Source of the DNA: Bedellia somnulentella
Taxonomy: Eukaryota; Arthropoda; Insecta; Lepidoptera; Bedelliidae
NCBI GenBank assembly: GCA_963576735.1
Contig: CAUYWD010000039.1
Span: 27,917-91,916 of the forward strand
DNA: 64,000 bases
Direction: 5' to 3'
Part shown: piece after piece, positions 1 through 64,000 of the stretch
Layout of the letters: every line of letters begins with the position of its first letter
Numbering within the stretch: the stretch's first letter is position 1
Made by a program: the position numbers and the translations under genes
Notes under the pieces: model-generated
The model's database searches: none
Told to the model about the DNA's origin: nothing
What the model saw: the letters and a program-made list of their open reading frames with translations, nothing else

Positions 1-623
1 TTTTGTATTCGACTTCAATATTAGTTGTCGCTAATCCTGATAATCGAATGAAACCACTAATTAGTAACCGCTAACTTGTATTCGGTATGGTACTTACTTC
101 TACTGGGGGAAATAGCGTTAATTTACGCGCGAAACTAAAACGGCACGGCGCCATATTTATTTTAGTTCCCGCTGAAAGAGTTCAAACAAATAAAACTCAA
201 GTGTGTTGTTCATGTTATTGTCTTGTTTAACGTGCGCGTTACTTTTTTACTTATTTGCTTCTAATTCATTGCTAATAGAAAACTAGTGTTTACAATAGTT
301 TTGGTTTTCAAAAGTTATTTTGCTGATTCATTATATATTTTTTCAATACAACTACTTCTTTGCAATGCAGTGATGGACTTTTGAAGTGTTTTACGGAATA
401 TGTGAAAAAGACGGTTATTAAACTTTTTACTTGGATTGGATTACACAGTTTATATTGGACAGCTTAGCTTGATTTTGTTTTTTATCGGTTTACGGGATAT
501 GTGAAGAAGACTGTTATTGAATATTTTGCTTAGATTGGACTGTATTTTTTAACTAACCGTTTGTGCGTGTGTTTTGCCTACTAATACTATTGCTTTATTA
601 CTACTATATATTTTTTATTTACA

Positions 624-2535
624 ATGCCGCGACCAACAGTGAAAAAATCCATAGTATGGACCTTTTTTGACATATCAACAGATAAAAAAGAAGTTACTTG
701 CAAAATTTGCAAAAAAGCGTACGTTAATCATGGAAACACATCTAACTTCAAGGAGCACCTTAAACGTATGCATCCTATACAATATCAGTTGGAAGTAGAC
801 CAACGTGCAGGTCAACCCAATACAGCCAGTGCTTCCACACCAGTAAGTCATGGCAATGAGGCTCGATCAGAGATTCGAAGTCAGGGGACTTCGCATAGCC
901 AACTCCAACAACCAAATTCCCGAAGTACTCACGAAACCTGTAACACAGACGTACCACCTCCAGCAAAGAGGAAAAGAAAATTGCGACTATTTGCCTCAGA
1001 ACAAACAGCTGATTTAAGTCACGAGGCTACTGAACGTATCGATGAAGCCGTCGTTGGACTCATAGTCAAGGATTACCAACCACTGTCCATTGTTGAAGAT
1101 GAAGGTTTCTGCAATTTAGTACGGTTGCTCAATCCAAAATATACCCTACCATCGCGGAAAACATTGTCCGAGAAATTATTGCCGGCATATTATAGAAAGA
1201 AACAACAAGAGACCATTTCAGCTCTCCAAGATGTTGCTCATGTATCTCTTACTTCAGATTATTGGAAAGCAACCAACAGCAAATATTTTCTTAGTGTCAC
1301 AGCACATTACATATTTGAAGATAAACTGTGCTCCTCAAATTTGGCCACGAGAGAAGTCCACGGATCCCACACTTCTGCACACACAGCTGAAGTAATAACG
1401 GACATTTGCGATACGTGGGGCGTAAAGGAAAAAGTGGTTACAGTTGTTACCGATAATGCTGCCAACATGAAAAAGGCCGTTGTTGAAGACTTGAGAAAAC
1501 ACCACCACCCTTGTGTAGCCCACACCCTAAACTTGACGGTCAACGACGCGATCAACCAAAATCAAGAGCTCTTGGGTCTGCTAACAAAATGCCGAGCATT
1601 AGTAGCTCATTTCAAACAGAGTTCCGTTGCTGCGTATAAGCTCAGAGAGAAGCAGATCGACCTAAATCTACCTGAGCTTAAACTCAAGCAAGACATAGTG
1701 ACGAGGTGGAACTCCACATACCTAATGGTAGCACGACTCGTAGACACTAAGCAGCCCTTGACACTGGCTGTAGCCGATTTGGAACGAGCGCCGGAAAACC
1801 TGTCAGGTACAGACTGGGCAACTCTGACGGACTGCTTGCCTATCTTAAAGCCCTGTTTAGAATTAACTCAACTTCTTTCCGGACAGAAGTATGTCACCAT
1901 GTCCGCTGTCGTCCCATTAATTAGAGGACTGCAGTATACTCTTCGAAATATATTTCCAACAACTGATATAGGTGTAAGATTAAGAAGCTCTCTATCAGAG
2001 ATGTTTACACGGAGATTGGGCCACTTAGAAACCAACAAAATAGTAGCCAAGGCCACTATTTTAGACCCCAGGTTTAAAAAGGCAGGATTTGGTGTTGATG
2101 ATAACGCGCAAAACGCGCAACAATGGCTAATAGAAGAATTGGCTACCTTGGTTAGCCAAAGCCCAACAAGTTTAGAAACGCCAAATGTATTAGAAAGGCC
2201 TGCCAGTCAAGAAAATTCCTTGTGGGAAAACTCCTGCTTCACAGCGAATAGAATCGCCATCGACAGCGTCTTTCATCATGGTGAAACAGTTTTTAGAGTC
2301 AGGTTTGATTGAGAGGCACCAAGATCCATTAAAATATTGGTCTGAGCATGCTAGAATATTTCCAGCCTTATATAAAATGGCCAAAAAGTACCTTTCGATA
2401 CCAGCGACCTCTGTACCATCGGAAAGTTTATTTTCAAAAGCTGGTTACGTTTTAAATGAGCGCCGCAGTCGATTGTCTTCGAAAAAGTTAGACGAAATTA
2501 TGTTCCTTAATAGTCATATAAAGTTTAAGAAATAG
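624..2535 (+). pseudogene. hAT transposase (ZBED type), one frameshift
   Basis: The protein starts at 624 with an N-terminal BED zinc finger (residues about 8-55, CKIC and a downstream H-x4-H), a nuclear-localisation-like KRKRK near residue 115, and the RNase-H-like hAT core: TSDYWKA, then VVTDNAANMKKAV with a CVAHTLNL motif. The first frame stops at 2312. The C-terminal hAT dimerisation block (SIPATSVPSESLFSKAG, residues of the 2278-2535 segment) is in the next frame, so one indel lies at about 2240-2277. Length with both segments is about 640 aa, normal for the family. Transposase binds the element ends and excises it in the nucleus. It is single-exon. The lone frameshift suggests fairly recent inactivation, though an assembly error cannot be excluded. 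Confidence 0.85.
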
Positions 2536-2980
2536 TTATTTAAGTGATAGTCTAAGTTTTAACAAATTTACAAATATAATTTAGTTTTTTTTAAAAATGT
2601 ACACAATATGGTGTGTGTTTATATTATTATTTTCGTTATGTTTCGTTATATTTTCCCTTTGTTTTTTTATGTGTCATTTTTCTATGCACAATAATAATTT
2701 GGTAGAGCTCATTGACTGTTAATGTCGAAAAACTATACTTACCTCGTAATAATACTTAATTTCTTTTTTAAATAATATCAAACAAAAATTGAATCATCAA
2801 TAAACAAACTATAATCTTTGATGATTTTGATTGATTGATTTTATAAAAAAGTCACTTATGTTATGCCTTTTAAATGTATTTTTTTCAATATTAATTGGAA
2901 AAGAAAATATCAACAATGATATTTTTTATCATCAGCAAAAAATACTTTTCATGGAATCATTAAATATTAACAAAAATTAA

Positions 2981-3222
2981 GCTGTGTAGTGTCGGCTTAG
3001 AATAACACTACCCCATTTATTCCCGTGGGTGTAGGTAAGAGGTGACAATGGGTACTGTGACTTTTTAAGGTATTTTTGGGCGATGCGGTTTAGAGACCCG
3101 TCACCAACAACCTTTATTTTACTATCTTTTCTCCACTTAATTTCCAAAAGTGGCGGAGGAATTGCTAATTCCATAGCTCTGGCTACCCCTCGTAGGTATT
3201 TATAGACGTGAGCATATTTCCG
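2981..3222 (+). repeat. Interspersed repeat, copy 1
   Basis: This stretch shares most of its sequence with the reverse complement of 31255-31434 (for example CACCAACAACCTTTATTTTA and the words around 'gctctggctacccc'). It is therefore an interspersed repeat present twice in opposite orientation. It has no coding capacity. Similar 'GTAAGAGGCGACTAA' repeats are, from memory, common in moth and butterfly genomes. Confidence 0.6.
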
Positions 3223-3667
3223 TATTAACAAAATAACTGATAATAATAATTAAAAAATAACATTGTTGATATTAAGTTATGCAAATTGCTTGAAACTGAA
3301 ATATTTTTGAAGAATTTTATGTATTTCATTGTCATAGGGACGACTGTTTTTTGTTGATTATTTTTAGTTCTGATGTTTTATTGAGTAATAAGACTGCGAA
3401 CGGTACTGATTATTGATAATTTGTTGAAAAATTTTATATCCTTTTCATAAATATAGTTCATATTAATTTTCGAATCTTTTATTTAAAGACTAAACTATCC
3501 ACCGACGCTTTTATGCACGTTGACGAATGAGGTGGGCATTTGGTTTCATAGCTGCACGCAACTTTTTATGGTTTTACTTTCAACTCTTTGACATAAGGTT
3601 GATGTTGGGTTGGCTTGCCGCTAGAAAGTCGAAGTAAGCGACACTGAATCCCGAATACTTCCGATTT

Positions 3668-3845
3668 GCGGCGGGAGTGCCCGAGGCGACCAAATTAGTA
3701 TTAGTATGCTGCACCGGCTTGAATGATTTCCGAGTCGGCCCGATTCGCGGCGGAAGTACCCGAGTCGACCACATTAGTATTATATGCTGCACCTGCTTGA
3801 ATGATTTCCGAGTCGGCCCGAGTTGCGGCGGAGCGACACGAATCA
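3668..3845 (+). repeat. 79-bp tandem repeat, about 2.3 copies
   Basis: Units begin GCGGCGG at 3668, 3747 and 3825 (79, 78 and a partial unit). Each carries CTTGAATGATTTCCGAGTCG. The block is much more GC-rich than its surroundings and lies inside the 3' part of hAT-A, about 110 bp from its right end. It may be a subterminal transposase-binding repeat. Open frames on both strands here are by-products of the repeat. Confidence 0.8.
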
Positions 3846-4062
3846 ACAACGAACGATTGATTAGTCACTACTCTGGATGTCCAATTCGACTAAGTCGAAT
3901 GATGACCATAATCGAATGATTCCATTAGTATCATTCATAATCGCCCATCGCTAATTCAAAGTTTGGTTATCGTTTTGTTCGCGGCATCATATTTGTCTGT
4001 TACAAATATCTCTTATAATTCTAGTTTTTCGTGGTGAAAGTGTGTGTAAAACAGTGAAAACG

Positions 4063-5290
4063 ATGTCTAAGTAAGTGTTTTATCATATTACATTAAATAA
4101 TGACTTCTTACTATAGTTTTTTTTGCATTTATATTCGGTTATTCTTCTGAATTAATGATTTTAAGTGAGTTTGTTTGATGAAAAAATGATCACATTTCGG
4201 GTTAAATAGAAAGAATCTACTTTAAAACTATGTATTAAAGAAGGTATTTAGTAATTAATCTTTGCATATCACTTATCCAATTAGTGTAATCGCTCAAATT
4301 TAAAATTTCTTCAAAAATCTCATGCGATGTTCGTGTTTAATTATTGTAACCGCCATTTTATTTGAAATTCAAATTATTTCAAATGACGAAACTCTAAGAT
4401 AGATAAGACTTTAACCGACTTGAAAAAATTAAAAGGTGTTATTTTCTAGAGTTCGTTTTAATTAATTATTTAGCTTAATAATAATAATATCCAAATTGGC
4501 AGTCCATACAAGATGGCGGATAGGATATCTTTTCGTGCATTTTTACAATATGAGTATTAAATGAAAGGGTTTGTTAAGAATTAAACAGAATTTAAAATAT
4601 TGTCATTGGGATTGCATCAGTGGCTTTATTGCTTTTTGTTTTGCTTAGCAATGCTAGTGGTTCAGTGGCGGGCAGAGGGCGAGGTGCCCGAAGAGGCCGT
4701 GGTTCAGCAGGGAAGGTTGCTGACGTTTCTTCACCAGCATCTTCTTCTTCAGGGTATGTCAGAGTCATATTTTATCGATCATTTTTTATACTTTTTTTTA
4801 AATTGCTTTGAACGGCTTTTTTTGCATAGTGTGGGCTCTGGTACAAGAGGTAGCCGATGCGGTGGCAGTGGTGTGGGAAAGAAAAGGCCGTCGACTGGGA
4901 AAGAGTAAGTTTTTTTTTTTGCGCAGTTATTTTGTAAGTTATTTGTTAGGTTTAATTTATTTACAAAATTTTTAGATAAGTTACTACTGTATGAATGTTT
5001 TTTTTATATTCATTTAAAAAAAGAGAAAAGTTATAGGAGCGCCATTGAAGAATAAACGGAAATAGGATAGAGTTGAGGGGTTGACTTTTTTCTAAAAATA
5101 GACGCGTCGGGATGACTAGTGTAGGTCGTTTTGTGAATAATTGAAAAAAGAGAAAACTTGTAAAAAACGTAACTGTGTTGGGAAAATAAACCGACTATCT
5201 TTTGAACCTGACTTTTATTAAAGAGCTCGTTATACAATATATTATAACAATTCAGAGGTGGAATATCTACGCAATACGGAGCTGAACGCG
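4063..5290 (+). CDS. Arg/Gly-rich host protein, N-terminal part (4 exons)
   Basis: Four exons join in frame with consensus splice sites: 4063-4070 (ATG TCT AA then GTAAGT), 4649-4753 (after a T-rich tract and AG, ending before GTATGT), 4830-4904 (after CATAG, ending before GTAAGT) and the 35-nt exon 5256-5290 (after TTCAG, ending before GTGAGT). They encode 74 residues beginning MSNNASGSVAGRGRGARRGRG, then a Ser run, a second Gly/Arg/Lys stretch, and EGGISTQYGAER. The coding phase is kept over all three introns, which is unlikely by chance. RG/RGG-like tails usually bind RNA or nucleic acid, but I do not recognise the gene. The next exon is not found: hAT-B lies 82 bp downstream, within the following intron. 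hAT-A ends about 110 bp upstream of the ATG. Confidence 0.6.
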
Positions 5291-5372
5291 GTGAGTACCA
5301 TATTATAATGTCTTAATATTTAAAAATGTAGTCTAAAAGCATGATTCATGAGTTTGTATTTTGGTTTTGTGT

Positions 5373-5640
5373 TAGTGTTGCCGATCGATAGCCCACTATC
5401 GATAGCCTTTCGATAGACTATCGATACTTTATACAAAAACAATAGTATCGATAGTTATCGATAGTGTCGATACTATCGATACAATCGATCTCTCTTTTAG
5501 TGCAATACTATCGGTAAACCACAATACTATCGATAGTATCGATAGTATTGTGTTTCAATATTACATGACTATCGATAGTATCGATTCTATCGATACTATC
5601 GATAGTTTTGTTCAATCGATTGTTACTTTTTTATCAATAG
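5373..5640 (+). repeat. hAT-B left terminal repeat, TATCGATA-rich
   Basis: The sequence starts TAGTGTTGCC and then consists largely of the self-palindromic words ATCGAT/TATCGATA in close succession. Landmarks shared with the right end include ACTATCGGT plus AACCACAATAC. The dense palindromes are likely transposase-binding sites and may form hairpins. Confidence 0.9.
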
Positions 5641-5894
5641 TATTGATTGCATTTATACTAGCAGGTCGGTAGGTTGAACAGGAGTTAGTACCGACAGCTA
5701 ATTTTAGTTATTATACTAGTACTTCTCTACCTGTCGTACACAATCGGATATCTTGTTTATTACATGTGTGTAGTGGGTAGATAAAAAAAGTGTTCAATCT
5801 CATTTGGTCGTTTTATCTGGGTAATATTAGTTGTACGTGTATTCTGGTGATCGGCGTTGTATCAGATTGTGTTTTTTATAAATAAAAATATAAA

Positions 5895-8800
5895 ATGGAT
5901 TCAATTATTTCTGAGAGTGAACCAAATAAAAGGAAATCGTTGATGTGGAATTTTTTTGATAGAAAAACCGACGGTGATACTAATAAAGTTATATGTAACA
6001 TTTGCAAGGCTGAATTTAAGTACTGTTATAATACCAGCAACATGAAAGATCATTTAAGGCGCAAACATTCAGATGTTTTAATAAGTTCCCCGCCATCTTC
6101 TCACTGCAGTGAAAATCGTGTAGAAAATGTTAAAAATCAGCAAGAAACATATTCTGTAAATTCAAGTAGGAAAAAAATGCTTGATATGAAATTTGCAAGA
6201 ATGGTAGCGATTGATATGGAGCCTCTGCGTTTTTCCGAGCATGAAGGATTGAAGAAGTTTGTCAAAGCACTTGATAGTAGATATGAAATGCCTGGAAGGA
6301 CTACCCTGAGTACCAAACTCTTACCGAAATTATATGCAGAAATGAAAATTAAGTTATTTGATATACTTAAAAATGTAAATCATTTGGCTATCACCACTGA
6401 CGCATGGACATCAACAAGTAATGAGGGGATTCTGGCAGTGACTGCACATTTCATATTCAAAATGCAGCTGCAATCTGTTCTATTAGCGGCAGTAGTGTTA
6501 CAAGGTCATCACAACGCGGAAAACATAGCTACTGTGAGTAATTGTTTTGATATATTTATTAAATAGGTACATCCAACGAATTAGTAATTATATAGAAACA
6601 TAACTCCGTCAAAAAATGGTTCATCAAAAAGTAGTACAAATGGGCGGGGCGATAAAAGTAGTACTCAAAAGATCCTGCTCGCACTCGCACAGTTGGACAT
6701 TGCCGTTTCACTCGAACGTTTAACGTTCTAAATAAAGATGTACCTGAAATGAGTATATGTGATAACTGAAATCCGGCTTTGCAATTCTGTCAAGTAATTT
6801 GTTTAGTCTTGTCAGAATTGTCAATTTCATTGCTTGACTTTGGAACCATTTTTCGGTGGACTTTGTATGGGAGTTATATTTCTATATAATTACTAATTCG
6901 TTGGGTACATCCAATGATATTATATATAAGCTGAAGTAGATGCGTCTTAGAGCGCTCACCCATGGCAATCGAAAAACAAGGTAATTCCCTTGTTTGTCTT
7001 TAGTTGCTTACGCATCTGTCATTCATTACGCATGCCAAAATATGTAACTATCCCTTATTCACTTAAATGTTTACTATTGTGCTTGCTCTGTCTTTCGTGC
7101 ATACTAACCGACCACGGCAAGTTGACCAGAGATCTATTATATATAATAGTGTATTACTGTAGTAATGCCAAAAAGGAAATGCGTTTTGTACTGTTAGAAC
7201 TTGTCTATTAGTATATGTCATTGGGTACATCTATTTATTTTATTACACTATAAATGAATCGATGACAAAAATGCTTGGTTATGAGTTGCTCAGCTTAGTA
7301 GTACTATAAATATATAGATGGTTATTTATGGATTTGTTAGTATGGATTGTCTCATGTGTGCAGGGTGAACATTATTGTTTTTTTATTTATTCTTTATATG
7401 TTCTTATCCAGGGCTCCATGACCCAGTCTGTAGTATAGTCTTAGGCCATTTGTATACTCATATTTTATAAAAAAAGTCTACTGTTGAGTTTTTAATATTT
7501 CTTCTCAGCAGATACCATTTAGAAAGTACTGGTAGATTAATTTTTGACGTGTAAGAGCGTCCATTGTGACCTACTTACTGAATAAATAATTTCATTTAAA
7601 AGAAATTATAAGAAAATTTTATGATGAAATAGCATTTTTAGAAACTGACAAGACAGACGTTTTAGATTTTGTTTCAATGGGTCGTTTTCCAAAGCCGTTC
7701 CTCCAGTAGTATTCTAAACTGTCGACAGATGGCCAGGTGAATCGATAATAAGTGAAAAAAATAATTTCAGGTCATTGCGTCGGTTTTGGATGGTTGGCAA
7801 TGCCGAAATAAAGTTGTGATTATGGTAACCGACAACGCTTCAACAATGACAAAAGCGGCAGAGATATTGAAAATAAGACACTTACCATGTTTCGCCCACT
7901 CTTTAAATTTGGTAATAAAACATACTTTTCTGGACCCACAATTCATTCTTTTAAAAGACTTGGTAGATAAATGTAAGGCAATAATTTCATTTTTTAAGCA
8001 TAGTACATTAGCTACAGACCAATTAAAATCCATACAAAATGATTTGAAAAAGACTCATTTAAAACCTATTCAAAGTGTGGACACAAGGTGGAATAGTACA
8101 TACGAAATGATGAAGCGGATTGGTGAAATCAGAGATGAATTAACACTTACTATATCTAAAAATTTGAATGCGCCAAAAAATCTTACAGATGATGAATACA
8201 AATTTTTAGAGGAAGTGGTAAAAATATTACAGCCATTTCAAGAGTGTACAGAAGCTGTGTCGGGGGACACATACGCAACTATTTCTATGATAATACCTTT
8301 GATAAAAGGTTTATTGTTACGTTTCGCTCAACTGGACAAAGAAGTGTTATTGGAATCCAGCAGAATAGTCCTTGAAACAATAAAAAACCTTATTGTGGCG
8401 AGAATAAAACCTTATGAATGCCGGAATCCTTGCATAATAGCCACACTTCTCAACCCTCATTTTAAAAAACAGGGTTTTAAAACGGATACAGAAATTGAAA
8501 GAGCATTTAACGTGGTACAAAAAGAATATTCTTCTTACTTGATAACAGACAACAGAAACATATCCAAATCAGACCTTGCGGAAGCTGGGACGTCAAAAGG
8601 AGTAACAGTACGGACTAAAAAACCGAAGTTGAATTTACTTTCTTACCTTCAAGACTCACATTCCACGTCCTCTAGCTCCACTGCAGACGCAATCATTGAT
8701 ATCAAACAGTACCTTTCTAAACCAATCATAGATACAACAGAATATCCAATAGAATTTTGGTGTCATAGTCGAAACAATTTAAAATACATTGCTTTAAAAT

Positions 8801-8952
8801 ATCTGACTATCCCTGCAACCTCCGCGCCGGCTGAGAGATTGTTTTCGCAGGCCGGGCAAGTTATAGTTGATCGTCGAAATCGTTTAAGCGGAGAGCGCAT
8901 AAATGAACTGCTTTTTATCATACAAAATCACACACTGTTGGATCAGGCATAG
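5895..8952 (+). CDS. hAT-B transposase, spliced and intact (606 aa)
   Basis: Exon 1 is 5895-6533 and exon 2 is 7771-8952. The intron begins GTGAGTA and ends ATTTCAG, and joining gives 607 codons including the stop with no interruption. Domains: BED zinc finger at residues about 13-60 (CNIC then H-x4-H), the first catalytic region TTDAWTS, the split RNase-H fold continuing in exon 2 with MVTDNASTMTKAA and CFAHSLNL, a LLNPHFKKQGF block, and the C-terminal dimerisation region TIPATSAPAERLFSQAG. This enzyme would cut and paste hAT-B in the nucleus. The intron falls in the middle of the catalytic domain and has been enlarged by two MITEs. Its 5' leader follows the left GATA array, which may supply the promoter. 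Confidence 0.93.
6574..6903. mobile_element. hAT-type MITE 1 in the transposase intron
   Basis: A 330-bp element with long inverted ends starting CAACGAATTAGTAATTATAT on each side. It is flanked by GGTACATC at 6566-6573 and 6904-6911 (8 bp). There is no coding capacity. Confidence 0.88.
6912..7223. mobile_element. hAT-type MITE 2, abutting MITE 1
   Basis: A 312-bp element with shorter inverted ends (CAATGATAT... and, inverted, CAATGACAT...), flanked by the same 8-mer GGTACATC at 6904-6911 and 7224-7231. It shares the 6904-6911 copy with MITE 1. Its terminus (CAAYGA) resembles MITE 1 but the body differs. It is non-coding. The rest of the intron, 7232-7770, shows nothing recognisable. Confidence 0.8.
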
Positions 8953-9516
8953 AAATTTTTAAACGTCATACATTTTTTCTTATTTTTTTTTTGTGACGAA
9001 CATTTTATAAATCTTTAAATCCTAAGTCAAATCATTTTAACATTATCATGTTAACATGGATGATTCATCCAGGCATGTCATTAACAAAATAAAAAAAAAA
9101 TGCTGCTTAAAGTCAAAATTTATGTGAAATTAAAATTCAAAACGCACCACAATTACCTCAAAATGGTGGCGCTTTTCCCTCCATCGTGCGTGATGCCTCA
9201 TAGTTTTTACTAAGTCTACACAATTTTTTAATTCTTCAGCTATCCAGTGGTATAAATACATTTTGTGTGGAGATGATAGATGTGTACTGCAACACCAAAA
9301 TCAGTTTTTGGGTTGACAACCAGTATGGAACCAATTTCAAAGACGTATTCAAGTCAAGAAAAAAGGATAATAAATCAAAACTAATCGACAAAAAAAAAGT
9401 TTTTATCGTTTATTTGCTCAGTATTGATCAGTAATATTGTTGCGGATAAAAAGGTGGCTAATCAGTAGCGTATTAATTAACATAAAATCAAATCAAAGGG
9501 AGACAAATTATTAGTT

Positions 9517-10737
9517 TTATTGTTTTTTCACTTGATCACGATGTTTATGTTTCAATGAATCTATATAATTAAGTATGTTGATGTAAGCTTTAGAACGCAT
9601 ACACGGTGGCAAAAATTGTAGCTCGCCAATTAGAAGATTTCCAAAATAATAATTTCTTTTGTCAAGATCTGTTTCGCAAATACAATCAACACAAATGCTA
9701 TTTGTTTTATTTTCTTCCTCTTTGTCACTTGTTATTATTTCATCTTCTTGTTGCTCTATAATGTTATTACACTCTTTATCAGAATCCATAGTGTTATTAC
9801 ACTCTTTTTCTTCAATTGGGGATATATAATTGCCTTTTCTGGCCCGTGTGCTGCAATCATTTAACTCTGATTCTGATATCGATGAATCTTTTGTAGTTGT
9901 TTTGTAACGTATCTTTGAGGGCCATAGTATAGATTGAGAGTAATCGTAGTCTTCTTTATCTGATTCAATATATTTTATTTTTTCTAAAAAAAAAATTAAA
10001 TTTATCTATACTAATGTTATAAAGAGATAGATTTGACTGTTTTTTGCATTTAATAGGCTCCAAAACTACTGAACAGGTTGATGCGAAAAAAACAGAGCGA
10101 TTGTAGGGAGGAGGGGAAGGTAATAGGAGGAGAAGAGGGGAGGCGTAAGGTGAAGAGACGGGAGAGGGATGAGAGGAAGGGAGGGCGGTAAAGGGAGAGC
10201 TTCGAGGAGGATGGGAGAAGGAAAGGTGATGGGAGAAAGGAGATTGGGGGCAGTAAAAGTTAGATTTTTTTTTATATTGTTAAAAGCGCGGGCGAAACCG
10301 CGGTCAAACACTAACGCTAGACACTAAACTTTGGACGGCCACGACCACGATCAGTGGCCGCAACCACCAGATTAACTAAAGAAACCATATGAAGTAATAT
10401 TAACGTCACGCACTTGGCCGCAACGGCCAAACTGTACTACTGGTCGTGATTGTGGCTGTCTAGTGCGCTAGGTAACTAAGTCAATGTAACCGAATCGAAG
10501 GCCGAAGCGAGGGCGAATCTCTAAAACATATTTTTTTAAAACTAAAAATGTATTATGAAAACAATCAAGGTAAATATATTAAAACATACGAGACTGCGAT
10601 TCTACAGCATCTTCTGTGAAGAATGGTTGGCTGTCTGATGAATCTGAAAGTATAAATAATTACAAAATATGTATCTGTGTGTTATTTGCCTATTTTAACA
10701 AATTAGTTTAAATAAATAATTCTTTCTACTTACCCAT
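9517..10737 (-). CDS. BESS-like protein carried by hAT-B (174 aa)
   Basis: Three minus-strand exons join exactly to 175 codons including the stop: 10737-10734 (ATGG, then GTAAGT), 10643-10590 (after CTTTCAG, before GTATGT) and 9983-9517 (after TTTTAG). The protein starts MDSSDSQPFFTEDAVESQS and continues with an acidic, Ser/Lys-rich, probably disordered middle. It ends with YYFGNLLIGELQFLPPCMRS, whose spacing of aromatic and Leu residues matches the BESS motif (protein-interaction motif of insect MADF-BESS regulators). No MADF domain is present. The start codon sits 20 bp inside the right GATA terminal array, which may act as promoter. It could be a transposition cofactor, repressor or captured host gene. 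Intact frame and good splice sites support function; the BESS assignment is by eye. Confidence 0.75.
10005..10320 (+). mobile_element. Non-autonomous Helitron in the BESS gene intron
   Basis: It starts TCTATACTAATGTTATAAAG and ends after a GC-rich hairpin (GCGGGCGAAACCGCGG) with CTAG. These are the 5' TC and 3' hairpin-CTRR signatures of insect Helitrons. Between about 10100 and 10255 the plus strand is almost entirely purine. No Rep/helicase gene is present. Confidence 0.7.
10337..10457. repeat. Small imperfect inverted repeat
   Basis: GGCCACGACCACGATCAGT at 10337-10355 pairs imperfectly with ACTGGTCGTGATTGTGGCT at 10439-10457. It is probably a remnant foldback or MITE next to the Helitron, within the BESS gene intron. 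Confidence 0.5.
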
Positions 10738-10757
10738 TTTGCATATTCGCAAAAAAA

Positions 10758-11000
10758 ATCGATAGTTATGTTATATTGAAAAGCGATAGTATCGATAGTA
10801 TCGATACCATCGATAGTTAAGTAATATCGAAAAGTGATAGTATCGATGTATTGTGGTTAACCGATAGTATTCCAATAAAAGACAGATCGATAGTATCGAT
10901 ATTATCGATAATATCGATACTATCGATAGGGCTATCGATATTATGGTGTTTTTAGATTAAAACTATCGATAGTAAAACTATCGATAGTTTGGCAACACTA
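10758..11000 (-). repeat. hAT-B right terminal repeat, TATCGATA-rich
   Basis: Read from 11000 inward, it begins TAGTGTTGCC and then carries the same succession of ATCGAT palindromes and the ACTATCGGTTAACCACAATA landmark as the left end. The match is clear but not perfect. Confidence 0.9.
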
Positions 11001-11279
11001 TTTTGTGTCATGGATGTACAATAATGATTAATAAATAATCTCAAAACATACTTATTAAGTAAACAGGCATTAAATATTCCGAAATCTTTTGCGTATGTAG
11101 TGGTATACGAATCGTGAGTTGGTCAAAATGGCTGATGAATTGGTGTGATTAAGGTTACGAATTGGCGTCGAAATAATATCTCGTTTTCATTATTTTTATT
11201 TTCATATTTTGGTTTATATAATTTGTAGTTTTAATATTGTAATTTTTATAAGTATTATCTTATAGTTTTAGGAATTTAA

Positions 11280-11505
11280 AGGTTAGTCTTTGTAAGTGGT
11301 CCGCCCAGGGAAACAACTGAAAATCAGCGTTTTGCATAAAGCAAATTTCAACGCTAATATGAATCCCATTTTCATTGTTGTGACACACAAAGTTGGTGTT
11401 GTAATGTGTATTTCTTTTGTTTTTGTAATGTATGTGATAATGTTGCTATAATTTGTGTGTCTTAGTTGTGGAAATAAAAAGTTTATCTATCTATCTACAA
11501 TTTGG
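11280..11505 (+). repeat. Probable LINE or SINE 3' tail
   Basis: A non-coding stretch that ends GTGTCTTAGTTGTGGAAATA followed by a short (TATC)n run, as in insect non-LTR tails. Sequence between hAT-B (11009) and here shows no gene. The assignment rests on memory of similar tails. Confidence 0.35.
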
Positions 11506-11544
11506 CCAAATCAAATAATACGACATTTTATGCAGTATGTGCAA

Positions 11545-11574
11545 CACTTATGTATGTATATGTATATGTGTGTA

Positions 11575-11605
<31 letters not shown>

Positions 11606-11612
11606 GTACATG
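11545..11612. repeat. (TA)n/(TATG)n microsatellite
   Basis: A simple-sequence run of TATG, TGTA and TA dinucleotides immediately upstream of the gypsy-1 leader. Confidence 0.9.
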
Positions 11613-11761
11613 TATGTGCATACATTGTGTACGTCCTAGTGGGTTCGCGGGTTATAAAGGGGGGTGAAATTTTCATTATTTTTACCCTAGCGGTAGCAAT
11701 TTCTGAAATACGAACAAAAACTTGTCTAATCATCTTGTATTTTTGCATTTTCGGTCGAGAT

Positions 11762-12367
11762 ATGGAGCCAACGGTTAATAAGACAAGGCAAGTGCAGACG
11801 CCAATACCAGGGACGTCGCAAGGCCTTAACACCGAGCCTGGGCCTGACCGCCGCAGTCGGAGCCGTAGCAGGGGATCACGTGGAAGTCGACATCGCAGTC
11901 AACGGTGTTGCCGTAACCGCAGCTATCGTAGCCGGAGCCGTCGTAGCCGATGCCGTCGTAGCCGGAGCCGGGGTCGCGGCTGTCTTTGTGGCCACAGCCG
12001 CTGTCAGAATCGTTACGACAGCCGCCAGCGCGGCCACAGCCGCGAACGAGGCCACAGCCGCGGGGGCGGCCACAGCCTCAGCCGCTGCCAACCTCGGTGC
12101 ATCAGCGCTAGTGATCAAACTCGATAACCGGAGAGGACTTCGCCAATGGTCATCTCTGCAAGTCAACCATCTGAACAACAATTACTGCCAGTCCTGCCTC
12201 CACAATCGCAGCCGCCCAGTGTAGTGCATACCCTTCCGGACTTGTCAGGTCAGACTTTGAATGATGTTGTAAATACCATGAACAATGTTAAAAGCCACTC
12301 TCAGCCTTATACTGTTCAAGCACCAATGTATAGTTCAAACGTAAACCAAAAAAAACATTTTACCTGA
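11762..12367 (+). pseudogene. gypsy-1 gag N-terminus (Arg/Ser-rich), broken
   Basis: The frame starts at 11762 (MEPTVNKTRQVQ...) and runs through about 80 residues of Arg/Ser dipeptides made by a CCGTAGC-type codon repeat. It meets an in-frame TAA at 12125-12127, continues in the same frame from 12128, and leaves frame at an A-run near 12350 before the conserved PDFDPSI segment. The Arg/Ser region may bind nucleic acid or be a repeat expansion. The alternative Ala/Val-rich reading in another frame is a by-product of the same repeat. Confidence 0.6.
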
Positions 12368-12368
12368 T

Positions 12369-15300
12369 TTTGATCCGTCTATTAAAAGTCAAAGGATTGA
12401 TATATGGTTAAAGAAAGTGAATGAGTGCGCGGCAGTGTATGGTTGGGATGAAAAGACTGTTGTACATTTTGCAATGCAGAAGCTTCAGGGATTGGCTAAA
12501 ACCTGGTATGAGAGTTTGCACACAATATTGTTTTCTTGGAGCGAATGGCAAGAAAAACTAACCAATGCTTTTCCATGTGAGCAAAACTATGGCCAATCCC
12601 TGGAGGATATGTTGAAACATCGGAGTAGATATAATGAGGCTATCGAGATATACTTCTATGAAAAATTGTCGTTATTAAACCAATGTGACATCACTGGTAA
12701 GCGAGCTGTTGATTGTATTATACATGGTTTGGATGACAAAATTATGAAATCTGGTGCGCTAGCTTTGCGTTGCTCAGGACCTGACGAACTTCTAAAATTC
12801 TTGATGAGTAATAAAGATTTAGGTTCTGCATACGCTAGGAATAGTAATAGGTATAAAAATCAATCCTCTTTTCCAAACTTCACTAATAATATTTTATCGG
12901 CGAAACCTAATAAAGTGTTTGCAGCTGCAAACGATCTTTTCTGTTTTAACTGTAATGAAAAAGGGCATCCATATATGAAATGTACGAAGCCTCTCATCAA
13001 ATGTAATAACTGTAATCGTTTCGGGCACGATACTGATAATTGTAGGGCAAAACGTCAGGCAGGTAAAGTGCAAAGGACTATGCGTATATCGGCTTCAAAT
13101 GCTAGTTCCAAATATATAAAAGATGTTCTTATTTGTGGGGTGACCTATAAAGCATTTGTAGATTTTGGTAGTGATGTATCGCTTATAACAGAATCTGCCT
13201 TAGCAGCGCTGAATCTTCAGGGTGATGGGGTGTCATGTCCATTAAAAGGTTTCGGTAACAGTTATGTCTTGTCAAAAGGTAGAGTTAAGGTGGATATTAG
13301 TGTCGATGGTGTTACTGGTAGCGTACACTTCTTAATTATTCCCAATAATCTATTGGATGTTCCTTTGCTTATAGGGCAGTCATTTACAGAACAAAATCAC
13401 GTTTCCGTTTATAAAGACTCAAAAGAACTAATGTTTGTCTCAAACGAAAGTAATAACTTTCCTTTACATTTAGACGTTGAAGCGGATCAATCCGTAAAGT
13501 TAACTTGCAATTCCTTTACTGAATTCTACGGTCCATGTTCAATCAAAACAAGCACTAGTCATACTCTTCTTGGTGCAATATTTGTTCCTGGCAAGGTCAT
13601 AGAGAAGATTGGTTTTCAAGTTGTTGTTAGGCCTTTATTTGGTAGTTCCAGATTATATCCTGGTATGGTTCTTTCGCGAGCAACCAAAGTTGAAATAGTA
13701 AATAGGATTTCTAAACCCAGTGAGAAAGTTGATTCTGAACGAACATTTGATGTAACAAAGATTGATATAAGTTCATCCGTAGATGAAAAACATAAAAATA
13801 GACTAATTAACATCCTAGAAAGATATAAACACTGCTTTGCGTCTTGTCTTAGAGACTTAGGGTGTACTTCTGTTACAGACATGAGTATTGAATTGAACTC
13901 CAAAAAGCCTGTAGTTTATCGTCCACCATATCGCTTATCACATAAAGAGAGGGAAAAAGTTAGGGATATGATAGAAGAAATGACCGAGGCAGGGATTGTT
14001 CGGGAATCAATATCAGAGTATGCTAGTCCTATTATACTGGTAAAGAAAAAGGATGGAAAACTTAGACTTTGTATAGATTACAGGAAATTGAATTCAATTA
14101 CTTTTAAAGAACATTTCCCCATGCCAGTGATTGAAGATGAAATTGCGCGTCTTTCGGGGAGTGCATATTTTGTTACGTTAGATCTAGCTTCAGGTTACTA
14201 CCAGGTGCCAATAGCTGAACCATCAAAGCACCTCACATCGTTTGTTACTCCAGATGGGCAGTACGAATTCAATCGCATGCCTTTTGGATTGGCAAACGCA
14301 CCAGCTGTCTTTCGGCGCATGATGAATCGGGTTTTGGGATCTGCTCGTTTTTCACAGGCAACAGCTTATCTAGATGACGTCTTAATATATGGTAGAACTG
14401 CTGAAGAATGTTTGGATAGGTTCGAGAATATTTTGAAATTGTTGGGCGAGGCAAATCTAACATTAAATTTGTCAAAGTGTAAATTTCTATTAGATCAAAT
14501 TGATTATCTCGGATATGAGATAAGCTCCCAAGGAGTAAGACCGGGTGATAAAAAAATTAAATGTGTGTTGGATTCTCCCCGCCCAACAAACGTTCACACG
14601 GTTCGACAATTCTTAGGGTTAGTTGGTTATTTTCGTAAGTTAGTTCAGGGATTCGCACTAATAGCCGATCCCCTTACAAAGTTGTTGAAAAAAGGCATTG
14701 AATGGATGTGGACTAATGAGCAAGAAGACTCGTTTAATCTTCTGAAAGAAAAATTAATTAAAAGGCCTGTTTTGTCCTTGTATGACCCTACGTTTGAAAC
14801 TGAATTACACACTGATGCCAGTAAAGTAGGAATCGGTGGGATTCTCTTACAACGTGCGAATAGTAATGCTTCTTTCCAACCGGTTGTATTTTTTAGTCGA
14901 CAAACATCTCCAGAGGAAAGGAATTTTCACGCTTATGAGTTGGAAACACTAGCTGTAGTTTGCTCTTTACAGAAATTTAGGGTCTATCTTTTGGGGCAAA
15001 ATTTTAAAATATTAACTGACTGTAGTGCTTTGCGCTCCACTTTTTCCAAGAGGGATATTATCCCGCGCATTTCTAGATGGTGGCTTCTATTACAGGAATT
15101 TAACTGTACAGTGGAGTACCGACCTGGCACCAAAATGTCGCACGTCGATGCTCTTTCTAGAAATCCTTCAGAACCATACAAAGACCATGACTTGAGTTTC
15201 CCTCTCGACTTCCCTTGTGTTATGAATATAACCTCTAATAGTGACGATTGGTTACACACTTTGCAGTTAGGTGACTCGGAGTTGCGTAGGATTCGTGATA

Positions 15301-15510
15301 TTATTGAATCTGACATCGCCGCTAAAGATTTACAATATATTAAGGACAACTACCTGATAAAAGATAATAAGCTTTACATATATATTGATGGTGATAAAAA
15401 TAACTTAAGGTGGGTTGTCCCAAAGGGGGCTAGATGGCAATTGTGCAAAATCAATCATGACGAGATAGGCCATTTTGGGGTTGAAAAGATGCTTGAGCGC
15501 TTGAAAGGTT
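12369..15510 (+). pseudogene. gypsy-1 gag-protease-RT-RNase H polyprotein
   Basis: One long open frame of about 1,045 residues, starting without its own natural ATG after the 12350 frameshift. In order: capsid-like region (WLKKVNECAAVYGW, WYESL), two zinc knuckles (CFNCNEKGHPYMKC, CNNCNRFGHDTDNC at about 12940-13040), aspartic protease with DFGS instead of D-T/S-G at about 13168, and reverse transcriptase with YLDDVLIYG (14367). RNase H follows (HTDASKVGIGG) and the integrase zinc region begins at the end. The frame ends at a TAG in KG*, just before YWFPKMAKF in the next frame. The odd protease residue and the flanking breaks argue this copy is dead. Confidence 0.88.
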
Positions 15511-16242
15511 AGTTACTGGTTTCCCAAAATGGCGAAATTCGTAAAAAAATACTGTGCAGCCTGTTTAGAATGTGCATATGCTAAGGAAACTGCTACCTCT
15601 GGGGAGGGCGAATTGCACCCTATCGAAAAGATTGAAATCCCATTCCATACGCTGCATATAGATCATCTAGGTCCTTTTGTTAAATCTTCTAAAGGCAATT
15701 CCTACCTTTTGGTTGTAATAGAATCATTCACTAAATTCATTTTCGTCAAACCTGTTAGAAACACAAAAACTGTTAACGTTTTGAAAATACTAGACGATAT
15801 ATTCTATACTTTTAGGGTACCTAATCGTATAATTAGTGATAGGGGTAGTTGTTTCACGTCACACGCATTTAAAAAGTACTGCTTAAATAAAGGTATACGA
15901 CATGTTCTAAATGCAGTGGCAAGTCCTCGTTCCAATGGATAAGTGGAACGATATAATCGCACTATATTCAACTCATTGACACCTTTGGGTTTAAACAGTA
16001 ATGAAAGAAATTGGGATGACAATGTTGGCAGGGTTCAATGGGGATTAAATAATACTCGCCAAAAAACCACGGGTAGGACACCTTCCGAAGTCATGTTCGG
16101 AACAACATTTAATTTTGAAATAGATACGCGTTTCAATGAAGTAAGAGAAAATCCCGAAACTAGCCTCACTATTGAATCTATTAGACAGGAAGTTAAAGAC
16201 AAAATTGATACAGAACAATTAAGACAAAAACGCGTTTATGAT
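15511..16242 (+). pseudogene. gypsy-1 integrase core, nonsense-interrupted
   Basis: It continues from a frameshift at about 15512. The zinc finger end CAACLEC and the DDE core are recognisable: HIDHLGPF, ISDRGSCF and the region SPRSNG*VERYNR. There, TAA at 15940-15942 stands where a Gln codon is expected (CAA to TAA). The segment ends at KRVYD, where gypsy-2 inserted (TSD ATGAT at 16238-16242), and continues at 20584 with KGRRPARVYNVG. Confidence 0.85.
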
Positions 16243-16340
16243 TGTTAGGTACGTAGCAATGAGACAACGGTTTACCGTGAACTGAAGTTTTATTAATGAA
16301 CTACCGTACAATACAAAATATAAATCTCAGATACATAACA
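16243..16340 (-). repeat. gypsy-2 3' LTR (98 bp)
   Basis: Starts TGTTAGGTACGTAGCAATGA and ends ACATAACA in plus-strand reading. It is a direct copy of 20481-20578. Confidence 0.95.
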
Positions 16341-16775
16341 CTTCTCCCATCTTAATTTAAAACACAATAACTTAATTTCAAGTCGTTTACAATGGGTGTT
16401 TAATGAACTAGCAATAATAGTAATAGTAGTAAACTAATATGAGTGTGTAGTTAGCTAAATAATGTAAACATAAAGTATAACATTCAATGCTTTAGAGATT
16501 TGAGTTTATCACGGCAGTTTTGAGCAGCTATCCTGAGTGGACAATCAGCATTAGCACTAGCAGAGGGCGAGCGCGGCGATGACGCAGCGCGGGGAGGGTT
16601 CACACCCGAGTCCTCCTCCGCGCTATCAAACGACTCCTCTCTGATATCGTCCTCATTCGTATCACTCTCTGCTTGATTGTCTGACGTCCCCTCTAAAACC
16701 TGACTTAATGAATGACGCGAATTGTTTTTTACTATTTGATCAATGTGTCTCTTATGAATTTGACCGTCTTTTGTT

Positions 16776-19688
16776 TTAACCGTTTTTGTTATAATTTCGC
16801 ATCAAAATTTCATCATTCGTGTCGGCTGACCGCAGTGGTCTCTGGCAGCGTTGCTCCTCCGTGAGCTGCACGCTCCGCACCCGCTCCGCCGCGTCGGGCC
16901 GCAGTAAATCTAACCGACCTCGCAGCCTCCTACCAAACATTGCAACTGCGGGCTCGCGACCTGTTGTACTCGACTCGGTATTCCTATATGTAAATAAAAA
17001 TCTACTCAATGCCTTGTTTACATCTACTCTTTCTAATTCCGCTTTTTTAAAAACTCTTTTAATCGTGCGAACAGCATTCTCTGCCGCCCCATTACTCGAT
17101 GGGTGATAAGGTGGCACTAAAGTGTGTTTGATTCCGTTTCTTTCTAGATACTGAGCAAACGCAATTGATGAGAATGGGGGCCCGTTGTCACTGACTATAC
17201 GTTTTGGCAAACCGAAACAAGAAAATAATCGCCTAAGATAACAACACACTTGATTGGCCGACGTACTTATTATTTTTTCTACTTCAATTCATTTAGAATG
17301 GGCGTCAATGACTATTAAATAATAATTATTATTAAATGGCCCCAAAAAATCAAGATGAAGTCGCGACCACGGCTCCGCTGGCCATGACCACGAATGCAGC
17401 GGTGCCGCCGGGGGTGCGGGGCGCAGCTCCCGGCAGGGAATGCATTCACGCGCCAACTGTTCAATATCTTTGTCTATGTTTTCCCACCATACATAATTAC
17501 GAGCAATTTGTTTCATCTTCACGATACCCGGGTGGCCTTCGTGAATTTCCTTTAATACAACGTTGCGCAACGCATTTGGAACCACTACACGATATCCCCA
17601 AATCAAGCATCCCTGATCGATGTGTAAATTTTCCCTTTTTGAATAATAATATTTTTCTAAGTCAGTATACTCCCTGTTTTTTGACCAACCGTACATGACA
17701 AAACCATAAATTTTGCTTAGTAATGCATCTTTTACCGTTTCTGTTTTAATATCCTTAAAACTGACCGGAAAATTATCTTGCGCGTAGTTAAGATAGCCTT
17801 TTTCTTTCTCACCTCGTAATTGCTTTTTAGTCAACTCCCGAGGGAGACGTGAGAGAGCGTCAGCAAAGCAATTTTTTGATGATGACACAAATTCAATGTC
17901 GAAGTCATAAGCTGACAATTTAACAGCGTAACGTTGAAGTCGACTCGCAGCCGTCATAGGTAGCCCTTTGTTTTTACCGAATATGTAACTCAAAGGACGA
18001 TGATCACTGCGTAAAGTGAAATGTCTACCATAAAGATATTGGTGGTGTTTGGAAACCCCGAATACAATAGCAAGTGCTTCCTTATCTATTTGAGAGTAGT
18101 TGACCTCCGCTGCGTTAAGTGTGCGCGACGCACAACATAATAGTCTTTCTGTACCGTCTGCATGTCGCTGCGTCAGCACCGCTCCCAGCCCGTACGCGCT
18201 ACTATCTACTGACAATATTAAATTTAAGCTAGGGTTGTAATGCGCCAATACAGGAGAGCTACTCAGAACGTTTTTAATCTTATTAAAAGCCGTGTTACAA
18301 ATTTCGTTCCATTTAATATCATTTAATACATTCCCATTTAACATCTTTTTTAAGTAAATCATATAAAGGTTTTAAAATATCACTCATATTTACACAAAAT
18401 TTAGAATAGAAATTTACTAAACCCATAAAACTTTTCAGTTGAGTGACGTTGGTCGGTGTCGGCGCTGCTACAATGGCCTCAATTTTTTTTTGTATCGGTA
18501 TGCAACCCAAATTTATCGATTTTGTAACCTAAATACGTGACACTTTTCTGGAAAAACTGACATTTATCAAAATTAATCCTTAACCCGTTATCCATGAGTC
18601 TTTGTAGCACCGCTCTTAAATTTCTTAAATGGGTGGCTCGGTACCCCTGTAACGCAGATATCGTCCGCAAAGACAGCTGTTGATGATAAGCCACTTAACG
18701 TCTCCTCCATAATTTTTTGAAAATTTTCTGGAATGCATTTGATACCGAATGGAACGCGCTTATATACAAAAGTACCTACGTGAGTTGTAATGGCTGTTAT
18801 CGCCTGTGAATCCTTATGTAATAATCCCTGTTGGAAAGCGTGGGAAAGATCCAATTTCGTATATTCCTCCCCACCCCCTAAGGTAGCAAAAAGTTCCTCG
18901 ATACGCGGCAGCGGGTAATGGTAATCTTTTAAAAGAGGGTTAATTGTGACTTTGTAGTCACCGCATATCCTAATATTGCCGTTGGATTTAATTACCGGTA
19001 CTATGGGTGTACCATAATCTGAACGTTCAACTTTATAAATAACATCATCCCGCTGCAGTCGTTCGAGTTCCTTTTCCACCGGTTGCCGCAATGCTAATGG
19101 CATAGGTCTTGCCTTTACAAAAATTGGCGTTTCATCTTTTAAATAAAGTCTAAACTGAGTCTTGAAAGTACCTAACCCCTTTGCAAATACATCAGGAAAT
19201 TCTTTTCGTAAAGATAAAGCCATGGATTTATCTTCCGTTATATTGTGACATTCTATAAAAGCAAACTTAAGTTGTTTCATCCATGACCTCCCCAACAAGG
19301 ATGGCCCTCAATTTTCAATAATAAACAACTTTAGTTTGGTTTGTTCTTTCCCACAAGTTACATTAACCACTATAAAACCTAAAGTCTCGATAATGTCACC
19401 TGTATAAGATTTCAAACACAATTGTTTTTGTAAAATAGGTATGTCAGTGAAATACCGATCATAATAGTCCCTAGAAATAACAGAAAGTTTACTCCCCGTA
19501 TCTATCTCAAACTTACATAATTTATTTTCAACCTTTAGCGTAATAAAATATGGTCCATCCCCCTCACTGTCCACCATCAAATTATAGAAATTGCTACCTT
19601 CATCATCGGTGTCCGCTTCATCAAAAAAATTATTTCTTTTATCATATCTGTCCACACTAATATTTTTACTTTTAATCTTTTCACACAC
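16776..19688 (-). pseudogene. gypsy-2 pol (protease to integrase), many lesions
   Basis: Read from 19688 down: protease with EIDTGSKLSVIS, then an in-frame TGA at about 19305. RT follows (19298-18588) with the active site FADDICVTG, where most gypsy elements have FLDD or YLDD, and a frameshift at about 18640. The connection segment CQFFQKSVTYLGYKIDKFGL has further frameshifts at about 18490 and 18340. RNase H has SVDSSAYGLGAVLTQ. The integrase zinc region and DDE core (LHLDFLGPF, VSDNGPPFSS, SSNGAAENA) carry a TGA at about 17288 where Trp is expected (HSK*IE). At least three frameshifts and two nonsense codons make it inactive. A short GC-rich patch codes the RPAPPAAPLHSWSWPAEPW linker. Confidence 0.88.
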
Positions 19689-19693
19689 ACTTT

Positions 19694-20422
19694 TTATATG
19701 ACCTCTTTGACCACAATTGTCGCAATTATAATATTTAAACAGACACTTGTTTTCCGAGTGACCTTGCTTACCGCACCGCGCGCACGCGCCGTGAAGTCGT
19801 GCCGCTCCTCTAAAACCGGCGGCGGCGGGGCGGAGCGGGCTGGCGCGCTAGCTCCGAGGCGGTGCAAGCCGTGCTCGCCCCCCGCCCCCTCTGCCGCGGC
19901 TGCCGTGCCCGACATGCTAGCGTGGCGTTCCGCCGCCTCCAGCGCCTGTGCCAGCTCCACCGCACGTTTGTAGTTCACGTTTTTCTCCGTGAAGATCCTT
20001 GATCTCATGTCCTCATTGTACAAACCCGATACAAACTGGTCTCTTAAATTTTCATCCAGTTTGTCACCAAAATTACAGGTTTTTGCAAGATGTTTTAACG
20101 ATTGTAGATACTCGCGAACACTTTCGCCTGAACGTTGGACCCGTTGCCTAAAAATATGCCTCGCCGCAATTTCCGAACGCTGAGGTTCCAAATGATTTTT
20201 TACCAATGTCACAAGAGTTTCAAATGTTTTCGATTCGGGACTATTTGGTGAACACAGATCGCACATTAACTCGTAACACTCCGCGCCTACCAATGTCACT
20301 AATGTCGCGACATGCAACGTGTCCTTGATATCGTTTAATGCAATAAACTGCTTAACTCGTCTAATATACGTAGCCCAATTGTTGAGCTCAAAATTATACG
20401 GTTCAATATGTCCGATAGGCAT
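19694..20422 (-). pseudogene. gypsy-2 gag
   Basis: It starts at 20422 (MPIGHIEPYNFELNNW), the typical start of mag-type gag proteins, and runs through the capsid region with RQRVQRSGESVREYLQSLK. A Gly/Ala/Pro stretch encoded by GC-rich DNA follows (about 19800-19910). The frame then slips by one base at about 19785: two zinc knuckles (CARCGKQGHSENKC and CDNCGQRGHIKSVC) are readable in the neighbouring frame at about 19690-19780. The printed end after ARGAVSK is therefore out of frame. Confidence 0.82.
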
Positions 20423-20480
20423 TTTTAATTATAAAACACACGCGTGAATAACAACATGAATTTAAAATCCTCGTCGCTAG

Positions 20481-20578
20481 TGTTAGGTACGTAGCAATGA
20501 GACAACGGTTTACCGTAAACTGACGTTTTATTAATGAACTACCGTACAATACAAAATATAAATCTCAGATACATAACA
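20481..20578 (-). repeat. gypsy-2 5' LTR (98 bp)
   Basis: Same sequence as 16243-16340 with two differences by eye. It is followed outward by TSD ATGAT (20579-20583), after which the gypsy-1 frame resumes. Confidence 0.95.
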
Positions 20579-20648
20579 ATGATAAAGGAAGGCGTCCTGC
20601 TCGAGTTTATAATGTAGGAGGGTGAATTTCAACAAATGCTGTTTTTTT

Positions 20649-20915
20649 TTATCATATCGGTGAATATTTTAAAATCATGTTTTTATACATGTTTTCCAAC
20701 TGTTATGTATTCTTCTATGGGTATTTATATCGTTACACTTACTTACATATTAGTATTTACTTAAACTAAGGAGATATTGAGGTTTAAGTTTTGATGGCCA
20801 CCGATATGATACAATATCCAGCGACCGTTTTTCATGTACACCGATATGTGAAGACTTGGCACCGACATGATAAGTCGAATCACCGATATGATAATTCTAT
20901 CCACCGAAATGATAA
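20649..20915 (+). repeat. Iteron cluster A (CACCGATATGATAA)
   Basis: Six copies start at 20649 (inverted), 20798, 20839, 20860, 20881 and 20902. Variants change the seventh or eighth base (GATATG, GACATG, GAAATG). The last four are spaced exactly 21 bp, about two helical turns, as expected for protein-binding sites on one DNA face. Confidence 0.85.
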
Positions 20916-21141
20916 ATCTATCAATTTTAAAAACATTAATGAATAACCTGTTTTACAAGGTGTTTTAATAACAAGCAATTAATTAATATCTTGCTATTGT
21001 ATTCATAAAAATTGCGTACGTTTATTTACATCTACCGTCATACCGTTTAGATTCTGTGTGCAGCCGTACCAACCAATCTAGCTATATTACATATGTTATA
21101 GGCAATCTGTATTTAAGGCAATGCATGAAGTAATATTGACT

Positions 21142-21620
21142 GTACACCTTGCCTAGGCATTCTAAAGAATGCCTAATAGACATCAGGCAATCTGTTAAAA
21201 ATTTTAGTGAAAAATATACCTTGCATTTTCGGTCGTAAATTTTTCAGTGTCTGATAATAACCAAACACGCGAGGCTTCATTTCACTGCGCTGCACTTCAC
21301 TCAGTTCCACTCCACCAGCTCCGCAAACTCCCCATCATCGTTCCGTGTTCTCCGCTGGCTCCGTAGAGCTTCGTTTTACTTTGTTCAGCTTCGCTTGCTC
21401 TATTACGCACTTGCATTTATTTTTACCCCTCTTTCCTACTTCCCAATGTAGCATAGGTATTAGATTTTATAGTTTGCCAGTGATTCAACAGGCATTCTAT
21501 AGAATGCTTAGGAATTCTTTACATTGCCTAGGAAAAGTATGAAATAGAGTTAAGATGATATAACATTTCATAAATTTCCAACAGGATCATGGCCCCTACA
21601 CATATAGATTGCCTATGTAT
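21142..21620. repeat. MITE-like repeat 'TTGCCTAGGCAT', copy 1
   Basis: It begins near GTACACCTTGCCTAGGCATT and ends near GATTGCCTATGTATG. It shares several blocks with 22571-22946 (CAACAGGCATTCTATAGAAT, CATCAGGCAAT, TTGCCTAGG). It contains small perfect palindromes such as GGCATTCTAAAGAATGCC. Non-coding; the outer ends are approximate. Confidence 0.65.
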
Positions 21621-21654
21621 GGACATTAGTAGTAGCTTTCTAAGGTTATACATG

Positions 21655-21814
21655 CGAGAGTTTGTAAGGATGGATGGATCTTTGTTACTCTTTCACGCTA
21701 AAAGGGCTGTATGGATTTCAATCAATTTTGGTGGAGATTATGGTAGCTATGTTTTATCCTGAAATTCCCACGGGAACAGGAACTACGCGTGTGAAACCGC
21801 AGGGCGTCTGCTAG
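21655..21814 (+). mobile_element. Helitron-like 3' fragment
   Basis: GTTTGTAAGGATGGATGGAT, then TTGTTACTCTTTCACGC, a central ATCCTGAAATTCCCACGGGA, and an end GTGAAACCGCAGGGCGTCTG followed by CTAGT. This is the common insect non-autonomous Helitron tail with a GC hairpin and CTAG terminus. The 5' end is not defined. Confidence 0.55.
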
Positions 21815-22570
21815 TATTTATTTTTTTTATATTACATGTTGCGGATAATATAAGTAAATAACTACAACGAGGTTGTTTCAAAATCACTTTATTAATTGCT
21901 ATCCGTCCACAACTCTTGCATCTTAAATAAGTCGTTCGTCGTTACTGTTTAAATTTCAAATTAACATTCATAATCTACATATAACTTCTATTATATAAAT
22001 TCTTTGAGTTTAAGAAAATCAGTATTTTACAATAGATAAACATTAATTATTTATCACATGAGTAACGTACTTACTTTAATTATTACTTTTAATCACAAAA
22101 ATATATAACTTTGATAACAACTTACTAAACTTACTATTTTTTTTTGTAATTGTAGATTACTTTGATATCAAAACCACCAGAAATCTTTTTTAATCATAGC
22201 ATAGGTACAAAACGGCAGCTATCTACCAACCTACTTTTAAAATATATTTAAAATATAGCAATAGGAACTATTTTTCTGTAGTTCAACGCTGAGGTATTTG
22301 GTAATAATAAAATTTTAAAAACAAAACAATCAAGTACCAATCAACCTAAGCAAGCACTTCTAATCTAATTATAATGTAAATTAGCCTTCATGTTAAAATC
22401 ATAAAAAAATTGGATTAGTGACTAATAATGATCTGCGTTGCAAATGATTCAGAATCAGGAATCTTAGAAATTATAATCACAGCAATCTTATTATTATCAA
22501 CAAGTTATGTCTTGTGTATTTTAAAATGAATCGTGCCTAAAACGTTCACGAAAAATGAAATGATATTAAG
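21815..22570. other. Element X interior, no gene seen
   Basis: AT-rich sequence with no long frame, no family motif and no repeat that I could pair within the window. Confidence 0.6.
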
Positions 22571-22946
22571 TATACATTTTGCCTAGGCATTTACACATGA
22601 TGAACATCAGGCAATGTATAAAAATTAGTAGAAAAATCTATTTCTCTACATCTCAAAGATGCACTTTGGTCGTTTATTTTTCTAGTGCGCTGCGCTGCGC
22701 TCCTTTCAGTTCCTCGAAGCTACATTACTTCTGCCGCGGATCGTTTTTACCATTCTTTTCTTCTTCCCACTGTCGCATGTATTAACTATTTTATTATACT
22801 TTGCCTGTGATTCAACAGGCATTCTATAGAATGCCAAGTAATTCTAGAAATTGCCTAGGTAAAGTATGAAATTCAGTTAAAAAGTTATATCATCTTAAAT
22901 TGCCTACAGGACCCCGGCATTCTATACATTACCTAAGCAGTGTATA
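22571..22946. repeat. MITE-like repeat 'TTGCCTAGGCAT', copy 2
   Basis: It starts TATACATTTTGCCTAGGC. Its reverse complement at the far end starts TATACACTGCTTAGG, so it has imperfect inverted ends of about 17 bp. It is diverged from copy 1 and shorter. A possible TA duplication fits both ends. Sequence from 22947 to 23336 holds nothing recognisable. Confidence 0.65.
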
Positions 22947-23336
22947 TAGTAGCTGCATTATGCCGATTGCCAATGACAAATACACTCACTATTGTGCAAC
23001 ACTTTTTGTTAGGCCAGTAGAATGTAACGAAATATTGTTCAACAAAATTCAATATCAATATCATATTTACCCGTGAAAACAAACAACCCAACAAAAGACC
23101 ATTGTATCACTAAAAATACCTTGTTACCTTTATTCTAAAGATTACACAAAAAACACAAACTTTCTAATGACGTAAAATAAAGTGAGCTACAACGGGCTTA
23201 TGTTGCAAAAAAATGCTCTTCCTCTGGGCCAGTTTACATTAAATTATCATTTCTCGTTCCGCGCTCTGTTCATTTATGTAAAGAAAAACGAATCGTTAAT
23301 CTATGGTAACTACACACGGATGTTAATAATAGGATA

Positions 23337-23556
23337 CACCGATGTGATAAATCAATCCACCGAAATGATAAAGCCATCCACCGACATGAGAAGTCCATTC
23401 ACCGATATGATAAAACTATGCGTTGTTTACAATTCAATGCACCGATATGAGAAATAAGCCACCGATCCAAGTTTCCTTATCATATCGGTGGAATTTATCA
23501 CATCGGTGGGGAAAAAAGCCACCGATCCCACCGATATGAGAACACCGACATGAGAA
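23337..23556 (+). repeat. Iteron cluster B (CACCGATATGATAA)
   Basis: Nine copies start at 23337, 23358, 23379, 23400, 23440, 23477 (inverted), 23495 (inverted), 23529 and 23543. The first four are exactly 21 bp apart, the same phasing as cluster A, and the last two are back to back. One more copy is at 28730, beyond the nested mag element, so the cluster belongs to the right flank of element X. Confidence 0.85.
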
Positions 23557-23902
23557 AATGTACAATTTTTCGCGGTTTACAGAAAAAATATTATATTTAG
23601 GCACTATTCAAAAACAGTTATGAAAACTAGTATGATAAATGCCTTTGTTAAAATTAGAAAACTGTTAAATTTCCAGTAATTAAGCAAGATAAAGCAACCA
23701 CCGATAACTTGAAAAAAATGTCCAGGACCCAAAAATTTGAATACTTACGTTTTTGGCGGAAAAACGCAGCGATCTTGTACACGTCCGACCTGATTGCGCT
23801 TACGCACGTCACTAAATCTGAGCAAATTTTCGGGAGGGGAGGCCATAGGACTGGTTTATACAAGATTGGAGAGACTTAAATTTTACCCACCGATTTGCTA
23901 CA

Positions 23903-24021
23903 TGTTAGTTTTAGGAATAATTGTATGTGGGTGGAACAATAATTGTACTACTTTTGAATTAGTCAGTCAGAATAAATAGCTGTAACTGTTAACACGCGTT
24001 TCCTTTATATCCGAAATAATA
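23903..24021 (+). repeat. mag-like element 5' LTR (119 bp)
   Basis: TGTTAGTTTTAGGAATAATT at the start and CCGAAATAATA at the end, followed by the primer-binding site at 24023. Confidence 0.96.
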
Positions 24022-24070
24022 GTGGCGCAGTCTGAACTTGTCGTTCCCGAGTATTAAATTATATTACAAG

Positions 24071-27000
24071 ATGTCTTTTACAGTAGGCTCATTAAGTATG
24101 TTTGACCATGAGTCTCAAGAATGGGAATCATACAAGGGACGGTTGGAGCAATGGTTCCTTGCGAACGATATTGACGGCGTGGTTGACAAGTCTTCGACGA
24201 AGAGACGAGCTATTTTGCTAAGTAGTCTAGCGGAACCTACTTATAGACTCATTCGGGATCTAGCCCTACCTAAAGAAGTGGGCAGCCTGTCTTATACGGA
24301 AGTGGTTGAGTTGCTGGACGGACACTTTCATACGAAACGATGCAGTTTTGCCGAACGACATCGGTTTCATTCAGCAGTGCAGAGTTCCGGTGAATCCTTC
24401 GCGGCGTGGGCAGCGCGGATCCGTAGTTTAGCTAAAGATTGTGCGTTCTCTGTCAGTACTTTGGAGGAAAATCTTCGAGATCGATTCGTGCTTGGACTAG
24501 CAATCGGCCCGGCTCGCGATAAATTATTTGCGGAGTCACTGGAACAGCTGACTTTTCAAAAAGCACTTCAATTAGCTGAGAGCGTGCAGTGCGCGCGCGA
24601 GGGAGCGCGCCAGCCCGCCGCCGCCACCCAGCACGGCGTCCCGCAGCTCGCAGTTCACAAAGTAGCGGCGCGCGATCTTGGTACTTCGAGTGCTACGAGC
24701 GAAGAATCAAAGTCGATACGTAATGGTGTTCAGTGTACAGTGTGCGGCTATAACGGTCATTTCGCAAATAAATGTCGTTATAAAAACGTTGTGTGTAATA
24801 AATGTGGTGTAAAGGGGCATATGAAACGTATTTGTAAAAACAAATGTATCAGTGAGGTTAATCAACATTTCCTACAGTGTTGTTCGGATGACGGCGACGA
24901 TGGTAAGCGATTATTATTTAATATTAGATCCCATCAAGGAGAACCAATGCAGGAGTCGGTTAAAGTACATGACATTAATTTAAAGTTTGAAATAGACACG
25001 GGGTCAGCTGTTACAGTTATTTCAGACACAATTTATTTCAAATATTTTTCAAAGTACCCACTGCAAAATAGCACAAAAATTTTGCGAAGTTACAATGGCG
25101 GTAATATTCAGATTTTAGGAAAGATCATACTACCGTTTTGTTATAAGTTTAAAACGGAGAATATTGATGTTTACATTGTGAAAAATGGTGGGCCACCATT
25201 ACTGGGAAGAGATTTTATATCAAAATTTAATTTACAAATATGTTCTATTAACAATTGTCATACAGTTGACTTAGTAAGTAATTTTATTGTAAAATTTCCG
25301 AACTTATTTTCGGAAAGGTTAGGATGTTGCTCAGCTTTGAAAGTAAATTTAAATTTAAAACCCGGTTCCGTTCCCATTTATTGCAAAGCCCGACCTGTTC
25401 CGTTCTCGCTAAGGCCCAAGTTGGATGAGGAAATCGACAGATTAGAGGGGTTAGGGATTATAAAACCTGTGTCGTTCTCTCAATACGCTAGTCCTGTGGT
25501 GCCCGTGTTAAGAAAAGATGGGAAAATACGTCTCTGTGCCGATTATTCAGTTTCTATTAATAAGCAATTGTTCGTTGACAAATATCCGTTACCTCGTATA
25601 GAAGAATTGTTTTCAAAATTACATGATGGGGTTAAATTTACAAAATTGGACCTGTCAGGCGCGTACAATCAGGTATTATTAGCAGAAGAGTCTCAACAAT
25701 ATACTTGTATAAATACTCACAAGGGATTATATAAGTATACGAGACTAGTGTTCGGTTTGTCTAGCGCACCGGCTATTTTCCAACGGACGCTAGCAAATAT
25801 TCTCACAGCACCCGATACTGATGACACTTCCAGCAATATTCCCGTGGGATTGCTGCGGGATGGAGTCCTGCAGTTTTTAGACGATATCTTGATAACCGGA
25901 AAAACAGAAAAAGAACATCTGGATAGGTTAAATGAAGTTTTCAGAAGGTTAGAAAAGGCGGGGTTGGTACTCAAAAAGGAAAAATGTAGTTTCTTTCAAG
26001 AATCTGTTACGTACTTAGGTTATATAATAGATAAAAATGGGTTACATAAGTGTCCTGAAAAAGTAGCTGCTATCGTGAATGCTAAAAGACCTCAAAATGT
26101 ATCGGAATTAAAATCATTTTTAGGATTAGTTAATTATTACAGAGTTTTTATAAAAAATGCATCATCCATTTTAGCTCCACTTCACGAATTACTCCAGAAA
26201 AACACAAAGTGGCACTGGAATAAAGATCACGAACATTCTTTTAACTTAATAAAATCCGATCTATCTTCAGAAAAAACTCTAGCTCACTTTAATCCAGATA
26301 CAAAAATAATTTTAACGGTAGACGCGTCACCATGGGGTTTAGGGGCAGTTCTTTCGCAAATTGGTGAAAACGGAATCGAACAGCCGGTTTCTTACGCATC
26401 AAGGTCATTGAATGCGGCTGAAAAAAATTATAGCCAAATTCAGAAAGAAGCAACAGCTATAATTTTTGGGGTCAGGAAATTTCACCAATATTTATATGGG
26501 AGAGCAAATCCTTTTATTCTTAAAACGGATCACAAACCTTTGCTGTCGATTTTCCATCCTCAAAAAGGTATTCCTGAGGTGACTGCTAATAGACTTCAAA
26601 GATATGCTTTATTTTTGGGAGCTTATAATTACACCATTGAATATGTAAACAGCGCATCAAACAGTGCCGACTTTCTTAGTCGTTCTATGGTTCAAAATGT
26701 TGAGAACGATAAGAAGTCGAGTGGTGAATTGGGTTTGTCACCGAACAATTGTGATCAGGATTTAGATGACGCGTGTTACGTTAATTTTGTATATGAACCA
26801 AGGCATCCTTTGTTAACATTGGTTGAAATTTCTAAATACTCTCATTCGGATATGATTTTATCACAAGTGTACCAGTATATTATGTGCGGTTGGCCTAAGA
26901 ATAATCGGGATAGAGACATTCAACCATATTTATTGTGTAAATCTGAGTTGGCCATTGAAAAAGGTTGTTTAATGCGAGGTTCAAGACTGGTCATTCCGAA

Positions 27001-28369
27001 TTCCTTACGTCATTATATATTTGAGGAAATACATAATGGCCACATTGGTATTGTGAAAATGAAGGCGGACGCCCGCGCCAGGTCCTGGTGGCCGGGCATG
27101 TGCGCGGAGCTGGAGCGCGCGCTGGCCGACTGCGCGGTGTGCACGCAGCTGCGGCCCGCGCCCGCCCGCGCGCCGCTCACCTCGTGGCCGCCCCCGCCGG
27201 AACCGTGGTACCGAGTTCATGCGGACTTTCTAGGGCCATTTAACAATAAAATGTTTTTAATATTTGTAGACGCGTATTCTAAATGGGTTGAAGTATACGA
27301 CGTAAGTACAGGTTACGGGTCAAAAGTGGTCATACAAAAGTTATGTGATCTTATGGCTAGATTTGGTCTAATCAATACTATTTGTACTGACAATGGCACA
27401 TCTTTTGTTTCATCTCAGTTTGAGCAATTTTGTAAAAGTAATGGAATAACTCATTTAACATCTCCAGTATATAATCCCGCTAGTAATGGGCAGGCCGAGA
27501 GCTATGTAAAGATAGTCAAAAAAGCATTGAGTGGAATCTTTTTGTCCAATAATGATAATGTAAGTATAAAACTTAACGAATTTTTATTTAATTATCGGAA
27601 CTCTGAACATTCATGTACAAAAAAATCACCAGCGGAGGTTCTTTTTGGTAGGAAGCTTAGGTGTCGGTTAGATTTATTAAAACCCATACCACCGTCGCCT
27701 ACCGATCAAACACTGTTGAGTAATGTCGAGTCAAATCAGTTTTCACAGGCTAAATATTACAGAGGTAATCGAAATGTAGATTTTGTAATTAATGAAATAG
27801 TAAATATAAGAACTATGCACAATCAAAAACAAAAGTGGTCAAAGGGAGTGATAAAGAAAAAAATTGGTAGATCAACTTATTTGGTTTTATTAGAAGATAA
27901 TGGTTTGACTGTTAAACGGCATAAAAACCAAATAATTAAATTAAAAGGGGAAAGAATGGTAGATGAAAAGTTAATCACTGGGCAGTATCAAACAGCGGTG
28001 GCATCATCGTCTAAAAAACGGAGTGCTCCAGAAACTGGTCAATTACCGACTTTCCGTGTTGGTACTGCAACCCTAGTCCATCCTTCCCAAGTCTCGGATG
28101 AGTGCCAGCAACCAAACTCGAATGTGACCTCGTCGGGTGAAGCTCCACTCGCCGCGGCCTCAGTGGAAGACAGGACAGACCCAGCATCACCGGATCCAGA
28201 ACCAGAGAGTTGGCAAGACTGCCAAGACCAGGAACCGGCAATAGAAATCCAGGCGGAACCTTCTCCTCCATTGCTACCTACTGAATCTGCCTCCCCTACA
28301 ACTACCATTAACACAAATAGAAACATGAGACCGCGTAAGCCTATAGACTATAGACCATTTTTTAAATAA
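24071..28369 (+). CDS. mag-like gag-pol polyprotein, intact (1,432 aa)
   Basis: I chose ATG 24071 (MSFTVGSLSMFDHESQEW); an upstream in-frame TTG at 24038 is less likely. Domains in order: capsid-like gag (residues 1-200), two CCHC knuckles (CTVCGYNGHFANKC, CNKCGVKGHMKRIC at about 225-265), protease FEIDTGSAVTVIS (about 310), RT with FLDDILITG (about 605), RNase H TVDASPWGLGAVLSQ (about 755), integrase HHCC region and DDE core (VHADFLGPF, CTDNGTSFVSS, ASNGQAESY, about 1050-1160), and a C-terminal tail rich in Pro/Glu/Ser. All catalytic motifs are present. A GC-rich patch at about 27062-27210 encodes the stretch between zinc region and core. No envelope gene. It should be able to copy itself through RNA and cDNA if transcribed. 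Confidence 0.95.
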   Translation: MSFTVGSLSMFDHESQEWESYKGRLEQWFLANDIDGVVDKSSTKRRAILLSSLAEPTYRLIRDLALPKEVGSLSYTEVVELLDGHFHTKRCSFAERHRFHSAVQSSGESFAAWAARIRSLAKDCAFSVSTLEENLRDRFVLGLAIGPARDKLFAESLEQLTFQKALQLAESVQCAREGARQPAAATQHGVPQLAVHKVAARDLGTSSATSEESKSIRNGVQCTVCGYNGHFANKCRYKNVVCNKCGVKGHMKRICKNKCISEVNQHFLQCCSDDGDDGKRLLFNIRSHQGEPMQESVKVHDINLKFEIDTGSAVTVISDTIYFKYFSKYPLQNSTKILRSYNGGNIQILGKIILPFCYKFKTENIDVYIVKNGGPPLLGRDFISKFNLQICSINNCHTVDLVSNFIVKFPNLFSERLGCCSALKVNLNLKPGSVPIYCKARPVPFSLRPKLDEEIDRLEGLGIIKPVSFSQYASPVVPVLRKDGKIRLCADYSVSINKQLFVDKYPLPRIEELFSKLHDGVKFTKLDLSGAYNQVLLAEESQQYTCINTHKGLYKYTRLVFGLSSAPAIFQRTLANILTAPDTDDTSSNIPVGLLRDGVLQFLDDILITGKTEKEHLDRLNEVFRRLEKAGLVLKKEKCSFFQESVTYLGYIIDKNGLHKCPEKVAAIVNAKRPQNVSELKSFLGLVNYYRVFIKNASSILAPLHELLQKNTKWHWNKDHEHSFNLIKSDLSSEKTLAHFNPDTKIILTVDASPWGLGAVLSQIGENGIEQPVSYASRSLNAAEKNYSQIQKEATAIIFGVRKFHQYLYGRANPFILKTDHKPLLSIFHPQKGIPEVTANRLQRYALFLGAYNYTIEYVNSASNSADFLSRSMVQNVENDKKSSGELGLSPNNCDQDLDDACYVNFVYEPRHPLLTLVEISKYSHSDMILSQVYQYIMCGWPKNNRDRDIQPYLLCKSELAIEKGCLMRGSRLVIPNSLRHYIFEEIHNGHIGIVKMKADARARSWWPGMCAELERALADCAVCTQLRPAPARAPLTSWPPPPEPWYRVHADFLGPFNNKMFLIFVDAYSKWVEVYDVSTGYGSKVVIQKLCDLMARFGLINTICTDNGTSFVSSQFEQFCKSNGITHLTSPVYNPASNGQAESYVKIVKKALSGIFLSNNDNVSIKLNEFLFNYRNSEHSCTKKSPAEVLFGRKLRCRLDLLKPIPPSPTDQTLLSNVESNQFSQAKYYRGNRNVDFVINEIVNIRTMHNQKQKWSKGVIKKKIGRSTYLVLLEDNGLTVKRHKNQIIKLKGERMVDEKLITGQYQTAVASSSKKRSAPETGQLPTFRVGTATLVHPSQVSDECQQPNSNVTSSGEAPLAAASVEDRTDPASPDPEPESWQDCQDQEPAIEIQAEPSPPLLPTESASPTTTINTNRNMRPRKPIDYRPFFK

Positions 28370-28424
28370 TATGTTTAGTGTGACAAATGTATATGTTACT
28401 ACTTCAAAAATATAGGGGGAGGGA

Positions 28425-28543
28425 TGTTAGTTTTAGGAATAATTGTATGTGGGTGGAACAATAATTGTACTACTTTTGAATTAGTCAGTCAGAATAAATA
28501 GCTGTAACTGTTAACACGCGTTTCCTTTATATCCGAAATAACA
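28425..28543 (+). repeat. mag-like element 3' LTR (119 bp)
   Basis: Direct copy of 23903-24021, ending TAACA, followed by TSD CTACA. Confidence 0.96.
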
Positions 28544-28925
28544 CTACATTATTCCAAGACAAGTATGTTTGTGCCACTCAGTAAAAAATATCGCTAGTTA
28601 TAAAGTAAAATCTATCATTTACTACTAAAATGATTTATACGCTATCGATTAGAATAATTTTTAAGCTACATTTAACATTATTGGTGGTCTTACAAGCACT
28701 TTTGTCTGTAAAAAAAAGTAGGGGGACAGCACCGATGTGAGAAAAAACTGGGTTTAGGTCTTAATTTCTACCTAAAGACATAGACTTAGCCAAATAATCT
28801 TTTTGCCCCAGTCAGGTAACTATCTACCCTATACGTTGATAAATAATTGAAAACGGTATTCTCTTTTTGAAATATGAATTTCAAGGAGGACAAAAAAAAA
28901 CATCACTTGGGAAATTCACCCAGGA

Positions 28926-29207
28926 GAGTTAGTGAAAGTGTCCAGGACTAATTTTCAAAATGATGGGAAAAGCAAAAAACTGTTGACATCGTATATAGGA
29001 CCAATGCGCGTTGATAAAGTATTAGGTAACGACCGTTATAGGCTTGCAGGGATACCGGGTATGAGTAGCGCAAGGCGTATACGTTAGACGACTGTTGCTG
29101 CGGACAGAATGCTTCCGTGGATCCATGTATCCGCTTTAAGGGTAAATGAAAGTGATGAAAGTGAGGAGGATAATAATATAAACGCAGTTGATGAGAAGGA
29201 TGATTAG
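28926..29207 (+). pseudogene. gypsy-1 integrase C-terminus (resumed)
   Basis: Ninety-four codons in the frame that continues from 20619 across element X. It reads ELVKVSRTNFQNDGKSKK, then SYIGPMRVDKVLGNDRYRLA (the chromatin/DNA-binding tail of gypsy integrases), an in-frame TAG after ARRIR, then TTVAADRMLPWIHVSALR and an acidic end with TAG at 29205. It proves that the upstream and downstream parts belong to one element. The region 29208-29440 behind it is AT-rich, with a polypurine run at about 29392-29416. Confidence 0.9.
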
Positions 29208-29529
29208 GATAAACATATGTATTATTATTTTTTTAAATTTAATTAGTTAATTTTATTTTTGTGTGATTTGGTTTAAAATATACTTACAATAAATATTAAG
29301 AACTAAGAATACTACTTCTGTATTGGATTTGATTAGATAGAGATCAATAAATATTACTTTGTGTATTTTATGTAAAGTGAAAAATCATTAAAAGGAAAAG
29401 GAAAAGAAAAGAGGAAGGGAACATATAAAAAAATAAAAAAAATATATAAAGTAAAACTCATGTGGGTTAGTCACTGCCAATGAGAATTTAATTGGTTCGT
29501 TGGCTTTGATAACTCATAAGCAATCATGT

Positions 29530-29710
29530 GAGAATGGTATGGGTTCACATGTTGTATATGCATATAGTTATTTAAATATTTTTTTCTTTTTTTTAATATC
29601 ATGTCTTTGAGAATGGAAAAACACCGTGAGAATGGAATTGGCTCATGGTTTAATCGATGCGTTTGAGAATGGAATTGGTTTATAGGTTTCTTGTTGGAAT
29701 TGGTTTATAG
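29530..29710 (+). repeat. Degenerate GAGAATGG(AATTGG) repeats
   Basis: GAGAATGG recurs at about 29532, 29611, 29628 and 29661, several copies followed by AATTGGTTTATAG-like words. It may be part of the gypsy-1 3' LTR or of the left end of the adjacent Harbinger. Confidence 0.5.
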
Positions 29711-30297
29711 TCTATGGTACGTACACCTCGTAATAATGGCCACATGAGGTTTTCATGAACAAAAAGATTTAAATTAAGTCTATGGTATTTTGATGCTTTA
29801 AATTTTCTGGGTTCAAGAACGGCATCTTGTCGTACTGTTACTGACTCCTTAGAAAATGAGGTAAGTAAAAAAAATATGTAGACATTTTATTTTTATTTAC
29901 GAATGTAACTGTCTATAATTAAGTATTTTACATTATCATACTGGGACTATGTTTATCATTCTATCTTGAAATTCGACTCTTCCATCAGTAATGAAATAAT
30001 TCTTGAATTTGTTTCGTACAGCTACAGCTTCATCATTCCTTTGACTATTGTTTCTGGGTTGTAATGGAGTAAAGCCATCGGCAGTAGTCCTCCAATCTCC
30101 TTTATGAAATGTCGCACTTGCTATATTCTCACGGTCAACATTATTCGGACGTATATATACTGTTGCGTGTTTTCTCAAATAATTGTGCAAAGCACAACAT
30201 GCCATAACTATAGCATCAACAGTATCTAGGTCTACATCAAGAGGTCTCCTTAGAACTCTAAAACGGGACGCTAGTATACCAACGGTAATCGTCGTTT

Positions 30298-30435
30298 TGA
30301 TTAGTAATAAATAAATAAAAATTTATTCAGTTTTCAAAAGTGCATAATTTTCGTCTTAACCTAGTTAGTTATTTAAAGTACAAAATATAACATTTTCCTG
30401 TTCCTGAGCTAGGTAATTTACCTGTATTACGGCAT
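30298..30435 (-). repeat. LINE-tail repeat, copy 1
   Basis: Reverse complement matches 39413-39530 closely (AATTACCTAGCTCAGGAACA, then TTAACTAGGTTAAGACGA-like words). In the minus sense it ends in a short ATTT-type run. It is probably the 3' end of a LINE or SINE. Confidence 0.6.
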
Positions 30436-30451
30436 AAAGAGTTATTACATA

Positions 30452-31250
30452 CATACATAAAAAAATAAAAAATAAAAATAAAAAGCGTTTATTTACGAGA
30501 AACAAGAGTTAAATAAGGTGGTAGGTTTTTTTAAATAGTTCATCTTGTTCTACCTTGCGGCGTGTAAATACTTATTACATTGTTATAAAAATGGTTACAT
30601 TTAATAAAATAGTAAAGCTTTAATTTTTCATCAAATATAACATTTTGCTAAAAAGTCTTTCACAGAGTATATACAATTGTCAATCAAATAATTAAATAAT
30701 ACAGTTTTAAATTTATTAAATGTCAATTTTTTCGTGTCGTCACTAATAGTATTATATAATGTAATGGACATTTCGTAACAATTTCGCTGGCAAATAGCCA
30801 GACATTTTGCAGCAGAATGCTCGTATTGCATATTGTGATTACCCCGTTGGGGTCTAATTTTTGGCGGTTTTAAGGTAAACAATTTTGGATTTTTGTAAAC
30901 GAAAATTAAAGTCTCATAAATGTATAGCGAGGGAAACGGTAATATTTTTAACTTTTTAAATAGCGGTACGCAACTATCCAAAAAGTCAGCACCGCATAGT
31001 ATACGAATACACTTTTTTTGAATTTTGAAAACTCTATCTGAGTCTACAGAGATACCCCAAAGTATGATTCCGTATCGTAAAACTGAGGACACATATCCGT
31101 GATAGCAGGTAAGGGCGGCACCCTCTGATATGACAAACCTTATACGGTAGATGACATACAAGTACTTCTCCAGTTTTGTGCAGATGATGTCTACGTGAGT
31201 TTTCCAATTAAAAAGAATCCAAAGTGAATCCTAAGAATTTTGTCGATTCG
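30452..31250 (-). pseudogene. LINE reverse transcriptase fragment (3' part)
   Basis: Open from 31161 to 30631 (176 aa), with the upstream piece ESTKFLGFTLDSF in another frame at about 31250-31215. It has the thumb region YVSSVLRYGIILWG, a degenerate Cys-rich RILCGADFLDSC, and the C-terminal end of a Jockey/CR1-like RT. A 3' tail of TTTTTA-type repeats (plus strand 30452-30490) follows. It is 5'-truncated, lies inside Harbinger 1, and resembles the LINE at 55289. Confidence 0.75.
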
Positions 31251-31254
31251 ACTT

Positions 31255-31434
31255 CCATATACTCACGGCTATAAATCCCTAGATGGGGTAGCCAGAGCTA
31301 AGGAATCAGAAATTCCTCAGCCACTTTTGGAAAGTTAAGTGGGGAAAAGATGGTAAAATAAAGGTTGTTGGTGATGGGTCTCCAACAGCATCGCCCAAAA
31401 ATCCCTTAAAAGCCCCAATACCGTTAGTCGCCTC
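31255..31434 (-). repeat. Interspersed repeat, copy 2 (inverted)
   Basis: Inverted relative to 2981-3222: AAATAAAGGTTGTTGGTGA, then ACGGTATTGGGG and AGGCGACTAA-type words next to the broken transposase codons at 31435. Confidence 0.6.
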
Positions 31435-32237
31435 TTATGCTCGCGACAGTCGATAGTTATAGATCCGTTGTTCATAATTAATGTTTTTAAAGGGAAACGG
31501 CTTCATAATTTTTTTATTTAATGCAAAAACACTATCGCCCAGGAATACATAGGGTGCAACTGTATCAGTGCCTGGCAGTGCAGATGGTGGTGGTAAATTC
31601 AAATCGTCAATAATCATCTTCTGATAAAATCGAGTACAATTTAAAATCGATGCATCTGCGACCGATCCATTAGTGCCTGTGTTTACGTACAGGAATTCGT
31701 AGTTTTCATTCACCACAGCAAATAGAACAATACTGAAAAATCCTTTGTAATTATAAAACAAGGAGCCACTTTCATGAGGTTTTTCTATTGCGACATGTTT
31801 GCCATCATATGATCCAACACAGTGAGGGAAATTCCACCTTTGTTCAAATTGCTCAGCTACTTCTCTCCACTCTGTTTCTGTCGTAGGCATCTGAAAGATA
31901 ATATTATTTTGAAATATAATGTATACGTATTATATTTACAGAACTCATCATCAGAAGATGAAACCGCAAGTGTTACTAACTCTAGCAGCGGGTCACGGAA
32001 GAAAAAGAAAAAGGACACTCTATTACAAAGACAACAAAATATTCTTTTATCGGCAGAAAAAGTAATGGCTGAAAAAGACGAAGAATGGGAGGTATATGGA
32101 CGATCAATTGGCTTTCATGCAAAAGATTTAAACAAACGTCAAATGATAATAGCACAATAAATTATATCAGATGAAAATTCATTAGATGGAAACACAGGAT
32201 CGTTGCCTATAATAGAAGGTCCTGCAGAACTCATGAA

Positions 32238-32646
32238 AGAGTTTTTAATTGTTAAGCGCAGAGAATAAATATGATTACGTAAATAATAACAGTTTTTAAT
32301 TGTTAAGCGTAGAGAATAAATATGATTACATAAATAATAAGAGTTTTTAATTGTTAAGCACAGAGAATAAATATGATTACGTCAATAATAAGAGTTTTTA
32401 ATTGTTAAGCGCAGAGAATAAACATGATTACATAAATAATAAGAGTTTTTAATTGATAAGCACAGAGAATAAATATGATTACGTCAATAATAAGAGTTTT
32501 TAATTGTTAAGCGCAGAGAATAAATATGATTACATAAATAATAAGAGTTTTTAATTGTTAAGCACAGAGAATAAATATGATTACGTCAATAATAAGAGTT
32601 TTTAATTGTTAAGCGCAGAGAATAAATATGATTACATAAATAATTA
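32238..32646 (+). repeat. 51-bp minisatellite, 8 copies
   Basis: GTTTTTAATTG recurs at 32241, 32292, 32343, 32394, 32445, 32496, 32547 and 32598, exactly 51 bp apart. From the third unit two variants alternate (GCACAG with ACGTCAA, and GCGCAG with ACATAAA), a 102-bp higher-order unit. The first unit overlaps the last codons and stop of the MADF-type gene (EFLIVKRRE*), so the array grew from that sequence. It lies in the intron of the opposite-strand transposase. Confidence 0.93.
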
Positions 32647-33299
32647 TGTTTTACTTACCTTGATATAATGACTCAAACATTTGTAAATTGCTCGACATGT
32701 TTCTGGGATAATTTGAGACAGAAGCGGTTACGATATTAAAGTGCTATATTTTAAGTCTTGGTAAGAGTTTCCCGTAGCTAAAAATCTTAAGGTAGCGACT
32801 AATCTCTGTTTAGCACTTATGCTTTGTCTTAGAACCGTGTCTCACTTTTGTATGTGAGGTGTCAACAAACTCAACAAGTGTTCAAATTGTACTGCACCTA
32901 CTCTGAGATAATTCCTTAAATCTCCCGGTTCAAGCACACTAAGTATTTGCATATTTGAAAGCTTTTCACGTAATTGCAAAAACTCTATCACCCAGATCTT
33001 TCTCTTCTTTCTTTTTTAATATTTATTGTTGCGAGCACAGTTGTGACAGCTACAGCAACTTTTTGACGTTTCGATAGTGACGACGGCATGATCTAATGAA
33101 TACGATAATACGTTCAACTCTTTCGAAATTCGCGTTTAAACTGAGTTAGGGCCCGATTCTCAGAGTAGTGTAATAAGCGCCGTACTAACTAGGGTTCACG
33201 CCCACCCTGCATGCAGGGCATCTCATATCGTGTGGTGTAATAGGGGCTTTATACCTGAGATAAAAAAAGGACATAGCGGCAAAAGCAAAGTTTCATATA

Positions 33300-33910
33300 T
33301 TGTACGAAAAGACTGGATTTCAACGTGATTACGAAAATTATTCGTTAATTAGGAAGAAAGCGAAATTATTTAAAATTTGAATGAACTTGAAAAAGAAAAT
33401 CTATCAGAAACAGCTAGAAAAGTTTTGTTATCCGTAAATTCTGGTGTTGCACAAATACTGTAACCATATGAGACACAAAAAGCTTGTATTGTTGGAACAT
33501 TGCTGAATCCCCACTTCAGGAAACTCGGATTTAAGACTAATACACATTGAGAAAACTATTTCTTGTGTTCAACGAGCATACTCAACATATTCGACTGCTA
33601 ATAAACATAATTTTGATAATTCTTCATCAATGTTGGCAGCACTTTGTCCATCCACATCAAAAAAGAGCAAGCTACCTTCCACATTAAAAAACCATGTAAT
33701 AACACGCGATTAAAATATCCGAAAGTCAATAGTTGTTTTAATTATAATGTGCAATCGTGAAAGTCTTAGAAAATACTAAAGAGCAAGCTTTCAAGTTTCC
33801 TTTCTAGTATTTTCAATATAGTACAACAACCTCCTCCTTTAACTAACTCAACAATTGACGCAATTATCGACATTAGGCAATACGTCGAAAACCCTTTTTA
33901 ACCTGACATG
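33300..33910 (+). pseudogene. hAT transposase debris
   Basis: Scattered frames retain ACIVGTLLNPHFRKLGFKT at about 33482-33540 and STIDAIIDIRQYVENPF at about 33850-33900. These correspond in order to blocks of the hAT-B transposase (LLNPHFKKQGFKT and TADAIIDIKQYL). Many stops and indels; no C-terminal dimerisation block was found. Confidence 0.7.
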
Positions 33911-33959
33911 TTTATTTTATGCAGTAGGATAGGAATATCATGAGGATAGAATAGGAACA

Positions 33960-35400
33960 AGATTATGTGAATAAACGTACAAATATATTTTATATCCGAT
34001 TGTTTGTTTGCTACCGGTTGATTTCCTTTGTCACAAAATGGAAATGAACAACAAACTGACTACTTTGTACCTATTAAATGAAAATCAAAATATTCTCTTT
34101 GGAAAGTTCAGTGATCAATTGACTCCCGAAAGAAAAACAAACCAACCAATTAATAGCATTAGGTATCTTTAATAAAGATTGAAAATACCTTCGCGATACC
34201 ACATGGCAAAACTGGTGGAAAATAACCATAGCAAGTTTTTTTTTTGTTGTGTTAAGAGTTGTTTGGTAGAAATTGCTGTTTAGTAATAAAGCTGCCCATT
34301 TTACATAGATTAATAAAGTAAGGTTCTTAGTGTATTTTATTGTTTTACACCGCTGAACGATTACCGACGTTAAGCAATGTTCAGAGTGGTCAGATCCAGG
34401 GTGGGTGACTGCTAGTGGCAAAAAGTTCTGAGCGCGTCCGGCCTAAAGACTATTGGGCACATAAGTAGAAATAATTTCATACCAATTTGTTAAAATTAAG
34501 AACATCCCTTTTTGGCTCGAAATGATGGTATGAAAATCTACAAAATGTGGCAGTTTTGCTAAGAATTGATAACACGTACATCGATCGCATAGGAGGAATA
34601 CAATTTCCTCACTTAAATAATATTTCTAGATGAATATGGTAATGGTGCGAAAAACATATACGTATTACGAAAATTTTGCTGAGGCAATCAATTTAGTTAT
34701 AGTTCAATTTATTTAATAATTCAGTTCGCATTGGATCATCGAGACAACCGCGCGCACATAATATTATATTCCATTTTTCATTTTACATACCAGTACATAA
34801 TATGGTACTTCAATAATCAAATAATAAATAAAAGTGACCTATGATATCAGTCTATCAATAAACTTTAACCTCACGAGTGCTATCCAAGTGTTATATCAAT
34901 AAGTGATTTTAAAGTGTGCGTCAATAGATCAATCAAGGATTGACTTATCGAGATTATCAGGTAGTGGTGGTTAATATAATCAAAAGCTGAAAAAAGAAGC
35001 ATGCGATATGCTCGCAACGAATAGCTTGCGCTTAATAAATACACAAATGCCGCTATAATTACAACGCGACGCGTCGAACGCGCTCTCGCGATCTTAGCTG
35101 GAGAAACTGGACAGCGTCACCCATCGGCCGTTGCCTTGCCACTACTGCGAAGTGCGAACTAATAACTATTAGGAATGAACTCTCAGTAATGAACTACTAA
35201 GAACGAATCTCAACGAGATTTCTTATTAGTTCTCTACTAGTTCAGTCATCCGTATTGGTTGATTAAGTTTGTATAAATGACTAGACCAATAGAAATTTAG
35301 TTGACGTACAGCAATACCACACGACATACCCAAAGAACCAATGACAAGACATCGATATCAATATCGCATCTGTCAACCAATCAAAGCTTTGCGCTCACGT
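33960..35400. other. No gene recognised
   Basis: AT-rich sequence without a convincing frame on either strand. A small inverted-repeat arm starts near 35212 (see the P-like element). Confidence 0.6.
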
Positions 35401-35403
35401 ATT

Positions 35404-36850
35404 ACTGAACTCTTTGACTATGAACACTATAGACAGAGTCATAATACAACGGGAGAGTACCTCTTTTAGATAGCAATATTTTTCCCTGTAATGTTGCGAT
35501 CACTAGAAAACAATTACCCCAAAATACTATAATCACCATTCTAAAAGCTACTTTTCAATTTAAAATTGATTACGACAATTTATTGTTTAATTAAAGGTTT
35601 ACTGTTTACTATATTATTTCCTGCAATCATATAATTATACATACTTGCTCCTAGCATTATACAATCTTTTTTGTTTAATTTTACCATTTATACTGATGTT
35701 TAATACACCGTGAAATCTAAAGCAATGTACTAACTATCTGGGATGAATCTTCCCATGATTACGAATAAATTTTTGTACGGGACTAACTTTGTTACTGGAC
35801 AAAAAAAAACAGCTGTTCCATAAGTGCAAGTTATGTAAATATCATACGGGTCATCATGGGTATAGTGGGGTCTATGTTTGTATTTTGAAAAATAAAAGAC
35901 AGCACTATTTTGTACACGAGTTTTATTGCATTATTTACTATTGACCTTTAAACAAAATCAGTTTCGTGTGAAAATTTCGAATTCATTCGTCTATTTCAGT
36001 CACACTTTTTCTTAAAAGATGGTGTATTCGTACATCTAAGTATTTTATATTTGGTTGATTTCCAATTGCATTTTCCAGTGGCCGCAATCCATTTTTCTCG
36101 TAGATTCGGGTCTTTAGGAAAACTGTAATGAATACGAAGAAACTAAATAAATATAACAAATTTATTACTTACTAATTCCGTAGATAACAATTGGAAATCA
36201 TTCAGCGTCGCTATAGCGCGACGAAATTCATAATATACTCACTCATTAACATCAGTTTACCAATTTGAAAATTTTACCCTAACGACAGGGTAGGATGAAA
36301 ACGTGAATTATGGGAACACTGAGGTACTGCATATTTTTAGGTTATGCTATTAAAAAATTGCTCAAAATAACTAAAGAAAATGCTAGTAATCTAGTTCAAC
36401 GTAATTAACATTTGAATCACTTTTTTTCTGAGTGCGCAATGTATTTATTATGTATTTATCTGTAGAAAAACATTAAAAAACTCACTCACTTGTGGAAAGT
36501 CAATCCTTCGATGTGTTTTTCGCTGTGGCTTCCGCAGCCAAGCACGATACACCCAACCATCCCTCACTAAACAATAACTTAATTAATGGAGTCTCTTTTA
36601 TCACAATAACAATATACAAACGAATAAAATCTTTCTCAAAATCAAAAGAAAACCAAAATCGCTCACAAGTCGACGCTTTGTTTGTCACGCTTTAAAAGTG
36701 TGACATCAACAAAACGGGTTACGCGATAGAGATGACAATAAAGTTTTGTGTCTCTTTTTAACATATAAGAACTTAAATAAGGGCTTCTCTTTTTAAAATG
36801 GATGACGTAACATCGCTTTGTCTATAGTGTCCATAGTCAAAGACTGAACT
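35404..36850. mobile_element. P-like non-autonomous element encoding a THAP domain
   Basis: The element spans 35412-36842 (1,431 bp). Ends are inverted repeats of 27 bp with two mismatches, starting CTTTGACTATG. Perfect 8-bp direct repeats ACTGAACT flank it (35404-35411 and 36843-36850). 8-bp duplications, TIRs of about 30 bp and an N-terminal THAP finger are the P-superfamily combination; hAT also makes 8-bp duplications but does not normally use THAP. It has no catalytic domain. Confidence 0.8.
35996..36560 (-). CDS. THAP-domain mini-protein (65 aa, two exons)
   Basis: Exon 1 is 36560-36490 (MVGCIVLGCGSHSEKHIEGL, then TFHN at the junction) ending before GTGAGT. Exon 2 is 36122-35996, after TTACAG, with FPKDPNLREKWIAATGKCNW and a TGA stop. 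The join keeps phase (AA plus T). The first Cys pair (Cys4, Cys9), TFH.FPKD and the Trp of the THAP zinc finger are all there. The later C-x2-H ligand pair is replaced by RCTNTPSF, so the finger may be incomplete. In P elements the THAP finger binds the element ends, so a THAP-only product could act as a competitor of transposase. It could also be a decayed first part of a longer gene. Confidence 0.72.
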
Positions 36851-37503
36851 AATAGAATAAGAACTAGATGAAATTGAGTATGGTCAGTATATTTCAATGC
36901 AACACGTAAAAATCAACCAATGACAAGAGAGAAAAATCATTCCATGTTGGATATGTCAAAATTGTCAACCAATCAAATCTTCGTGCTGATTATCAGTCTG
37001 TTTTCATTTGACATTATTTTGTATTCTTTTTCAAATTAGTTTTCTAATACATTTTTCATACCTATCAAACATTCCGTTTTCGGTTTCTATAAATAAAATT
37101 AAAAACAACCTAACTAAATTTAACGTAGGTATTACCTTTTACTTCATTTTCTAAATTGTAAAATTAAATCTAATCTAAATTATCCACTCATCTATCTTTA
37201 GCGTAAGTGTCATCGGCTGGAAATGCATAAATACCTTAAGTCGAGTTTTTTTTCAAACTATGAAACTTTTTTGAAAGTTTAACTGTTTGTATATTAATTT
37301 CTACTTTTTAATTCTAAACTTGTGTTTAATTAACATTCTAGTGCTATGATAGGTTTACGTTGGATAGTCAGTTATAAAACTTCTGTTTAGTTAAAAAAAT
37401 ATATCGTTTGTATGACAGTATTCATATTTAGTTTTAACGGCTTTTATTTTAAGAAAACAAAAAAGTTCGTGTTTAGTTTAAACAATACTACTATTTTACA
37501 ATA

Positions 37504-37870
37504 ATGGCACCAGTTAGAGGGAAGCGAAGTATACTCTGGTTTTATTTTACAGAGGAAGAAAATAAAGCAAAATGTAAGTACTGTTCAGTATACGTAAGTG
37601 TATCTTTGGGCAACGTCAGCAGACATATGAAATTTAAACATCCTTGCATTTCTCTAAGCGGTGGAATGCAGTGGTCTATAGTTGCGCTAGATTTACCATC
37701 AACTAGTAGCCGAAGATCAGATTTGGTAGAAACGGCTTCAGCCACCTTAGAACCCGAACCGTCGAATGTCGGTAGCAACTTTGAGCAGCCAATAACAAAC
37801 TTTCTTAAAAACCCACCATCTCAGCGAAAAGTTGAACTGATGGACCGCCAGGCTCCAATTTCACCACGAC
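37504..37870 (+). pseudogene. hAT transposase N-terminus (BED finger), interrupted
   Basis: MAPVRGKRSILWFYFTEEEN, then CKYC and HMKFKH: a BED zinc finger in residues 8-50, followed by a Ser-rich linker and KVELMDRQ, where the related copies continue into the catalytic domain. At about 37853 the sequence changes to the left end of Harbinger 2. No continuation of this hAT was found beyond 39790. Confidence 0.78.
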
Positions 37871-38083
37871 TACAATTGTTAGCTCATATGTTGAGCTATA
37901 ATTGTCAAGCAAATTGTGACATATTACAATTTTATGAAATATTTTCTATAGAAATAATAATATATTATAATAATATATTTTGCTACAATTGTATGTATTA
38001 CAATTGTGTTGTGAAACAGTAATTATTATTTTAGTCGACATATTTCTAGAATTGTCGTAGAATCTTGACATGATATTGAGCAC

Positions 38084-39057
38084 ATGTCGGATTTGCGTGA
38101 CAATTGTATTATTTTGCGGTTGATGCACACGTATTTCGAAATGGCTCTCCATGCGAGTAGTAGTGACGCTAGTGATAGTAACAGTGATCTTGATGAATTT
38201 GCAAATGCACATATAAGAAGATTTGAAGAAAGAATTAATTTTCTTTTGATCTTACGGATTTTTCATTTTAGGAAAAAATCCTTCTTAGAAAAGTTAGTGT
38301 AGAATATTTAATAAATAGAATTGGTGCACGTATTGAACACCCAACGCCAAGAAACAAAGCTTTGACGCCTTGCCAACAAATTCATTGTACACTGCATTGG
38401 ATGGGATCGGGATCTCAATATCACGTGAGCGGAGATAATCATGGAGTGTCAAAGGCTACTATTCATCGGTGCATCAAACGAGTTACGACTGCAATTGTCA
38501 ACGAAATGTTTGGAATTGAAGTACGCTGGCCGGAGGATACCGAAGCTATCCCGCATTTATTTAGAGAATTAGCAAATATTTCAAAAATTGGTGGAGTCGT
38601 TGATGGATCATTAATACCCATTGATTCACCTCAGCGACATGAGTACATGTACGTTGACCGCAAAGGTGGGCATTCGATTAATACCATGGTTGTTTGTGGG
38701 CCAAATTTAGAGTTTTTTTACGCTAGTGCTAAATGGCCGGGATCCGTTCATGACGCAAGAGTGATGCGTAATTCAACTTTGTTTCAACAGTTGGAGAATG
38801 TTTGAAGGCCGTTCCTAAATGCGATTTTGTTAGGAGACAGTGCATATACTTTGAAAAAATGGCTCATTACACCAAACATCCCAGTTGAAATACCAATAAC
38901 CGAAGCAGTTATGCGATTTCTGCGAGCGTTTAAAAGTACACGAAGATTAGTTGAAAGCGCTTTAGGAGTATTCAAAGAAAAGTTCCCCTGTCTCAATCAT
39001 CATCATAAAAATACTAACATACGCACACAAGAAATGCTACTATTAAGAAGAAAATAA
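38084..39057 (+). pseudogene. Harbinger 2 transposase
   Basis: N-terminal part MSDLRDN... to HFRKK (38084-38270), frameshift at an A-run near 38270, then EKILLRKVSVEYLINRIG, the HTH-like region with CIKRVTTAIVNEM, and catalytic blocks GGVVDGSLIPI and PGSVHDARVMRNS. A TGA at 38803 interrupts ENV*RPFLN, where Trp is likely, before LLGDSAYTLKKWL and the C-terminal RRLVESALGVFKEKF. The frame stops at 39057, somewhat short of typical HARBI1-like length. The enzyme would cut the element at short target sites; two lesions inactivate it. Confidence 0.85.
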
Positions 39058-39412
39058 CTTAATGGCGGGAATGGATTTAATAGTTTTAAATAGGTGTTGT
39101 GAAAAAGAGAGCAAAGGCATTTCTATTCAGCCAATAAAAAAGTATCCATCCTACACGGAAGCCGCGGTTTGGACGCGGTTTACGTGGTACGGTGCACTAT
39201 GAGTCGTCCCTTAATACCTATATGTGGCTACTAAATCTTACATACACGGGATTAGAGGAATTGCTTAATATAATAAGTTAATATAAGATGTTTTTATTTT
39301 TTATCATAATAATACAATTAGTTAGATACAATCGATTCTGATAATAATTTATACACTACTTTCCAATACCATTATATTAAAACTGATAGTTTAAGCCTTT
39401 TTTGTTTATTGT

Positions 39413-39545
39413 TGCCTAAAATACAGGTAAATTACCTAGCTCAGGAACAGGAAAATGTTATATTTTGTACTTTAAATAACTAACTAGGTTAAGACGAATA
39501 TTATGTACTTTTGAAAACTGTTTTTTTTATTATTATTATTATATA
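39413..39545 (+). repeat. LINE-tail repeat, copy 2
   Basis: Near-identical inverted copy of 30298-30435. It ends in (ATT)n, consistent with the 3' end of a non-LTR element. It lies inside Harbinger 2 downstream of the transposase. Confidence 0.6.
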
Positions 39546-40015
39546 ATGGCAGGCAGTTAATGAGCGTACGTGAGATACATACATGGATTATTATTGTTAC
39601 TGAAATGCTGAGAGTACGAGAAAACGGATAATTCAAAGTTAGAATGCCTGTATAGACGCATTGTCACGTAATATGTCATTCCAAGCTCTCGATAATTTAT
39701 TTATAATATTTGATACATTTTCCCCTATGTTTAGTCGTGACAATTGTTTTCTACAATTGTCGGACCTGTCATTGTGGTGAAACCGATAATTCTACATATT
39801 TTAAATCTTTTTGTTCATGCGATTATTTGGAAAGAAGAGTGGGTGAAGTACGCCTGCAAAACTATCATGAAAATCTGATGTGTAAGTAGTGCGAGTAATG
39901 CATTACACGTAATATCACCCGAGCGCGATCTATTGCATTACACATTACTCGACCATGTCGAACATGAAATTTAGCATAACATCACATTTCATTACATTAC
40001 AATAATAATTTTAAT

Positions 40016-40441
40016 ATGGTTATATCACTAAAGGACACAGTAAAGCTCGACATGAATAAGCGTGACATTTGTGATATCTACAGGGTGAAGGGAAAAAACG
40101 AAGCCATAAAAAACCCTACAATAATAATTGAATTAAGCTCATCCATCATGCGATCCGATCTTTTAAAAAAAGTGAAGGAATTTAACATAAAAAACAAAGA
40201 CAAACTCCAAGCTATACATTTAGGTTTCACTACAAACGTAAACCATCCAGTCTACATATCTGAACAATTGACTACAAAAGGTTCTCGGCTTTTCTTTTTA
40301 GCTAGAGACCTAATGAGGACCAATAATTATAAATATTGCTGGACTGCGTTCGGAAGAGTTTTCGTGAGAAAAGACGACACCACAATAATCATTCATATCA
40401 TAAATGAAGCACAAGTTCACCAACTAAAACTTCAAAATTGA
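40016..40441 (+). pseudogene. LINE D ORF1, C-terminal FP25-like domain
   Basis: 141 residues from MVISLKDTV. The part PVYISEQLTTKGSRLFFLAR to YCWTAFGRVFVRKDD matches the C-terminal domain shared by insect LINE ORF1 proteins and baculovirus FP25. ORF1 proteins coat LINE RNA. The N-terminal coiled coil is missing, so the copy is 5'-truncated or its start lies in unreadable sequence. Confidence 0.75.
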
Positions 40442-40820
40442 CTATCTCGGAGTAATTATTATAATTGTTTGTCTAATTGTTGTCAAGCGGCCCAGTATTG
40501 GTTAATCATTCATCTAGTGCCAAGTTTATTACTGATAATTAACATTCTTACCTACACTTACACATTAACACATGTTCTTAATTATTATATATACTCAATT
40601 AAAAACTATAATTATTTGCAACATAGACTTAATTCTTCAAGTTTTCTTAATTTAAACCTTTATTTATACACATTTATATATCACTACAGTACCACAATTT
40701 TATACATTTGTTATAACTATAGCTCATATAATTTACTTATTGATAATGGATAGTTTTAATATAGTGGAAGAAATAGACGTTTCTGAAGTCTCTTACTCGA
40801 TTAAATGTATGGTATAAGAT

Positions 40821-43689
40821 TTGCAAACTGACACAATAAGTTCCCTAAATATGACGATTATCACCCAAAATATTGTTAGTATATATAAAAATTTGGATGA
40901 TCTCGAAGTTACACTGTCCCAAATAAAGCCGGAATTTGATATCTTAATTTTAACAGAATGTAGACTAAACCCAATAAAACAAATTCCTTGTCTACAAAAT
41001 TACAATTCCTATCAAACTAAAAACTTACTTAATCAAAACGACGGAGTAGTTGCTTATATAAAAAACTGTTATCATGCAAGTGTGAGTGAACTGAAACTCA
41101 CTGATGCCACGGCACTGCAGATAACAATTTGTAATTATACTATTTTTGGGATCTACCGTTCGCCTTCTCATGCAAATGCTTCAAACTTTATTAACAGTCT
41201 TGATACACATCTCAACGCAATGTCGGAATGCAGGAACATTTTTATCCTTGGAGATATTAACATCGACCTAATTGTTTCACCGTCGGAAAAATCTCATGAA
41301 CGTAATAATCGTCTCTTTTACCTAAATGTCTTATCCATTCATGGTATACTGCCAGGTCACACACTACCCACGAGAGTGGGCAGCTGTTTAGATCATGTTA
41401 TGCTCAAACTGGAAAATAACTTAGTAAAACCTACAGTATTTGTATTGGATACTTCCGTTACCGACCATAACACAGTTTTATTGAGTTTACCTAATACCTT
41501 TAAACCACAGACTGTAAATAAAACGAAATTAATAGTAAATTTAGAAAACGCTTTAAACTCTCTTATAACTACAGATGTATCTAATTTAAATATCTTTAAC
41601 GACCCTAATTTGTATGCAAATGTGCTTATTAATATAATTAAAGAAGCCATTAATTCGAACTCAAAAGTTATAAATATCACAAATAGAAAAAGAGCCATTA
41701 AACCCTGAATCACTCAGGGTGTACTGCGTTGCATTAGACTGAGAAACTATTTACAATTAAAATCAAGAAGGGATCCTTATAATGACATTCTGAAAATAAC
41801 ATATAGGAGATACAGAAATTTTTGTTCCAACTTACTTAAAAAAGTTAAAAGAAAATTTAATAAAAACTTAATTAATATCTCAATAAATAACCCTAAAAAA
41901 ATTGTGGTCTACCATAAATGACATAACAAAATATAAAGCACCCAAATCTTCGAACCAAGCGCTTTTAAACCTTACTCCGTCACCCAATTCATCCGTAAAT
42001 ACTGTAAATAACTTCTTTGTACAAGTTGGACAAAAATTAGCCCATGAAATCCAAAATCAATCCGGCTCCATGCAAAGAGACACCCCTAATCAGTTAAATA
42101 TGTTATCTTCATTTGTTCTTTTAGACACTGATGAGCAGGAGGTCGACAGCATACTTTTGTGCCTGGAGTCTAATAGTGCGACTGGCTGGGATGGCATCTC
42201 AACAAAATTTCTGAAACATTCTAGGCACTTCCTAGTTCCTTTAATTACAAAACTTGCTAACCTTTGCTTTCACACAGGTGTCTTTCCTGATTCTTTTAAA
42301 CGCTCAGTTATTACACCTGTTTATAAGAGCGGTAGTAAGCAGGATGTCAATAACTATAGACCTATATCTGTACTGACTGTTATTTCTAAGATCATTGAAA
42401 AATTAATTAACTCTAGGCTTGTAAACTACCTTAATAAATTCAAAATTCTATCTAAGTTCCAGTTTGGTTTTAGGAAAAATATCTCAACATTAGATGCAAT
42501 CTCTCAATTAATTTCTATTATAGTAAGAGATTTTGAAAATGGTAATAAGTGTCTCACAGTCTTCCTAGACCTCAAGAAAGCTTTTGACACCGTATGTATT
42601 CCCCTACTTATCCGTCGTCTCGAAAGTTACGGAATAAGAGGTTAACCACTTACCTTATTAACTAGTTATCTTGAAAATCGAACTCAAGAAGTAAAAATAG
42701 AAAAATATATCAGTACAAGAGAAAATATAAACTATGGCGTGCCCCAGGGGAGCGTCCTTGGTCCAACACTTTTTCTTATTTATATAAACGAATTGTGTAA
42801 TTTGCAGAATGTCGGGGGAGGATCCTTTCCTATGCAGACGATACTGCTATTGTTTTTTCAGCTAAATCGTGGGAAGATCTAAAAACAGTGACAGAAACCG
42901 GCCTGAGTAAAATAGCAAACTGGCTAAACAGTAATTTACTGACTTTAAATGTCAACAAAACCAATTATATGTGTTTTACACCTAACTCTAACTCCCAACC
43001 AAACGAAAACTTCTCTATCAGAATTCATAGCTATTGTTCCGACATGTCAAACTGCAGCTGCAGTCATATTCAAAAACGTACCTCTATTAAATATCTAGGC
43101 ATTATAATTGATCAAAGATTGAGCTGGCACCCTCATCTTGAATTAGTCATGACTAGACTAAGAAAACTCACATGGATATTTAAAAATCTTAGGTATGTCA
43201 TGTCACCAACTCTTTTAAACAAAGTTTACATTGCCCTTGCACAGTCAATAACCATTTACTGTATCCCAATCTGGGGAGGTGCGTCTAAAACTCACTTTCT
43301 TCACTTAGAACGTGCACAGAGATCGCTTTTAAAGGTTATGTATTTCAAACCTTATCATTTCCCAACAGAAAATCTCTATAAAACATGTAACCTCCTGTCA
43401 GTGCGCAAACCTTATATACTGAACTTAATACTTAATTTTCATAAATCTTTAAAATTCGATGAGACCTTGCATAACAAAAGAAGGGCTGATCTGGTTATCC
43501 CTCAAACTACAGTTCGTACCACTTTTGCCCAGCGCCAAATACACTGTCAAGCCCCTTATATATAATAAGTTAAATTCTGTCCTTCAAATATATCATATTA
43601 AATTATATAAATGTAAACTCATCTTAATTAAATGGCTTGAAACGCTGTCCTACGATAAGACTGAGGAAATACTAACAAGATTAAAATAA
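40821..43689 (+). pseudogene. LINE D ORF2 (endonuclease plus reverse transcriptase)
   Basis: Endonuclease: ITQNIVSIYKNLDDL, ILTECRL and ILGDINIDL with VTDHNTVLL (40821-41708). TGA at 41706-41708 follows KP, where Trp is likely. After a frameshift near 41900 comes the RT: TGWDGISTKFLK, PVYKSG, NYRPISVL, VFLDLKKAFDTV, TAA at 42643-42645. The GVPQGSVLGPTLF motif and YADDTAIVFS (42735-42860) sit on either side of another frameshift near 42815. The thumb region runs to 43565, with a last shift near 43555 and a stop at 43687-43689. ORF2 nicks target DNA and copies the RNA there. Five or more lesions make this copy dead. Confidence 0.88.
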
Positions 43690-43752
43690 AATCCAAACCT
43701 AATAATAGACAATCTTTTAAAATCTTATTATTTTCAAATTTAATTTATTATT

Positions 43753-44039
43753 TGTTGCTAACTGTAGCTAGCCTTGTGAATCTGATGATTCTCTTGAATT
43801 TTAATCTGGAGTGGAATTAAACGCAGCTTGTTTGTTGAACAGATGTAATGGAAGTGAAAAAACGTGTACATAGTATCGGATAGATGAGGGAAGGGACATA
43901 GTAAGCCAATAGAATTTAAGATCGCGACATGAAGGAGCATTCTGATTGGCTGACGATCGCGACATACAGAATTTGAGAGCAGCGCCGCCGATCTCTTTTT
44001 ATGACGTAGGATATGGTGTACGTGCACTAAGCACGAACA
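43753..44039 (-). repeat. BEL/Pao 3' LTR (287 bp)
   Basis: Plus-strand reading starts TGTTGCTAACTGTAGCTAGC and ends GCACGAACA. It is identical by eye to 49729-50015. Short reading frames in it repeat in both copies and are not genes. Confidence 0.96.
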
Positions 44040-44059
44040 TGCCCCCAGCCTTGAAAGCA

Positions 44060-47000
44060 CTAGCTTTCGACATCATCAATAAGTGGACAGATCTTCGTGT
44101 AAGCTCGCCTGGTAACGCCGGTCTGAGTTTGTATTTCAGCAACTCTAGCAACGCCGTCTTGTCCTTTGATTGAGCGAACTATCCTGCCGAGTTGCCATTT
44201 CAAAGGAGGAAGGTTGTCGTCCTTTATGACTACCATAGTGTTCGGTAGCAGATCAGCTGACTTGTTTCTCCATTTAGTTCGCTGTTGCAGCTCTGCAATA
44301 TACTCGACAGCCCATCGAGACCAAAAATGTTGCCGTATTTGCTCCAGCCTCTGGTAACGTGTTAGACGGTGGACTGGGGTATCGGTGATGTTCTCAGCAT
44401 AAGCAGGTGCAGTTAGCTGTCGGCCAATCAGGAAATGGCCAGGACTAAGAGGTGTGAAATCGTGGGGATCTGTGGAAATCGGAGTTAAGGGACGAGAATT
44501 GAGTATTGCTTCTATCTGCGTAAGAACTGTAGTTAACTCCTCAAACGTTAAATGAGCATTACCAACTACTCGGCGTAGATGGTACTTACATGATTTAATC
44601 CCAGCCTCCCACAAGCCTCCAAAATGTGCAGAATAAACTGGGATAAATTTAAATATGATTTTCTGACTTGTAGCGTAGTCAATGATCTCTTTACTGCAAT
44701 TTTTTGTGAAATTATCAAATTCTCTTTTAAGGCCTACAAAATTACGACCATTGTCTGAATAGATCTCATTTGGCTTGCCACGACGAGATATAAAACGTTT
44801 TAAGGAAAGTAAGTAAGCTTCGGTGGAAAGATCACTAACTAATTCTAGATGTATAGCGCGTGTAATAAAACAGATAAATAAACAAATGTATGCCTTGACG
44901 GTTTTAGCACCTCTACCTTTGCGGTTCAATATGAGTATAGGCCCTGCGTAGTCAACACCACATCGCATAAATGGATAGGTTTGTGTAATACGCTCTTTGG
45001 GTAAATTACCCATGAGAGGAGTCAAACTTTTACCCTTTAAGCGTTTACATAAAATGCATTCATTAACTGTTTTTCTTGCGAGGTTTCTGCCGCCAATAGG
45101 CCACCATGATTCGCGTATATGAAATAACAGAGCTTGCGGAGCGCCATGAAAGAGCTGCCTATGCTCGTGTTTAAATAATAAATTCGAAAAATAATGCTTA
45201 GAAGATAACAAAATAGGGTGTTTCTTATCATAACAAAAGTCTGGGGAATTTTTTATTCGCCCACCTACTCTTACAATGCCATATTGGTCTAAAAATAAGC
45301 TGAGTTTAGATAAATTATGTGAAGATTTTAAACAACCATCTTTTTTTAATAAATCTATCACGTCGGGAAAAGATTCGTATTGACAGCGTTTTACTAATAA
45401 CCTCTCTGCCTCTTCAAGTTCTGATACGTTAATGACTCCTTTGCGGAAATTGTGTTTATTACGGATATTGTGTATGAAGCGTAAAACATATACGGCAGAG
45501 CGACACATACGATTATATTGTGAAAAGTGAGAAAATGGAAAAAATGATTCAAGACAATTATTTGCAACGAGAGAGATTATAGTAGTTTTTAATTCAGGTA
45601 GGGCCTGTGAGTTATCTGGCAATACTGACACACCAGCTGTTTTGAAGTTATAGTCGTGTAGAAATTCGGGCCCTTCCCACCATAGACTGCATGAGCTTAG
45701 ATCTTGTAAGTTAACACCTCTAGAAACGAGATCAGCTGGGTTAATTTTACCACTAATATGTCGCCATGGAATGTCTTTAGCTATTTCATGAATTTCAGCA
45801 ACCCTATTCTGAACAAATACCTTTAGTAAGCTTGGTGCTATTCGTAACCAACCCAACACGATTGTGGAATCGGTCCAAAACATAATCTGATTAAAAGTAC
45901 AACGCAAGGATTTAATTATTCTGTCACACAGACGAGCGCCTAATAGAGCGCCGCACAGTTCTAACCTAGGTATACTTACTGGCTTTAGAGGTGCAACTTT
46001 TGCTTTAGAGCACAATAATCTGACTGATACTGTCTGAGTATCATCATTTACCGCGCGTATGTATACGCAAGCTCCGTATGCCGTCTGTGACGCGTCAGTG
46101 AAAATATGCATCTCTAAAGAAGTGGGATTGACAGCGATTACGTGCCTCGGTATTCTCAGGGTACGAAGAGTTGGAAGAGAACCAGTGAAATGGTTCCACT
46201 TACGTATAGCATCACTGTCTGATGGAATATGATCATCCCAATCCAATTTTAGTAACCACAGTTGTTGTAGTAATACTTTGATCAAAATAATTACGGGACT
46301 AAGTAAACCCAGTGGGTCAAATATTTGAGAAATGCATGACAGTATAGTACGTTTTGTTATAGCATTTGTATTAACATTATAATGAGAACTAAAATGTAAA
46401 TCGTCTGATGATGAAAACCAACCTAAGCCTAAGGTTTTATTGGACGTGCAATCAATGAGAGTAAATTGTTTTGATTCACTAATATTTCCTTCTATTTTGT
46501 CAATCGGAAAGTTGTAAACCCACTTACGTAATGGAAAACAACCTAGAGCTAATGCATTGGAAACCTTTGAACATAAATCCAAAAGAGTGGATTTATCATC
46601 ACTACCCGTGATCATGTCATCAACGTAGTAGTCTCTGTTGATGATTCGCTGCACTTCAGGATCCTGGCTTTCGAGACCAAGTTGTTTGAGACATCTCACA
46701 CTTAAGAAAGGAGCGGATGCAGTTCCGTAAGTCACCGTATTAAGCCTATAAACTCTAAGAGGTTCAGAAGGTCGGTCACGCCAGAGTATAAGCTGAAGGT
46801 CACGCTGATCTTCGGCAACGAGACACTGCCTATACATTTTCTCCACGTCTGCGCATGCGACGAAAGCATACTGTCGAAAACGGAGCAAAATATCGAAAAG
46901 ATCCCCTTGAATAGGGGGTCCCACGAGTTGATAATCATTTAATGATTTGCCTGTACTTGACACCGCGCTGGCATCAAATACAACGCGCAATTTGGTAGTC

Positions 47001-49387
47001 GTACTTTGTTCACGAAATACCCCATGATGCGGCATGAAATAATGTGGTGTTCCGTACGACTCTACTCGAGTCATGTGACCTAATTGCTCGTATTCATGTA
47101 TGAAGTCCATGTAAAGTTGTTTAAATGTCGGTGACCGATGTAATCGCTTTTCTAAAGCAAAAAATCGACGTTCGGCTTGTTGGCGAGTATCTCCTAACGT
47201 GTCAAGTGGGTGTAGAAAAGGTATGCGTACGATGAACCTGCCTTCTTTGTTGCGCCTTGTGGTTTGAAGAAACAATTCTTCGCATTTGCGTTCCTCATCC
47301 GTATGTGTATCCCGAACTTGTGAGACCTCCTCAAGTTCCCAAAACATTCTTAATTGTGTGTCAATGGAACGTAAAGTATGACATTTAATATTTTTTACAG
47401 ACTTACATGAATTGTAAATGGGGCCGGATACGATCCAACCGAGTTTCGTTTTTTGTAGAAAAGGTCCGTTATCTAACCTTATACTACCATCCATAAACAA
47501 TCCCCAAAACTGATCCGCGCCTAATAAGATATCGATAGGTAAAGGATCTAAGAAATGTGGATCGGCTAATTGTAAACCGTCTGGAATATTGAATTGTGGC
47601 TTGTTAACCTTCCATGTAGGAGGTTGAGATGAAGTTATGTTCTGTAAAACATAACATTGTAATCCTAACATGTAGTCAGAAAAGTGAGATTTAATATTGA
47701 TATTGCAACTGTAGGAGCATTGTGTTATTGTATCACCTACACCTTGTATCGAATGAATAGTGGACTGTATTAATTGTATGCCTAACTTATTACATAATGA
47801 TTGTGTAATAAAACAGCGTTCGCTTCCACTGTCCAGAAGTGCACGCACACAATGATACTTGCCGTACACGTCTATTATTTGAACCAAAGCAGTTGACAAC
47901 AAGACAGGGTGCACACTAATATGTTTATCAGGTAAACTCTGCGTTTGTACGTGCGCTTTGTTAATAAGCATCGTGACCTTGTTTTCATGAACAACAGGGA
48001 TGGGGCGCGCGCAAGACGCTTGCGCTGGTTGAGATAACGAATCTAAAGAAATCGCATGGGAAGCCACTGGGTTACTGTGATAAGCTTGTTCATCGTTTGG
48101 AACATGAATTAATGAATTATGTTTTTCAGTGCAATACTTACAATGACCCGATTTGCAGTTCTCGATTGAATGCCCGGGGCGGAGACAGTTTTTGCAAAGT
48201 TTATTAGATGTTATTAATTTAAGTTTCGTTTGTAAATCACAGTTAATAAATTTCGTACAAAAGTAAAGATAGTGTTTACCTTTACACATAGGACATAGGA
48301 ACTTAGAGCTAGATTGTTGTTGTCCTTTAACTGCTGAAACATTGCAATGAGATGTGTGTGTTTTATTCATACTCACTGGTGGTTTTTTAATCTCAGTGTT
48401 AATATTATGAGACAAGTGCAATGTTTCTAACATGTCAGCCCGGCTTTCAAGGAATGTCAGCAAATCGGTGAGTTTTAAACATGACTTGGTATCATTTTTC
48501 GACATGAGTGAACCTTTGTGTTGTTCCCATTCGCGTTCTGTAACTCTGTCGAGTTTAGAGACTATAAGATATATGATTAAAGTATCCCAGTGGTCAACTT
48601 CTTCTCCTAAAACCTTCAGTGCCCTTAAATTCTTTAAAACTGTGTCAATTAATCGCCTTAAAGTTTCTGGAGATTCCTTTGTTGTTGATTGTAAATTAAA
48701 TAATGATTTGACATGATTTTGAACTAATAACCTACAATTATTATACCTGTTTAGTAAAAGATCCCAGGCTACTGAGTAATTTTCATATGTAAACTCTAAA
48801 GAATCTACGACTAATGAAGCACTACCCTTTAGTGATGATTTAAGATAGTGAAACTTCTGTATGTTGTTAATATCTTTTGAATTATGCACTAATGAAGTAA
48901 ACTTATCTCTAAATTCTAGCCAGTGCTCAAATGAACCGTCAAAGGTAGGCATAGGAATCGTAGGTAACTGTATAGGCTGTGACTTAACACTAATACATTC
49001 ACTGTTTCTAGTATTCTTTCCACCGGTATGAGAAACTAATAAAGAAGCTTTAGCCAGTGCACTGTAATAAGCATTTTCAAAACTATCTCGTTCCTCCATC
49101 TGTTTAGTGATCTCAGACTCAGGAATTCTAGATTCTATGCTAAACTGAATATCATTAAACTCACTCAGTAAGTTACGGATGGTTTCTATTCGAAAGTTTA
49201 GGTCTATTATGCCCTTTTGTGATAGAATAGATTCATCTATGCTACTTAAATGACTGACAAATCTAGTGAGGCTACTTTTAACAACACCTCGCTTGCGAAT
49301 AAGGTCTCGATAGACTTTATCCTCTTGACTAATGGGGATAGGAGACTTGGGTCTCGTTGGAGCTTGAACACTAGTTTCTAAAGACAT
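44060..49387 (-). CDS. BEL/Pao gag-pol polyprotein, intact (1,775 aa)
   Basis: The start at 49387 (MSLETSVQAPTRPKSP) is the first ATG after the 5' LTR. Order: gag-like DUF1759 region (PMPTFDGSFEHWLEFRDKF, residues about 145-300), Cys/His knuckles (CPMCKGKHYLYFC; LCKNCLRPGHSIENC, about 355-425), BEL-type protease RALLDSGSERCFI (about 520), and RT (RVVFDASAVSSTGKSLND, YYVDDMITGSD, about 790-950). Next come RNase H with FTDASQTAYGACVYI (about 1100), the integrase zinc region and core (CGVDYAGPIL, YSDNGRNFVG, HFGGLWEAGIK, about 1460-1610), and the C-terminal DUF5641 tail. Every expected motif is present. No envelope-like frame. Together with identical LTRs, this suggests a recent, possibly competent copy. 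Confidence 0.96.
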   Translation of the reverse strand: MSLETSVQAPTRPKSPIPISQEDKVYRDLIRKRGVVKSSLTRFVSHLSSIDESILSQKGIIDLNFRIETIRNLLSEFNDIQFSIESRIPESEITKQMEERDSFENAYYSALAKASLLVSHTGGKNTRNSECISVKSQPIQLPTIPMPTFDGSFEHWLEFRDKFTSLVHNSKDINNIQKFHYLKSSLKGSASLVVDSLEFTYENYSVAWDLLLNRYNNCRLLVQNHVKSLFNLQSTTKESPETLRRLIDTVLKNLRALKVLGEEVDHWDTLIIYLIVSKLDRVTEREWEQHKGSLMSKNDTKSCLKLTDLLTFLESRADMLETLHLSHNINTEIKKPPVSMNKTHTSHCNVSAVKGQQQSSSKFLCPMCKGKHYLYFCTKFINCDLQTKLKLITSNKLCKNCLRPGHSIENCKSGHCKYCTEKHNSLIHVPNDEQAYHSNPVASHAISLDSLSQPAQASCARPIPVVHENKVTMLINKAHVQTQSLPDKHISVHPVLLSTALVQIIDVYGKYHCVRALLDSGSERCFITQSLCNKLGIQLIQSTIHSIQGVGDTITQCSYSCNINIKSHFSDYMLGLQCYVLQNITSSQPPTWKVNKPQFNIPDGLQLADPHFLDPLPIDILLGADQFWGLFMDGSIRLDNGPFLQKTKLGWIVSGPIYNSCKSVKNIKCHTLRSIDTQLRMFWELEEVSQVRDTHTDEERKCEELFLQTTRRNKEGRFIVRIPFLHPLDTLGDTRQQAERRFFALEKRLHRSPTFKQLYMDFIHEYEQLGHMTRVESYGTPHYFMPHHGVFREQSTTTKLRVVFDASAVSSTGKSLNDYQLVGPPIQGDLFDILLRFRQYAFVACADVEKMYRQCLVAEDQRDLQLILWRDRPSEPLRVYRLNTVTYGTASAPFLSVRCLKQLGLESQDPEVQRIINRDYYVDDMITGSDDKSTLLDLCSKVSNALALGCFPLRKWVYNFPIDKIEGNISESKQFTLIDCTSNKTLGLGWFSSSDDLHFSSHYNVNTNAITKRTILSCISQIFDPLGLLSPVIILIKVLLQQLWLLKLDWDDHIPSDSDAIRKWNHFTGSLPTLRTLRIPRHVIAVNPTSLEMHIFTDASQTAYGACVYIRAVNDDTQTVSVRLLCSKAKVAPLKPVSIPRLELCGALLGARLCDRIIKSLRCTFNQIMFWTDSTIVLGWLRIAPSLLKVFVQNRVAEIHEIAKDIPWRHISGKINPADLVSRGVNLQDLSSCSLWWEGPEFLHDYNFKTAGVSVLPDNSQALPELKTTIISLVANNCLESFFPFSHFSQYNRMCRSAVYVLRFIHNIRNKHNFRKGVINVSELEEAERLLVKRCQYESFPDVIDLLKKDGCLKSSHNLSKLSLFLDQYGIVRVGGRIKNSPDFCYDKKHPILLSSKHYFSNLLFKHEHRQLFHGAPQALLFHIRESWWPIGGRNLARKTVNECILCKRLKGKSLTPLMGNLPKERITQTYPFMRCGVDYAGPILILNRKGRGAKTVKAYICLFICFITRAIHLELVSDLSTEAYLLSLKRFISRRGKPNEIYSDNGRNFVGLKREFDNFTKNCSKEIIDYATSQKIIFKFIPVYSAHFGGLWEAGIKSCKYHLRRVVGNAHLTFEELTTVLTQIEAILNSRPLTPISTDPHDFTPLSPGHFLIGRQLTAPAYAENITDTPVHRLTRYQRLEQIRQHFWSRWAVEYIAELQQRTKWRNKSADLLPNTMVVIKDDNLPPLKWQLGRIVRSIKGQDGVARVAEIQTQTGVTRRAYTKICPLIDDVES

Positions 49388-49728
49388 ATTGGAGGCTTGT
49401 AAAAGAGAAAATGGTACTCACGGTTTTATGGATCACTTTAAAGCACTGAACAAAAAGTAATGGTACTAATCCCGGTTAATTAACGCGCTGAAAAGATGAG
49501 CAGATATTAGCAAAATATAGGTTGTTAAGGATTATAAAGGTAGGAAAGGCACCAGTACGATACAGATGATGAAAGGATGGTCGATTTCAGTACTTGCTTG
49601 CTTCGTATTCAGACTTAGGAACTTTCTTTGTTAGAACAGGGCGTCCACGTTGTCGTCCAAAGGTCAACTTTATCTCAAATTCGTATTTAGCTGGTTCTTC
49701 TTGATATTTGGCGTCAGAAGGATCAAAA

Positions 49729-50015
49729 TGTTGCTAACTGTAGCTAGCCTTGTGAATCTGATGATTCTCTTGAATTTTAATCTGGAGTGGAATTAAACGC
49801 AGCTTGTTTGTTGAACAGATGTAATGGAAGTGAAAAAACGTGTACATAGTATCGGATAGATGAGGGAAGGGACATAGTAAGCCAATAGAATTTAAGATCG
49901 CGACATGAAGGAGCATTCTGATTGGCTGACGATCGCGACATACAGAATTTGAGAGCAGCGCCGCCGATCTCTTTTTATGACGTAGGATATGGTGTACGTG
50001 CACTAAGCACGAACA
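49729..50015 (-). repeat. BEL/Pao 5' LTR (287 bp)
   Basis: Same sequence as 43753-44039, followed outward by TSD TTATT. Confidence 0.96.
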
Positions 50016-50055
50016 TTATTATTATTTTATTTTAATATTTTATTTATTTTTTTCA

Positions 50056-50106
50056 CATTTACACACACACACCCACACTCACACACACACACACACACAC
50101 ACACAT
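50056..50106. repeat. (CA)n microsatellite
   Basis: An ACACAC run with few interruptions, following the presumed LINE D tail. Confidence 0.9.
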
Positions 50107-51112
50107 CAATCAGTATTGAATCTGTCAGCTCATATCAAAACCTATTTTTATAAGTTTATATTTAGTTTACAGAATATTAATATAATTTTATTTTAATATA
50201 ACTAAAAATGTACATTTTACAGATATTGAAAAAAAAAATATATAAAATGAAATTAAAATTGTTAATAATGTAAATTTGTAATAATAAATGATTATGAAAT
50301 AAATATGTTACCACACTATGCCACGAAACGGAGGACCGACGCTGTCCTGTTACAGGTCCTACGGGGCTTACTAGGATAGGTCGAAATGTATAATGTTTTT
50401 GTAATGATGAATAAAATATTATTTTTTTTTTATTTATTTTTTTTTTTTTTTTTTTTAACTAAACCTTAGAATATTTTGCTTGAATATAGATATAAGTTAG
50501 ATAAGTAAGGAAAGAAGCGGGTCATTCCCAACACAAGTTTTTTTTTTTAATTACTTCCTGGGAAGACTCCGGTGATGTTTCAACTGTTATTTTGTGCAAA
50601 TAAATTTAAAATTTAATTTTTTTTTTTATTACACTGTTATCATGGCAGTCAGTACTGACTGGCATGGCAGGTAGAGCACTGTTCTGTTTGTGGTAGTGTA
50701 GTAGTGTACTGCTACGTGATTGGTCGGACATGAACGTGTGACTAAGCAAGTGAACGTGATACTTAGTTCTATAACGATAAGGTTTAAAATTTTAACAACA
50801 TAACGTATGTGTTCAAGTTCGGTTAACATCGATACCTTTCGTCGACGTTCGTTTCAAGCATGCTTTTTATTTAGTGCAATCAACATTAAACCTCACCTCA
50901 TTATAATAAAGTTGTAGTTGTAAGAAATTGAGATGTTTGTTATTATAATAGGTTCATAACAATAACAAAACAAATGCATCTAGTTTAGTTTCAATAATTT
51001 TGAATTTGCGCTGGTTGGAGAAATTCTAATTATTAGTAAACTAAATTGCTTTTAATACTGTTCTTCTTTATGGAAATTGGTGTGAAAAGTGAGCAGTACG
51101 ATTTTATAGTGT
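50107..51112. other. LINE-like tail and AT-rich sequence, no gene
   Basis: GAAACGGAGGACCGACGCTG, then TAATGATGAATAAAATATTA and a long T-run (50330-50460) resemble a non-LTR 3' tail. The remainder up to 51112 has no convincing coding sequence; the minus-strand frame at 50629-50829 lacks any motif. Confidence 0.5.
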
Positions 51113-52267
51113 TGTGGAAGTCATGTTAGAGCGCACACTACTGCGGACTCAAACGCACATAGCAGCGTCTCACTCATATTCCTACATCGCGGAGTGTAAA
51201 TGTTTTTCGAGTTAAGGATAGATACAAATTATAAGTTGGTACACAGCAGGGTGTACTGGCCAGTATATCTTTGCTGTTTCCACGCAACCTTCTGATAACT
51301 AGAACTGTGAATCCCTCAAGCACTTAATTTGGCAGACCGACGGAGGTTACTTAATCTCAATAACTTCAAATTCGATCAACCCATATGACCCATTAACTAA
51401 ATTGTTTAACATTAAACACAATAAAAGAGAGAAGAGGCAAATATCTGGGTTCAGAGATCTGAAGCAAGTAATGAAAAGAGAAAAGACAAATAGTTTGAGA
51501 CAGCTTCACTTCACTCCTGCCAGAACAGACTTCAATTATGCCCTTCTCAGGTACGTACAAACCTACATTCTATCTCAAATCAATAAAAACTTTGAATTAT
51601 TACAAAAACTAATATGTGACATCGCTTATTCAAAATGGCACCTGCTAACACCCCCTGACCTCCCCAGGAAAATAGCAAGATATATGACTCAATCAGATTA
51701 CTCCCTCGGAGACTTCAGAGGGGGAAACTACCTCATCACCCACACCAAACCTTCTCTGCGACCCTGGAAATTAGTAACTCCCATCACAAGATTGAGCGGT
51801 ATGTATCAAGTTAAGGATAGATACAAATTATAAGTTGGTACACAGCAGGGTGTACTGGCCAGTATATCTTTGCTGTTTCCACAGTGGTGACCCCTGGATA
51901 AGAACACACGCTTCTTTCCACTACATTTCTCGATCTACCCGCAACTTCTATTCCTCGCTTACCTCACCACACCATTCATTCAGCAGAGCATCTACAGGCA
52001 TACAATCACCGGCCTCATTGCTCACACTGAATTTGGTTATTGGTAATAGGTACCTCCTAGCTTTGATATCGTCGTATAGACTAGGAGGGGAGTACTGTGG
52101 GAGTCATGTTAGAGCGCACACTACTGCGGACTCAAACGCACATAGCAGCGTCTCACTCATATTCCTACATCGCGGAGTGTAATTGTTTTTCGAGTTAAGG
52201 GTAGATACAAATTATAAGTTGGTACACAGCAGGGTGTACTGGCCAGTATATCTTTGCTGTTTCCACA
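51113..52267 (+). mobile_element. Short non-autonomous LTR element, rearranged
   Basis: LTR copies start TGTGG and end TTTCCAC(A): 51113-51283 and 52096-52267, each about 172 bp. A partial copy of the LTR 3' end is at 51808-51883, directly followed by a primer-binding-like TGGTGACCCC (51885) and a 212-bp interior that ends with a purine tract AGGAGGGGAGTAC before the last LTR. The 524 bp between the first LTR and the partial copy is different sequence. No pol gene. A clear TSD was not found. Confidence 0.7.
51402..51833 (+). CDS. Unrecognised open frame inside the LTR element
   Basis: 143 codons (MFNIKHNKREKRQISGFRDL...), basic, with no motif that I recognise and no signal peptide or membrane segment. 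It begins in the 524-bp segment between LTR copies and its last nine codons run into the partial LTR. It may be captured coding sequence or chance. Confidence 0.25.
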   Translation: MFNIKHNKREKRQISGFRDLKQVMKREKTNSLRQLHFTPARTDFNYALLRYVQTYILSQINKNFELLQKLICDIAYSKWHLLTPPDLPRKIARYMTQSDYSLGDFRGGNYLITHTKPSLRPWKLVTPITRLSGMYQVKDRYKL

Positions 52268-52383
52268 TTGTTAATAACTTTATAACTTTTAAATCTTGTT
52301 TGTGCCTGTGTAAATATTGTGAATAGTTAGTGTTGTGTATATTATTTTATATTGACTTAGTTTTATTGAAATTATTTAGTATT

Positions 52384-54247
52384 GCGACTAAACGAAAATT
52401 TAGTACTTTATGGGGTCATTTTGAAGAAGTGGTGCCCAACAAAAAAGCAAAATGCGGATATTCTTCTCGCATACTTTCAATATCATCGAGCTCAATAGGA
52501 ACTTTAAGCAGGCATATGAAGTCTAATCATCCCACGATTTAAATTAATTCTAGCAGGCATGATGCTACTAGGCCACAAGTCAGCAACATAGAAACAGTGA
52601 CAGCCGTAACAGAGCCGCTCTGGTGGAAGCGGGACCGTCACAAGAAATTGCATCCGAGGTGGAGATGACGATCCAATTATCAAGACCACAAACAGGTCCG
52701 TCGATGGTCAACTATCTAGTTAGTAAAAAAACACTGCCAATAAGTCGCATGCAACAATTAGACGAGCAATTAGTGCGAATGATTGCTAAAGGTTATCACG
52801 CATTAAGAATGGTTGACGAGGTAGAGTTTAGAAAGTTTGTAGAAATGCTCAACCCCGGATACACCCTACCTACTCGTAAAACCCTTTAAGAAAGTCTGCT
52901 GCCTAAGGTGTATAACAAGGTCTTAGAACAAGTAAAGAAGGAAATACAGAAAGCGGTAGCTATATGTATAACCACGGATGCCTGGACGTCACTGACCAAT
53001 GATGGCTACATTGCAGTAACTGCCCATTTTATTGATACAGAGAGGAATAAATTTTGTACAGTTATGATAGGGTGCATCGAATTCCAAGAAAGACACACCA
53101 GTGTTAATTTTAAAGATTTCTTGGAGACAAAGTTTGTGGAGTGGCAAATAACACACAAAGTTAATGTGATAGTGAGTGACAACTCCGCAAATGTCTTGAG
53201 CGCTGTCAGACTCGGAGGGTGGCGCTCGCTATCATGTTATGCCCACACGCTAAATTTAGTTGTGCAATCTAGCATACAAGCCATTAGCCAGAATTTGGGA
53301 AGAGTAAAGTCGATTGTGGAATACTTTCACAGAAGTATTCCAGCAAAAAGAAACTAGCCGAAATACAGGAGCAAATGCACATGAATGCATTAAAATTAAA
53401 ACAGGACGTGTCTACTCGCTGGGATTCCACATATGATATGCTGGTGAGACTGTATAAAATAAAAGATGCTGTCATTGCATCACTAGCAATATTAAGACCC
53501 GACCTTGGCCTACCACAAGACGACTGGGCCATTATGAACAAGAGTATAGATGTATTAAAAATTTTCTTTGAAATTACTGTAGAGGTTAGCGATGAAAACT
53601 ATGTCTTAGGGTCAAAATACATAGTTTATTGCAGAATAATAAATAGAGCCCTCACCAAATTCTCGAGCGAGAACCTATCAGAAATTGACCACCTACATAG
53701 TTCCCTCATAACAGAGATGCAGAAAAGATTTGGGTACGTCGAAAAATCCCAACTTCTTTGCGAAGCCACTATTCTGGATCCCAGATTTAAGAAAAATGGA
53801 TTTTCCGATATAAGCAATTCTGAGATAGTAGCATCGGCGTTAAAACTCCGTATCGGAACGGAACGTTTTGAAACCGCTGAAGCGATTCCGCCACAACCAG
53901 AATTTGTTCAGCCGAGTCAAGAGCCAAAGGATTGTATTTGGGATGATTTTGATGCAGAAGTGGCGGTTCTTGTACCGCGTAATCCAACAGCAGCTGGAAT
54001 CGTAGAGTTCGACAAATATATTGAAGAACCAATTATAAAAATATCAGAAAATCCGTTGCTATGGAAGAACGAACCCAAAAGTGTGTACCCGAGACTATAC
54101 AAATATATGTTGAAACGGCTGAACAAAACAGCAACATCCGTACCGTGTCAAAGAGTGTTTTCGAAGGCTGGTTTAACATCAAACGAAAGACAAACTCGTC
54201 TTAAAACTAAAAAAATATCCCAATTGTTATTTATAAGTTGTGAATAG
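52384..54247 (+). pseudogene. hAT transposase C (ZBED type), broken
   Basis: N-terminal BED-like finger with TLWGHFEEV, then KCGYSS where C-x2-C is expected, and HMKSNH (52384-52540). A TAA in that frame is followed by the middle part in another frame from about 52623: GPSMVNYLVSKKTLP, MLNPGYTLPTRKTL, a TAA at 52887-52889, then TTDAWTSLTNDGYIAVTAHF and VSDNSANVLSAV with CYAHTLNLVV. A frameshift near 53350 precedes KLKQDVSTRWDSTYDM, and the frame runs to the C-terminal block TATSVPCQRVFSKAGL at 54130-54180. At least four lesions. The first finger Cys is also lost. Confidence 0.85.
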
Positions 54248-55283
54248 ATTGTAAATATTTATTAATTATTTATTTAGTACAATTATTGTATACAGGGTGA
54301 TTCCGGGGTCGTGATCCCAACCATTTTTTTCTGACTCAGTAAATGATTGCGATGCTACCTGTATTTATTTTAATTGAAACAAAGATGATTCGTTATTTAC
54401 TTATCTTTATTTACTGACTCATAATGCGTGGTCATCCTACTTTTTATATTATACCTTTTTAGAAAACAAACTCTTTGTTAGAATACTTGATAATTTATGA
54501 GTAATAATGTCACAACACGTCAAAGTCAATAAACGATAACAATAAATAATAACGAAACAAAGATTTTAAATAAAATAAATTAATTATGCCTCCGCCGTAC
54601 CCATTTTCTAATATCGAGGGATCAGATATGGTTATGTTTTACTATCAAACACACAACACTACCAGAGCAAGTGAGATGTTTCATCAGCGACATCCCAATT
54701 TGCCAATACCAACTAGACGTTTGATTAATACAATGGTGCATAATCTTCGAGAATACGGGCAGTTCAGCGTTCCAACCCACGCCCAAGCACGAGGTTGCGA
54801 TAGGCCAGCAAGGCGAGGCAATCCCGAGAACCTGGATCAACGCATACTCAGATATTTTCTCCGAGATCCACAACGCAGTACCCGACAGGCTGCTAGAAGG
54901 TACAATGTCAGCCAAAGTTTTGTCTGGAAACTGCTCAACGCTTCTGGATTGCACCCATATCATTTTCTGCCTGTCCAAGATATCTCCGCCCCTGATCTTC
55001 CCTTACGAATGAACATGTGTCGATGGATTTTAGAAAATGAAGAAACGAATATCTTGTGGACTGATGAGAGTACATTTATGCGTATTGGTTTGTTCAATGT
55101 GCACAACGAACATTTTTGGAGTGCTGAAAACCCGCATCTTACTCGGAGAAACGCATATCAGACTCGATTTTCTTTAAATGTTTGGGCGGGAGTTATTAAC
55201 GATGTTGTTATCGGACCTCATTTTATTGAAGGTAGATTGAATGGTATGAATTACGTTAACTTGTTACGTGAAGTTGTGCCTGA

Positions 55284-56554
55284 ACTATATACTATATACA
55301 AGGTGACGCACTTAAATTAATAAAGTCTTACTTTTCGGATCGGATACAGAAAGTGCAAATCAATAATGCAATATCACCTGGAACTCATGTAAAAATGGGT
55401 GTTCCGCAGGGTTCTATTTTGGGCCCATTTTTATTTTTAGTTTATATTAATGATTTGCCGTTCATGGTCGAGAAAATGTCCGAGATAGTGTTATTTGCTG
55501 ATGATACTTCTTTAGTATTTGACGTTGAAAGAAATAATCAGAATATTGACGAGGTGAATAACACGGTTTCACAGATTCAAACATGGTTTGCTTCCAATAA
55601 TCTTGTACTGAATGGTAAAAAAACCAAATGCATTAAATTTGTATTACCTAATGTTAGGTGCGTTGATAACGAAATAATTTTAAATAATGAAAAGTTAGTA
55701 TTTTCGGATGACACAGTTTTCTTAGGGATAACTCTGGACTCCAAGCTCCAATGGGGACCCCACATTAGCTCACTAGCTGGCAGGCTAAGTAGTGCTGCAT
55801 ATGCCGTTAGGAAAATAAGACATTTGACAGATGTACAGACAGCTCGATTAGTTTATTACAGCTATTTTCATAGTGTAATGTCTTACGGTATTTTACTCTG
55901 GGGCAGAGCAGCTGATGTTGGTTCCATATTTATTCTCCAAAAGAGAGCAATAAGAGCTATATACAATTTGAGATCCCGAGATTCCCTGAGGGAATTGTTT
56001 AAAACAATAAATATAATGACACTGCCATGTCAATATATTTATGAAAATATTATGTATGTAAGAAAGAATCAGGCCTCTTTTGTGAAAAATTGTGACAGAC
56101 ATATTCGAAACCTGAGAGACAACAATAAAATATCAGTACCAAAATACAGATTGTCAAAAGTAAATACATCTTTCATGGGGTTATGCGTAAAAATGTATAA
56201 TAAAATACCTGAGGACATTTTAAATTTAACAGAAACAAAATTCAAAGCAGCAGTTAAAAGAAATCTTAGTTCGAAAGCCTATTACAATGTCAATGATTAC
56301 ATTAATGATGAAGTGGCTTGGTGTCATCAGGGCTCTGTGCAGGATGTTTCCGGGCTAACACCAAAATTGTAATGGACGTTAAAAAAAGATGTGTGTTGAC
56401 GAGTTTCTTACGGGTTCTTCTCTCAACAAAACACCTTCCGAATCCGAAGTAAACTTAGTATTAAGTTAAAATTTGACGTTCAAAAAACAAAGATTTATCT
56501 TTTTATTTTGAAATAAATGATTATTTTATTTTATTTTATTTTTTATTTTACTAT
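55284..56554 (+). mobile_element. 5'-truncated LINE E inside the transposase
   Basis: LINE sequence 55289-56549 (1,261 bp) lies between direct repeats ACTAT (55284-55288 and 56550-56554). It ends in an (ATTTT)n tail. Truncation at the 5' end is typical of target-primed reverse transcription. Confidence 0.9.
55302..56372 (+). pseudogene. LINE E reverse transcriptase (C-terminal 356 aa)
   Basis: Open from the 5' truncation: LKLIKSYFSDRIQKVQI, then GVPQGSILGPFLFLVYINDL, the catalytic LFADDTSLVF, LGITLDSKLQWGPHI and the thumb YFHSVMSYGILLWG, to TAA at 56370. This is a Jockey/CR1-like RT. Endonuclease and fingers are missing. There are no stops inside the retained part, so the insertion is young. 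The similar fragment at 30631-31250 belongs to the same or a related family. Confidence 0.88.
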
Positions 56555-57639
56555 TGCGAGGCGTCCCGGAACATTATTTGGAAAACCTGCATTATCAACA
56601 CGATGGTGCACCTGCTCATTTCCATAACCGTGTTCGTGATTATTTGAATGAACAGTTTCCGCGACGATGGATCGGTCGCAATGGACCTGTTCCATGGCCA
56701 CCTCGCAGCCCTGATCTCACACCGTTGGACTTTTTTCTCTGGGGAGAGATAAAACGATTGGTGTATGAGCAAGAATCTAATACCGTAGAAGAGCTACGCC
56801 AACGGATTGTTTTAGGCTTTGAAACGGTTAAGCAAAACCGCTTTGCTCTGGACAGAATAAAGGCCAATCTTAGGCGACGGGTGCAATTGTGCGAGCAGGA
56901 ACAGGGTTCACATTTTGAACAACTTGAAGTACGTTTAGCGTTGTTTTTGTAAATAACGTTTCAATTTTTATTCGTCTTTTCCTTCTAAATACGACAAAGT
57001 AATGGACGTAATCGCAGTAGGCATCGAAGAAATTTCTTATCTGTCTATCAATATCGTCAAATCAATTGCAACTACTGCAACGATTGTTAAGTCTATGCAC
57101 TTGACAAAAAAATTCTTGGAAAATAGTAGAGTGACCATGATCTCGAATAGTCGCAGTTTTCTTTTGTAAACTTCAATAAAATCGCTGGTGTACTGTTAGT
57201 CCTAACCTATCGTGATGCTTAGGAGAAAGTAAGTTAAATGCTTCTTTCTTGCTCCACGACCCCGTAATCACCCTGTATATGGTTGATTTTTAAATACGCC
57301 TTTATCATGGCATTTATTTCGTCATTCGTACACCAAATAAATCCATGCATATTGCGAGTCCTAAGCCTGGAACACCCTTCGATTAAATCACCTAGCAGTA
57401 TTAGGTTCTACAAAAAGGGTTAAAGTATGAAGGGAAATCGACTTTATTAAGTATTTATTTAACTAACGATTCAATATCACAACACATTTACGCATATAAA
57501 CTTATACTATTAATACTTACATCAATATAATATTATTATTATTTAAACGTATTCAGTAAACAAAGTAATAGGATAGGATACATTTCTTATCAAACCTTAC
57601 TTGTTCGCATGCCTATATAACTACCTATTACACTGTTAT

Positions 57640-57790
57640 TCTATCTCATGTAATGTATTTATATTAACATTACATGAAGTGATTCATTACAAAACAGCAC
57701 GTGTGATAGTAGCATCACATTTAATGTTTAATGTCATGATGTGATGTCATATCACTCGAAATGAAATGTAATGCCATGACATTACTTCAA
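57640..57790. repeat. Clustered CATTAC/GTAATG and TGATGTCA words
   Basis: Many short inverted words (TGTAATG, CATTACATG, TGATGTGATGTCATATCAC) occur close together. A similar cluster is at 39880-40005 (GTAATGCATTACACGTAATA and ATCACATTTCATTACATTAC). They may be subterminal repeats of one DNA-transposon family. Confidence 0.4.
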
Positions 57791-57808
57791 AGTGTACTGT
57801 TTCGCGCA

Positions 57809-58180
57809 TGTCTAATTCAAGAGCCAGAACCAGAACTCACAAAACATAAAGAAAAATCGTCACTGTGGGACGATTATGACAGGGACAGCACAAGAGTTAA
57901 ACGACCAATAAGTAATGTAGCAGCTGGCATCATCGAATTGCAAAAATATATTAAAGACGACAATATTGATAGGCAAGCAGATCCATTACAATGGTGGCAT
58001 AGCCGAAAAGACATATACCCACACCTGTATGATTATATGCTTAAAAGGCTATGCATACAGGCCAACTCGGTACCCTGTGAAAGAGTGTTCTCAAATGCTG
58101 GTCTCATTTTAAATCAGCGTAGGACATTGTTGTCGCATGAAAAGGTCACACAACTTCTTTTTCTTCATGGAAATATGTAA
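57809..58180 (+). pseudogene. hAT transposase C-terminal fragment D
   Basis: It retains LIQEPEPELTKHKEKSSLWD, an acidic stretch, and the dimerisation block ADPLQWWHSRKDIYPHLYDY, then NSVPCERVFSNAGLILNQRR up to a stop at 58180. The catalytic part is absent. It is a different family member from hAT C, whose C-terminus is already complete at 54247. Confidence 0.8.
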
Positions 58181-59140
58181 ATATATAGGCTAAAATTAAT
58201 AAATTTAATTATTGTCAATATATTTGAGTTTTAATACACCATTTATGTATGCATGGAAATCCTAAACCCATTAAAGTAAGGGGAATTGAATATCTATATT
58301 TAAATGTAGCAATCATTAAAATGTAGCATTGATCTTAGTTTATTCTAGTCTGGTAGATTTTCTCATACAACTACGAGTTTTAGGGTTACGAACTGGTTAT
58401 ACATTTGCTTAGACATTTGCGTAGACATTATTTATTACATAAAAAAGTATGAAATAAATAATTGACAATAAAGCTGTTAAATCCAATGAATAGTTCAATC
58501 AACTTCACGTAAACGAATAAACTAGTTAAGATCGCTCTCAAAACTGACCGACCGGGTACAAGTCTACAGCGAACGAAATTAAATCGCACTGACTTCAAAG
58601 CTTAATTGCGAAGCCGAGTTGTGGCGCGCATATCGCGCAGCCGAGCTTAGCATCGTATTGTAGCGTCTCGCTCTCTCAACGGTGCAACGGCAGTCGTGCG
58701 CTTCTCCGCGGTCGCGTGACTCGCGTGAGAGGGCGAGACGCTGCATAGCTGCATATTTCGCTTTTATAGATTAGCTAGCTAGCTAGCGCTCCGCGTCCCA
58801 CACCGGAAAGAAATTCAGCTATAGCGATTTGGCAACGGCAACGGTTGACCACTTTGCTGCTGCCTGGTTCCCGTGTAAAGTTACAATTGTGTTTGTTTTT
58901 CGCGTTCGATAAATAAATGCTTGTAAATATAAATACATAACTTAAGTATTAGTTAGCTGTTGGTGTTGTTTTTGTAATTCAACTGTCATTTAGTGTTTAT
59001 AAAGATTGAGTGTAAAATTGTAAATAAATTGTGTTTGTGAAAAAGGTATTTTCTGACGGAATCTTTATTGGTAGGACAATTTCGTATTTTAAGTGTTTTT
59101 CTAAATGCTAAATAGAGATAAAATGATTATTTCACCTACT
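58181..59140. other. No gene; GC-rich patch at 58600-58800
   Basis: AT-rich flanks surround about 200 bp of GC-rich, CpG-rich sequence with short inverted words (GAGACGCTGC and its mirror GCGTCTCGCTC) and a TATA-like CTTTTATAGATTA at about 58760. This may be the leader or promoter side of hAT fragment F. Confidence 0.4.
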
Positions 59141-59958
59141 CACTTCATCACGTGATTAAACGTGTTCATACTTATACTCACGCGTTGAATCCTAATTATG
59201 AAATTCCTGATCGGAAAACTTTGTCAACCAACCTTATGACAAAGGAATATCTAAACAGGCTTGAACAATTGAAGTCCTACGTTGAAGTTGAAACTAACGC
59301 AACGTCGGTGTGCATCACGGTAGATTGTTGGACATCACATCTCGCATCATGGATAGTTACATGGCAAAAACCGCGCATTTTATTGCAAGCCTTAAGAGGA
59401 ACAATAAAAATTTAATGCAGTTCTTCCAATTTTACCGAACGAGGAATGGCAATATTTATGGTGGAAATGAGCGCGGAAAATTATTTGGTGGCAAGCAATG
59501 CAACTGTTTTCACCTCTAGTCTCACGGTCATTTGCCATTACTTTTGCCTAATTCCAGATTAATGTCTACCAGTAATGGCACTGGCCAAAAAGCTCGAAAG
59601 CGGAATGATCAAAAGACTTGGCAATAAAGAAAAAAAATTAAAAAATGGTTTGAGCGCACTACTGGATTCGCGATTCAAATTAATAGCGTTCAAACAAGAG
59701 GAAAACAAAAATTACATAATCATTTCTTTACTAAAGATAATGGTTCAGTTAATTATTCTCACATCACAGTCACATCATCCGCAAAACTCCGAACCGATAC
59801 CATCCACGTCGGCGTCAAATGCACCAGCTCCACTAGAAGTGAATACCGAACTAATGCCTAGCTTTAGTCTGTGGAGTGACTTCGATTTGGAAGTAAACGT
59901 TGAGGATACTCCAAAAACAAATCAAGAAAAGGCTTTGGAAAGTTGGAGAGATATTTAA
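59140..59958 (+). pseudogene. hAT transposase fragment F
   Basis: HALNPNYEIPDRKTLSTNLM and CITVDCWTS (59180-59335) are the fingers-to-catalytic start of a ZBED-type transposase. The frame then shifts (KTAHFIASL at about 59370), most of the core is deleted, and KNGLSALLDSRFKLIAFKQE to SFSLWSDFDLEVN follows at 59575-59958, just short of the dimerisation block. Confidence 0.75.
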
Positions 59959-60070
59959 ATCAAAGCTTAATAAAAAGAACAAAATGTCCTTTCATGCGGT
60001 GACGGAAGCACAAATAAATATACCCGACCCTATTTAAATTATTTGGCCAGCATTGCAATATAATGGTGAT

Positions 60071-60640
60071 GTCGTGGCCATATCGTAAATTTGAACACAT
60101 CACGAAATGATTGATCAACAGTTTATTGGCCACATCTTGACGTGGCTTGGGCAGATCAATGATAAGAAATCGTTTCTCGATAAAGGCAACTAAACGCGAG
60201 GCCACTTCATGAAATGGTTAAGATTATTTGGTCACATCGTAAAGTACTTACATTAATTACTGGTAGAGGCGCTGAAAACTCCTTGTTTATGTGTGAAGAT
60301 GGCGGCCGCTGGCAAGTGTTGCTTCTCACAATAATAAAGTTAAAAATTTGTTATTAAGCGAGGAAGGAAGTGATAACAAAAGAGTTTTTGACAAAAAGGT
60401 CCTCGAGTACTTTGCAAATTACGAAAAAACAGAGCAATATGTTAAAAAACCTTAGAGTTTGGATTGCATTTCACAGGTCACCCTATTTCTACGATCTGGC
60501 CAAGCGTGGATGACAAAATCGTGAAACGCTGAGGATTTTATGATCTGGTCAAACTAAGTTGGCCACATCATGAAATGTGACTATTTCATGAAATGATCGA
60601 CCATTTCCCGGTGTGTTCAAATCTACGATATGGCCACGAC
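60071..60640. mobile_element. Inverted-repeat element of 570 bp (MITE)
   Basis: Both ends start GTCGTGGCCATATCGTA and match imperfectly for about 48 bp (60071-60118 and 60593-60640). The motif GGCCACATCxTGAAATG recurs inside. A frame of about 36 codons (KNLLLSEEGSDNKRVFDKKV) lies at about 60338-60453. No clear target duplication. Confidence 0.7.
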
Positions 60641-61233
60641 AGTGACATCTGTTCCCTATAAAAGAAAATAATAAAAAAAAATGTTTATTTGATAAAAAGA
60701 CATTTACATTTATGCTGAATTTTACAGGGGTTCCCAAACTAGGCTAGGCCTGTATTTCGGGAAACCAGTTAAAAGTAGAATTTAAATGTTACACTACTAT
60801 TTAAGGTAGAAAAAAAAAATTAGAAAAAAATGAGTAAGTGGTTAGAAATTAACAAACAATTCTAAAACTAAACAACACGTATGTTTTCAAAATCGGGGTA
60901 TATAATTAGTGACCGCAGTTTAAATGTAAATGAAATATATAAATATAAAATTAAATATCGTGTAAATAGCTGTAAATAATATAAAAATGCATTAACAATG
61001 GTTTTTTTAAATACGCCTATAAATAAACTGTTCATATGAATTATAATGGGTACGAGTCATGCCAATAGAAGTTAGATACTCTTTTCTCATTTAATTGACA
61101 CTGGCAAGCTATACACCATCTTATAGGCTGGTTTTTTATTGACATATTTGAATATAGAACACACTTCTTTTATTTATTTTTTATTGGAATTAGCATCATT
61201 TTTTGAGGAATCTGGCGGGAATTCACTTGCAAC
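60641..61233. other. No gene; possible hAT-like terminus
   Basis: ACAGGGGTTCCCAAACTAGG at about 60725 resembles hAT ends beginning CAGGGGTTCCC. No matching partner end was found in the window. The rest is AT-rich with no frame. Confidence 0.35.
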
Positions 61234-61340
61234 AATGGAGCTCAGTCGACGTGATTTTCGTGCTATGATATATAATGACTTTAAAAAAGGTTTAAAGCCT
61301 CAAGAATGTTTTGAACTTTTGGCTTCTACTTTTGGTGAGT
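61234..61340 (+). pseudogene. mariner-type N-terminal HTH fragment
   Basis: From ATG at 61235 the frame reads MELSRRDFRAMIYNDFKKGL, then KPQECFELLASTFGES, matching the first helix-turn-helix of mariner transposases up to the second part (normally EAPS.. TVYRW). There the match stops and LINE ORF1-like sequence begins. A GTGAGT follows TTTTG at the break and could be a splice donor. Confidence 0.65.
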
Positions 61341-61344
61341 CTGC

Positions 61345-62135
61345 TTGTTGTACACTCAAAACGAAGTCAGTAGTTTCGTAACAGAGTCTAACCTCCGCGC
61401 TATCCTTAAGCAAGAAATTAGTGCCGCAATGAAGTCCAGTATAAAAGAGCTGGTCATATCTGAGCTACAAAATATAAACCAACAAATGGGCAGCTTTCAC
61501 GACTCCATGACATTCTTCAATCAGCATTTTGAGGACTTAAAAGCTAATCTTGAGAGAAATCGACTCACATCAAAATTTTTCAAGAAGAAAACCTGAATTT
61601 AAAAACCACAGTTAACGACCTAAGTTCAAGGCTATGTTTAGTAGAGCAGCAAATGCGACAAAGCAATATTGAGATTAATGGTATCCCCGAAAAGAACTCC
61701 GAAAATCTTTTGTACATAGTTAATAAAATTGCGAAGTCCGTCGACTGCCAGCTGAAGGACGATGATGTACTCCATGTGACGCGTGTCGCTAAGCTCAACA
61801 AGGAAAACCCAAGGCCTAGGACGGTCGTAGCTAAGCTCCGCAGTACCCGCCACCGTGACGCCCTTATCGCTGCTGTCTCTAGCTACAATAGGAAAAATCC
61901 TGGAAACAAACTAAGCACAAACAACCTTGGCTATGATGGAGCAAGCTCGCCGGTCTATGTCGCTGAACACTTGACGCCGATATATAAGGCACTTAACGCG
62001 GAAGTACGAAAGAAGGCAAAAGAGATGTCCTACAAATTTGAATGGGTACGTAATGGACGCATACAAGTACGAAAGGACGAATATTCGCCCATTTTAGTCA
62101 TCCGTAATTCCTCGTGTCTAAGCAAAATTAATTAA
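61345..62135 (+). pseudogene. LINE G ORF1 with FP25-like C-terminus
   Basis: First part (to 61596) is a coiled-coil-like segment NEVSSFVTESNLRAILKQEI. A frameshift near 61590 leads to NLKTTVNDLSSRLCLVEQQM and MRQSNIEINGIPEKNSENLL (an RRM-like start), then PVYVAEHLTPIYKALNAEVR and YKFEWVRNGRIQVRKDEY, the FP25-like domain, with a stop at 62133-62135. ORF1 proteins bind LINE RNA. One lesion only. Confidence 0.82.
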
Positions 62136-62189
62136 GTTTTTCGTTCAATTTACCGTATCAATGCTATTATAAGTTTACTTTCTAAATAA

Positions 62190-62683
62190 TGGATATTTAC
62201 TATCAAAATGTAAGAGGTATAAAAACTAAAACAAATGATATATATAAAAATATCTTACGTCACAATTATAAAATAATTGTTTTCACCGAAACACAATAGC
62301 GAATTTATTGATGATAGATACATTGTGCACCGCAGAGACCGATCAACTAAAGACAAAAAAGATGGTGGTGGTGTCTTGATTGTTGTCTCAAGGGACATTG
62401 AATCCACCCGCATTTATAGTAATGAAAGTGACTGCGAAGACATCCGGGTCACACTTAATGTAAAAATTAATAATGCACTAAAAATATTACTATTTGTGCG
62501 GTATATATTCCTCCGCCAGTTCAATTAAATTGTCTCAAAACATTTCTCGATAATGCCAACGATGTTATGCAAAATGTCGATGATGTAGTCATAACCGGTG
62601 ATTTTAATTTAAGCTTTATTAATTGGACTGCCAATAAAGACTTTCTACGTAAAGTTCCTAGTAATTATAATAACAATTTATAA
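62190..62683 (+). pseudogene. LINE G ORF2 endonuclease start, truncated
   Basis: MDIYYQNVRGIKTKTNDIYK starts the APE-type endonuclease. TAG after VFTETQ, then KDGGGVLIVVSRD, a frameshift near 62505, YIPPPVQLNC and VVITGDFNLSFINW, ending at a TAA (62681-62683). The RT is missing, so the element is 3'-truncated, which is the opposite of normal LINE truncation and implies a later deletion. Confidence 0.75.
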
Positions 62684-62792
62684 TATAATATATGTGGCGC
62701 CACATATATAACACTTCATGGTGGACTTGGTATGTGTCGCAGCGTTACATACTTTGCCGTCCACCATGTTAACTTTTCGTCTGTGTAAGCGC

Positions 62793-62833
62793 GGATCCGC
62801 GTCAACACCAGTCAACTGTGTTGACACGGATCC
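62793..62833. repeat. Strong hairpin, 16-bp arms
   Basis: GGATCCGCGTCAACAC (62793-62808) pairs with GTGTTGACACGGATCC (62818-62833), with one mismatch and a 9-nt loop. Each arm also carries a GGATCC palindrome. It lies about 110 bp after the LINE G break. Confidence 0.85.
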
Positions 62834-63630
62834 GTGTCAAAATTTCTTGGTGAATCTTTTATTAAATTTTATTGTTAACTGAATAAGGCATATTTTCTAT
62901 TGCGATCAAATAGTAGTAATTCAAGTGACAAAAAAAAAGAAACCAATCATTTAGTTCAACAGAACCGTTACTAAATTCACTTTGAACTCACTCCTCAAGG
63001 CGTCATTATCAAATTTGACAATCGTGTTTTCTTTGTGATTTATTTGCAAGAATCTCCTATAAAAACGTAAGTAAATTATATATTTTATGCAATTTCAATT
63101 CTAATTTACACTAAATTAAATTCAGCTTATCACATTGCTTAGCCATTTTTGAATTATACTCATTGTAAAAAACCGTTTACTCAACGGCCAAATTATATGA
63201 ATATTGATTCAATTGTTTTGGTATAATAGCGTCTACGATTCACAAGTACTAAATATGAACTTAGATGAAAATTTTATGATGAATCTAAATAAACAATTAG
63301 TTTTTACATGTTTTGTTGTAATATTTAGCTAAACGTACTTTTTTCGAGTCGTAGTTGTATGAGCACGCACACTAATGCAATTTAAAATGGCGGATTCCGT
63401 GTTCGCACAAAAACTGCCAGTTAGTGAAACTACAGGATGTTTTTATCGTATATAACGGTTTTCGTCAAGTGTAAAATTTATGTTTGGTTGATTACTACAT
63501 TATTTTATTATGTATTTTTTTATTTAGTTTTTATTTTCAATTTATCATAAATATTGATCCTATGTGAAAATTTCGTAACTATGTGAATTTCAATAATTGT
63601 TTTTAGTTAAATATTTTATTTATTTTATAG
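62834..63630. other. No gene seen
   Basis: AT-rich sequence. An AAAATGGCGG motif at about 63385 could mark a promoter-proximal region of a gene to the right, but nothing else supports it. Confidence 0.4.
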
Positions 63631-63740
63631 ATGTCTGAATTACTTTCAACAAGTGGTCGTCCTCTCATTGTAGCAATGGAGAAGGAGAGGACGCCACATG
63701 GGACTCTCCGTGTGCGGAGGATGGGTTCTTTCATATATAG
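63631..63740 (+). CDS. Possible first exon near the window end
   Basis: After a T-rich tract and TATAG, the frame starts ATGTCTGAATTACTTTCAAC (MSELLSTSGRPLIVAMEKER...) and ends before GTATAT at 63741. A second open stretch begins at 63853 after TTTTTCAG (LWQPDNIEVGSYQVGSNVEP...), but joining the two at these sites shifts into a TAG. So either the donor differs or they are not one gene. I do not recognise the protein. Confidence 0.3.
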
Positions 63741-64000
63741 GTATATATGAAAGAACTAGCATCGGGCGTATTCGTGTAGGTGTTATAAAATTACATATTC
63801 ATTATTTGTCTTGTAAAATCCTCGTGCTATATTTTAATTTGTACTTTTTCAGCTTTGGCAGCCAGACAATATAGAGGTTGGTTCCTACCAAGTCGGATCA
63901 AATGTTGAACCCCGCTGTTTGTTCCCGGAGGAGGACCCAACACAATATGTATTTTTTTTTGTATTATACGTAATTTATCTCCCCTTTATGCAGTTTCCCT

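Follow-up and report, generated by a model that had tools for sequence, protein, structure and literature searches.

Why should a hAT transposon carry a second, spliced gene beside its transposase, when animal hAT and piggyBac cut-and-paste transposons are usually described as one-gene elements? No hAT with a conserved second gene was found among the literature matches listed, and passages from three of these papers (PMC2528002, PMC3259105 and PMC9659126) describe none. The element in question lies in a window of 64,000 nucleotides from Bedellia somnulentella, the whole stretch of DNA that was analysed, where it occupies positions 5373..11000 (5628 bp). It opens with TAGTGTTGCC and closes with GGCAACACTA, its 10-bp terminal inverted repeats (TIRs) are perfect (5373..5382 on the plus strand and 10991..11000 on the minus strand), and the 8-bp target-site duplication (TSD) TTTTGTGT flanks both sides (5365..5372 and 11001..11008). 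The transposase is encoded on the plus strand by two exons, the first with a BED zinc finger (5895..6533) and the second with the hAT dimerisation region and the stop (7771..8952), which splice at GT/AG junctions to give a protein of 606 aa with Pfam matches to zf-BED (E 4.9e-11) and Dimer_Tnp_hAT (E 1.2e-11). In profile comparisons it aligned with the Hermes transposase (E about 1e-38) and with the BED finger of ZBED1 (3e-6). With an 8-bp TSD, short TIRs, the dimerisation region and a Hermes-like body, the element is a hAT, and the perfect TSD, matching ends and intact spliced transposase recorded in the first-pass annotation are all borne out. Basic stretches can also be read off the sequence of the transposase itself.

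The second gene (gene 2) lies on the minus strand and is convergent with the transposase, as had been described. Its first exon contributes only the coding letters ATGG, followed by the donor GTAAGT (10734..10737), the second encodes a SSDSQPFFTED... motif (10590..10643), and the third carries the remainder of the protein and the stop (9517..9983). Joined in the order 10737-10734, 10643-10590 and 9983-9517, the three exons give exactly the 175 codons, stop included, that were first proposed, and a protein of 174 aa. A 176-aa model starting from an upstream ATG was ruled out, as its donor would be GG and non-GT; that model served as the query and as row 1 of the alignment A1, where the two surplus residues should not matter. 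The frame of the third exon is rare by chance: when 9001-10755 was shuffled base by base 1000 times, a frame of 162 codons arose in 3, and the coding status of the gene is settled, beyond these frame-length shuffles, by the existence of homologues.

Both ends of the element hold arrays of the motif TATCGATA, with 10 copies on the left (5380..5620) and nine in the inverted homologue of that array on the right (10755..10990), compared with none in the element interior and one elsewhere in the window. In the sibling L024 the subterminal inverted repeat spans ~300 bp, with 252 of 338 columns identical. The right array of the window copy has been shortened on the gene-2 side by a private deletion of ~130 bp that removed the leader of gene 2; at minimum, the part of this sequence adjoining the gene-2 ATG is retained in all ten of 10 siblings. 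The first exon had been said to abut a right terminal GATA array, and the adjacency is real in the window copy, although the array consists of TATCGATA and the start codon meets it only because the ~130 bp have been lost there. In intact copies gene 2 begins beside a right subterminal region that is an inverted copy of the region preceding the transposase, and because such copies precede both genes, the two probably share regulation.

A genome search returned 11 copies of gene 2 that are 98–100% identical, none of which has an internal stop, and the full frame is kept in all except L028, which is frame-shifted by a 1-nt deletion. Seven of the 11 lie between two intact TIRs and are flanked by an exact 8-bp TSD that differs from copy to copy. 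Noncoding parts of the hAT copies depart from the majority base at ~0.2% of positions, and these near-identical sequences at differing TSDs show that the family has moved, which is a statement on past movement and not on present activity. Two of the 11 (L019, 3008 bp, and L020, 2198 bp) have lost the transposase mostly or wholly and kept gene 2. Copies without the minus-strand gene, which the first-pass annotation had held would count against it, do exist (five of the 16 element copies seen), though all five are deleted or truncated and 10 of the 11 others keep the frame; three of the five share a right deletion breakpoint and retain neither gene. Changes among the copies amount to five nonsynonymous and two synonymous in gene 2 and to 19 and six in the transposase, and as the copies are too young and the changes too few, dN/dS among them is uninformative. 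Collectively, these copies support gene 2 as a part of the element, and we infer that the family is autonomous.

The small product of gene 2 starts with a short motif, followed by a basic cluster, then by an acidic linker of low model confidence that is probably disordered, and lastly by a C-terminal domain with a conserved CxxC and PC-RS-AY motif, predicted by the structure model to form two helices (mean pLDDT 74.5 over 60 residues). The protein may dimerise. The basic cluster reads KIK in the window copy, which has lost an arginine relative to the KRK of its siblings, and is present in the sibling consensus and in 10 of 18 protein relatives. No PDB match was found. An alignment of the A1 profile to PDB capsid proteins (E 0.03) disappeared with a larger alignment and was taken as chance, as was a weak profile match outside of the element (11286-11486, minus strand; 13 bits over 29 columns).

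The protein had initially been called BESS-like, an assignment that does not survive comparison with the family. Pfam scans, including those of 11 family members, returned no BESS match, the 74 listed genomic locations of PF02944 include no locus of gene 2, and an hhalign comparison of the gene-2 profile with 20 BESS domains drawn from those 74 locations gave a probability of 1.3% (E 0.041), such that membership in PF02944 fails by both profile match and profile-profile similarity. The BESS domain is described as about 40 aa in length, with two predicted helices and the capacity to homodimerise (PMC10573801). For gene 2, too, a C-terminal domain of two helices is predicted, but no sequence relation to MADF-BESS proteins was detected, and gene 2 adds the conserved CxxC and PC-RS-AY residues and has no MADF.

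Protein searches placed relatives of gene 2 in five named Lepidoptera, with 18 protein relatives altogether, in which 31–44 of the 50 residues of the C-terminal domain are identical to the window copy. None were found in the non-insect collections of viral contigs and prokaryote genome contigs. Two protein searches, which covered proteins of 0.55-1.75x the query length only, did not return a MADF-bearing parent; apart from small proteins that lack any Pfam domain, they gave a single THAP-bearing gene model, P0065 of Trichoplusia ni, that contains the gene-2 domain. A multi-copy gene of the B. somnulentella genome combines the THAP and tail portions of P0065 with gene 2 missing between them, which makes P0065 probably a fused gene model, and a THAP fusion as a third carrier superfamily was not upheld.

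A diverged homologue of gene 2 is present in the same genome inside a TTAA-bounded element of 3445 bp, whose transposase matches PF13843 (DDE_Tnp_1_7; E 1.7e-79, from a profile run on one locus). Both TTAA ends were found in three of the seven loci fetched, and together the ends and the DDE_Tnp_1_7 transposase place the carrier in the piggyBac type. The homologue is again convergent with the transposase and adjoins all eight copies of it (at least 93% identity, the pieces of split copies being pooled), and it shares with the hAT gene the split start ATGG|GTRAGT. An hhalign comparison of the hAT-type set with the piggyBac set of gene 2 gave a probability of 98.4 (E 4e-15). Decayed sister transposases from four families (one piggyBac and three hAT) had no gene 2 beside them within the 1.7-2.2 kb checked. 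Occurrence in both types of carrier suggests a helper protein used by different transposons.

As the transposases and termini belong to different superfamilies, a shared host-facing task is favoured, and the gene-2 product would act in the nucleus on the side of the host, where it could, for example, counter the silencing of the element or serve as a chromatin or transcription adaptor. We give slightly less than an even chance to the reading in which an autonomous hAT family truly owns gene 2, as a working gene and not as decayed cargo, with a nuclear, host-facing product that is not the partner of one transposase. Were the protein instead a direct cofactor of the transposase, assisting nuclear import, the pairing of ends or recruitment to the TATCGATA arrays, it would resemble the MADF/Myb-like partner in PIF/Harbinger elements, a protein said to bring the transposase into the nucleus (PMC9710019, PMC4482050), and the convergent genes with common inverted flanks and the basic cluster agree with such a role. 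We consider this rather doubtful, given that the homologues accompany hAT and piggyBac transposases that are unlike in family and in ends, that stretches of basic residues occur in the hAT transposase as well, and that five copies exist without gene 2, though trans-mobilisation or loss of the gene after insertion could explain those.

The deleted copies also bear on a possible role of gene 2 in self-repression or in regulating copy number, through which non-autonomous copies would dampen the element. Such a function is in keeping with the two copies that retain gene 2 and little or no transposase, but each of these deletions occurs singly, there is no sign in such small numbers that gene-2-only copies are favoured, and the three gene-2-less copies with a common right breakpoint have kept neither gene; self-repression appears improbable. 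Captured host cargo, which the first-pass annotation had offered as a possibility beside a cofactor and a self-repressor, would be a host gene carried passively, and this could account for the introns and for the presence of the domain in P0065. It is highly improbable, and recent capture in particular is disfavoured, with P0065 probably a fused model, no host parent in the two length-limited protein searches, a C-terminal domain conserved across several Lepidoptera and two transposon families carrying the gene with the same split start codon.

Homologous accessory genes in hAT and piggyBac elements, in mirror arrangement and with one gene structure, would amount to the exchange of a helper gene across superfamilies. 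It is possible, if speculative, that an accessory family of its own kind moves between the unrelated hAT and piggyBac elements in Lepidoptera as a genomic module, split start included, and that all its carriers gain the same advantage over the host, perhaps by escaping silencing. Any helper of two transposases that are not related to each other would likely touch the host, and could offer a handle on how insect genomes restrain transposons.

Compared with the hAT superfamily (Hermes, Ac and ZBED-type), the element has the same 8-bp TSD, BED finger and dimerisation region, while it differs in having a second gene and in its long subterminal inverted repeats of TATCGATA, although these repeats resemble the subterminal binding-site arrays of other hATs. 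DREF and BEAF-32 carry BED fingers, as does the transposase of the element. The DREF site is the same 8-bp motif TATCGATA (PMC11043500). PIF/Harbinger elements, with a transposase and a MADF or Myb/SANT protein, are likewise DNA transposons with a small second gene, though the carriers here are hAT and piggyBac and nothing in the product of gene 2 matched MADF, Myb or BESS. In MuDR the gene order is convergent and the promoters lie in the long inverted ends. Both MuDR (mudrA, mudrB) and Arabidopsis Hiun (vanB, vanC) have a second gene beside the transposase, with mudrB apparently needed for integration and an anti-silencing role ascribed to one of the Hiun genes (PMC6446971). These belong to another superfamily and their second proteins are, as far as Pfam shows, unrelated to that of gene 2, and it is the occurrence of homologous second genes in two superfamilies that distinguishes the present case.

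The window copy of the hAT element (5373–11000; 5628 bp) has perfect 10-bp ends, TAGTGTTGCC, with TTTTGTGT flanking either side, and carries two convergent genes. The plus-strand gene has two exons encoding a transposase of 606 aa, in which a BED finger and a hAT dimerisation region were recognised, and a profile of this protein with 12 relatives matched structures of the Hermes transposase (E about 1e-38). One transposase relative, P0014, has extra residues at the exact position of the window's splice site, which look like a retained intron. The second gene (gene 2), on the minus strand, has three exons (ATGG at 10737–10734, 10643–10590, and 9983–9517) that join to 174 aa; the first-pass annotation was right to report this gene, and the finding is bigger than was stated there. 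The 564 bp between the ends of the two genes hold polyadenylation-like signals for each. At 6567–7230, within the transposase intron, there are two adjacent blocks flanked by three GTACAT motifs, the first with 35-bp inverted arms (6573–6607 and 6870–6904) and the second with shorter arms identified by eye, that look like two nested MITEs. Additionally, a protein of the spider Araneus ventricosus (P0012) has 49% identity over 92% of the hAT transposase, and the hAT may have been transferred horizontally.

At least seven further places in the genome match gene 2 at 32–35% identity, and an eighth, decayed place was found with the homologues' own query. The opposite-strand ORF in the homologue's element is a piggyBac-type transposase (PF13843, E 1.7e-79; profile run on locus L029). 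Whole elements of 3445–3449 bp, with TTAACCC...GGGTTAA ends, were present in three of the seven fetched loci (L029, 4060–7504; L030, 4065–7513, in reverse orientation; L032, 4141–7585), each with TTAA ends and a convergent homologue; the homologue, of 103 aa, is directed towards the transposase and adjoins all eight copies of this transposase (≥93% identity; pieces of split copies pooled). Alignment of the hAT-type set (the window gene and 18 relatives, with the carrier known for the window gene alone) to the piggyBac set had a probability of 98.4 (E 4e-15), with CxxC, D-RN, PC-RS-AY, and IL in common, and the start codon is split in the same way (ATGG/GTGAGT in the piggyBac-type homologue, ATGG/GTAAGT in the hAT). 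Together, the alignment and the shared split start codon show that two unrelated transposon families carry homologous genes in which an intron lies at the same unusual position. Two-gene DNA transposons are themselves already known, and the surprising part is the presence of homologous accessory genes across superfamilies. Gene 2 was found in none of four related decayed families (one piggyBac at 51–54% and three hATs at 42–55%) within the 1.7–2.2 kb examined beside the transposase remains, so that it is not universal, was lost early, or lies outside these stretches.

Searches of the 549-Mb assembly, the counts of which are lower bounds, placed gene-2 exon 3 in at least 11 places at 98–100% identity, none with internal stops. 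The gene-2 frame is intact in 10 of the 11 copies and in-silico splicing yields 174 aa in nine; by alignment and anchored count, L024 is unchanged and L028 has a 1-nt deletion. Both ends and an exact 8-bp duplication, individual to each copy, are present in seven of the 11. The transposase is complete (604–606 aa) in the window, L023, L024, and L027, has a broken frame in L025 and stops in L026, and is internally deleted in L019 (139 codons remain) and L020 (none); its first part is missing from the sequence retrieved around L021, L022, L026, and L028. The left end occurs in at least 16 places, or 15 copies if two complementary pieces at C27:10.51 Mb belong to a single copy; ten of the copies carry gene 2, and a C28 copy with no left-end match brings the gene-2 copies to 11. 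Gene 2 is absent from C27:5664080, where the gene-2 side is deleted, and from four short copies, of which three (1076, 831, and 825 bp long) are complete at both ends and exactly duplicated at the target site, and one has no right end in the stretch fetched. A tally that took in only copies with a left end or gene 2 thus stands at 16, 11 with gene 2 and five without.

Differences from the majority base numbered 47/24663 in noncoding sequence outside the arrays, 26/15378 in the transposase, and 7/5741 in gene 2. With deletions counted and insertions not, gene 2 had two synonymous and five nonsynonymous changes and one deleted base, and the transposase had six synonymous and 19 nonsynonymous changes, with 29 bases deleted across three copies; these counts are too few to reveal selection. 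Constraint on gene 2 is supported by protein comparison, because the 50-residue C-domain is conserved in 18 relatives (31–44/50 identical to the window gene), while the N-part is much less alike (17–37 identical of 65–115 aligned, in the 10 relatives with a comparable N-part). Named sources of relatives are Chilo suppressalis, Helicoverpa zea (five contigs), Colias eurytheme, Euphydryas editha (two proteins), and Trichoplusia ni. Three relatives (P0005, P0009, and P0063) have a hydrophobic start followed by a KRK-type cluster, as does the window's gene 2 when intron 2 is translated without splicing, which suggests that this intron is conserved.

The motif TATCGATA occurs 10 times in the left subterminal array, nine in the right, never in the element interior, and once in the rest of the window. 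The two sides of sibling L024 form an inverted repeat of ~300 bp (252/338 columns identical), such that an inverted copy of one sequence lies in front of each gene. Exon 1 had been described as abutting the right array, which holds for the window copy alone, where the start codon contacts the array because ~130 bp are missing; all 10 siblings keep a leader there (in L021, its ATG-proximal part only). Further, an Arg of the siblings' KRK cluster is Ile in the window copy, which is not the best example of the element.

The label BESS-like, previously given to gene 2, is not borne out. There was no BESS match in gene 2 by Pfam, gene 2 is absent from the 74 PF02944 places listed for the genome, and profile comparison with 20 of these gave a probability of 1.3%. 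The C-domain is predicted as two helices, as the BESS domain is described (PMC10573801), and might resemble BESS in function by serving as an adaptor that dimerises; PDB fold comparison of the domain gave no match. Two true BESS-domain frames (C19:12021413 and C19:12024587) lie beside left-truncated L021, outside the element remnant. In the T. ni gene model P0065, the gene-2 domain is flanked by THAP and tail parts, and the same parts occur here as a multi-copy gene, a THAP exon with a P0065-like tail ~3.5–7 kb off (C9:4735324/4738848, C27:2043349/2047032, C21:10026183/10030002, and on C65, C50, C430, and C25), probably a P-like element.

There was no convincing gene-2 relative elsewhere within the window. 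At 37477–38805, the translations read as a BED-finger-like ORF directly ahead of a Harbinger-type one with the same orientation, and the pair may be a Harbinger element of two genes in which the partner is a BED protein. More hAT-type transposase frames, mostly broken, occur at 585–2532, 52572–54247, 57740–58180, and 59122–59955, and other frames resemble gypsy, Pao/BEL, LINE, and mariner; judged from these translations, the window is a transposon-dense region. Eight 51-bp units lie in tandem at 32237–32644 (92% matches).

As two transposase superfamilies with different ends share one kind of small protein, a cofactor tailored to either transposase would be unlikely to work with the other. A gene-2 protein would suit both transposases if it acted on the host side, at the level of chromatin, transcription, or silencing, and a basic cluster in 10 of 18 relatives (pattern count) suggests nuclear entry. 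Gene 2 could also act as a repressor, two copies having retained it with most or all of the transposase gone.

DREF is a BED-finger factor, and the hAT transposase also has a BED finger. The array motif TATCGATA is the DRE motif of this factor (PMC11043500) and a putative site for the hAT transposase. For the two-gene arrangement, the known precedents are PIF/Harbinger elements with a transposase and a MADF or Myb protein, and two-gene Mutator elements, one with a gene described as anti-silencing; as in the hAT element here, both have a second gene besides the transposase.
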